Positions 1-37,422 of a stretch of DNA of 37,422 nt are shown here, in pieces. The notes under the pieces were generated by a model. It ran no database searches. It saw only the letters and a program-made list of their open reading frames with translations, and was not told the DNA's origin. The DNA lies in the NCBI GenBank assembly GCA_020850775.1, contig JADZEA010000186.1:1-37422 (forward strand), in the 5' to 3' direction. The stretch is from a bacterium (lineage in GTDB: Bacteria; CLD3). The first letter of the stretch is position 1, and the number at the start of each line of letters is the position of its first letter. The position numbers and the translations under genes were made by a program.

Positions 1-156
1 AAAATACACTATTCAAAACCAAGCGAACGTACAAACATCAAAGGTGGAGAAAATGTTGCCGGGTGTTTTGGTTCAATCAATCAAGCTAGTGTCAGTTTTG
101 TCGGAATTTCTAAAAAAATGAATTTTCAAATTAATTTTCCAGCAAAAAAAAGCTAA
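1..156 (+). CDS. C-terminal fragment of an unidentified protein
   Basis: The reading frame is open from the window edge and ends at TAA 154-156, so only the last 51 residues are visible. The fragment contains a TNIKGG motif followed by a short beta-rich stretch and a lysine-rich end. This vaguely resembles the ends of Bacteroidota DUF4249 lipoproteins, but it is too short to assign. Its stop codon overlaps the stop of the convergent nnr gene by four bases (153-156), which supports its being a real gene end. Confidence 0.45.
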   Translation, partial: KIHYSKPSERTNIKGGENVAGCFGSINQASVSFVGISKKMNFQINFPAKKS

Positions 157-1670
157 TTTCTTGTCATTAAAATCGCTTTTGGTAAAAAATCAATCAGGTT
201 ACTTGCACTAACAGAAAATTCTGTCAGTGCATTTTTAGCTAAGTCTCCCGAAAACCCGTGAAGAAAAGTCCCCAAAACGGCACTTTCCAAAGCATCTTTT
301 TTTTGAGCCAAAAACGAACCTAAAATCCCCGTTAAAACATCACCTGAACCTGCTGTTGCCATCCCTGAGTTGCCGCTTGAGTTTACAAAAATTTCGTTTC
401 CGCTAAAAATCACAGTCGGCGAACCCTTCAAAACAAGCGTTACTTTGTGCTTTTTTGCGAAATCTTTTCCAATTTCCAAAACGTTTTGCCTGATTGTTTC
501 CAAGTCAAGTTTTGTGAGCCTCGCAAACTCACCAAAGTGTGGAGTAAAAATTGAGTTTTCAGGCAAATTTTTCATCAAATCATTTTGTTCTGCAAAAATG
601 TTCAGTGCGTCAGCGTCAAAAACAGTTGGTTTTTCCGCTTTTTTCAGGTGCGAAACAAATTTTATGAAAAGCTCCTTAGTTTGTTCTGAAGTTCCCAAAC
701 CTGAACCAACAACGCAAACGTCAGACCAGTTTATTTTTTCAGCAAAACCATCAAAAATTTTGTAAGGAAAAGTCATCGTTTCAATCAAACTTGCTTCAAA
801 AATTGCGTTCAAATCCTCAGGAACAGCTAAAATTACGAGCCCGCAACCCGCTTTTAAACAAGCCTTTGAGTTCAAAATTGCTGCTCCGGTCATTCCTTTT
901 GAGCCTGCAAAAATAAAAACTTTGCCAACCGAATTTTTGTAAGCATCAAAATTTCGTTTTGGCAAAAGTTCGCAAGCGGAGCTTTGAGAGATTAATTTTG
1001 CCGTAAAACCTGCTTTTTCGTTTGCTTTTGCCGGGAAACCAACGTCAAAAGTGAAAATTTCACCAGTGAAATTTTTAGCAGAATTCAGGTAAAGTCCTGT
1101 TTTTGCTTTTCCAAAAGTAATTGTAAACGTGGATTTTACGGCTTCATTTTCACAAATTCCGTTTTCACCGTTCAAACCTGTTGGAACGTCAAGAGCAAAA
1201 ACCGTTGTGTTCAGGGAGTTAATTTTTTTCACAACTTCTGCCGTAAAATCTGAAAGTTTGCCGTGAAAACCTGTTCCCAAAATTGCGTCAACGATGAAAT
1301 CAGGTTTTTGCAGGCTTTCAAACTCATTTTTTGAAGTAAGAACTTTCACGAAACCATTGATTTTTTTGTAGAGTTCAAGTTTTTCTTTTGGCAAGCCTTG
1401 AATTTCATTTTCATCACAAAGCAAAATAATTTGAACGTTTACGGAATAATTTTTCAGCCATCTTGCAACGACAAAACCATCGCCTCCGTTGTTTCCTTTT
1501 CCGCAAAAAACAAGGCAGGAAGTATTTTTCAGGTTTGGAATTTTGGTTTTTATCAGGTCAAAGGCGGATTTTGAAGCAAGTTCCATCAAAATTGTTTCAG
1601 CTAAGCCAAAATCATTGGTTGTGATTTTATCAATTTTTTGTGCTTGTTTCGGAGAAACCAGAAGTTCCAT
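153..1670 (-). CDS. nnr: bifunctional NAD(P)H-hydrate epimerase / ADP-dependent dehydratase
   Basis: This cytosolic metabolite-repair enzyme (505 aa) is predicted to interconvert the R and S forms of hydrated NAD(P)H and to dehydrate the S form using ADP. The N-terminal YjeF epimerase domain spans about residues 1-215 and carries GKGNNGGDG at 57-65. The C-terminal ribokinase-like dehydratase domain spans about 225-505, with the nucleotide-binding motif AGSGDVLTGI near residue 440. The fused length matches the usual 490-510 aa. It starts at ATG 1670 with AAAGGA about nine bases upstream. It appears to be transcribed alone and converges with the fragment at 1-156. Family assignment is firm. Confidence 0.95.
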   Translation of the reverse strand: MELLVSPKQAQKIDKITTNDFGLAETILMELASKSAFDLIKTKIPNLKNTSCLVFCGKGNNGGDGFVVARWLKNYSVNVQIILLCDENEIQGLPKEKLELYKKINGFVKVLTSKNEFESLQKPDFIVDAILGTGFHGKLSDFTAEVVKKINSLNTTVFALDVPTGLNGENGICENEAVKSTFTITFGKAKTGLYLNSAKNFTGEIFTFDVGFPAKANEKAGFTAKLISQSSACELLPKRNFDAYKNSVGKVFIFAGSKGMTGAAILNSKACLKAGCGLVILAVPEDLNAIFEASLIETMTFPYKIFDGFAEKINWSDVCVVGSGLGTSEQTKELFIKFVSHLKKAEKPTVFDADALNIFAEQNDLMKNLPENSIFTPHFGEFARLTKLDLETIRQNVLEIGKDFAKKHKVTLVLKGSPTVIFSGNEIFVNSSGNSGMATAGSGDVLTGILGSFLAQKKDALESAVLGTFLHGFSGDLAKNALTEFSVSASNLIDFLPKAILMTRN

Positions 1671-1789
1671 AAAATTTTCCTTTAAAAAAATAAAATTAAG
1701 AATTAAGCAAGTGTGTTACAACATTTTTTTTTATTTAAAACTTTTAATGGGTTTAAAATTGGTTGCAAAAAATTGTTAACAACAAGTTT

Positions 1790-2258
1790 GTGAGTGTAAG
1801 GCTCTCACTGAAAACTTGCGGAATCCACGCTTCTTAGCGGGGTTTACGCTAAACCAAAAAAAATCCCGTTAATCCTGAAATCCCAAAAATCTGTGTTTAG
1901 ACAAAAGTTACGCTTTCAAAACAACCAGCGTGAATTCCGCTAAGAAGCGTAAAACCCGCTTGAAGAAGTTGAGAACCTGACTGCAAGTCAGACCCTCACT
2001 GAAAATCTTGCGGAATCCACGCTTCTTAGCGGGGTTTACGCTAAACCAAAAAAATCCCGTTAATTCTGAAATCCCAAAAATCTGTGTTTAGACAAAAGTT
2101 ACGCTTTCAGAACAAACGGCGTGAATTCCGCTAAGAAGCGTAAAACCCGCTGAAAGAAGTGAGAGCCTGACTGCAAGTCAGACCCTCACAAGTTTGTTGT
2201 GTGAGGCGATCACTGAAATTTTCGCTGAATCCACGCTTCTTGGCGGGGCTTACGCTTT
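1790..2258. repeat. tandem ~191-bp repeat with inverted 32-bp arms (two full units and one partial)
   Basis: Unit 1 starts near 1805, unit 2 near 1996 and a partial unit 3 near 2210. Each full unit has a left arm (1818-1849; 2010-2041) and an inverted right arm (1928-1959; 2119-2150) sharing the 14-bp core ACGCTTCTTAGCGG. The partial unit has only a left arm (2224-2255), whose core differs at one base (TTGG for TTAG). Each arm can also fold on itself as CGC-N6-GCG. Units 1 and 2 end in CTGACTGCAAGTCAG (1977-1991; 2167-2181), a perfect 6-bp stem. GTGAG/CTCAC pairs occur at 1790-1808 and 2160-2189. Units 1 and 2 are nearly identical, so the duplication is recent or homogenised. Confidence 0.85.
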
Positions 2259-2356
2259 TTAAAAACAAAAAAAATTAACTTCAACTTTTTTCTCCAGTTA
2301 AAGGGATACAGCTCAGTTTAATTTGTGGTAATTGTTTAGAAGTTTGCTAAATTCAG

Positions 2357-2422
2357 GCAGGAACAAACAAAGAAGGAATAACTGCTTTGCGTTTTGGTTA
2401 GAAACACAAAGGACGTTCCTGC
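2357..2422. repeat. 8-bp inverted repeat with 50-bp spacer
   Basis: GCAGGAAC at 2357-2364 is mirrored by GTTCCTGC at 2415-2422. The spacer is AT-rich and non-coding. It could be an RNA stem in the leader of the 2471 gene or the ends of a very small degenerate element. No target-site duplication is obvious, so its nature is unknown. Confidence 0.4.
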
Positions 2423-2470
2423 AAAAGCGAAAAAACAAAACTAAAAAAGTAATTCAGGAAGTAATTTTTT

Positions 2471-2944
2471 ATGGCTAAATTCTCAAATGAAATAATTTTG
2501 CAACTAATTCAATTAATGCTTGCTCCTGCTGTGATGATTAATGCTTGTGGCTTGTTAATTTTGGGAATTAACAGCAAGTACTCAATTATTGTAAACAGAA
2601 TTCGTTTGTTAAACGATGAAAAACGAAATTTAATTAATTTGTCAAAAGAAAATGAAAGCCAGGAAAGAATCAAAAGCATTTCTGAACAGCTAATCAAACT
2701 CGCTTTCAGGGTAAAAATTGTTCGTAACGTCGTTTTTTGCTACGTTTCCGCCCTAACTCTTTTTGTGCTTACTTCAATTTTAATTGGTTTCGATTTTCTG
2801 ACTTTGACTTTCAGCCTGAAATATTTTAGCATTGGAACTTTTTTGTGTGGAATGATTTTGGTTCTTTCAGGTGCGCTTTTAACAAGTTACGAGATTTTTG
2901 AAGGCTACAAAATTGTCAGGTTTGAGGTTGAATCAGGGCATTAA
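2471..2944 (+). CDS. DUF2721 family membrane protein
   Basis: This is an integral membrane protein of 157 aa with three predicted helices at about 16-34, 84-106 and 118-140. The first helix and the following charged segment (LAPAVMINACGLL, then the SIIVNRIRLLNDE stretch) match the DUF2721 pattern, in which a hydrophobic helix is followed by an arginine-rich linker. Function is not established for the family. ATG 2471 is preceded by AGGAAG about nine bases upstream. It follows the hairpin repeat region and converges with the GNAT gene, the two stops overlapping by four bases (TTAA 2941-2944). Confidence 0.8.
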   Translation: MAKFSNEIILQLIQLMLAPAVMINACGLLILGINSKYSIIVNRIRLLNDEKRNLINLSKENESQERIKSISEQLIKLAFRVKIVRNVVFCYVSALTLFVLTSILIGFDFLTLTFSLKYFSIGTFLCGMILVLSGALLTSYEIFEGYKIVRFEVESGH

Positions 2945-3360
2945 CTCCTAAAAAATAAAACCTTTCCCAAGTGTGAAAAACTTTCGCTACAAATTTTTAA
3001 TTTTGTTTTGATTGCACAAGGCAAACCTTCAAAACTTTCCACTTCTTTCATTCCAAAAGACTTGTAAAAATCTGTCAGGTGTCCTAAAGGCAAGCAGTAA
3101 ACAATTTTTCCTTTTGGCACTTTTTCAATGATTTTTGCGACAAGTTCTCTCGCAATTCCTTTGCCTCTTTCGTTTTCAAGAACCCAAAAACCACCAATTT
3201 CCAAAACTTCTCCGTAAAAATTAATCCTTCCTAAAGCGATTAACTTTTCTTTTTGGTAAAATGCAAAAGTCTCGTCGTTTTCTTTGGAAGGTTCAAAGTG
3301 TAAGTTTTTGTAAACTTTGTTAGCTTCTGTCAAGTCAGAAATTTTTGTTAGCGTAAACAT
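2941..3360 (-). CDS. GNAT family N-acetyltransferase
   Basis: A single-domain, probably cytosolic acetyltransferase of 139 aa. The acetyl-CoA-binding motif A is visible at about 60-74 (VLENERGKGIARELV), with the usual R/Q-x-x-G-x-G/A spacing after a hydrophobic strand (EIGGFWV). Substrate specificity cannot be read from the sequence. It may target a small amine or a protein N-terminus. It lies downstream of the ftsH operon on the same strand, separated by 73 bp with a hairpin, and is probably transcribed separately. Its stop overlaps that of the convergent DUF2721 gene. Confidence 0.85.
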   Translation of the reverse strand: MFTLTKISDLTEANKVYKNLHFEPSKENDETFAFYQKEKLIALGRINFYGEVLEIGGFWVLENERGKGIARELVAKIIEKVPKGKIVYCLPLGHLTDFYKSFGMKEVESFEGLPCAIKTKLKICSESFSHLGKVLFFRS

Positions 3361-3396
3361 TGTTTTTAGTCTTAAAGGTTTAGTGAATTTTCAGTA

Positions 3397-3422
3397 AGAA
3401 TTTCTTTTGTAAGCGAAATTCT
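3397..3422 (-). terminator. hairpin downstream of ftsH
   Basis: AGAATTTC (3397-3404) and GAAATTCT (3415-3422) form a perfect 8-bp stem with a 10-base loop, between the ftsH stop and the GNAT start. No clean T-run follows on the minus strand, so this may be a Rho-assisted or RNA-stabilising stem rather than a classic intrinsic terminator. Confidence 0.35.
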
Positions 3423-3433
3423 CACTCTTGATT

Positions 3434-5728
3434 TTATTCTTCCGTTTGAGGATTTCTTTGTTCTGTGTCTCTTTTAAAAGTAACTTTTTGTGGTCTGACT
3501 TCTGAAATTTTTTGGTCGGATTGTTTCACCTGAACTTGTGCAGCTACGTGTTTTTGTGGTTCTTTCTTTTCGTTTTGCTGATTTTCAGAAGCGTTTTGCA
3601 AAGGTTTTACATTTGACGGATTTTGTCTGTCCTCTCTTTTTGGTTTGTACCTTTTTCTTTGAAAAGTTTTTCTTGTTTCTTTAAGGTTTTCATCTTTTTG
3701 AGTGTTTTGTGGAGTAGAATTTTCGTCAACATTTTTTTCAATTGCTTCTTGTGTTTTGCTTTTTTTGAAAGTGTCTTCTTTTTGTTCGGTCTTTTCAAAA
3801 GTTTTTTGCAAAGGTTTTACTTTTGTTTGGTTATTCTTTTGGTAATTTGTGGAAATTAAATTTCCTAAAATTGCTTCAATTTCACTGCTGTCAAGTGTTT
3901 CGTGCTGGATTAAAGCAGTAGAAATTTCGTGCAGTTTGTTAATATTTTTTCTCAAAAGTTCTTCAGCTTTTCGTTCTGCCGTTGTAATTATTTTTCTGAC
4001 TTCAGCATCAATGACTTGTGCAGTTTGTTCGCTGTAATCTCTGTGTTGTGCGATTTCACGTCCAAGGAAAATTTCTTCCTGCTGTTTTCCACAAGTAATT
4101 GGTCCGATAACTTCGCTCATTCCCCATTCACAAACCATTTTTCTTACAAGATTTGTAGCAACTTCCAAATCATTTCCGGCTCCTGTCGTAAGGTGTTTGA
4201 AAATAATTTTTTCCGCACAGCGTCCACCAAGCAAGGTAATCAACCGCGATTCACAGTAAGATTTTGAGTAGCTTCTTCTGTCGTCAAGAGGTAAGAAGTG
4301 TGTAATTCCCAAGGCTCTTCCACGCGGAACAATTGTAACTTTGTGAATTGGGTCGGAATCAGGAGTAAGCATTCCTGTCAAAACGTGTCCCGCTTCGTGG
4401 TAAGCTGTAATTTCTTTTTCCTTTTCGCTCATCAAAAAGCTTTTACGTGGAACGCCAAGCATAATTTTATCTTTAGCTTCTTCAAAATCGTCCATTGTTA
4501 CAACCTGAGCATTTTTTCTTGAGGCAAGGATTGCAGCTTCGTTTACGACGTTAGCGAGGTCTGCTCCGGAAAGTCCTGGTGTTCCTTGTGCTACAGTTGA
4601 AAGAGCAACATTTTCAGCTAAAGGAATTTTTTTTGTGTGAACTTTCAGGATTCCTTCTCTTCCGCGTTTATCGGGAAGGTCAACAATAATTTGTCTGTCA
4701 AATCTTCCGGGTCGTAAAAGTGCTTTATCAAGAACGTCAGGTCTGTTTGTAGCACCAATCAAAATTATGTTTGCATTTTCTTCAAAACCATCCATTTCAA
4801 CAAGAAGTTGGTTTAGAGTTTGTTCTCTTTCATCGTGTCCGCCGCCAAGTCCTGCTCCTCTGTGTCTTCCGACAGCATCTATTTCATCGATAAAAATAAT
4901 ACAGGGAGCATTTTTCTTCCCTTGTTCAAAAAGGTCTCTAACCCGTGAAGCACCAACTCCAACAAACATTTCCACAAAATCCGCTCCACTCATACTGAAA
5001 AAAGGGACTCCGGCTTCACCGGCAACAGCTTTGGCAAGTAAAGTTTTTCCTGTTCCGGGAGGACCTAAAAGCAAAACACCTTTTGGAATTTTTGCACCGA
5101 GTTTTTGGAATTTTTTTGGTTCTTTCAGAAACTCAACAACTTCCTGCAATTCCATTTTTGCTTCGTCGGCGCCGGCAACGTCTGCAAAAGTTGTTTTTTT
5201 ATCACTTTCTTTTTGTGCTTTTGCGCGGCTTTTTCCAAAATTAAAAAGTCCTTTCGGAGCATTTCCGCCTTGGAAACGACGCATAAAAAATAAGAACAAA
5301 ACTAAAATTAAAACCATTGGAAGGTAGGAAAGAAAGTAATCCAAAAAAGTGTTGTTTTCATCTTTAAAACTGTAATCAACTCCGTAATCGTTCCATTCTT
5401 TCAAGACTTCGGAAGTCATAAAATTTTTTGAAGGAAAAATCACGCGAACAAGCCTTGTTTCGTAAGTTTTAATTTTTCCTGCTTCAGAAGTGGCTGGAAA
5501 GTGATATTTTTGTTTAAGTTCCCCATGAAATTCGTTGTTTAGAATTGTTGCTTTTTTAATGATTCTGTTTTCAAGCAATTCGCGGTATTTTGGAAAAGCA
5601 ATTTCGATTTCCTGTTCAGTAAAATTTACGTTTTCATACGTTCCGATAACTAACAAAAGTAAGGCAATGACAACTCCCCAAACTATCAAAGCAGTAAAAT
5701 TTTTAGGTTTTTTTGGTTCTTCAGGCAT
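3434..5728 (-). CDS. ftsH: ATP-dependent zinc metalloprotease FtsH
   Basis: A membrane-anchored AAA+ protease that degrades misfolded membrane and regulatory proteins. Two N-terminal helices (about 13-30 and 130-150) flank a periplasmic domain. Then come Walker A GPPGTGKT (about 222-229), Walker B FIDEID (279-284), the second region of homology near 330-343, the zinc site HEAGH (444-448) and the third ligand in GNDLEVAT (near 520). The ATG at 5728 is preferred over the in-frame TTG one codon upstream: it shares one base with the hpt stop (TGATG) and has AAAGGAC upstream. After residue 630 about 130 residues are K/Q/E-rich low complexity, unusually long, with VKPLQ twice. It is the last gene of the tilS-hpt-ftsH operon. 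Confidence 0.97.
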
Positions 5729-6279
5729 CAAACAGTCCTTTCCTCAATTAATGAGTAAATTGCTTTAAGGTTTCTATACTTTTGCTCGTAATCAAGCCCA
5801 TAACCAATCACAAAAGCAGGTGGAATTTCAAAACCAACGTAATCAACTTCAAAATCAATTTTTGCTTGTTCAGGTTTCAAAAGAAGCGAAACAATTTTTA
5901 ACGAAGCCGGATTGGATTTTAGTAGCTTTTCTCTTAAATAAGTTACTGAAAGCCCGGAATCAACAATGTCTTCAACCAATAAAACGTGTCTTCCTTCAAG
6001 GTTTGAATTAACGTCTTTGTGAACCTTTACAATTCCTGAAGACCGCATAGCTTTTTCGTAGCTTGACACACGGATAAAATCTATCTCGCAATCACACTTT
6101 ATTTCACGAATTAAATCACTAAAAAAAATTACCGACCCATTTAAAACTCCAACTAAAATCGGAGTTTTTCCTGCATAATCTTCTGTAATTTCTTTTCCCA
6201 TTTCCACTAATCTTTCAGAAATTTCTTTTGCTGAAAGAAATTCACCAAAAATATTGTTATCAATTTTTATCTTTTCCAT
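5728..6279 (-). CDS. hpt: hypoxanthine phosphoribosyltransferase
   Basis: A purine-salvage enzyme (183 aa) that transfers phosphoribose from PRPP to hypoxanthine or guanine. The PRPP-binding motif [11 protein letters not shown] is at about 99-109. The C-terminal base-recognition region FVIGYGLDY followed by YRNL matches the family, and the length is typical (175-185 aa). The ATG at 6279 overlaps the tilS stop by one base (TGATG), so it was preferred to the upstream in-frame TTG at 6282. It lies between tilS and ftsH, an arrangement conserved in many bacteria including Bacillus, which supports all three assignments. Confidence 0.95.
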
Positions 6280-7643
6280 CAAGATTCCTTTAAATCTTTA
6301 AATTCTAATTTCATAATTTTTTTAGTTTCAGGTAAAACCTTAAATTTTTCGCTAATCCTGAACCCACAAATCCAAACAATTTCATTTCCACTTACAAGCA
6401 GAGGAATTTCAGCCTTTTCTGATTTTGGAATTTTCAGGTCAATGAAAAAATCACTTAGTTTTTTAGCATTTTTCATTCCAAGCGGAAAAAACTTGTCTCC
6501 TTTTTGGTAGCTTCTTACGGTTAGTTTTTCGTTTAAGTTGTCTGCTGAAACAAACTCAATGTTTTTGTCGCTGCTAAATTCTGAAAAATCAACTCTGCAA
6601 ACAGAAATTTCTTTGTTTTTCCAACGAATCTTTTCGCCAGTTTTAATTTCTCTTTCAGGCTCAAAAAAATCACTGTGAATAAATTCTAAGGTGTTTCTGT
6701 TCGCAAAAACAAGGATTTTATCAACAATTTTTTTACTGCTTCCCGTTTTAGCAGTTTTGAGAAAGAACAACAAATCTTTTTTTGTAGAAACTTGTAAGTG
6801 GTTAATTTTCTTACTACTTAGTTCACTCACAAAAATTTCCATAAACTTAACCAAAATTTTTTCAAAATAACAGACAAATAAACTGCGGTCAACAATAATT
6901 TTGCCTTCTGTTTTTGAAATCAAAACCTTGGAAATTTCATTTTGAGCTTCTTTTTCAAAAAAATCATCCGATTCTTCAAAATTTTTCAGGTGGTTAAGTA
7001 AAATTTCATTGGAAAAATTCGGGATTTTTTCTTCTAAAAACGGTAAAATTTCATTTCGGATTTTGTTTCTCAAAAAATTGTTTTGGTCGTTTGAACTGTC
7101 TTTTCTGAAAGAAAGCCCGTTTTTTTCTGCAAAATCTAAAATTTCGTTTTTGCTAAAATCTAAAAGTGGACGAAAGAAAAAGCCTCGTTTCTGCGGAATC
7201 CCTTTTAAATTTTCAAACGAACTTCCAATCAGAAACTTCAGGAAAAAAGTTTCAACGTTATCGTTTTTGTGGTGAGCTGTAAAAATCATTTTCAAGTTTT
7301 CCTTCTGCCAAATTTCATTCAGAAATTCGTAACGCAAAATCCTTGCTGCTTCTTCAATTCCAAGTTTGTTTTTTTCTGCAAAAGCCAGAACTTCGCACTT
7401 TTTACTAAAAAATTTCAGTTCAAGTTTCTCGCAAATTTCACGCACAAAAATTTCGTCCTGATTTGATTCTTCACCCCGTAAAAGGTGATTAACGTGGATT
7501 ACACAAGGTTTTTGAGTAAAAAAAATATTTGCAAGAGACAAAAGTGTTACAGAATCCGCTCCACCTGAAACTGCAATTCCACAAAAATCATTTGGTGAAA
7601 CAATTTTCAGGCAAGTTTGATTAAATTTTTCTTGAGTTAGCAT
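6279..7643 (-). CDS. tilS: tRNA(Ile)-lysidine synthetase
   Basis: This enzyme attaches lysine to the wobble cytidine of the CAU-anticodon isoleucine tRNA, so that it reads AUA. The N-type ATP pyrophosphatase loop SGGADS is at 26-31. The HHKNDNVETFFL region and the RNKIRNEILPFL motif follow. A C-terminal TilS domain (about 370-445, with RSYQKGDKFFPLG) is present. The length of 454 aa is normal. It starts at ATG 7643 and is the first gene of the operon with hpt and ftsH. The 137-bp divergent spacer to the cysteine desulfurase holds its promoter. Confidence 0.95.
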   Translation of the reverse strand: MLTQEKFNQTCLKIVSPNDFCGIAVSGGADSVTLLSLANIFFTQKPCVIHVNHLLRGEESNQDEIFVREICEKLELKFFSKKCEVLAFAEKNKLGIEEAARILRYEFLNEIWQKENLKMIFTAHHKNDNVETFFLKFLIGSSFENLKGIPQKRGFFFRPLLDFSKNEILDFAEKNGLSFRKDSSNDQNNFLRNKIRNEILPFLEEKIPNFSNEILLNHLKNFEESDDFFEKEAQNEISKVLISKTEGKIIVDRSLFVCYFEKILVKFMEIFVSELSSKKINHLQVSTKKDLLFFLKTAKTGSSKKIVDKILVFANRNTLEFIHSDFFEPEREIKTGEKIRWKNKEISVCRVDFSEFSSDKNIEFVSADNLNEKLTVRSYQKGDKFFPLGMKNAKKLSDFFIDLKIPKSEKAEIPLLVSGNEIVWICGFRISEKFKVLPETKKIMKLEFKDLKES

Positions 7644-7707
7644 TTTTTTAAATTTGATGTTTGACCGTTTCCTATTTTTCTAAACTTCAATTTAACTTTT
7701 TTGCAAC

Positions 7708-7738
7708 TTGAAAAATAAAAATATTTTTTTTAGCTTTA
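7708..7738 (+). promoter_or_regulatory. candidate promoter of the cysteine desulfurase operon
   Basis: TTG (7708-7710) is followed after 20 bases by TAGCTTTA (7731-7738). This resembles the TTG-N19-21-TAnnTTTG promoter described for Bacteroidota primary sigma factors. It lies about 45 bp before the TTG start codon of the iscS-type gene. The same architecture appears upstream of tig. The call rests on pattern only. Confidence 0.35.
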
Positions 7739-7780
7739 CAAGAACTTAAAGCAAGTCATTTTTTAGAAAGGAACAAAAAC

Positions 7781-8935
7781 TTGAAACCCATTTACCTTGA
7801 TTACAGTGCCACAACTCCTGTAGCTCCTGAAGTCTTTGAAACAATGCTTCCGCACCTTAGAGAAAATTTTGGTAATCCTTCGTCAATTCATCAAATTGGC
7901 AGAAAAGCAAGAGTTTCTCTTGACGACGCAAGGTTCAGGCTTGCTAAGGTTCTTGGTGCAAAAGAATACGAAATTTATTTCACTTCCGGTGGAACAGAAG
8001 CTGACAACCTTGCACTTTGCGGAGTTTTGAAAAACACAAAAAAACGAAAGAGACTTCTGACAACTTCCGTTGAACACGCTGCAATCAAACAAACAGGAAA
8101 TTTCCTTGGAGAAAACAATGTGGAAGTTGTTTTTTTGCCCGTAAATTCCGAAGGCTTTCTTCTCCCTGAAACTCTTGAAAACGCCTTGGCAGAAGAAACA
8201 GCTCTCGTTTCATTAATTTACGTAAACAACGAAATCGGAACAATTAACGACATTAAAATTCTTACAGAAATTGCCCATAAAAACGGTGCTTTGGTTCACA
8301 CTGACGCAGTTCAGGCTTTTGGCAAAATAAAAATTGACGTGAACGAACTTGGGATTGACTTGCTTTCTGTTTCAGCACACAAAATTTACGCTCCAAAAGG
8401 AACAGGAGCTTTGTACGTTAAAAAGGAAGTAGATTTTGATTCACACCTGAAAGGTGGTTCTCAGGAACGCGGGAAACGTGGCGGAACAGAAAATATTGCA
8501 GGAATTGTAGCTTTTGCCAAAGCTGCTGAACTTTGTGCTGAACATTTGGAAGAAGAAGCTGTGAGAATTGGAAAACTCAGAGACAAACTACAAAACGGTC
8601 TCATTGAAAAAATTGATGGAATTCGTGTCAACGGTTCTCAAACTCAAAGGCTTTTTTCAATTTTAAACGTTTCTTTCACACAAGTTCCAAGTGAATCTTT
8701 GATAGTTAGCCTTGACCTTGCCGGAATTTGTGTCTCTGCTGGTTCTGCCTGTTCTTCGGGAAGCATTAACGCTTCACCTGTTTTACTTGCGATTGGTGTT
8801 TCGGAAGCAGAAGCAAAAAGTGCAATCCGTTTCTCGCTTGGTCGTTACACAACGGAAGAAGAGATTGATTTCGTTCTTGAGGAAATCCCAAAAATCATAA
8901 ACAGACTAAGATTTTTCATGAGGAAGGCTGATTAA
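7781..8935 (+). CDS. iscS: cysteine desulfurase (IscS/NifS type)
   Basis: A PLP-dependent enzyme (384 aa) that removes sulfur from cysteine as a persulfide for Fe-S clusters and thiolated tRNA. It opens with the typical YLDYSATTP. The PLP-binding lysine is K201 in SVSAHKIYAPKG, RGGTENIAG is near 233-241, and the catalytic cysteine C324 sits in the short loop SAGSACSSG, as in IscS/NifS class I enzymes. The start is TTG 7781 with AAAGGA about ten bases upstream; no ATG fits the conserved N-terminus. The adjacent scaffold gene seven bases downstream supports a role in cluster assembly. NifS naming is equally possible. Confidence 0.93.
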   Translation: MKPIYLDYSATTPVAPEVFETMLPHLRENFGNPSSIHQIGRKARVSLDDARFRLAKVLGAKEYEIYFTSGGTEADNLALCGVLKNTKKRKRLLTTSVEHAAIKQTGNFLGENNVEVVFLPVNSEGFLLPETLENALAEETALVSLIYVNNEIGTINDIKILTEIAHKNGALVHTDAVQAFGKIKIDVNELGIDLLSVSAHKIYAPKGTGALYVKKEVDFDSHLKGGSQERGKRGGTENIAGIVAFAKAAELCAEHLEEEAVRIGKLRDKLQNGLIEKIDGIRVNGSQTQRLFSILNVSFTQVPSESLIVSLDLAGICVSAGSACSSGSINASPVLLAIGVSEAEAKSAIRFSLGRYTTEEEIDFVLEEIPKIINRLRFFMRKAD

Positions 8936-8942
8936 CAATTTA

Positions 8943-9302
8943 ATGTTTTCAGAACTTTACAAAAACCACGCTCAAAACCCAAAAAATTTTGGTAAACCAA
9001 AAAACTTTACAAACTTTGGTGAAGCAGAAAATCCTGTTTGCGGCGACCAAACAACGTTTTACTTAACAATCCAAAACGAAAAAATACTTGAGTTTTTCCA
9101 CGTTACTGAAGGTTGTGCAGGTTCAATTGCTTGTGCAAGCTACGTTTCTGAACTTCTCAAAAACAAAAAAATTACAGAAATCACCTTTGGAACACTAAAG
9201 CAAAAGATTCTAACGGAACTTGAGCTTTCAAACACAAAAAAACATTGTGTGGAACTCGTTGAGAAAGCACTTGAAGAAACTTTTAAAAATATTAAAAATT
9301 AA
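8943..9302 (+). CDS. IscU/NifU-N-like iron-sulfur scaffold protein
   Basis: A small cytosolic scaffold (119 aa) on which sulfur from the neighbouring desulfurase and iron are assembled into a cluster. The three conserved cysteines are visible: C33 in PVCGDQ (with the stabilising D35), C58 in EGCAGSIACAS and C102 in KKHCVEL. A fourth cysteine, C64, falls where most family members carry serine or alanine. It ends without the C-terminal domains of full-length NifU. The ATG follows the desulfurase stop by seven bases, so the pair is co-transcribed. Whether it is IscU, SufU or NifU-N type cannot be settled by eye. Confidence 0.88.
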   Translation: MFSELYKNHAQNPKNFGKPKNFTNFGEAENPVCGDQTTFYLTIQNEKILEFFHVTEGCAGSIACASYVSELLKNKKITEITFGTLKQKILTELELSNTKKHCVELVEKALEETFKNIKN

Positions 9303-9364
9303 TTAACAGCCAAAAATCCAACTTTTTTTCTTACCTTTAAAAGTTTTAAAAAAGCAAGGGAACG

Positions 9365-10582
9365 ATGAAAAACATATTTTTACTTTTATTTTTATTGATT
9401 TTACCATTGGAAGTTTTTGCAGGAAAAATCTCGGGAAAAATAATTAACGGAAGCACAAAAGAAGCGGCTAAACCTGAAAGGGTTATTCTTTTCAAAATTG
9501 TTACGGGGATGGCAGAAGTTGAAAGGCTTGAAAATGTTGGAAAAGATGGAATTTTTGAGTTTCAAACCGAAATTTCTGACGACCAAACGATGTACCTTGT
9601 CAAAGTGGAATTTCAGGGAGCAAGCTACAACAAACAAGTTTCTTTGGACAGAAGCTACGGAGCAAACCTTGAATTTGAAGTTTTTTCAAGTACACAAAGC
9701 CTTGAAAACATTAAAATTAGTTTGCTTCACAGAATTGTCAGACCAGTCAGTGTTCAAGAGTTTAGCATTGAAAGCACTTACACGGTTGAAAATTCAGGAA
9801 ATCAGGTTTACACGCAAAATGATGAAAATGGAACTTTCCATTTTTTTGCACCAAAAGACGTTGTGAATTCTCCGTCAGTGATGTCTAAAAACCCCGGAAG
9901 TGAAATTTCCACTCCGGCAAATATTTTTGACGCAACAGACGAAAACCATTATTTTGTAAATTTCCCGTTCAAACCGGGAAAATCTGAAATTATTGTAACT
10001 TACTCAGTTCCTTACACAAACTCAAAAGTTGAAATTAACGAGCCAATTTTCCATGATTTTGATAAGTTCAACATTTTTATCGCTCCAACAGACGTAAAAA
10101 TTGAAGTTGACACGACAAAACTCACCAACAAAGGTGTGATTGGTCAAATTCAATTTTTTCACATCCAGGGGAAAAATATCGTAAAAGGCGACAAAATTTT
10201 TTATTCCTGGTCAGGCGGAGATTTAGAAACAATTTTGAGCAATCAAACAGACGAACACGGACACGAAAACGAATCAAAGATTCAGGTCGTGCCAAACGGG
10301 TTTAACCAAAATCCGTTTGTAGCAAGTCTTTCCATTTTTGCAGTGTTTTTACTTGTTACAGGAATTGGAATTAACAGGCTTTCAAAGTTTAAATTTGAAG
10401 AACTTGGCGAAAAGAAAAAATTTGATGAGCTAAAAAAACGAAAGGATTTTTTGCTTAGAAAAATTGCAAATCTCGATGACGCACACGAACTTGGACACTT
10501 AAAAGTGAATTACAAAAACACACGAAAAGAACTTTTAGACGAACTTTACGAGGTTTACAACAAAATTAAACTTTTAATTTAG
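9365..10582 (+). CDS. secreted-domain protein with one membrane helix and cytoplasmic coiled coil, next to ccmAB
   Basis: I do not recognise a named family. The 405-aa product has a signal peptide (1-19), then about 290 beta-rich residues beginning with a carboxypeptidase-regulatory-like region (GKISGKIINGSTKEA). One transmembrane helix lies at about 318-336, followed by a highly charged helical C-terminus (342-405) likely to form a coiled coil in the cytoplasm. The ATG has AGGGAACG just upstream. Only 46 bp separate it from ccmA, so a shared transcript is likely. This suggests a role beside the CcmAB exporter, perhaps as accessory or assembly factor. That role is inference from neighbourhood and topology. 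Confidence 0.75.
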   Translation: MKNIFLLLFLLILPLEVFAGKISGKIINGSTKEAAKPERVILFKIVTGMAEVERLENVGKDGIFEFQTEISDDQTMYLVKVEFQGASYNKQVSLDRSYGANLEFEVFSSTQSLENIKISLLHRIVRPVSVQEFSIESTYTVENSGNQVYTQNDENGTFHFFAPKDVVNSPSVMSKNPGSEISTPANIFDATDENHYFVNFPFKPGKSEIIVTYSVPYTNSKVEINEPIFHDFDKFNIFIAPTDVKIEVDTTKLTNKGVIGQIQFFHIQGKNIVKGDKIFYSWSGGDLETILSNQTDEHGHENESKIQVVPNGFNQNPFVASLSIFAVFLLVTGIGINRLSKFKFEELGEKKKFDELKKRKDFLLRKIANLDDAHELGHLKVNYKNTRKELLDELYEVYNKIKLLI

Positions 10583-10628
10583 CTAAAAAACTTTAGAGCA
10601 TAAAACAAAACATAAATTCAAAAAGAAA

Positions 10629-11339
10629 ATGTTCCAAAACTCAATTAAAGTCAGCAAACTTTCCAAGCAATTTGGTAGAAATTATGCGCTGAAAGAAATT
10701 AATCTTGAGTTAAAATCAGGCGAACTTCTTGCAATTTTGGGCAGAAACGGAGCAGGAAAAACAACTTTTCTAAAAATTCTTTCAACACTTCTAAAACAAA
10801 CGGAAGGTGAAATTTTGTTTAACGGGGTTTTACTTTCAGATTTTCCACAAACAGAAATCAAACGAAAAATTGGTTTAATTTCGCACAACCTTTTTCTTTA
10901 CAGCGGACTTAGTGCTTTGGAAAACCTGACCTTTTTTGCAAAACTTTACGATTTGGAAAATCCAACCGTAAAAATTAACGAAGTGCTTGAAAAGGTCGGT
11001 TTGATTCACAGAAAAAACGAACTTGTGCGAAACTACTCACGCGGAATGCAACAAAGATTAGGAATTGCACGGGCATTTTTACACAATCCGGAAATTTTAT
11101 TGCTTGACGAACCTTACACGGGACTTGACCAAAACGGAACTGAAATCCTTAACAACCTTCTGAAAATGTTCAATTCACAAGAAAAAATTACGATTTTAGT
11201 AACTCACAACATTGAACAAGGCTTAACTCTCTCCGATAAAGTTACGATTTTTGAAAACGGCAAAGTTGCTTTTATTGAACAAAGCAAAAATCTGAATCTT
11301 GAAGAAATGCGTAAGGTGTACAAGGAGTTTGTCTCGTGA
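10629..11339 (+). CDS. ccmA: heme exporter ABC transporter, ATP-binding protein CcmA
   Basis: The ATPase subunit (236 aa) of the CcmAB complex of system I cytochrome c maturation, which drives release of holo-CcmE. Walker A GRNGAGKTT is at 38-46. The signature is YSRGMQQRLGIARAF, a CcmA-like variant, and Walker B is ILLLDEPYTGLD. The paired CcmB-type permease follows directly, with GTG/TGA overlapping by four bases. Without that partner the ATPase alone could be a generic exporter subunit. No ccmC, ccmE or ccmF is visible here, so the rest of the system must lie elsewhere. Confidence 0.85.
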   Translation: MFQNSIKVSKLSKQFGRNYALKEINLELKSGELLAILGRNGAGKTTFLKILSTLLKQTEGEILFNGVLLSDFPQTEIKRKIGLISHNLFLYSGLSALENLTFFAKLYDLENPTVKINEVLEKVGLIHRKNELVRNYSRGMQQRLGIARAFLHNPEILLLDEPYTGLDQNGTEILNNLLKMFNSQEKITILVTHNIEQGLTLSDKVTIFENGKVAFIEQSKNLNLEEMRKVYKEFVS

Positions 11340-12010
11340 AAAAAATTTGGTTAATTTTAAAAAAAGACCTTTTGCTTGAGTTCAGAACGAAGGAATCCTT
11401 TGTTTCAATGCTGACTTTTTGTTTGCTTGTGATTGTAGTTTTTAATTTTTCTTTTGAAGCCGGCAGAGCAGGTTTAGAAAAAATTGCAGGTGGAATTTTA
11501 TGGGTTTCGTTTATTTTTGCAGGAACGCTTGGTCTGACCCGTTCTTTCAACGCTGAAAATGAAAATGGTTGTTTGCAAGGATTGCGAATTTCTCCAGTTG
11601 AAGCAGGACAAATTTATTTTGGAAAATTGCTTTCCAACTGCTTTTTTATGCTTTTGGTTGAGTTTTTAATTTTCCCGGTTTTTGTGATTTTTTTCAACCT
11701 TTCAGTTTCTCTTTCAAACTTGCCTTTGCTTTTTCTTACGGCATTTTTGGGAACGATTGGTTTTTCGGCTGTCGGAACTTTACTTTCTGCAGTTTCTTCA
11801 AACACGAAACTTCAGGAAGTAATGCTTCCGATTTTACTTTTTCCGGTTGTGGTTCCGGTTGTAATCGGAAGTGTTGAGGCTACAAACCTGCTTTTGACGG
11901 AAACAAAAGATTTTACGGATGTTTACGAATGGTTAAAAATTCTTGCTTCGTTTGACGGAATTTTTGTTTCGGTTTGCTACTTAATTTTTGATTTCGCACT
12001 TGGTGAGTAA
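11336..12010 (+). CDS. ccmB: heme exporter permease CcmB
   Basis: The membrane subunit of the CcmAB complex, 224 aa, with about six hydrophobic segments, matching the usual 215-225 aa. It opens with an amphipathic KKIWLILKKDLLLEFRTKES segment before the first helix, typical of CcmB. It has GTRSF-like and GLRISPVE loop elements after helix two. The GTG start at 11336 overlaps the ccmA stop by four bases, indicating translational coupling. Family assignment rests on the pairing with ccmA, size and N-terminus. Confidence 0.85.
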   Translation: MKKIWLILKKDLLLEFRTKESFVSMLTFCLLVIVVFNFSFEAGRAGLEKIAGGILWVSFIFAGTLGLTRSFNAENENGCLQGLRISPVEAGQIYFGKLLSNCFFMLLVEFLIFPVFVIFFNLSVSLSNLPLLFLTAFLGTIGFSAVGTLLSAVSSNTKLQEVMLPILLFPVVVPVVIGSVEATNLLLTETKDFTDVYEWLKILASFDGIFVSVCYLIFDFALGE

Positions 12011-12066
12011 AATGTTTTTTTTTGAGTTAAACTCATTTTTACTAAAAGTTTACTAAGGATTTTTTT

Positions 12067-12669
12067 ATGGATTTAGAAAACGAAACAAACCCAATTCGTT
12101 CTGGTTCTACCTCGTTAGGTTTTATGTTTTTGTTTATCGGAGTTGTAATTTTAGCTCTGTTTTTTGTGGTTTTCAAATCACTGACTTACCAAAACAAAGA
12201 CACTTTTGGACACATTGCAGACCTGAAAGAAAGTGATGAAACTGAGGAAAGAGTTTACAGTGCTTTTCGTCTTGGAGAACTTGCGGATTCAACAGCAGTT
12301 CCACAATTGATTTTTTCGCTAAAAAATGACAAAGAAAAATTCGTTAGAATTCGTTGTGCGGAAGCACTTGGAAAAATAAAAACAACAAGTTCAGTTGACG
12401 CTTTGATTGAAACAATTAAAAATGACACTGTTTCAGACGTGAAAATTTGGGCAATCTGGTCAGTTGGAAATCTAAAAATTGAGAAAGCAACTGAACCTTT
12501 GGCAAACGAGCTAAACTCAAAAAATACTTTTGTCAGGCTCAATGCAATCCAAAGTTTAGGTGAAATCGGAACTGAAAAATCACTTTCATTTTTGGAAAAT
12601 TACAAGCCACAAAACACGCTTGAAGATTCAATTTTACAAGTCGTCAGGAAAAAATTTAATTCGGAGTAA
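12067..12669 (+). CDS. membrane-anchored HEAT-repeat protein
   Basis: A protein of 200 aa with a single transmembrane helix at about 16-37, followed by HEAT/PBS-lyase-like repeats. The pattern RVYSAFRLGELADSTAVPQL, FVRIRCAEALGKI, VKIWAIWSVGNL and FVRLNAIQSLGEIG recurs about every 31-33 residues. Such arrays bind proteins and carry no catalytic residues. With no clear signal cleavage site, the repeats probably sit on one membrane face as a scaffold. It lies 56 bp after ccmB and 2 bp before pta, whose GGAG ribosome binding site is inside this gene's last codons. Its partner is unknown. Confidence 0.8.
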   Translation: MDLENETNPIRSGSTSLGFMFLFIGVVILALFFVVFKSLTYQNKDTFGHIADLKESDETEERVYSAFRLGELADSTAVPQLIFSLKNDKEKFVRIRCAEALGKIKTTSSVDALIETIKNDTVSDVKIWAIWSVGNLKIEKATEPLANELNSKNTFVRLNAIQSLGEIGTEKSLSFLENYKPQNTLEDSILQVVRKKFNSE

Positions 12670-12671
12670 AA

Positions 12672-13610
12672 ATGGATTTTTTACAAGAAATTCGGCAAAA
12701 AGCAAAAGCAAAACAAAAAACCATCGTTTTACCGGAAGCAAGTGATGAAAGAACGGTTCAAGCTGCGGAAAAAATCTATCGGGAAAACCTTGCAAACGTG
12801 ATTTTGATTGGAAACCCAACAAAAGTTACCGAAGGAATTTTGACAATTAACCCTGAAAGTTCACCACGTTTCGGTGAGTTTGTAAATGATTTTTTTGAAC
12901 AGCGTAAATCAAAAGGTTTGACGAAAGAACAAGCAATTGAAACGCTCAAAAACCCGCTTTTTTTTGGAAACTACCTTGTGAAATTCGGGCTTGCACACGG
13001 AAGTGTTGCCGGAGCGGAAAATTCAACGGCAAACGTTCTTAAAGCTGGTTTACAAGTTCTTGGAGTTGCGAAAAATTTGAGCATTGTTTCAAGCTATTTT
13101 TTAATGATTTACGAAAATAAACCGTTAATTTTTTCTGATTGTGGAGTTGTTCCTGAGCCAGACGCTTCTCAGCTTGCAGACATTGCTTTTTCTGCTTCAA
13201 AAAATTACGAGCTTCTGACAAACGACAAGGCAAAAGTTGGTTTTCTTTCGTTTTCAACCAAAGGAAGTGCGGTTCACCCAAAAACTCAAAAAGTTATTGA
13301 AGCACAAAAAATTTTGAAAGAGAGGCATCCTGAAATTGTTTCTGACGGAGAATTGCAGTTTGACGCTGCTTTTGTGAACGAAGTTGGGAAGAAAAAAGCA
13401 CCTGAAAGCAAAGTTGCAGGAAACGTAAATGTTTTTATTTTCCCGGATTTGGATTCAGGAAACATTGGTTACAAAATCGCTCAAAGAATGGGAAAAGCAG
13501 AAGCAATCGGACCAATTGTTCAGGGGCTTTCAAAACCTGCTTTTGACCTTTCGCGCGGTTGTTCAGTTGAAGACATCGTGAATGCAGTTGCAATTTGTTG
13601 TTTGAGCTAA
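12672..13610 (+). CDS. pta: phosphate acetyltransferase
   Basis: This enzyme interconverts acetyl-CoA plus phosphate with acetyl phosphate plus CoA in the cytosol. The 312-aa length fits the short, single-domain (EutD-like) class. Family marks include KTIVLPEASDERTVQAAEKI at the start, LAHGSVAGAENSTANVLKAG near 112-131 and a C-terminal RGCSVEDIVNAVAI segment. Some family members act on butyryl or propionyl groups, which cannot be excluded. The start is two bases after the HEAT gene stop. No ackA is nearby in the window. Confidence 0.9.
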   Translation: MDFLQEIRQKAKAKQKTIVLPEASDERTVQAAEKIYRENLANVILIGNPTKVTEGILTINPESSPRFGEFVNDFFEQRKSKGLTKEQAIETLKNPLFFGNYLVKFGLAHGSVAGAENSTANVLKAGLQVLGVAKNLSIVSSYFLMIYENKPLIFSDCGVVPEPDASQLADIAFSASKNYELLTNDKAKVGFLSFSTKGSAVHPKTQKVIEAQKILKERHPEIVSDGELQFDAAFVNEVGKKKAPESKVAGNVNVFIFPDLDSGNIGYKIAQRMGKAEAIGPIVQGLSKPAFDLSRGCSVEDIVNAVAICCLS

Positions 13611-13638
13611 AATTATGTTAAAAAAGGAATTGTAAAAA

Positions 13639-14829
13639 ATGAAAATAAAATTAGTGTTTCTTTTTAGTTTGTTTTTTGCGATGACTTCCTGCGCTTTGTT
13701 AAAGAATGAAGAAGCACCTGAAGTTGAATGGGAAAAAACTTTTGGAACTGAAAATTTTGATGTGGCGAATTCAATTTTTCCAACAAAAGACGAAGGTTTT
13801 ATTTTTTGTGGTTACACAAATTCCAACGACGAAGAAATCTTCAGTTTTTGGCTAACAAAACTTGATAAAAGAGGCGTGGTTGAGTGGGAAAAAACTTTTG
13901 GTGGAAATGAAAATTACGTTGCAAATTCTGTAATTCAAACTTCTGAAGGTGGTTTTGCAGTTTGTGGTTACACGGGTTCCAAAGGCGAAGAAAACACTGA
14001 TTTTTGGATTTTGAAACTTGATAAAGAAGGCAATCCGGAATGGGAGAAAACACTTGGAGGCTCTGATTTTGATGTAGCAATTTCAATTGTTCAAACTTCT
14101 GAAGGTGGTTTTGCAGTTTGTGGTTACACGAGTTCAGAAGGTGAAGGGAAAAATGATTTTTGGGTTGTCAAACTTAGTGAAAACGGAGAAATTGACTGGG
14201 AAAAAGTGCTTGGTGGAAATGACGTTGACAGAGTTAGCTCAATCATTGAAACACAAGATAAAAGTTTTATTCTTTGTGGTTACACAGCCTCAAAAGGGAA
14301 TGGTTGGTCTGATGCCTGGCTAATTAAAATTGGAAAAAATGGGAACTTGATTTGGGAAAAAACTTTTGGAAGTCCTAACGAAGACATTGCCACTTCTGTT
14401 GTTGAAACAAAAGACGGGAATTTAATATTTTGTGGCAGAACAAGCGCAAAAGGTCCGAATGAATTTGATTTTTGGGTTGTTTGTACAAACTCTTCAGGCA
14501 AACAAGTTTGGGAACAAATTTTAGGCGGTTCTGATTTTGATAAAGCAAACTCAATCATTAAAATTACAGGAGAAAAAGAGGAAACTTTTGTTTTGGCAGG
14601 TTACACAGCTTCAAGAGGTTCAGGAAAAGAGGATTTTTGGCTTGTAAAAATTAACGGTGCCGGTGAATTGATTTGGGAAAAAATGCTTGGCGGAGAAGAA
14701 CAGGACGAAGCAAACTGTGTTGTCCAAACAAAAGATGAAGGTTTAATTGTTTGCGGTTTTACAACTTCTAAGGGTTTTGGTGAAAAAGATGCCTGGATTG
14801 TAAAGTTCAAACCGAACTCTAAAGATTGA
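13639..14829 (+). CDS. lipoprotein of seven tandem ~52-residue repeats (predicted beta-propeller)
   Basis: A signal peptide ends at a lipobox-like MTSC with Cys18, so the product is probably lipid-anchored. The rest is seven repeats beginning at W31, W83, W135, W187, W239, W291 and W346. Each follows WEK-(T/V/M)-(F/L)-GG, D-x-A-x-S-(I/V), (F/L)-x-x-CG-(Y/R/F)-T, then DFW-(L/V)-x-K. Five repeats are exactly 52 residues. The sixth has three extra. Seven blades would close one beta-propeller. I know of no assigned function; similar repeats occur in large surface proteins, often with sorting domains, which this one lacks. At DNA level 41 bases are identical between repeats 2 and 3 (13934-13974 and 14090-14130). 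Confidence 0.85.
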   Translation: MKIKLVFLFSLFFAMTSCALLKNEEAPEVEWEKTFGTENFDVANSIFPTKDEGFIFCGYTNSNDEEIFSFWLTKLDKRGVVEWEKTFGGNENYVANSVIQTSEGGFAVCGYTGSKGEENTDFWILKLDKEGNPEWEKTLGGSDFDVAISIVQTSEGGFAVCGYTSSEGEGKNDFWVVKLSENGEIDWEKVLGGNDVDRVSSIIETQDKSFILCGYTASKGNGWSDAWLIKIGKNGNLIWEKTFGSPNEDIATSVVETKDGNLIFCGRTSAKGPNEFDFWVVCTNSSGKQVWEQILGGSDFDKANSIIKITGEKEETFVLAGYTASRGSGKEDFWLVKINGAGELIWEKMLGGEEQDEANCVVQTKDEGLIVCGFTTSKGFGEKDAWIVKFKPNSKD

Positions 14830-14839
14830 AAGAAAAATT

Positions 14840-15916
14840 TTGGCTGGAATTTACGTTCACATTCCTTTTTGTTCTTCAGTTTGTCAGTACTGTGATTTTT
14901 ATGTTACAACGAGACGAAAAGATGAGAAGCCTTTCTTTAATGCACTTTTAAGCGAAATTTCTTTTTACTCAAACAAGAAACTACAGGTTAAAACAATTTA
15001 TTTTGGTGGTGGAACTCCGTCAGTTGTGGAAGTTTGCGAACTTGAGAAGGTTTTGCGAAAGATTTTTGATTGTTTTGATGTCTGTGAAAATCCTGAAATT
15101 ACAATTGAGGTTAACCCAAAAGAAGTAAGTTTTCAAAAGTTAATTGCTTACAAAGAACTTGGTTTTAATCGGTTAAGCATTGGAATTCAAAGTTTTTTTG
15201 ATTCAGAACTAAGGTTTTTGACGAGGCTTCACAACTCAAAAGACGGGATTTTTTGTTTTGAAATTTCACGTAAGGCAGGTTTTGAAAACATTAGTCTTGA
15301 TTTGATTTTTGGTCTTGAAAACCAAACTTTAGAAACGTGGCAAAAAAACATTGAAAAAATCGTTGAGCTAAGCCCTGAACATCTTTCACTTTATGGTTTG
15401 ACTTTTTACGAAGGAACAAAGTTTACCCAAAAACTCAGGAGAGGTAAAATTTCAAAAATCAGCGAGGAACTTGAACTGAAAATGTTTTTGTTTGCTCACG
15501 AATTTTTAGAAAAAAATGGTTTTACTCACTACGAAATTTCAAATTTCTGCAAGCCAAACTACAAATCTTTGCACAACTCAAACTATTGGAATCACACGAG
15601 TTACTTTGGTTTTGGACCTTCGGCACATTCTTTTAATGAAAACAAAAGGTTTTGGAATGTTTCGGATTTGGAAACTTACGTTGAACTGGTAAACAAGCAA
15701 GGTTTTGGAAAAACAGAGGAAGAAAAAATTAGCTCAAAGATGTTAGTTTTAGAAAAAATGATGTTAGGTTTGAGGCAAAAGGAAGGCATAAAATTTACAA
15801 AAACTGAAGCACTGAAAACGGTTCCTGAAGGTTACTACACTTTAGAAAATGGTTTTTTAAAACTTACAGCGGAAGGTTTTGCGGTTCACGATGAAATTTG
15901 TGAAAAACTGATTTAG
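14840..15916 (+). CDS. hemW: radical SAM heme chaperone HemW
   Basis: A radical SAM protein of 358 aa related to oxygen-independent coproporphyrinogen oxidase. The radical SAM cluster cysteines are C11, C15 and C18 (PFCSSVCQYCDF), following the HemW-type start MAGIYVHIP. YFGGGTPS, IGIQSFF and the later YEISNFCKP match the family. HemW proteins bind and deliver heme rather than oxidising coproporphyrinogen; the closely related HemN is longer and has a different N-terminus. The TTG start at 14840 lies 10 bases after the lipoprotein gene stop with GAAAG upstream. Location downstream of ccmAB fits a heme/respiration cluster. Confidence 0.9.
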   Translation: MAGIYVHIPFCSSVCQYCDFYVTTRRKDEKPFFNALLSEISFYSNKKLQVKTIYFGGGTPSVVEVCELEKVLRKIFDCFDVCENPEITIEVNPKEVSFQKLIAYKELGFNRLSIGIQSFFDSELRFLTRLHNSKDGIFCFEISRKAGFENISLDLIFGLENQTLETWQKNIEKIVELSPEHLSLYGLTFYEGTKFTQKLRRGKISKISEELELKMFLFAHEFLEKNGFTHYEISNFCKPNYKSLHNSNYWNHTSYFGFGPSAHSFNENKRFWNVSDLETYVELVNKQGFGKTEEEKISSKMLVLEKMMLGLRQKEGIKFTKTEALKTVPEGYYTLENGFLKLTAEGFAVHDEICEKLI

Positions 15917-15943
15917 AAAGTTATGGGAAAGACAAACTTTTTT
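15917..15943 (+). terminator. possible terminator after hemW
   Basis: AAAGTT (15917-15922) and AACTTT (15935-15940) pair, and the second arm runs into TTTTTT. The stem is short and AT-rich, so this is only a weak intrinsic terminator candidate at the end of the 9365-15916 run. Confidence 0.35.
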
Positions 15944-15960
15944 GAGTAGTTTAAATTGAT

Positions 15961-15992
15961 TTGCTTTAATTAAACCAAGTTCTTATATTTTG
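15961..15992 (+). promoter_or_regulatory. candidate promoter of tig-clpP
   Basis: TTG (15961-15963), 20 bases, then TATATTTTG (15984-15992) lies about 54 bp before the tig start. The spacing equals that of the iscS-operon candidate. It is supported by pattern and position only. Confidence 0.4.
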
Positions 15993-16045
15993 AAGCCTGA
16001 AAAGTAAACAAAAAACTTAGAACAAAAACTGGAGATTTTTCTTAA

Positions 16046-17350
16046 ATGGATTCATTTAGCGTACAAAGAACAAATAAAACGAGTTGTGAAATTGCTTTAG
16101 ACGTTGAAATTGCGTCGGAAACAATTGTTGAGAAAATCAACGAAGCAGTAAAAACTTTTACAAAATCTGTTGCACTTCCTGGTTTTAGAAAAGGAAAAGC
16201 ACCAATCTCAATGGTTCGAAGAATGTATCACAAGTACATCGTTCAGGGACTTACTGAAGATTTAATAAAAGAATTTTATCCGAAAGCACTTGAACAAGAA
16301 AAAATCATTCCAATTAATCAGGGACAAATTGAAAGCACTTCTGACGTTGAAGAAGGCAAACCTTTTACTTTTAAAGTTAATGTTGAGTGCAAACCGGAAT
16401 TTGAAGTTAAAAACTACACGGGAATTGAAGCGAAACAAACCACAACAGTTGTTACCGACGTAGAAATTGAGAAAGTCATTGAACAAATTCGTAATGAAAA
16501 TGCGATAATTTCTTCTGTTAACGGGGCTGTAGAAAAAGGACACCTTGTTACAATTGATTTACAAAGACTTGACGAAAATGAGAAACCGATAGCAGACGAA
16601 CTTTTAAAAGACATTAAAATTGAAATTGGAAAAAGCGAAATCATTAGTTTAGATTTTAATCTTTCTTTAATCGGCAAAAAAATAAATGATTCGGGAACTT
16701 ACGTTCATTCTTATCCAAATGATTTTGAAGATGAAGAACTTGCAGGAACTTCTGAAAAATTTAGTTATTTAATAAAAGAAATTGAGCAAAAAGAACTTCC
16801 GGAACTTGACGATGATTTTGCAAAAGATCTTGGAGCAGAAATTACAAGCCTTGAAGTTTTGAAAATAAAAATTAAAGAAAGATTGATTTCAGAAGCAAAA
16901 AATAAAGATGAACAAAGCGTAATCAATCAAATCATTGAAGAAATTATCAAACGTAATCCAATTGACGCACCAAAAACTTTTGTCAACAATTTCATTCACA
17001 ATCTTGAACACGACTTGAAAGAACGTGGCGAAATGCCAAACATTGACCACCACGAATTCCACAATCATTACCAGGGATTAGCTGTTTCAAATGTAAAATG
17101 GGCTTTAATTCGTGAAAAATTGATGGAACAAGAAAATCTTGTACTGACAGACGAAGAAGTTGAAGCAAAAATCAAAGAACTTTCAGAGGCTTCTGAAAAC
17201 CCGACAAGAACAAAAGTTTTTCTAAAAACTGAAAAACAAAACGAGGCTTTGAGAAACCAAATGACTGATGAAAAATTTGTTGCTTTCCTGAAAAGCATTT
17301 CAGTGATTAAAGAAGGAAACACAGAAATCCAGGAAGCTAAGGCAGAATAA
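16046..17350 (+). CDS. tig: trigger factor
   Basis: A ribosome-bound chaperone of 434 aa that shelters nascent chains. The N-terminal ribosome-binding domain carries the signature GFRKGKAP at 46-53. A divergent FKBP-like domain spans about 150-240 (EKGHLVTIDL onward), and a helical C-terminal domain follows. The FKBP region looks degenerate, so prolyl isomerase activity is uncertain. ATG 16046 has GGAGA about 11 bases upstream. It lies 75 bp before clpP, the classic tig-clpP order, although no clpX follows here. Confidence 0.95.
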   Translation: MDSFSVQRTNKTSCEIALDVEIASETIVEKINEAVKTFTKSVALPGFRKGKAPISMVRRMYHKYIVQGLTEDLIKEFYPKALEQEKIIPINQGQIESTSDVEEGKPFTFKVNVECKPEFEVKNYTGIEAKQTTTVVTDVEIEKVIEQIRNENAIISSVNGAVEKGHLVTIDLQRLDENEKPIADELLKDIKIEIGKSEIISLDFNLSLIGKKINDSGTYVHSYPNDFEDEELAGTSEKFSYLIKEIEQKELPELDDDFAKDLGAEITSLEVLKIKIKERLISEAKNKDEQSVINQIIEEIIKRNPIDAPKTFVNNFIHNLEHDLKERGEMPNIDHHEFHNHYQGLAVSNVKWALIREKLMEQENLVLTDEEVEAKIKELSEASENPTRTKVFLKTEKQNEALRNQMTDEKFVAFLKSISVIKEGNTEIQEAKAE

Positions 17351-17364
17351 AAAAATATTTTTTC

Positions 17365-17394
17365 AACCTTCAGGATTAGGAAAATTTGAAGGTT
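17365..17394 (+). other. hairpin between tig and clpP
   Basis: AACCTTCA (17365-17372) pairs perfectly with TGAAGGTT (17387-17394) around a 14-base loop. No T-run follows, so an intrinsic terminator is unlikely. Possible roles are mRNA processing, stabilisation or attenuation between the two proteostasis genes. Confidence 0.45.
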
Positions 17395-17425
17395 TGACCT
17401 AACGACTAAAAACAAAGGAAATAAA

Positions 17426-18007
17426 ATGAGCATTATTCCAAGTATCTCCGAACAAACTTCAAGAGGTGAAATTCGCGGTGATATTTTTTCAATGCTTTTG
17501 AGACAAAGGATTGTTTTTTTAAACACTCCAATTAATGATACGGTTGCAAGTTTGATAATTGCACAGCTTTTGCACCTTGAATCTGAAGACCCGGAAAGAG
17601 ACATTTATCTTTACGTTAACAGTCCTGGTGGAGTTGTTTACGCTGGAATGGCAATTTTTGACACAATGCAATACATTAAACCTGATGTTGCAACAATTTG
17701 CATCGGACAAGCAGCAAGTATGGGAGCAATTTTGCTTGCAGCCGGAACAAAAGGAAAACGCTCAATTCTTCCGCATTCAAGAGTAATGATTCACCAACCA
17801 CTTGGAGGACTTGGCGGACAAGCAACTGACATGGAAATTCACGCTAAGGAAATCATAAAACTTAAAACAAGACTTAATGAAGTTCTTTCGGAAAAAACAG
17901 GTCAGCCCGTTGATAAAATCAAAAAAGATACGGATAGAAATTATTTTATGAGTGCTTACGAAGCAAAAGAATACGGAATTGTTGACGAAGTCATAATAAA
18001 ACGCTAA
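17426..18007 (+). CDS. clpP: ATP-dependent Clp protease proteolytic subunit
   Basis: The tetradecameric serine peptidase chamber that works with ClpX/ClpA-type unfoldases. The 193 aa show the catalytic triad S98 (GQAASMGA), H123 (MIHQP) and D168 (KKDTDRN). The NSPGG oxyanion motif is at 65-69 and the C-terminal [10 protein letters not shown] is present. Size is standard. ATG 17426 has AAAGGA seven bases upstream. It probably shares the tig promoter, with a terminator 7-33 bases after its stop. The cognate unfoldase gene is not in the window. Confidence 0.97.
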
Positions 18008-18013
18008 ATTTTC

Positions 18014-18040
18014 AAAGCGGATTTGAAAGTCGCTTTTTTA
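18014..18040 (+). terminator. intrinsic terminator after clpP
   Basis: AAAGCG (18014-18019) and CGCTTT (18031-18036) form a stem with an 11-base loop, followed directly by more T residues (to 18039). Position just after clpP supports its being the tig-clpP terminator. Confidence 0.6.
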
Positions 18041-18063
18041 AAACATTCTTTTGGAGGTTTTAG

Positions 18064-18462
18064 ATGGAAAGATACACAGATTTTACACTTGAAGCTTGTC
18101 TTAAGGAAAAAAGGTCAGGCAAAGTTGTCAAAAATAAAGTTTACCTTCCTTTTGTTGCGGATGTTTTCTCTGTAAAAATTTTAGAGTCTAACTACTACAC
18201 TCAAGGTAATGAAACAATTTATGATTTTTCCACTGACGGGCAAATTGAAATTGTTTCCAAAGACTACTTCACTATCCTTTACTTCAAAGAAATTGACAGC
18301 TTACAAGAAGAGTTCGGAAACTACAAGGGCAAAGTTTTAATCACTTGCTGCGACCCCGAAAGCGGAAACATCTTTGATAAAACAACTTACGTAACCATTA
18401 CTCTTAGCTTCAGAACGGATATTAACACAGTAGCAATTGAAGTAAATGAGGATTTAACTTAA
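18064..18462 (+). CDS. protein of unknown function
   Basis: I do not recognise this 132-aa product. It has no signal peptide or membrane helix, is rich in beta-prone segments (KVYLPFVADVFSVKIL, FTILYFKEI) and contains an adjacent cysteine pair (ITCCDPESG). The strong ribosome binding site GGAGG six bases before ATG 18064, coding-like composition and the five-base gap to the next gene all support expression. It probably forms a transcription unit with the M29-like gene, so a linked role is possible but unproven. Confidence 0.7.
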   Translation: MERYTDFTLEACLKEKRSGKVVKNKVYLPFVADVFSVKILESNYYTQGNETIYDFSTDGQIEIVSKDYFTILYFKEIDSLQEEFGNYKGKVLITCCDPESGNIFDKTTYVTITLSFRTDINTVAIEVNEDLT

Positions 18463-18467
18463 CAAAA

Positions 18468-19433
18468 ATGAGTCTTCTAAAAAAGTGTGCAGAAAATGCT
18501 TTGCGAAATTGCTTGGCAATCCAAAATGATGAAGACTTCCTTGTGATTATTGATGAGGATTTTGAAGAAATTGGAAATGCTTTCTGGGAAACCGGGCAAA
18601 AGATTGCTAAAAATTCTTTCTTGATTAAAATTCCCAAAACTTGCGGAGATGGTGCTGAACCACCCGAAAAAATAGCCGAATTAATCCAAAAATTCCCAAT
18701 TGTTGTGATTCTTACGACCTGTTCAATGTCTCACACTTTGGCAATCAAAAATGCTTTGGAAACTGGAGTGAGGATTGCTACTTTGCCGGGAATCAAAAGA
18801 AGCACCTTAGAAAAAACTCTAAATGCTGATTACAATAAAATTGCTTGCCTGACTAACCTTGTCGCTGAAAAAATTGAAAACTCAACACAAATAACTGTTA
18901 CCTCAAAATCAGGAACAGACATAACTTTTTTGCTTGACGAAGAAACAAAAGTTTTTAGAGACACAGGAATTATTCATAAAAAAGGCGAACTTTGTAACTT
19001 GCCGGCAGGAGAAATTTTTTTGGCTCCAAAAGCAGGTTCAGCAAAAGGACTGATTGTTGTTGACGGTTCAATGAGCCCGATTGGCTTGTTGGAAAAACCA
19101 ATTTTTATCACTTTTGAAAGTGGTTACGCAGTAAAAATTGAAGGTGATTTTGAAGCCGACTTACTAAAAAAAGTTCTTGAACCTTATGGAAAAGAAGCTC
19201 TCAATCTTGCAGAAATCGGGCTTGGAACAAACTACAAAGCAACTTTTACAGGAAACATCATCGAAGACGAGAAATCACAGGGAACCTTTCACTTCGCACT
19301 TGGAAACAATATTGTCGTCGGTGGAAAAAATAATGTTGCCTGCCACTTGAACGGAATTGCTTTAAAAACTAATTTTGTAACTGACAGGCTTCAAATCACC
19401 CGCGAAGGAAAAATTATTTCTGACCTGAATTAG
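18468..19433 (+). CDS. aminopeptidase T (M29)-like protein
   Basis: A cytosolic protein of 321 aa resembling the COG2309/M29 aminopeptidases in its C-terminal half. LPAGEIFLAP (E182), LAEIGLGTN (E249) and GTFHFALG (H275) match the positions of known metal ligands in AmpT/AmpS. The last ligand pair, usually HxD (HLD), reads H293-L294-N295 here, since the codon is AAC. The N-terminal half is shorter than in classical AmpT (about 400 aa). Either the metal site tolerates Asn, or the protein binds ligand without peptidase activity. It is close behind the unknown 18064 gene. Confidence 0.78.
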   Translation: MSLLKKCAENALRNCLAIQNDEDFLVIIDEDFEEIGNAFWETGQKIAKNSFLIKIPKTCGDGAEPPEKIAELIQKFPIVVILTTCSMSHTLAIKNALETGVRIATLPGIKRSTLEKTLNADYNKIACLTNLVAEKIENSTQITVTSKSGTDITFLLDEETKVFRDTGIIHKKGELCNLPAGEIFLAPKAGSAKGLIVVDGSMSPIGLLEKPIFITFESGYAVKIEGDFEADLLKKVLEPYGKEALNLAEIGLGTNYKATFTGNIIEDEKSQGTFHFALGNNIVVGGKNNVACHLNGIALKTNFVTDRLQITREGKIISDLN

Positions 19434-19457
19434 CCTTGAATTTAAAAAGGAAAAACA

Positions 19458-20741
19458 TTGAAATCTTTAACTTCAGTAACCATTTTTTTGATTTGTTTTA
19501 GCCAACTTTTGGCACAAGAAAAAAAATTCGGCAAGTTTTCAGAAGAGGTCAACAAGGAATTCAACAACCAATACTTAAAAATGGATTTAAACCGGGTTGA
19601 CGGCTTTTTTATGGCTTACCAAATGCCTGAAAATTCTCTGCCTCAACTAAAATTAATTCAAAAAAGTTTTGGTTTAAAACCTGAACACAAGTGGGATTTG
19701 AACTTTTTTGTCGGTTACGCTTTTAATTCTGCGGAAGTAAAAAACTCTCAAAAAGTTCGTTACAGAGTTGAAGTTACAAAAGGCTTTTTTGATAAATTTC
19801 CAATTTATTTTGGGTTCAGAAAGTATAAAATTACAGACACAAAAGACAACTGGAGAGTTGGTTTTGCAGAAAATTTTTCGACAACCGCATTGCTTTCAAG
19901 AGATTACCGTGATTACTACAAACGTAAAGGCTGGAGCATTTTTTCTAAGGTTTTAATTAACGGGAAAATGACAACAGAAATTGAGTACAAACGGGACAAT
20001 CACAAAAGTCTTGAGGCAATTGACAGAAAAATCTCCATTTTCAGAGGTGGAAAGCAGCGTTACAACCCTTCTTTAGGACCTGACGACATTGTTTCTTCGC
20101 TTGCTTCAAGAGACACTCCCGACGCAAAAAAATTTGAAGGTGATTACCATTCTTTACGAGTTGGATTTTTATGGAAAAATTGGGAACGAAAACGGGAGAT
20201 TCGTGAAGGTTTTGAACTTTCAACAGAAATTGAAGAAACGATTGGCAAAAAATCTGTTCGTGATTTTGGACTTTACACTTTAGAAGGAAAAATTTATCAG
20301 CCACTGACAAAAAAAATTAACTTCAACTCACGAATAAAAATCGGCTCTCTGACTGAAACTGATTTGCAACAAAAACGCTTTGAACTTGGTGGAATCAGCA
20401 CTTTGCGGGCTTTTGGTTTTAAGGAATTTCGTGGAAACAGAATGTTTTTATGGAACAGCGAACTGTTTTTGCATTCCTGGCTAAACGAACAAAATGCTTC
20501 TTACGAAGGTTGGTTAGGTAAAATGGATTTTATTTTGTTGTACGATGTTGGTCAGGTTTGGCATGAAAAAGAAAGTGATAATTTTTACCAGTCAGGGAAT
20601 TTTGATTTTGGGAAATTAGAATCAAACGTTGGAATTGCGTTGACAGAAAAAACGGGTGATTTACGTTTTGAAATTTTGAGGACACTTTCAGAAAAAAATG
20701 CAAACTGGGAATTTTATTTGAGATTTGCCTGGGATTTTTAG
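19458..20741 (+). CDS. outer-membrane beta-barrel protein, BamA/Omp85-like C-terminus
   Basis: A predicted outer-membrane protein of 427 aa with a signal peptide (1-20, ending LLAQ) and no visible POTRA repeats. The C-terminal part shows the surface-antigen signature ELGGISTLRAFGFKEFRGN near 308-326, a KMDFILLYDVGQVW strand and a final FAWDF with terminal phenylalanine, as in barrels recognised by the BAM machinery. It is too short for BamA itself, so a specialised transporter or surface protein is more likely. The TTG at 19458 is the start, with AAAGGA nine bases before. It lies 24 bp after the M29-like gene. Confidence 0.75.
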   Translation: MKSLTSVTIFLICFSQLLAQEKKFGKFSEEVNKEFNNQYLKMDLNRVDGFFMAYQMPENSLPQLKLIQKSFGLKPEHKWDLNFFVGYAFNSAEVKNSQKVRYRVEVTKGFFDKFPIYFGFRKYKITDTKDNWRVGFAENFSTTALLSRDYRDYYKRKGWSIFSKVLINGKMTTEIEYKRDNHKSLEAIDRKISIFRGGKQRYNPSLGPDDIVSSLASRDTPDAKKFEGDYHSLRVGFLWKNWERKREIREGFELSTEIEETIGKKSVRDFGLYTLEGKIYQPLTKKINFNSRIKIGSLTETDLQQKRFELGGISTLRAFGFKEFRGNRMFLWNSELFLHSWLNEQNASYEGWLGKMDFILLYDVGQVWHEKESDNFYQSGNFDFGKLESNVGIALTEKTGDLRFEILRTLSEKNANWEFYLRFAWDF

Positions 20742-20763
20742 TAAAAAAATGGAAGGTTTAAAA

Positions 20764-21387
20764 ATGAAAATATTAGTTTTTTTAATTGTGTTCAGTTCGT
20801 TTGTGGTGCAAAATTTATTTGCTTCAAAATCTGACGCACTTGTTTATGATTCTGCAACACTTTACTCAAAGGAAAAGTTGCAGGAAGCCTTGAAACAACT
20901 TGACGAAGCGGAAAAAATTGATAAAAGCAATTCCTTCATTAAGCCTTTGCGGGAAAAAATTTTGGCAAGGCTTCAACAACAAAAGCAACAACAACAAAAC
21001 AAACAAAATCAGGATAAGAATAAACAACAAAATCAGGAACAACAGCAAAATCCTCAAAAAGGTGATTCTAAAGATAAAAAAGATGGAGAGGAACAAAAAG
21101 CCGATAAGGGTAACGACGAAGAACACAAAAAAGATTCTAAAACAGATTCGGCACAAAAAAACGTTCCAAAAGACCAAAACAAAGAGAAAAAGGACGGAGA
21201 CAAAAACTTAGCCCAAAATGAACCACCAAAAGACCAAAAAGGCGGGCAACAAAAACATTCCAAAGAAAAAGGCGACATGGAAAATGCCTTACGAATTCTA
21301 AATTCATTCAAAAATGATGAAAAAAACCTTCTCAAAGCACGAAAACTTAAAAGTGAACAAAAATCTTCAAGCGATAAAGATTGGTAA
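20764..21387 (+). CDS. BatC-like secreted protein with Q/K-rich region
   Basis: A 207-aa product with a signal peptide (MKILVFLIVFSSFVVQNLFA), a short TPR-like segment (LQEALKQLDEAEKIDKSNSFIKPLREKI), about 100 residues of Q/N/K/D-rich low complexity and a C-terminal KDW. The layout (signal, TPR, charged low-complexity region, terminal KDW) recalls BatC of Bacteroides aerotolerance operons, but no batA, batB or batD is nearby, so the link is tentative. ATG 20764 was chosen over an upstream frame opening at 20725 because GGAAGG precedes it and the signal peptide begins there. Confidence 0.65.
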   Translation: MKILVFLIVFSSFVVQNLFASKSDALVYDSATLYSKEKLQEALKQLDEAEKIDKSNSFIKPLREKILARLQQQKQQQQNKQNQDKNKQQNQEQQQNPQKGDSKDKKDGEEQKADKGNDEEHKKDSKTDSAQKNVPKDQNKEKKDGDKNLAQNEPPKDQKGGQQKHSKEKGDMENALRILNSFKNDEKNLLKARKLKSEQKSSSDKDW

Positions 21388-21392
21388 GCATT

Positions 21393-21420
21393 AGAAAATA
21401 AAAAGCTAATTTTTTATTTC
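21393..21420. terminator. AT-rich bidirectional terminator candidate
   Basis: AAATAAAAA and TTTTTTATTT flank GCTAA in the 26-bp gap between the convergent BatC-like and esterase genes. The symmetric A and T tracts could end transcription from both sides, but the stem has almost no GC. Confidence 0.35.
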
Positions 21421-22247
21421 CAGTCAAAAAGTTGGTTTCGGATTGAGTTTAACGAAGCAGTTTCAAACATTCCACCACCGTGAGTAACATTTTTTGCGAT
21501 TTCAATTGAACCGTTAGGCATTTTATTAATTAATTGATAAGCCATCTCCGGAGCAATTAAAGGGTCATTTTCACCAAGCATCAAGTGATACTTTCGTGGA
21601 AATTTTACTTCGTGTGCAAAGTGCAGAGGATTGTGTTTTCCCAAAAAATGGGCGTTTCCGTGTCCAATCAAGCCAATCATTCTTTGTCCGAACCTGTTGT
21701 TAATAAAAGACCAGGAAGCTAACATTGTTCCAAAACTTACTCCAACAAGTGCCACTTTTTGGTTATCGACTTCAAAAAATTTTGGTAAAACAAGGGATAA
21801 AAGATTGTTTAAATCCTCGTTAATAATTGGAAAGCAGTAAGAAGGTGAAAAATTGTGAACTCCAAGTGATTTTAGTTTTGCTAAAATTGTTGGAAAAGCA
21901 TGAGTTTTTTTGTTCGTAATGCTACGGCTTCCACCAAAAGGAGTGTCAACTCCAACCCAGGCAATTCCCAAATCCAGAACAGGTTTGATTTGGTAAAAAC
22001 TAAACTCAATTGGAGCAGAAATTCCTTGCAAAGAAAAAAGCACGGGGATTTTGCCTTTACGGTTTGGCACTGCAACGTAAACATCGTAGTTTGAAAGTTT
22101 GCGGTCAACTTTTGAGATTCCAAGCCAATTTCTTTTTTGTGTAATTCTCAAACGGTGCAAAAAAAATCCCCACCACTCACGTGATTCTTTTTGTGTTACA
22201 CGAAGTTTTTCGCCATTTGGTAAGGTAAAAGTAAATTTTTTAATCAA
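21414..22247 (-). CDS. alpha/beta-hydrolase, probable esterase
   Basis: A hydrolase fold of 277 aa with nucleophile S171 in GVSFG, acid D228 in GENDPL and catalytic H256 in VTHGGG. This order and spacing is that of dienelactone-hydrolase/acetyl-esterase-like enzymes. There is no signal peptide, so it is cytosolic. Substrate unknown. The TTG start at 22247 has AAAGGA about eight bases upstream and lies 17 bp after the yjbQ stop. It appears to be the last gene of murI-cvpA-yjbQ-esterase. Confidence 0.8.
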   Translation of the reverse strand: MIKKFTFTLPNGEKLRVTQKESREWWGFFLHRLRITQKRNWLGISKVDRKLSNYDVYVAVPNRKGKIPVLFSLQGISAPIEFSFYQIKPVLDLGIAWVGVDTPFGGSRSITNKKTHAFPTILAKLKSLGVHNFSPSYCFPIINEDLNNLLSLVLPKFFEVDNQKVALVGVSFGTMLASWSFINNRFGQRMIGLIGHGNAHFLGKHNPLHFAHEVKFPRKYHLMLGENDPLIAPEMAYQLINKMPNGSIEIAKNVTHGGGMFETASLNSIRNQLFDWK

Positions 22248-22264
22248 GTGAAAATCCTTTGTTT

Positions 22265-22714
22265 TTATTCGCCAAAAATGGTTACGACAACTGTTCTTTT
22301 GCCTGCAAAATTACGGTGTTCGCAAAGATAAATTCCTTGCCAAATTCCAAGATTTAATTTTCCGTTTGTGATTGGGATTGTTAGTGAACTCCCTAAAACA
22401 GATGTTTTCAGGTGAGCAGGAATGTCGTCGGAGCCTTCGAAAGTGTGAGTGTAATGGTTTTCATTTTCAGGAATTAGCTTGTTAAAATGGTTTTCAAAAT
22501 CAATGCGAACAGTTTGGTCAGCATTTTCGTTGATTGTCAGGCTTGCAGAAGTGTGTTGCAAAAATATTTGCACAAAACCGATTTTAATTTTTGCAAGTTC
22601 CGGAATTTTGTTTTCAATAAAATTAGTTACGAGGTGAAAACCTCGTTTGAAAACAGGGAATTGAAAAGTAGTTTGAAAAAACAATTTTTCCTCTTTGTTA
22701 GAAAAGTTTCTCAC
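22265..22714 (-). CDS. yjbQ: YjbQ family protein (UPF0047)
   Basis: A small single-domain protein (149 aa) of the UPF0047 family, some of whose members show weak thiamine-phosphate-synthase activity. The true role is unclear. Family marks are FLQHTSASLTINENAD (51-66), HTFEGSDDIPAHLKTS (90-105) and LGIWQGIYLCEHRN (122-135), with conserved histidines and acidic residues typical of a metal or phosphate site. GTG 22714 is the start, with CAGG a few bases before. The gap from the cvpA stop is 12 bp. Confidence 0.9.
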   Translation of the reverse strand: MRNFSNKEEKLFFQTTFQFPVFKRGFHLVTNFIENKIPELAKIKIGFVQIFLQHTSASLTINENADQTVRIDFENHFNKLIPENENHYTHTFEGSDDIPAHLKTSVLGSSLTIPITNGKLNLGIWQGIYLCEHRNFAGKRTVVVTIFGE

Positions 22715-22726
22715 TAAACCTGAAAA

Positions 22727-23326
22727 TCAGATCGATTTTAGTAAGTCCAAAAATTTTTCAGTTTCAGTTGTAATTTTCCCATTTTTTGACAGAACTTGCT
22801 TGAATTCTTCATAAATTGTTTTTGAGTCAGGGATGAAAGTTTGTAAAATATTGTAAGTTTTTGGAGCTGCTTTGCTTGTAAACTGATAAAATTTAGAGTT
22901 TGGAGTCAGGTCTTGCATAAAATTTTGTGTAAAAGGGAGTAAGTTTAGCAAAAGCAAAAGAATGCTTGCGACAAAAAAACCTTTGATTAAACCAACAAAA
23001 GCACCTAAAAGTTTATCCAGCCAGCCTAAAAACATAAAAGAAGCCATTTTTGAAACAAGTTGCCCGATTGCAAAAATAATTGCCCAGGCACAAAAGAAAA
23101 TTACCAAAAAACAAAGAACAGTCGCTACAAAGGGCGAAAATTCAATTAAAGAATTAAGTTTTTTTGTTGCGACGTCAAGCATTGCAAGTGAAAAAACAAA
23201 GCCAAAGATTACAGCCAGGACACCAAAAATTTGTTTTATTAATCCGGCAAGCAATCCGATTACTGCAAAAGACAAAATCACTGCCAAAATTATGTAGTCA
23301 AGTTGGTTTAAACCAAGATTTCCCAT
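22727..23326 (-). CDS. cvpA: CvpA family membrane protein
   Basis: An inner-membrane protein of 199 aa with four hydrophobic segments. It opens with LDYIILAVILSFAVIGLLAGLIKQIFG, cut here to its typical DYIIL...GxxxG pattern, and has SMASFMFLGWLDKLLGA-like elements between helices three and four. The family is linked to colicin V export and envelope robustness. ATG 23326 is preferred over an in-frame TTG at 23335 because GGAGG sits 10 bases before it. The gene overlaps the end of murI by 19 bp, implying coupling. Confidence 0.85.
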   Translation of the reverse strand: MGNLGLNQLDYIILAVILSFAVIGLLAGLIKQIFGVLAVIFGFVFSLAMLDVATKKLNSLIEFSPFVATVLCFLVIFFCAWAIIFAIGQLVSKMASFMFLGWLDKLLGAFVGLIKGFFVASILLLLLNLLPFTQNFMQDLTPNSKFYQFTSKAAPKTYNILQTFIPDSKTIYEEFKQVLSKNGKITTETEKFLDLLKSI

Positions 23327-24150
23327 TTTTCCCAAGCCTCCAAACCATCAATTGAAACTTTAGTTACTTCACGAATTTGGCTTCCTAAAAACCTGCTTCC
23401 AACTTCCTGGAATTTCAAAGGCAAGTCAGTTAAAAAATATTTTCGTTCACCTTCAGTTTGTTTTTCTGAAAGTTGGTTCAAATTTTTTAGAATTTCAGCA
23501 ACAAATTTTGCTGTTTCTTTTCCTGAATCAATTAGAGTTACGGAATCACCAACGACTTTTTGAATTGTTTCACTAAGCAGAGGGTAGTGTGTGCAACCTA
23601 AAATTAAAGTGTCAATTCCTAACTCTACAAGATTTGTAAGGTATTCTTTTGCAATCAAAAAAGTTGCTTCCTTGTCAAACCAACCTTCTTCTGCAAGTGG
23701 AACAAAAAGTGGGCAAGCTTGAGAAAACACATCAATTTTTGAATCAAGTTTTTGAATTTCTTTTTGGTAAGTATTGCTTTTGATTGTTCCGGTTGTCCCA
23801 ATAACGCCAATTTTACCATTTTTTGTGATTTTTGCTGCTTGTTTTGAGCCTGGTTCAATTACTCCAAAAACACGGACATCAAAGTTTTGTCTAAGAGTTG
23901 GGATCGCTTCAGCGGAAGCAGTGTTGCAAGCAACTACAATTATTTTTACGTTTTGCGAGACTAAAAATTGTGAATTTTGGAGAGAAAATTGTGTAACAGT
24001 TTTTGGAGATTTAGAGCCGTAAGGAACTCTTGCGGTATCACCAAGATAAATCAGATTCTCGTTTGGCAGTTCTTTAATTAGTTGTTTTACAACTGTGAGA
24101 CCACCAATTCCCGAATCAAAAATTCCAATTGATGAAGTTAAATTTTCCAT
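23308..24150 (-). CDS. murI: glutamate racemase
   Basis: This enzyme makes D-glutamate for peptidoglycan in the cytosol. The 280 aa show FDSGIGGLTV (11-20), the first catalytic cysteine C75 in VACNTASA and the second, C186, in LGCTHYPLL. LGDTARVPYG is also present. Length is normal (260-285). It is the first gene of a minus-strand run with cvpA, yjbQ and the esterase. The rpmB terminator lies just upstream, so the promoter should be in the 55-bp gap or in rpmB readthrough. Confidence 0.95.
   Translation of the reverse strand: MENLTSSIGIFDSGIGGLTVVKQLIKELPNENLIYLGDTARVPYGSKSPKTVTQFSLQNSQFLVSQNVKIIVVACNTASAEAIPTLRQNFDVRVFGVIEPGSKQAAKITKNGKIGVIGTTGTIKSNTYQKEIQKLDSKIDVFSQACPLFVPLAEEGWFDKEATFLIAKEYLTNLVELGIDTLILGCTHYPLLSETIQKVVGDSVTLIDSGKETAKFVAEILKNLNQLSEKQTEGERKYFLTDLPLKFQEVGSRFLGSQIREVTKVSIDGLEAWEKWEILV
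23337..23341 (-). promoter_or_regulatory. ribosome binding site that fixes the cvpA start
   Basis: GGAGG on the minus strand lies ten bases before ATG 23326, inside the end of murI. The alternative TTG at 23335 would be only one base from this site, too close for initiation. Confidence 0.6.
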
Positions 24151-24178
24151 TTTACAAGTAGTTTTACAAGTAAAGAAA

Positions 24179-24201
24179 AAAGCCTGTTTTTAGTAGGCTT
24201 T
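24179..24201 (-). terminator. intrinsic terminator after rpmB
   Basis: On the minus strand AAAGCCT and AGGCTTT (24195-24201 and 24179-24185 on the plus strand) form a 7-bp stem with a nine-base loop, followed by TTTTTCTTT. It lies 5 bp after the rpmB stop and before murI. Confidence 0.75.
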
Positions 24202-24205
24202 AAAA

Positions 24206-24430
24206 TTAAGCAGCTTCGTGAACTTTTTTAGCAACTTTAGTAACTTTTCCTGCAGAAATACAAGAAGTACAAGCCTTGATAGTTAAATGAGTTCCTTTAA
24301 TATCGACTTTAATGCTTTGAAGGTTTGGAAGCCAACGCCTTTTCGTTCTTACTCCTGTGTTGCTACGTTCTACAGGAACATTGTTTCCAACTGAAGGACC
24401 TTTACCACAAACAGAACATTTTCTTGACAT
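24206..24430 (-). CDS. rpmB: 50S ribosomal protein bL28
   Basis: A large-subunit ribosomal protein of 74 aa. It opens with MSRKCSVCGKGPSVGNNV, followed by RTKRRWLPNLQ, the hallmark of bL28. Cysteines C5 and C8 pair with a second CxxC (CTSC), giving the zinc-binding form of the protein. The ATG is preceded by AGAGG about five bases upstream. It has its own terminator, and a TAATTTTG box lies about 32 bases before the start. Confidence 0.97.
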   Translation of the reverse strand: MSRKCSVCGKGPSVGNNVPVERSNTGVRTKRRWLPNLQSIKVDIKGTHLTIKACTSCISAGKVTKVAKKVHEAA

Positions 24431-24461
24431 TTTTACCTCTATTTTTAATTTTTTAAATTCG

Positions 24462-24469
24462 CAAAATTA
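24462..24469 (-). promoter_or_regulatory. candidate -7 box of rpmB
   Basis: TAATTTTG on the minus strand is an exact TAnnTTTG match, about 32 bases upstream of the rpmB ATG. The nearest upstream TTG is 24 bases away, longer than usual, so only the -7 element is convincing. Confidence 0.3.
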
Positions 24470-24489
24470 GAACACGAAAGTTAATAGGT

Positions 24490-24627
24490 TTACCAAATTA
24501 AATCAAGAAGAAATTTTGATAAAACAAGGTAAGTTACAGTAATGCCTAAAAGTATCATAGTTTCCTGTGAGATAAAACTTGAGAAAAACGCACGAGTTTC
24601 TTTGAAGTATTGATTTAAAATTCTCAT
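24490..24627 (-). CDS. possible 45-aa single-helix membrane protein
   Basis: An open frame of 45 codons starts at ATG 24627, one base after the stop of the aspartyl-protease-like gene (TAA-G-ATG), and ends at TAA 24490. The product has a charged amphipathic start (MRILNQYFKETRAFFSSF) and one hydrophobic helix at about 24-43 (MILLGITVTYLVLSKFLLDL). The junction suggests translational re-initiation. The ribosome binding site is weak and no homologue is recognised, so it could be chance. It fills most of the gap before rpmB. Confidence 0.4.
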   Translation of the reverse strand: MRILNQYFKETRAFFSSFISQETMILLGITVTYLVLSKFLLDLIW

Positions 24628-24628
24628 C

Positions 24629-25540
24629 TTAATTTTTTACGCTTTCATCTAACCAAATTGAAGAGTTCGGGAAATCAAAAAATACCTTGTAATTTTTAAG
24701 AAGTTGATTTCCAATTACGCTTACATTTTTATTGTTTACTGTTTGGATTTGTTTAGAAAAAATTCCACTGACTTCTGCGAAATCAAATTCGTCAATGCTG
24801 ACGTTAGCAAAATCTTTTTCGCTTGCCAAAATTTCGGCATTCAAACCTGAACATTTGATCGTTTCTTCTAAAATTTCCGTGTTTGTTTTGTTAATCACTA
24901 AAAGGTTTCCCTGAAAACCTGTGTCAAAAATAAAGTCTGTAGCTCCAAAATCATTGTTTCCTTCAAAAACAGGAATTGCAGAAGGATTTGAAAGTGATTT
25001 AAAACTAATTTTACTAATTTTTGTGTTGCTCAGATTTTTAAGTAGTTTTGATGAGTCGTGCAAAGTTAAAAAATTTTCTTTGTAGTCAATTTCAATTGCA
25101 AGTTGGTTAAAAACAGGTTTTCCCAAAATTCCTGCTACGTTTGGAACTACTTTTTTCAGGTTTGATAAATCGGTTCTGACGATGGGAACGTTTGCGAATT
25201 TGACGTTTGCAAATTCTAAAAAATCTAAACTTGTCAAAAATCCGATAGATTCACCAAAAGCACCTTTAACTTTGATTGGAATCGCCTCGTTATTTTCTGT
25301 AGTTTTTAAATTTTCGTCTAAAATTACGGATTCACAACCAGAATCAAGGATAAAATCTTGTGTTTGGTTTCCGGCAAGTTTTACTTTTACAACAATCAAG
25401 TTTTGTACAAGTTCAAATTTTTCAATTGAAAAAATTGAGTTTTCACCTGCAATGATTGAATTTCCTGCTCTTTGTGTGAAAAAAATATTGGTAAGTACGA
25501 AAGTAAGGAGCAAAGTCAGATGTTTAGTTGAATTTAGCAT
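24629..25540 (-). CDS. retropepsin-like aspartyl protease family protein
   Basis: A predicted secreted or periplasmic protein of 303 aa. A hydrophobic signal segment lies at about 9-25. Two pseudo-repeated halves follow, each with a catalytic-type motif: FILDSGCESV (Asp at 66) and FIFDTGFQGN (Asp at 206). Each is followed downstream by a hydrophobic GxxG segment (AGILGKPVFN, VIGNQLL). This is the layout of bacterial pepsin/retropepsin-like domains, often seen in FCB bacteria. The first motif has DSG for DTG, which is tolerated. ATG 25540 is chosen over an in-frame TTG at 25549. Substrate unknown. Confidence 0.8.
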   Translation of the reverse strand: MLNSTKHLTLLLTFVLTNIFFTQRAGNSIIAGENSIFSIEKFELVQNLIVVKVKLAGNQTQDFILDSGCESVILDENLKTTENNEAIPIKVKGAFGESIGFLTSLDFLEFANVKFANVPIVRTDLSNLKKVVPNVAGILGKPVFNQLAIEIDYKENFLTLHDSSKLLKNLSNTKISKISFKSLSNPSAIPVFEGNNDFGATDFIFDTGFQGNLLVINKTNTEILEETIKCSGLNAEILASEKDFANVSIDEFDFAEVSGIFSKQIQTVNNKNVSVIGNQLLKNYKVFFDFPNSSIWLDESVKN

Positions 25541-25658
25541 TTTTCCCAAAAAATTAAATTTCTGAGGGAATACTTAGCCTAAAATTGTGCCAGAAATAAA
25601 AAGCAGGTTTTGAGGCTTGAAATGATGTTTTTTGTTTTTGAAATGTAGTTTGTAGTAA

Positions 25659-25682
25659 CACTGTATATTTTTTGCAACAGTG
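25659..25682. other. 6-bp inverted repeat downstream of the serB-like gene
   Basis: CACTGT (25659-25664) and ACAGTG (25677-25682) are separated by 12 bases in the 140-bp gap after the serB-like stop. Plus-strand Ts follow it, but no plus gene lies before it, so it is more likely an operator or RNA stem than a terminator. Confidence 0.3.
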
Positions 25683-25689
25683 CATTTTT

Positions 25690-26343
25690 TCACAAATCAA
25701 ACAAATCTTTCAGGTTTGAAGACTTGAGGTAAAAATCCGATATTTTTTCAACTTTTTCTCTGTAAACAACACCTCCAAAGCCTAAAAAAGTAGTTACAAC
25801 ATTTTTTGTTTCGGCATCGCTCATTCCGTCACCAATCAAAATGCTTGTTGAGTTGTTGAGTATTTTTTCAAGTAAAACTTTTGATTTACCACCTTTTTGA
25901 ACAAGTGGTGAGGTTCGCTCAAAATCTTTGTAGGTTCCGTCTTTGTTAAAAAATATTTTTACAGCAAAAACATTTTCTTTTGGAACTTTCAGGACTTTTG
26001 CCAAAGGTAAAATTGATTGCAAAATCCCGCCTGAAAGGATGAAAACTTGTTTGTTTGCTTTGTGTAAAAGCTCAAATGTTTCCAAAACGCCTTCAACCAT
26101 TTTTAAAACGTAAAGTTTACCAAGAGACTGAACTTGTTCTAAAGTTGGCTTTGTGATTTCAAGTCTTTTAGCGTAGGTTTCTGTGGAAAGTGAAGTTGAA
26201 TTCATCGCTTGATTGGTCATTTCCGAAACAACTTCAAAAACTTTGTTCATTCTTGCAAGTTCGTCAATTCCTTCAATTGCCGACAAAGTGCTGTCAAAAT
26301 CAAAAATAAATTGTTCGTGTTTTTCTAAAAGGTTAGCTTTCAA
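25690..26343 (-). CDS. serB: phosphoserine phosphatase-like HAD hydrolase
   Basis: A cytosolic HAD-superfamily phosphatase of 217 aa. Motif I is FIFDFDST, with nucleophile D15 and acid D17. Motif II is ILSGG with S104. The motif III lysine is in GGKSK, and motif IV is LIGDGMSDAET. The cap region and EGIDELAR after motif I match SerB (final step of serine synthesis). Related phosphatases act on other phosphates, so the exact substrate is moderately sure. The TTG start at 26343 lies four bases after the SGNH gene stop. Confidence 0.85.
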   Translation of the reverse strand: MKANLLEKHEQFIFDFDSTLSAIEGIDELARMNKVFEVVSEMTNQAMNSTSLSTETYAKRLEITKPTLEQVQSLGKLYVLKMVEGVLETFELLHKANKQVFILSGGILQSILPLAKVLKVPKENVFAVKIFFNKDGTYKDFERTSPLVQKGGKSKVLLEKILNNSTSILIGDGMSDAETKNVVTTFLGFGGVVYREKVEKISDFYLKSSNLKDLFDL

Positions 26344-26347
26344 CTTC

Positions 26348-27592
26348 TTAATTCTTAATTACTTGGGTTGAATCTGTCGTTTCTGGTTCGTAAGGCATTA
26401 AAATTCCTTGCTCAATAACTTTTTGTGTAAGAAATTTTCCAATCATTGCTTGTCCTTTTGAGTTTGGATGAAAATCAAAATTGCTTAAAACTAATCCTTC
26501 CTCACTTTTTCCTAAAAATCCTTCAACAGCATCAACAGTTTTTATGCCTTTTTCATCAAAAAATTTGAGCAAATCTTTTTGTTCTTGTTCAAGTGGATAG
26601 TTTTGAAGGTTGAAAAAAGCAGGAATTGTAACAGCGACAAGTTGAATGTTGTTGTTCTTACAAAAATTTTGAACTCTGTCAACTTTTTTATCCACAAAAT
26701 TTTTCCAAAAAGTGCCTCGTTCAATGTACAAATCCCGCAAGTATGCAAAATAAGTTTTTTTCAAATTTGAGCTTTCAAGAATTTTAGAGATTCTTGACTC
26801 AAAGTAGTAGTGAAAGTAGGAAAATTTTAGCAGAAAAAATCTGATTGATTGTGGAACTATTAAACCTGAGTAGTAATTTTCAAAATTATTAAAGTGCGAA
26901 GTTCCAACCGTTTCCGGCTCAAAAACCATAAAAATATAATCAGGAGAGTAGTTTATGCTTTCATCAGTTATGAATTGAACCTGGTCTTTGAGCGTCCAGC
27001 CAATTTTTGAGAAATTAATAACTTCAATTTCAGGGTTTTGTTTTTTGACTTCAAGTTGAAAAACTTGTGAAAATCTTTCTGCAAGGAATTCTACTCCTTG
27101 TCCAAAAGTCGTTGAGCCCCCAACAATCAAAACACGTGTAACGTCTTTTGGTTTCTCAAGCTCAAAATCGTAATCTCTGTAGCCAAATTGATTGTTTTCA
27201 ACGTTTTTGCTCATCCATTCACGGCTATTAATTTCAAGTCCTGTGTAACCTGTTGGTTCAATGTTTATTAAATTTCGCACAATCAATTCGCAAATTATTA
27301 AGAAAAAAGCAAGAAAGCCAAGACCTTTAAAAATTATTATGCCTAATTTTTCATTGCTAATTGAAAGTTTTAATGAAAAGTAGAGAAACAGAAAACCAAA
27401 AAATACTGTAAAAAATTGAAAACCATTAATGATTGAAACAATTTGGACTTCGCTCAAAGGGTCATTAGCGAACAGTTCTTCTAAAGTTGTTGGATTAATA
27501 AAAAATGAAGCAAGAATCAGGAAAATTCCATAGAAAGAGGCAATTTGAAAAGTAAAACTTTTAGACAGATTTCTGTTATCAAAACGTGGCAT
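26348..27592 (-). CDS. membrane-anchored SGNH/GDSL hydrolase-like protein
   Basis: A protein of 414 aa with three N-terminal hydrophobic helices (about 17-35, 52-74 and 86-107), then an SGNH-type domain. Block I is VGGSTTFGQG with candidate nucleophile S160, preceded by NQFGYRD, a usual lead-in. The terminal Asp-x-x-His-like block is FDFHPNSKG. The domain probably faces the periplasm, suggesting esterase or acyl-transfer activity on an envelope glycan or lipid. ATG 27592 is chosen because earlier in-frame codons lie within the DUF4159 gene and look non-protein-like. AAAGAAA precedes the start. Confidence 0.75.
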   Translation of the reverse strand: MPRFDNRNLSKSFTFQIASFYGIFLILASFFINPTTLEELFANDPLSEVQIVSIINGFQFFTVFFGFLFLYFSLKLSISNEKLGIIIFKGLGFLAFFLIICELIVRNLINIEPTGYTGLEINSREWMSKNVENNQFGYRDYDFELEKPKDVTRVLIVGGSTTFGQGVEFLAERFSQVFQLEVKKQNPEIEVINFSKIGWTLKDQVQFITDESINYSPDYIFMVFEPETVGTSHFNNFENYYSGLIVPQSIRFFLLKFSYFHYYFESRISKILESSNLKKTYFAYLRDLYIERGTFWKNFVDKKVDRVQNFCKNNNIQLVAVTIPAFFNLQNYPLEQEQKDLLKFFDEKGIKTVDAVEGFLGKSEEGLVLSNFDFHPNSKGQAMIGKFLTQKVIEQGILMPYEPETTDSTQVIKN

Positions 27593-27606
27593 AAAATTTC
27601 TTTCTT

Positions 27607-28269
27607 TTAATGTGTTAAAGCATAAACTACAATATTTGTTCCCATTTGTAAAGCTTCCCGGTGTTTGGTTTCCGGGTCGTTGTGAACCGTGTGGTCTTCC
27701 CAACCATCTCCTAAATCGCATTCGTAAGTGTACAAAACGACCAATCTTCCCTCGTGAAAAATGCCAAATGCTTGTGGAGATTTTCCGTCGTGTTCGTGGA
27801 TTTTGGGAAGTCCTTGCGAAAATTTAAAGTGTGAACTAAAAATTTCGTGTGAAAAAGGAATTTCTACAAAATCCTTGTCAGTAAAAACTTTTTTCATTTC
27901 TCTGCGCAAAAATTTATCAATTCCATAATCGTCGTCAACGTGCAAAAAACCACCTTTTGTTAAGTAATTTTTTAAGTTTTCCGCTTCTTCTGAACTAAAC
28001 TTCACGTTTCCGTGTCCCGACATAAAAATGTAAGGATGAGTGTAAAGTTTATCATTTTTTAAATCAACGTAATCATCACTAACTTCAATTTTCAGGTTTG
28101 TGTTTTCAGAAACAAACCTTGCCAAATTTTTAATGGAAGTTTGATTGCCGTACCAATCACCACCTCCGGAATACTTTAATCTTGTAATTGAAAAATTACT
28201 GCTAATCTTATTTTGGCTAAAACTTAACAAAGATAAAGCAAAAACTAACAGGCAAGAAAAAAATTTCAT
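27607..28269 (-). CDS. DUF4159 domain protein, exported
   Basis: A 220-aa protein with a signal peptide (MKFFSCLLVFALSLLSFSQ), then a single DUF4159 domain beginning with the typical LKYSGGGDWY. FMSGHGNVKFS, GGFLHVDDDYGID and FEIPFSHEIF-like elements follow, as in this family's glutamine-amidotransferase-like fold. The biological role is not established. ATG 28269 is preferred because AAAGGTG precedes it directly after the livG stop, ten bases away. It sits in a run with livG and the SGNH gene. Confidence 0.85.
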   Translation of the reverse strand: MKFFSCLLVFALSLLSFSQNKISSNFSITRLKYSGGGDWYGNQTSIKNLARFVSENTNLKIEVSDDYVDLKNDKLYTHPYIFMSGHGNVKFSSEEAENLKNYLTKGGFLHVDDDYGIDKFLRREMKKVFTDKDFVEIPFSHEIFSSHFKFSQGLPKIHEHDGKSPQAFGIFHEGRLVVLYTYECDLGDGWEDHTVHNDPETKHREALQMGTNIVVYALTH

Positions 28270-28279
28270 TTTTACACCT

Positions 28280-29053
28280 TTATTTTTCATTTTGACCGAG
28301 GTAAGCTTCAATAACTTTAGGGTTTTGCTGAATTTCTTTTGGCGACCCTTCGGCAATTTTTATTCCGTAATCAAGAACAAAAATGTGTTCTGAAACTCCC
28401 ATTACAACTTTCATATCGTGTTCAATTAATAAAATTGAAATTTTAAAATGCTCTTTAACCCATTTAATTAGTGAGTTTAGCTCAACTTTTTCTGTTGAGT
28501 TCATTCCTGCTGCCGGCTCGTCAAGAAGCAAAAGTTTTGGTTTTGTAATCAAAGCCCTTGCAATTTCAAGCCGTCTTTGTTCACCGTAAGGGAGGTTAGT
28601 TGCATAAATTTCCAAAGATTTTTCAAGCCTGAAAAGTTTTAGGAGTTCGTAAACTTCTTCACGAATTTCCTTTTCTTCATTTTCGTAAACAGAAGTTCTG
28701 AAAATTGAAGACCAGTAATTTTGTTTGAGTCTGTGGTTGTAAGCAACTCTAACATTGTCAAAAACAGTCATTTGAGGAAAGAGGCGAATATTTTGAAAGG
28801 TTCTGGCAATTCCGCAAGAAGCAATTTCGTTACAGGAAATTTTTGTAAGTGGTTTGTTTTGGAAAAAAATTTCACCTTCGGTTGGTTCGTAAACCCCTGT
28901 AATTAAATTAAACACAGTAGTTTTTCCGGCACCGTTTGGTCCAATCATTCCAAGAAGTTCATTTTCACCAATGCTAAAATTCAGGTTTGAAACAGCAGTT
29001 AAACCACCAAATTTAATTGTGCAATTTTTTACAGAAAGGAGTTTATTTTCCAA
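28280..29053 (-). CDS. livG: branched-chain amino acid-type ABC transporter ATP-binding protein (LivG-like)
   Basis: A cytosolic ATPase subunit of 257 aa for a HAAT-family amino-acid importer. Walker A GPNGAGKTT lies near 38-46, the signature is LPYGEQRRLEIARAL, Walker B is LLLLDEPAAGMN and the C-terminus NPKVIEAYLG is typical of LivG. TTG 29053 is the best start: AAAGGA lies nine bases before it, and it gives the conserved LLSVKNCTIKFGG opening. It overlaps the end of livM by 11 bp. No livF, livH or binding protein is in the window. Confidence 0.88.
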   Translation of the reverse strand: MENKLLSVKNCTIKFGGLTAVSNLNFSIGENELLGMIGPNGAGKTTVFNLITGVYEPTEGEIFFQNKPLTKISCNEIASCGIARTFQNIRLFPQMTVFDNVRVAYNHRLKQNYWSSIFRTSVYENEEKEIREEVYELLKLFRLEKSLEIYATNLPYGEQRRLEIARALITKPKLLLLDEPAAGMNSTEKVELNSLIKWVKEHFKISILLIEHDMKVVMGVSEHIFVLDYGIKIAEGSPKEIQQNPKVIEAYLGQNEK

Positions 29054-30047
29054 GTTCTTTTTTCCTTTTGAAAATTGCAATAATTTTTTCTAATTCACCT
29101 TTTCCAAAAAATCCTGTTGGTCTTGTTAGCATCATTATCACAAGAAGCAAAGAATAAATTATCATTCTGTACTCTGAAAAACCTCTCAGAGCTTCAGGAA
29201 GGATAGTTAAAACGATAGCAGCAAGCACAGAACCGGTAATGCTTCCCATTCCACCAAGAATAACCATTACGACAATTTCCACAGACTTTACAAAGGTAAA
29301 GATTTGCGGATAAAGTGGAATCAGGAATTGTGCAAAAATTCCACCGGCAATTCCACCAAAAAATGCACCTGTAACAAAAGCAATTACTTTGTAACGGGTA
29401 GTGTTAATTCCAATTGATTCAGAGGCAATTTCGTCATCGTGAACCGATTGAAAAGCTTTCCCGTAAGTTGCTGTAACGAGATTTTTTACCACCAAAATTA
29501 CAACAAACGCAAAGAAAAAAGTCCAAAAAAAGTTAGTTAATTTTCCGAGTTCTGAAATTTCCTCAGAAGCAGCAGAAAAACCTCTTGCTCCGCCAATTAC
29601 ATCAAGATTTAAAATTATAACTCTGATTATTTCACCAAATCCTAAAGTTACAATTGCAAGGTAATCACCTTTTAGTCTAAGGCTTGGAATCCCGACAATC
29701 AGTCCTGAAATTGAGGCAGTAATTCCACCGGCAAAAAGAGAAATCAGTAAAATTACAGATTTGCCAAAAACCCCGCTACCAAAGATTTCTATCAAGTTCA
29801 GACCGTAGTAGTGAGTTACGGCAGCGGAAGTGTACGCACCAATTGCCATAAAACCAGCGTGTCCGAGAGAAAATTGTCCAGTAAAACCATTAATTAAATT
29901 TAGACTTACAGCAAGAGTAATATTGATGCCAATGTAGATTAAAATCCCAAAATAATAAGGATTTATGTGATTTGCGACACATTCGACTGAAAGTAAAATA
30001 GCAGTTCCCATAACAAACATTAGCATGTTTTTCTTGAATAAACTCAT
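29043..30047 (-). CDS. livM: branched-chain amino acid-type ABC transporter permease (LivM-like)
   Basis: An inner-membrane permease of 334 aa with 8-10 predicted helices. The diagnostic segment NLINGFTGQFSLGHAGFMAIG (near 50-70) and VILGGMGSITGSVLAA later in the protein match LivM-type permeases. Positively charged C-terminal residues follow GRPTGFFGKG-like sequence. It pairs with livG, overlapping it by 11 bp. The divergent 179-bp gap to the 30227 gene carries its promoter, which I cannot place. Substrate range (leucine, urea or other) cannot be read. Confidence 0.9.
   Translation of the reverse strand: MSLFKKNMLMFVMGTAILLSVECVANHINPYYFGILIYIGINITLAVSLNLINGFTGQFSLGHAGFMAIGAYTSAAVTHYYGLNLIEIFGSGVFGKSVILLISLFAGGITASISGLIVGIPSLRLKGDYLAIVTLGFGEIIRVIILNLDVIGGARGFSAASEEISELGKLTNFFWTFFFAFVVILVVKNLVTATYGKAFQSVHDDEIASESIGINTTRYKVIAFVTGAFFGGIAGGIFAQFLIPLYPQIFTFVKSVEIVVMVILGGMGSITGSVLAAIVLTILPEALRGFSEYRMIIYSLLLVIMMLTRPTGFFGKGELEKIIAIFKRKKELGK
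29063..29068 (-). promoter_or_regulatory. ribosome binding site that fixes the livG start
   Basis: AAAGGA on the minus strand lies nine bases before TTG 29053, inside the last codons of livM. This supports the TTG over an in-frame codon at 29080. Confidence 0.5.
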
Positions 30048-30226
30048 AAAAAATAAAATTTCCCCTTGTCTAATTAAATATTTTTCTATAAGTTACTACG
30101 TGATTTTTTAATAAAAAAGCTTTTTGTCTTTTCAAATTAAAAACTACAAGAATAAATTAAGTTAGTATATTTTCTAATTGGAGAAAATTTAAAAGATTAC
30201 TCATTTAAATCAAAAAGGAATTAGCT

Positions 30227-30754
30227 ATGGGAAGAAGAAAAAAAAATTGGATGGAGGATCCAGACAATGAAAAAGTGGAAAAAATAAGAGTAAAACCAAC
30301 TTATTCAGGAATTGTCTCAAGAGATAAATCCTTAGAAGTTCGCAGTGAATCTGCTGAAGTTGTAAGATTTATCCTCCAAAACCTCAAAATTAACATTAGA
30401 GAACTTATCACTCTCACGGGACTTCATTACAACACAATTCGCAGATGGGTTGAAATGGGTGAGGAAGATAAGTTGCTTTCCTACATTCATAAGTTTCCGG
30501 ACGAAGCAAGGGAAACCTATGCAAAATTCTTGCTGACAGGATTAGACGCTCAAGCAGTTGCTGCACAAAGAAGCGATGTTTTGTTTAATCTTATTCAAGC
30601 AGCATCAAAACTTGGTGTTTCAACCGTTGACCAATCAGACATGCAGTTCTTGACAGACGGATTGAACGTTCAAGTCGCTCAAATAAACCAAATAGCAAGA
30701 AGTAAGCACGACAAATTGTTCGGCAAATTTGTTGAAAAAGGCCCAAAACACTAA
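30227..30754 (+). CDS. unknown protein with a predicted helix-turn-helix
   Basis: I do not recognise a named family for this 175-aa product. The N-terminus is strongly basic (MGRRKKNW) and residues about 1-40 look disordered. A helix-turn-helix-like segment lies around 56-78 (NIRELITLTGLHYNTIRRWV), which suggests DNA binding. The C-terminal half is a mixed helical region rich in Ala and Gln (LDAQAVAAQRSDVLFNLIQAA) and may mediate oligomers. AAAGGA precedes ATG 30227. It lies 36 bp before an oligopeptide ABC gene and divergent from livM, so it could regulate transport. That is inference only. Confidence 0.65.
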   Translation: MGRRKKNWMEDPDNEKVEKIRVKPTYSGIVSRDKSLEVRSESAEVVRFILQNLKINIRELITLTGLHYNTIRRWVEMGEEDKLLSYIHKFPDEARETYAKFLLTGLDAQAVAAQRSDVLFNLIQAASKLGVSTVDQSDMQFLTDGLNVQVAQINQIARSKHDKLFGKFVEKGPKH

Positions 30755-30790
30755 AAATATCTAAGTTCTAAAAATTTATTATGGGGATTT

Positions 30791-31768
30791 ATGTCTGAAA
30801 CTTTAATTGAAGTTAAAAATCTTAAAAAACATTTCCCAATAAAAAAAGGAATTTTCTCCAAAACCGTTGGTTACGTGAAAGCCGTTGACGACGTGTCCTT
30901 TAGCATCAAAAAGGGAGAGACGCTAGGACTTGTCGGAGAGTCAGGCTGTGGAAAGTCAACAACCGGACGTGTTCTTTTAAGGCTTCTTGAAGCGACAGAA
31001 GGCTCTGTAGATTTTGACGGAACAGATGTTTTTTCACTTGCAAAATCAGAAATGCGAAAAGTTCGCAGAAATATGCAAATTATTTTCCAGGACCCTTACA
31101 GTTCATTAAATCCAAGAATGACTGTCGGAAACATGCTCACGGAAATTCTAAAATTGCATAACTATGGAAACGACGCACAAATTAGAACAAGAATTGAAGA
31201 ACTTCTTGTTAAAGTTGGTCTTGCTCCAAACCATGCAACTCGTTATCCACACGAGTTCTCTGGTGGGCAAAGACAAAGAATTGGAATTGCCCGTGCCTTA
31301 TCGGTTGAACCAAAATTTATTGTTTGTGATGAACCCGTTTCGGCACTTGACGTTTCAATTCAAGCACAAGTTATCAACCTTTTGCAAGACCTGCAAAAAG
31401 AATTTAACTTGACCTATCTTTTTATTGCTCACGATTTGAGTGTGGTTGAACACATTTCAAATCGTGTTGCAGTAATGTACCTCGGAAAAATCGTCGAAAT
31501 TGCTGACTACAAAACCCTCTACGCAAACCCAAAACATCCCTACACTCAAGCATTGCTTTCTGCTGTTCCAATCGCTGACCCGGAAAGACGTTCTGAAAGA
31601 ATTATTCTTACCGGAGACGTTCCAAGCCCTGCAAACACTCCAAGTGGTTGTTACTTTCATCCTCGTTGCCCAAAAGTAAAACCTGAATGCAAAGTAGTAA
31701 CTCCGGAACTTAAAGACATTGGAAACGGACACTACAACGCTTGTATTTTTGAAAATGGACAAGTCTGA
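30791..31768 (+). CDS. oligopeptide/dipeptide ABC transporter ATP-binding protein (OppF/DppF-like)
   Basis: An ATPase subunit of 325 aa for a peptide importer. Walker [13 protein letters not shown] lies at 49-60, followed by the signature [15 protein letters not shown], the Walker B region ending [11 protein letters not shown] and the H-loop [10 protein letters not shown]. The C-terminal oligo_HPY extension ([18 protein letters not shown], then CYFHPRCP and KPEC) is typical of OppF/DppF. No permease, binding protein or partner ATPase is next to it, so they must be encoded elsewhere. The start has GGGGA upstream. Confidence 0.92.
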
Positions 31769-31787
31769 TAAATTTAAGATTTAAGAA

Positions 31788-32396
31788 TTGGGAATTAAGA
31801 AAGAAATACCTTTATTGGTTTTTACTGTTTTAACTTTTGTAATCCCTTTTTCATTCATTCCAAACGAGCTTTACAACTTTTGTTGGTTGGAAATATTTTG
31901 GCTTTTTGCCATTTTTACCTCTTTTGCTTTAAACATTTTCAATAAAATTTGGTTTAAAGAACCGCTTTACGCAGTTGAACAACTAATTTTCATTCCTGTA
32001 ACTCTTGTTGGTTTTGCTTTTGGTGGAATGGTTTTATTTTTTGTAGCAAGTTATTTTTACGTTACAAAGCATTTTCCACCAATGCCCGTTGAAGTTTTTT
32101 GGGGAATTTTAATCTTTGAAATTTTAACTTTGAAGCTACAAGCAAAAATTATTAAAAAAATCGGCTTGTTTGAAACTCTGACAATGAGTTTTTCTTCACT
32201 AAGTTTGTTAGCGGTTTGCTTTGACCACAAAATGGTTTTAAGTGCTTTTGAAAATTTTAATTTTATGATTTTCATTTTAGCTTGTTTATTTTCTTTGTTT
32301 GTTCTTTGCGTTTCCAGATTAAAATGGAACTTCGTAAATTTTATTTTTTGGCTTTTAACTGTTAGTTTAACACTTTTTACTTTTAAAGGAATTTAA
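31788..32396 (+). CDS. polytopic membrane protein of unknown function
   Basis: A 202-aa protein with six hydrophobic stretches and very few charged residues outside loops. I know no named family. The first in-frame Met is deep inside the protein, so TTG 31788 is the likely start, with only AAGAA upstream as a weak ribosome binding site. It ends four bases before the CsgG-like gene, whose ribosome binding site (AAAGGA) lies at its end, so the two are probably co-expressed. Confidence 0.6.
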   Translation: MGIKKEIPLLVFTVLTFVIPFSFIPNELYNFCWLEIFWLFAIFTSFALNIFNKIWFKEPLYAVEQLIFIPVTLVGFAFGGMVLFFVASYFYVTKHFPPMPVEVFWGILIFEILTLKLQAKIIKKIGLFETLTMSFSSLSLLAVCFDHKMVLSAFENFNFMIFILACLFSLFVLCVSRLKWNFVNFIFWLLTVSLTLFTFKGI

Positions 32397-32400
32397 AACA

Positions 32401-33609
32401 ATGTTTAAAAAACTACTTTCCTTAGCTTTTTTGTTGTGTGCAAGCTCAATTTTTGCACAAACAAAAATTGCTATCCTTCCATTCCAAAATAATGGAAGCG
32501 ACAAACTCAATAACTTGCAGGAAGGAATTCCTTCAATGATTACTTCAACTTTTGCAACAAGCGAAAAACTTGTGATTGTTGAACGCAGCCAAATCAGTAA
32601 AATTCTAAAAGAATTACATTTTAGCCAAACTGAATTTGTTGACCCAAATTCTGCTGCTGAAATTGGGAAAATGCTTGGTGCTTCTAAGGTTGTGATTGGT
32701 TCTTACACGGAGTTAGGAAATTCAATTCGTGTTGACGCAAAAGTTGTAACCGTTGAAACTGCTTCTGTTGAGCCTCGTGCAATCGCAAAAGCTACCGCAA
32801 AATCCATTGACGAACTTGATTCTGTGGTTGATAATCTTAGTGTTGAGCTTCTGAAAAATTTTACAGGCGAAGAAACAAAGTTTACTTCAAACTCAAACGA
32901 ACCTTCCGACCTTGAAGTTAGTTCTGAAATTATGACAGCAGCACTTTTTATTGACGGTGAAATTATCCAGAGCGATGGAAATGGAAAACTTACAACTGAA
33001 ATTGCTGCGGGGAAACATAAAATTAAAGTTACAAAAGGCATTTTTCCACCAAAAACTGTGTTTGAAAATTTCATAGATTTTCCAGGTGGAAGCGTAATTC
33101 GTGCAGAAATTGACAAAAAAGGTGAATTCAAAATCTTTTCTGTAACTCCAAAACCATCCGCTCAAAAAACTACAACGACAAAAATTGAACCTCAAACTGA
33201 AAACTCAAATTCTACAACTGAAACCGTTACACAAAAAATCGGTTTTGGCGGTTTGCTTCCGGAAATTGAAATCAATCAATCAGTAACAACAAGCGATAAC
33301 AGTTTTTCAACTTCTGCAAGTTCCGTAAAAACCCGGGAAGTGGTTGAACAAGGTTTTGCAGACTTGGTTTTCTTTTCAGAAGAAGGTGGCTGTGATATTT
33401 ACATTGATGGAAAAAAGAAGAAATCTATGGGATTGGCTTTTGATAACAAAGCAGAAATCAAAGGTTTAAAAGCACCGGGAACTTACAAGTTAAAAATTGA
33501 AGGTTGGGAAGTTTGGTACGACGGAACAATTTCAGTTAACCCTGACGAAGTAGTAAAAATCCAAATTGAACACGATAAATTTGAAATTCTTTCAAGAAAC
33601 AAAAACTAA
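32401..33609 (+). CDS. CsgG-like domain protein with C-terminal PEGA-like region
   Basis: An exported protein of 402 aa. The signal peptide (1-20) ends FAQ, with no clear lipobox. Residues about 22-160 match the CsgG/peptidoglycan-associated pattern (KIAILPFQNNG, LQEGIPSMITSTF, VERSQISKILKEL, GKMLGASKVVIGSYTE). A Ser/Thr-rich linker follows, then a beta-rich end (DLVFFSEEGGCDIYIDG, KAPGTYKLKIEG) of PEGA type. Such proteins form or dock on envelope assemblies. No curli genes accompany it, so a curli role is not implied. A strong terminator follows. Confidence 0.75.
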   Translation: MFKKLLSLAFLLCASSIFAQTKIAILPFQNNGSDKLNNLQEGIPSMITSTFATSEKLVIVERSQISKILKELHFSQTEFVDPNSAAEIGKMLGASKVVIGSYTELGNSIRVDAKVVTVETASVEPRAIAKATAKSIDELDSVVDNLSVELLKNFTGEETKFTSNSNEPSDLEVSSEIMTAALFIDGEIIQSDGNGKLTTEIAAGKHKIKVTKGIFPPKTVFENFIDFPGGSVIRAEIDKKGEFKIFSVTPKPSAQKTTTTKIEPQTENSNSTTETVTQKIGFGGLLPEIEINQSVTTSDNSFSTSASSVKTREVVEQGFADLVFFSEEGGCDIYIDGKKKKSMGLAFDNKAEIKGLKAPGTYKLKIEGWEVWYDGTISVNPDEVVKIQIEHDKFEILSRNKN

Positions 33610-33639
33610 TTATCTCAGGCAGTGAAAGTTACGGAAAAT

Positions 33640-33664
33640 CTTCAGGTTTTCGCCTGAAGTTTTT
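33640..33664 (+). terminator. intrinsic terminator after the CsgG-like gene
   Basis: CTTCAGG (33640-33646) and CCTGAAG (33653-33659) form a perfect 7-bp stem with a TTTTCG loop, followed by TTTTTCC. It lies in the 59-bp convergent gap and may also slow transcription from the minus-strand FAD oxidase. Confidence 0.85.
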
Positions 33665-33668
33665 CCTG

Positions 33669-35165
33669 CTAAAACTTAAAATCAACACTTTCCAAAGCAC
33701 TTTGCTTTCCAATAATTTTTTCAGGATTCAAAATATTTTTCGGGTCAAAAAGGTTTTTTACTTCAACCAAAATTGGAAATGCTTCTCCAAACTGTTTTTG
33801 GACAAAACCTGCCCGCAAAACTCCGTCTCCGTGTTCTCCGGAAATTGTTCCGCTACACTCAAGAACAAGAGTGTAAACTTTGTTCGCAAGTTTCTGTAAA
33901 ATTTCCCTAAAATCCTTTTTTGTTGGGTCAAGCAAAGGATTAATGTGAACGTTTCCGTCTCCTGCGTGCCCAAAAACCACTGCTGTAATTTTCAGGTCTT
34001 CAAAAATTTTTCTAAGTCCTGAAAGATACTTTGGCAAAATTTTTGGCGAAACTGCCGTGTCTTCAATTACTCTAACACTTTTTAGCGAGTCTGTTCTTTC
34101 GTTCAAAAGTGGCGAAGCAGCCTTTCGCAAAGCCCAAATTCTCTGTTTTTCTTCTTCGGAAAGTGCTTTTTCGTAAAAGTAAGCGAGCTTCGTTTTTTGT
34201 GTCAAAACTTCAACAATTTTTTCAACTTTGTTTTCTTCAAGCACTTCAACAATCAACAAACCTTCGGTCTTTCCAGAAAAATTCTCAAGATTTAGTTTCC
34301 CTTGCGAATTAACAAAATCAAGAAAAGTTTTATCCAAAAGTTCAATTGCAGAAACATTAAATTCACGTAAAAAAGAGACACTTTGAGCAATTTTTTCAAG
34401 TTTGTCAAAGTAAAAAAGCACAACAGTGTCAAATTTTGGCTTTTGAACAAGTTTCAAAGTCGCTTCCGTAACAATTCCAAGCGTTCCTTCCGAGCCGACA
34501 AAAATTCGTGTAAACATTTTTTCCGGATTCTCAAGGCAACCAATCAAATCGTAACCACAGGAATTTTTTGCAGTTTGCGGAACATTTTTGCGAATGAGTT
34601 TTTCATTTTCAGATAAAATTCCGGGTAGTTTTTCTAAAATTTTTTCCTGAAGTTCTGAAGATGTTTTTTGTGGAAATTTTGTATCCCAAAAAGAACCGTC
34701 AGAAAGTACAACTTTTAAACTTTCAACGTAATTTTTAGTCATTCCGTAACGAATTGCTCTTGCTCCGCTTGCGTTGTTTGCAATCATTCCACCAATTGAA
34801 CAAAGTTTTGAACTTGCCGGGTCAGGAGGAAAAATGTAGTTTTTTTTTGCTGAAAATTTGTTCAAATCATCTAAAATAATTGCTGGTTCTAACGTGATTT
34901 TATCATTTTCAAAAGACTTTATTTTTTTGAAGTGTTTTGAAGTGTCTAAAATTATTCCGTTTCCAAGTGCTTGCCCGGCAACTGAAGTTCTTGAGCCAAC
35001 TGCTGTAACTGAAAGATTGTTTTCACTTGCAAACTTAATAATTTCAGAAATTTGTCCAATGTTTTCAGGAAAAACTACCGCTTGAGGTTCAATTTTAAAA
35101 ATGCTTTCGTCTGTGCTGTACTTTGTTAGTGTTTCTTTTGAGCTATCAAAAAAGATTTTTGACAT
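33669..35165 (-). CDS. FAD-linked oxidase, GlcD/D-lactate dehydrogenase type
   Basis: A flavoprotein of 498 aa likely oxidising a 2-hydroxy acid (D-lactate or glycolate). It has the PCMH-type FAD domain with TAVGSRTSVAGQA and GGMIANNASGARAIRYG, and a C-terminal FAD-oxidase domain with FGHAGDGNVHINPL, SGEHGDG and DPKNILNPEKI. No Fe-S domain is fused, as it is in some relatives. ATG 35165 has AGAAAG upstream and fits the family's usual start, so the extra ten codons upstream were not used. Electron acceptor and substrate cannot be fixed. Confidence 0.88.
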   Translation of the reverse strand: MSKIFFDSSKETLTKYSTDESIFKIEPQAVVFPENIGQISEIIKFASENNLSVTAVGSRTSVAGQALGNGIILDTSKHFKKIKSFENDKITLEPAIILDDLNKFSAKKNYIFPPDPASSKLCSIGGMIANNASGARAIRYGMTKNYVESLKVVLSDGSFWDTKFPQKTSSELQEKILEKLPGILSENEKLIRKNVPQTAKNSCGYDLIGCLENPEKMFTRIFVGSEGTLGIVTEATLKLVQKPKFDTVVLFYFDKLEKIAQSVSFLREFNVSAIELLDKTFLDFVNSQGKLNLENFSGKTEGLLIVEVLEENKVEKIVEVLTQKTKLAYFYEKALSEEEKQRIWALRKAASPLLNERTDSLKSVRVIEDTAVSPKILPKYLSGLRKIFEDLKITAVVFGHAGDGNVHINPLLDPTKKDFREILQKLANKVYTLVLECSGTISGEHGDGVLRAGFVQKQFGEAFPILVEVKNLFDPKNILNPEKIIGKQSALESVDFKF

Positions 35166-35229
35166 TAAATTTCTTTCTAAAAATTTCTGATTCAAACTTA
35201 AAACTAAGGCAAAAAATGAAGTGAAGGTT

Positions 35230-35311
35230 TTAAAAACACAAAAGCCTGCTCAACTTTCGTTTTTGCAGGCTCTTGGTCAGATTGGGAGGAAATCCAAACT
35301 AATCAAAACTC
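35230..35311 (-). ncRNA. candidate short transcript ending in a strong hairpin
   Basis: TTG (35347-35345), 19 bases, then TAGTTTAA (35325-35318) on the minus strand could start a transcript near 35311. It would end at the 35243-35271 terminator, giving about 80 bases. It contains CCTCCC (35285-35290), complementary to Shine-Dalgarno sequences. It could equally be the attenuated leader of the FAD oxidase, whose start is downstream. This is inferred from pattern only. Confidence 0.25.
35243..35271 (-). terminator. strong minus-strand intrinsic terminator upstream of the FAD oxidase
   Basis: On the minus strand AGCCTGC and GCAGGCT form a 7-bp stem. The interior includes AAC-GAAA-GTT, a GNRA tetraloop closed by three pairs. 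It is followed by TTTGTGTTTTT. No minus-strand gene lies directly upstream, so it ends either a small RNA or a leader of the oxidase gene 78 bp downstream. Confidence 0.65.
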
Positions 35312-35549
35312 AAATGCTTAAACTAAATTTTTTCCAAAATGTTCCAATATTTTTTTTTTTCTTAGTTAAACCCAAATTTTTTAATAGCTTACAATTTAGC
35401 TTTTCGACTGCCAAGCAAAAAATTAACCTGTTTTTACCTCTCCTTGTTTTTAATTAAAAAGCCTGTTAAAAATTTGATTAAAAAAGATTGCTAAATTGAA
35501 TTACTCATTAAATTATTAAGAACAAGCAATTTAACAACAAGGACAAATT

Positions 35550-36332
35550 TTGAAAAAACTTTTTACTCACTACGAAAACTGTGCTTTGTGCGAACACAAT
35601 TGTTTCGTAAACCGCAAAACTGACGAAGGTTTTTGTAAAGCTTCGGAAAAAATGTTTGTTGCTTCTGAAATGGTTCACGTTAGCGAAGAAGTTTTAATCA
35701 ACCCAACTTACGCAATTTTTATTTCTGGTTGTAACGCAAGGTGTAATTTTTGTTACAATTCTGAAACCGCTTTTAACCCACAAAAAGGTGTTGAAGTCAG
35801 CCCAAAACTTCTTGCCAAACAAATTGATTTCAGGCTTTTACAAAATCCGGAAGTCAAAACAGTTAGCTTTCTTGGTGGCGACCCAATTCCTCACTTGCCA
35901 AAAATTCTTGAGACAATTTCGTTTGTGAAAACAAAAACTTCCTTTGTTTTTAACTCAAATTTTTTTCTAACTCAAAAAGTGCTTAAAAAAATTTTACCGT
36001 TTTTTGACATTTTTTTGGTTGACTACAAGTTTGGCAATGATTTTTGTGCCGAAAAAATTGCACAGCTTCCAAACTACACACAAGTTTTACAGCAAAACCT
36101 TTTAGTTTTTCAAAAACAAAAATTACTTGAAAAATTGCTCGTTCGCCATCTTTTAATGCCAAAACATTTTGATTGTTGCTTTGTTCCGATAGTTGACTGG
36201 TTTGCTAAAAATCTTGACAAAGTTAATTTTAGTTTGCTTTTGCAGTTTGCAGGAAGCCAAAAACTTTCTGAAAAAGATAAATTTTTGGCTTTAACTTACG
36301 CAGAAAGTAAGAAGCTAAAACTTGTGTTTTAA
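35550..36332 (+). CDS. PflX-like radical SAM protein (pyruvate-formate-lyase-activating family)
   Basis: A radical SAM enzyme of 260 aa. An N-terminal cysteine cluster (C11, C14, C18, C29, in the pattern CxxCxxxC-x10-C) is followed by the SAM cluster motif C61-x3-C65-x2-C68 (GCNARCNFCYN) and a LGGDP segment. The arrangement matches the COG1313/PflX group, named for similarity to glycyl-radical activases; its substrate is unknown. Here no glycyl-radical enzyme is adjacent. TTG 35550 is the start, with AAGGAC upstream. It ends four bases into the convergent flavoprotein gene. Confidence 0.85.
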   Translation: MKKLFTHYENCALCEHNCFVNRKTDEGFCKASEKMFVASEMVHVSEEVLINPTYAIFISGCNARCNFCYNSETAFNPQKGVEVSPKLLAKQIDFRLLQNPEVKTVSFLGGDPIPHLPKILETISFVKTKTSFVFNSNFFLTQKVLKKILPFFDIFLVDYKFGNDFCAEKIAQLPNYTQVLQQNLLVFQKQKLLEKLLVRHLLMPKHFDCCFVPIVDWFAKNLDKVNFSLLLQFAGSQKLSEKDKFLALTYAESKKLKLVF

Positions 36333-37204
36333 CCGTAACTTTCTTTCTTGATTTTGTCGTTTGAAAAACCAATTTCTTTTAAATTTTGGAGCGCTGCTTC
36401 CAAAAAACGAGGAACTGGTTCGGTTCCGTTTGCTTTGGCTTGTGCTTTTTCAAAATTAGAAATTCCTGGTCCGCACACAAAAACAAATTGGTTTGAAAGG
36501 TCGCAAACGTGCTTTAAAATCAGTTCTTTTGAAACTCTGCCTTCCAAAATATTTTTTGAAAAAATTGATTTGTCTGGTTCGCGGGTTAAAGTAAAAATTA
36601 CTTTAAAATTATCAGGAAAACGTTTTTGCAAGTCAAGAAGTTGTTGGCTAAAAATTGTGTCAACCCAAGTTTTGTTACTGTAAATCAAAGTGTGTTTCAG
36701 TTTGTTTTCAGTAAAAAGGCTTTGTTTAATTATGCTGTAACTTGGGACAATTCCACTTCCCGCACAAACGTGTAAAATGTGTTCAGTTTTAGTTTCAACA
36801 TCTTCAGGCAAAGTGTAAGGTCCTGTAAAACCTGTAATTACCATTCTTGTTCCAATTGAAGTTCTCAGAGAAAGAATTGGCGAAAGTAAAGGTGGAAAAG
36901 GAGTTACTTTTGGAGTGTAACGTTCTTCTTTTACTGTAATTGAAAGGTACTTTTCGCAAGGAGCTGATGAAAGTGAGTAAGCACGCGGAGGTTCTTTTTT
37001 TCCTTTCACTTCTTCAAGATAACTTGTCCAGCGTTCTAAAGCCGGGAACTGTTGTGGTGCAATTGTTAAAAAATGACCTGCTTTGTACTCAAGCGAATCG
37101 TTTCCTGTAAAAAGAACCAAAGTTCGTGTGTCAGGAGTTTCGTAAATCACGTCTGCAACCATAACTTCAAGTTCTTTTATTTTTCTACGGGTTTGTTGTT
37201 CCAT
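36329..37204 (-). CDS. ferredoxin-NADP reductase-like flavoprotein
   Basis: A probably cytosolic oxidoreductase of 291 aa. The FAD-binding domain has YKAGHFLTI and RAYSLSS (74-80). The NAD(P)-binding domain has CAGSGIVPSY (147-156) and near the end VCGPGI. It lacks the C-terminal four-cysteine 2Fe-2S domain of PaaE/BenC-like reductases, so electrons must go to a separate carrier. ATG 37204 has AAAGGAC eight bases upstream. Its physiological partner and NADH or NADPH preference cannot be read. Confidence 0.85.
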   Translation of the reverse strand: MEQQTRRKIKELEVMVADVIYETPDTRTLVLFTGNDSLEYKAGHFLTIAPQQFPALERWTSYLEEVKGKKEPPRAYSLSSAPCEKYLSITVKEERYTPKVTPFPPLLSPILSLRTSIGTRMVITGFTGPYTLPEDVETKTEHILHVCAGSGIVPSYSIIKQSLFTENKLKHTLIYSNKTWVDTIFSQQLLDLQKRFPDNFKVIFTLTREPDKSIFSKNILEGRVSKELILKHVCDLSNQFVFVCGPGISNFEKAQAKANGTEPVPRFLEAALQNLKEIGFSNDKIKKESYG

Positions 37205-37253
37205 TTTTTGTCCTTTAAAATTTTACAAAAGTAAAAACTCAATGCCTGATTTT

Positions 37254-37421
37254 TTATTTCAACAAAACCATTTTTTTTACTTCGCTAAAATTTTTTGCTT
37301 CAAGCCTGTAAAAATAAATTCCGCTTGAAACTGCGTTTCCACTAAAATCTGTTCCGTTCCATTCAACAAAACCGTTTGCTTTTTTGAGTTCAAACTCACG
37401 CACAACTTCGCCAAGCACGTT
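37254..37421 (-). CDS. C-terminal fragment with FlgD-like / type IX sorting domain
   Basis: The frame is open to the right edge and ends at TAA 37254. The visible 55 residues form a typical FlgD-like / T9SS type A C-terminal segment: V-x-W-x-G-x-D-x-x-G-x-x-V-x-S-G-I-Y-F-Y-R-L near 19-40, then a basic KKMVLLK end. In FCB bacteria this tail directs secretion to the cell surface by the type IX system. The rest of the gene is outside the window, so its cargo function is unknown. It lies 49 bp upstream of the flavoprotein on the same strand. Confidence 0.85.
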   Translation of the reverse strand, partial: NVLGEVVREFELKKANGFVEWNGTDFSGNAVSSGIYFYRLEAKNFSEVKKMVLLK

Positions 37422-37422
37422 G

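Follow-up and report, generated by a model that had tools for sequence, protein, structure and literature searches.

What kind of element forms the tandem hairpin repeat in a gene-free gap of the analysed window, a stretch of 37,422 nt that is one whole contig of a 3.09 Mb genome (G000, 265 contigs)? The original prediction, made from the sequence of this stretch, described two nearly identical units of ~191 bp and a partial third, and the layout was reproduced. Two ~191-bp units that are 93-95% alike occupy positions 1790-2255 together with a partial third copy of the first arm at 2224-2255, and TRF run on the window reported a period of 191 bp (2.0 copies, 94% matches, 1804-2189). The arms, 32-33 nt long and 78-79% complementary, are separated by 76-77 nt, and the core 14-mer ACGCTTCTTAGCGG occurs in the window four times exactly and once with one mismatch (0.06 expected). 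The CTGACT-GCA-AGTCAG stem described at the end of each full unit is present there, nested in a longer imperfect hairpin, GTGAG...CTCAC (1969-1999 and 2159-2189), and degenerate partner hairpins at 1790-1808 and 2201-2213 had been overlooked. The cluster consists of two distinct hairpin types, both occurring as inverted pairs: REP1, corresponding to the arms, and REP2, corresponding to the end stem with its degenerate partner. The gap is a divergent intergenic region between a YjeF/NAD(P)H-hydrate dehydratase gene (153-1670, minus strand) and a DUF2721 gene (2471-2944, plus strand). No tRNA or Rfam family (at gathering score) was found there. The modules of the cluster are listed below, with the analyses that define them.

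1790-1808, plus strand: T*, degenerate REP2 partner hairpin, a T module with an inner deletion, GTGAGTGTAAGGCTCTCAC (sequence)
1818-1849, plus strand: A1, REP1 hairpin (arm comparison, folding, module scan, covariation)
1861-1904, plus strand: M1, spacer repeat AAATCCCGTTAATCCTGAAATCCCAAAAATCTGTGTTTAGACAA (sequence, module scan; counts of M-like motifs)
1928-1959, minus strand: B1, REP1 hairpin, inverted copy (arm comparison, module scan, covariation, DNA folding)
1969-1999, plus strand: S1, REP2 hairpin holding CTGACT-GCA-AGTCAG (sequence, module scan, covariation)
2010-2041, plus strand: A2, REP1 hairpin (arm comparison, module scan)
2052-2095, plus strand: M2, spacer repeat (sequence, module scan)
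2119-2150, minus strand: B2, REP1 hairpin, inverted copy (arm comparison, module scan, DNA folding)
2159-2189, plus strand: S2, REP2 hairpin (folding, REP2 pattern search, covariation)
2201-2213, plus strand: T*2, degenerate REP2 partner hairpin GTGAGGCGATCAC (sequence; weak folding)
2224-2255, plus strand: A3, terminal degenerate REP1 hairpin, then TTTTT (sequence, core count, module scan)

A different kind of repetition was seen at 13639-14829 of the window, where a gene carries internal 156-bp tandem repeats with units 'GGFAVCGYTSSKGE..DFWIxKLDKxGxxEWEKTLGG'; its sole domain match, a beta-propeller, is sub-threshold.

A search of the whole genome placed the repeat unit at 108 BLAST positions on more than 20 contigs. 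The near identity of the two units fits a mere local tandem duplication without wider meaning, but this dispersal refutes that alternative and leaves it practically no probability. Mismatch scanning of 0.40 Mb of own-genome contigs, together with genome-wide pattern searches, revealed 35 clusters, 30 of which are multi-module, holding 68 A, 50 B, 16 S and 15 T hairpins; the numbers run slightly high, as certain contigs share repeat sequence at their ends (e.g., the end of C214 and the start of C185). B is the inverted copy of REP1 and T the inverted copy of REP2, and the intact T consensus, GTGAGTGTCTCACTTCTTGGTGAGGCTCTCAC, was present at 15 other places on own-genome contigs. The clusters are intergenic, and the modules of any one of the about 35 clusters all lie on the same strand and run S, T, A, (M), B before S or A recurs; in most of the clusters A is the last module. 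The S-T gap measures 9-11 nt and the T-A gap 9-12 nt, B-A is often 10-11 nt and B-S mostly 8 nt, and the A-B gap is 14-16 nt without M and about 71-83 nt with it. From one site to the next the clusters differ freely in length, module order and copy number, and at some positions B is replaced by other hairpins, e.g., GTGCACTTCGGCAAGCTCAGTGACCGC. About a dozen clusters are situated at contig ends, and REP arrays account for many of the assembly breaks in this genome.

Inside some clusters (L054, L059, L056, L057) further hairpins were noted, CTTCGGCAAGCTCAGTGACCGC and ATTCCTGC...GCAGGAATGACCG, which are common across unrelated bacteria; the latter of the two is similar to REPs of the CGTC type. 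For CTTCGACAAGCTCAG, a hairpin associated with the clusters, a full-text literature search returned no paper.

REP1 has the form GCGG-N5-ACGC-loop-GCGG-N5-ACGC (~32 nt), and almost every copy carries G.A and A.G mismatches at the same positions; REP2 is the GTGAG...CTCAC hairpin of ~31 nt. That each arm folds on its own agreed with the energies: the first arm alone, as DNA, gave -9.3 to -10.2 kcal/mol (z about -4.5 to -5), and the whole unit in RNA folding gave z = -6.05. The A strand of REP1 DNA folds better than its complement (-9.3 vs. -5.7 kcal/mol); for REP2 DNA, the complement folds better than the given strand. Covariation, suggested earlier as a check, was detected in both hairpins. 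Across A, B and the copies from the sister genome, Calditrichaeota bacterium CLD3 121 (G001), which was the one further member of the family among the genomes compared, the inner pentamers of REP1 were paired in 84.8% of cells vs. 74.6% in shuffled sets, six pairs were changed on both sides (30 such cells vs. 10.3), none of 500 shuffles reached the covariation score, and all slid registers scored far worse. For REP2, 99.3% of cells pair, three pairs are doubly changed and the score was again reached by 0 of 500 shuffles. Kinship alone can lift related sequences above shuffles without any structure; the slid controls argue against such an artefact here. The fold of the whole unit through its arms, proposed originally, held only in part, since the arms are complementary as described but their pairing is not maintained in about half of the units. 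The loops disagree in 18 of 37 A-B pairs: that of B, in A orientation, reads TGAAA/TGGAA and that of A is of the TTCTT-/TTTTT-type, a mismatch that rules out the long A-B duplex as a maintained structure. The maintained structure is the small nested hairpins rather than the long arm-to-arm fold.

Beyond its own genome, the repeat is restricted. The REP1 pattern gave 99 strict matches in G000 and 7 in G001, none in seven other genomes of the class and 0-3 in the remaining genomes, close to the reversed control. The REP2 pattern gave 8 matches in G000, 14 in G001 and none in 13 other genomes (control 0). In a collection of 84,980 species the B-arm pattern occurred outside its own genome once, solely in CLD3 121, and no match to the repeat was found in phages, plasmids or viral contigs. 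Most REP2 copies elsewhere in G001 are intergenic, several of them as S-T pairs; their overlaps with frames stem from the use of stop-to-stop frames. Single REP1 arms were also found alone in G001. The REP1 sequence has diverged between the two genomes; the link between them is drawn from the shared architecture (GCGG-N5-ACGC twice) and not from identity. When empty sites were sought for the window locus, none of the eight related genomes yielded its DUF2721 neighbour.

The idea of an interspersed palindrome mobilised by a separate RAYT-like enzyme is supported: the repeat is dispersed, intergenic and covarying, and the RAYT genes of the sister genome are flanked by its two hairpin types. A correction applies to the enzyme in the window's own genome. 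No Y1_Tnp match was found in G000, nor any RAYT remnant with a profile of the G001 RAYTs at E up to 5; this absence is provisional because a small gene within repeats at contig ends could be lost. G001 encodes exactly two Y1 genes, and each is flanked by one of the two hairpin types. RAYT-1 (L044, 1306-1860, minus strand) has on either side a 96-bp direct repeat, the two copies being 91% identical and each holding an inverted REP1-type hairpin pair. RAYT-2 (L049, 1312-1860, minus strand) has GTGAGA[AG]CCCGACTCAGAGTCGGAATCTCAC and the partner CTGAGATTCTCACTYCCAGTGAGGCTCTCAG on both sides, and this design matches that of S and T. The two proteins are 55% identical; both match PF01797 above the cut-off and NF047646, REP-associated tyrosine transposase, below the curated cut-off, and the sole PDB match of RAYT-1 is TnpA-REP 4er8. 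In a more distant genome with 8 Y1 genes (G006), the Y1 gene of L175 (G006:C136) is adjoined by CAACGCACTTCAAAAGTGCGTTG hairpins.

The same data weigh on the possibility of MITE-like elements, in which the 32-bp arms would serve as terminal inverted repeats for a DDE or other transposase instead of a RAYT. The arms are indeed inverted and about 77 nt apart, and the M spacer resembles the ends of inverted-repeat elements in a distant genome (G047). Covariation, however, shows every arm to be a hairpin in its own right, G001 contains arms without a partner, the loop interrupts the complementarity between the arms in 18 of 37 pairs, and a Y1 gene in G001 is flanked by the same hairpin architecture, which makes a MITE-like origin very unlikely. 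G001 contains nothing equivalent to the M spacer. An M-like motif, AAATCNNNGTTCAGACA, has 25 matches in G000 and 266 in G047, a member of another phylum, where the two strands have equal numbers (reversed control 0); four other genomes have a few matches, and the other genomes of the CLD3 class have none. The M-like repeat in G047 forms inverted-repeat elements (loci L031, L033, L035 and L037). Its origin as a RAYT product there was rejected, as neither of the two Y1 loci has M-like repeats on both sides.

Altogether, the shape of the hairpins, their number, their location between genes in inverted pairs and mosaic arrays, and the flanking of RAYT genes in the sister genome make it highly probable that the repeat is a composite REP/REPIN (BIME) array, in which two REP families are joined in the unit [S-T]-[A-M-B]. 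The marks of REPs were found: imperfect palindromes of 20-40 nt with conserved structure (the covarying 32- and 31-nt hairpins), many dispersed extragenic copies in one genome and inverted pairs (A-B and S-T) grouped in mosaics. Flanking of a RAYT gene by the repeat was seen in G001 for both types, and not in the window's own genome. Neither a GTAG/GTGG nor a CGTC tag stands beside REP1 or REP2 in the examined cluster sequences. Integron attC sites likewise fold as single strands; attC arrays, whose hallmarks are RYYYAAC/GTTRRRY core sites and an integron integrase, were considered, and no cassette genes lie between the hairpins.

For the history of the array we infer past mobilisation, local amplification and RAYT loss. 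Each REP family would have been dispersed by its own RAYT, a Y1 HUH endonuclease of the kind seen in G001 that would act on single-stranded hairpin DNA. Recombination or copying may then have multiplied the composite unit locally into same-strand tandem clusters, and the unit would have reached further intergenic sites. The RAYT genes would have been lost from G000, or are missing in its assembly; the GTAG-less RAYT system of this genome is apparently orphaned, and the array therefore probably non-autonomous now.

Precedent exists both for composite REP arrays and for REPs without a RAYT. P. fluorescens SBW25 has REPINs as well as tandem clusters of GI-GIII REPs with a peak spacing of 184 bp (Bertels and Rainey 2011, PMC3116915). 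As in SBW25, the inverted REP pairs are dispersed intergenically, each REP group has its own RAYT, and ordered tandem arrays mix two REP groups, at 191 bp here. Unlike in SBW25, there is no GTAG-type tag, the RAYTs reside in the sister genome rather than the same one, clusters dominate over single REPINs, and an extra spacer, M, is present. Compared by motif description, the closest published description for the G001 RAYTs appears to be TnpAREP subclass 2.6, found mostly in Bacteroidetes and characterised by NH[LIV]H, WQ, YIH[QN]NP and SS, ~179 aa and atypical flanking structures (Quentin et al. 2018, PMC6006769). The G001 RAYTs share the size (182-184 aa), HxH, YIHQNP and the SS motif, and non-canonical hairpins flank their genes with copies elsewhere; they differ in having NHFH/THFH and FQ instead of NH[LIV]H and WQ, and in belonging to the CLD3 lineage, not to Bacteroidetes. 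REP classes whose own genome lacks a RAYT are known (Nunvar et al. 2013, PMC3686654), likewise with abundant REPs and a RAYT in a related genome; in the present case that relative belongs to a different genus, and gaps in the assembly make the absence provisional. CGTC-tagged REPs without a dedicated transposase (Di Nocera et al. 2013, PMC3733652) are also short intergenic palindromes lacking a RAYT, and the module ATTCCTGC...GCAGGAATGAC of some clusters looks similar to them; the REP1 and REP2 stems are longer, with mismatches, and have no CGTC tag.

The novelty lies in the lineage, in the two REP families and their RAYTs, and in a common cap and an enrichment beside type IX secretion (T9SS) cargo genes, both described below. 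REP-RAYT systems are extended to an uncultured lineage, with hairpins that lack the usual GTAG/CGTC tags and that tag-based searches would miss. One of the sister genomes has two RAYTs and few scattered REPs, the other fused, amplified arrays and no detected RAYT, a pair in which the fate of REPs without a RAYT can be studied.

A terminator-like hairpin, AAAGGGCAAACYTTTCAGCYTGCCCTTT, termed the cap, was found by pattern search 13 times in G000 (C21:564-591, C94:10028-10055, C242:10654-10681 and ten more) and not in G001 (control 0). Twelve of the 13 caps lie just past the 3' end of a cluster, in cluster orientation. For 13 of the 35 clusters, the stop of a T9SS sorting-domain gene lies within about 110 bp, in 12 of these 13 cases convergent at the cluster 3' end (binomial p about 4e-6, with a rough estimate of 2,250 genes). 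REP modules were found within 400 bp of the stop in 14 of 98 T9SS sorting-domain gene tails, and the cap in 9 of these 14 cargo tails vs. 1 of the 84 others. Plain co-duplication of the cargo tails with the clusters was rejected (coding-tail likeness 0.63 vs. 0.59 in random sets, p = 0.14). That the capped arrays constitute a 3'-end or recombination module of the T9SS gene family seems unlikely; if they did, they could assist in exchanging or homogenising 3' regions among the cargo genes. The cluster in the window lacks both a cap and a cargo neighbour.

Many clusters stand directly after a stop codon and end at a terminator-like hairpin, and their single-strand folding is strong, as would be expected if they were kept chiefly as structured RNA, bidirectional terminators or mRNA-end stabilisers, whatever their origin. 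Against this speak the lack of an Rfam match, the free variation of the clusters from site to site in length, module order and copy number, and the position of the window cluster between divergent genes, where no terminator is needed; we hold such a role as the main one to be very unlikely. Of the identities offered originally, neither the structured RNA nor the chromosome-organisation site gained positive evidence. The composite REP array could, as a by-product, terminate transcription or act on mRNA ends. With regard to T9SS itself, the genome has about 114 matches to C-terminal sorting domains, though it lies outside Bacteroidota, and a weak partial match of this type is located at the right edge of the window (37266-37421).
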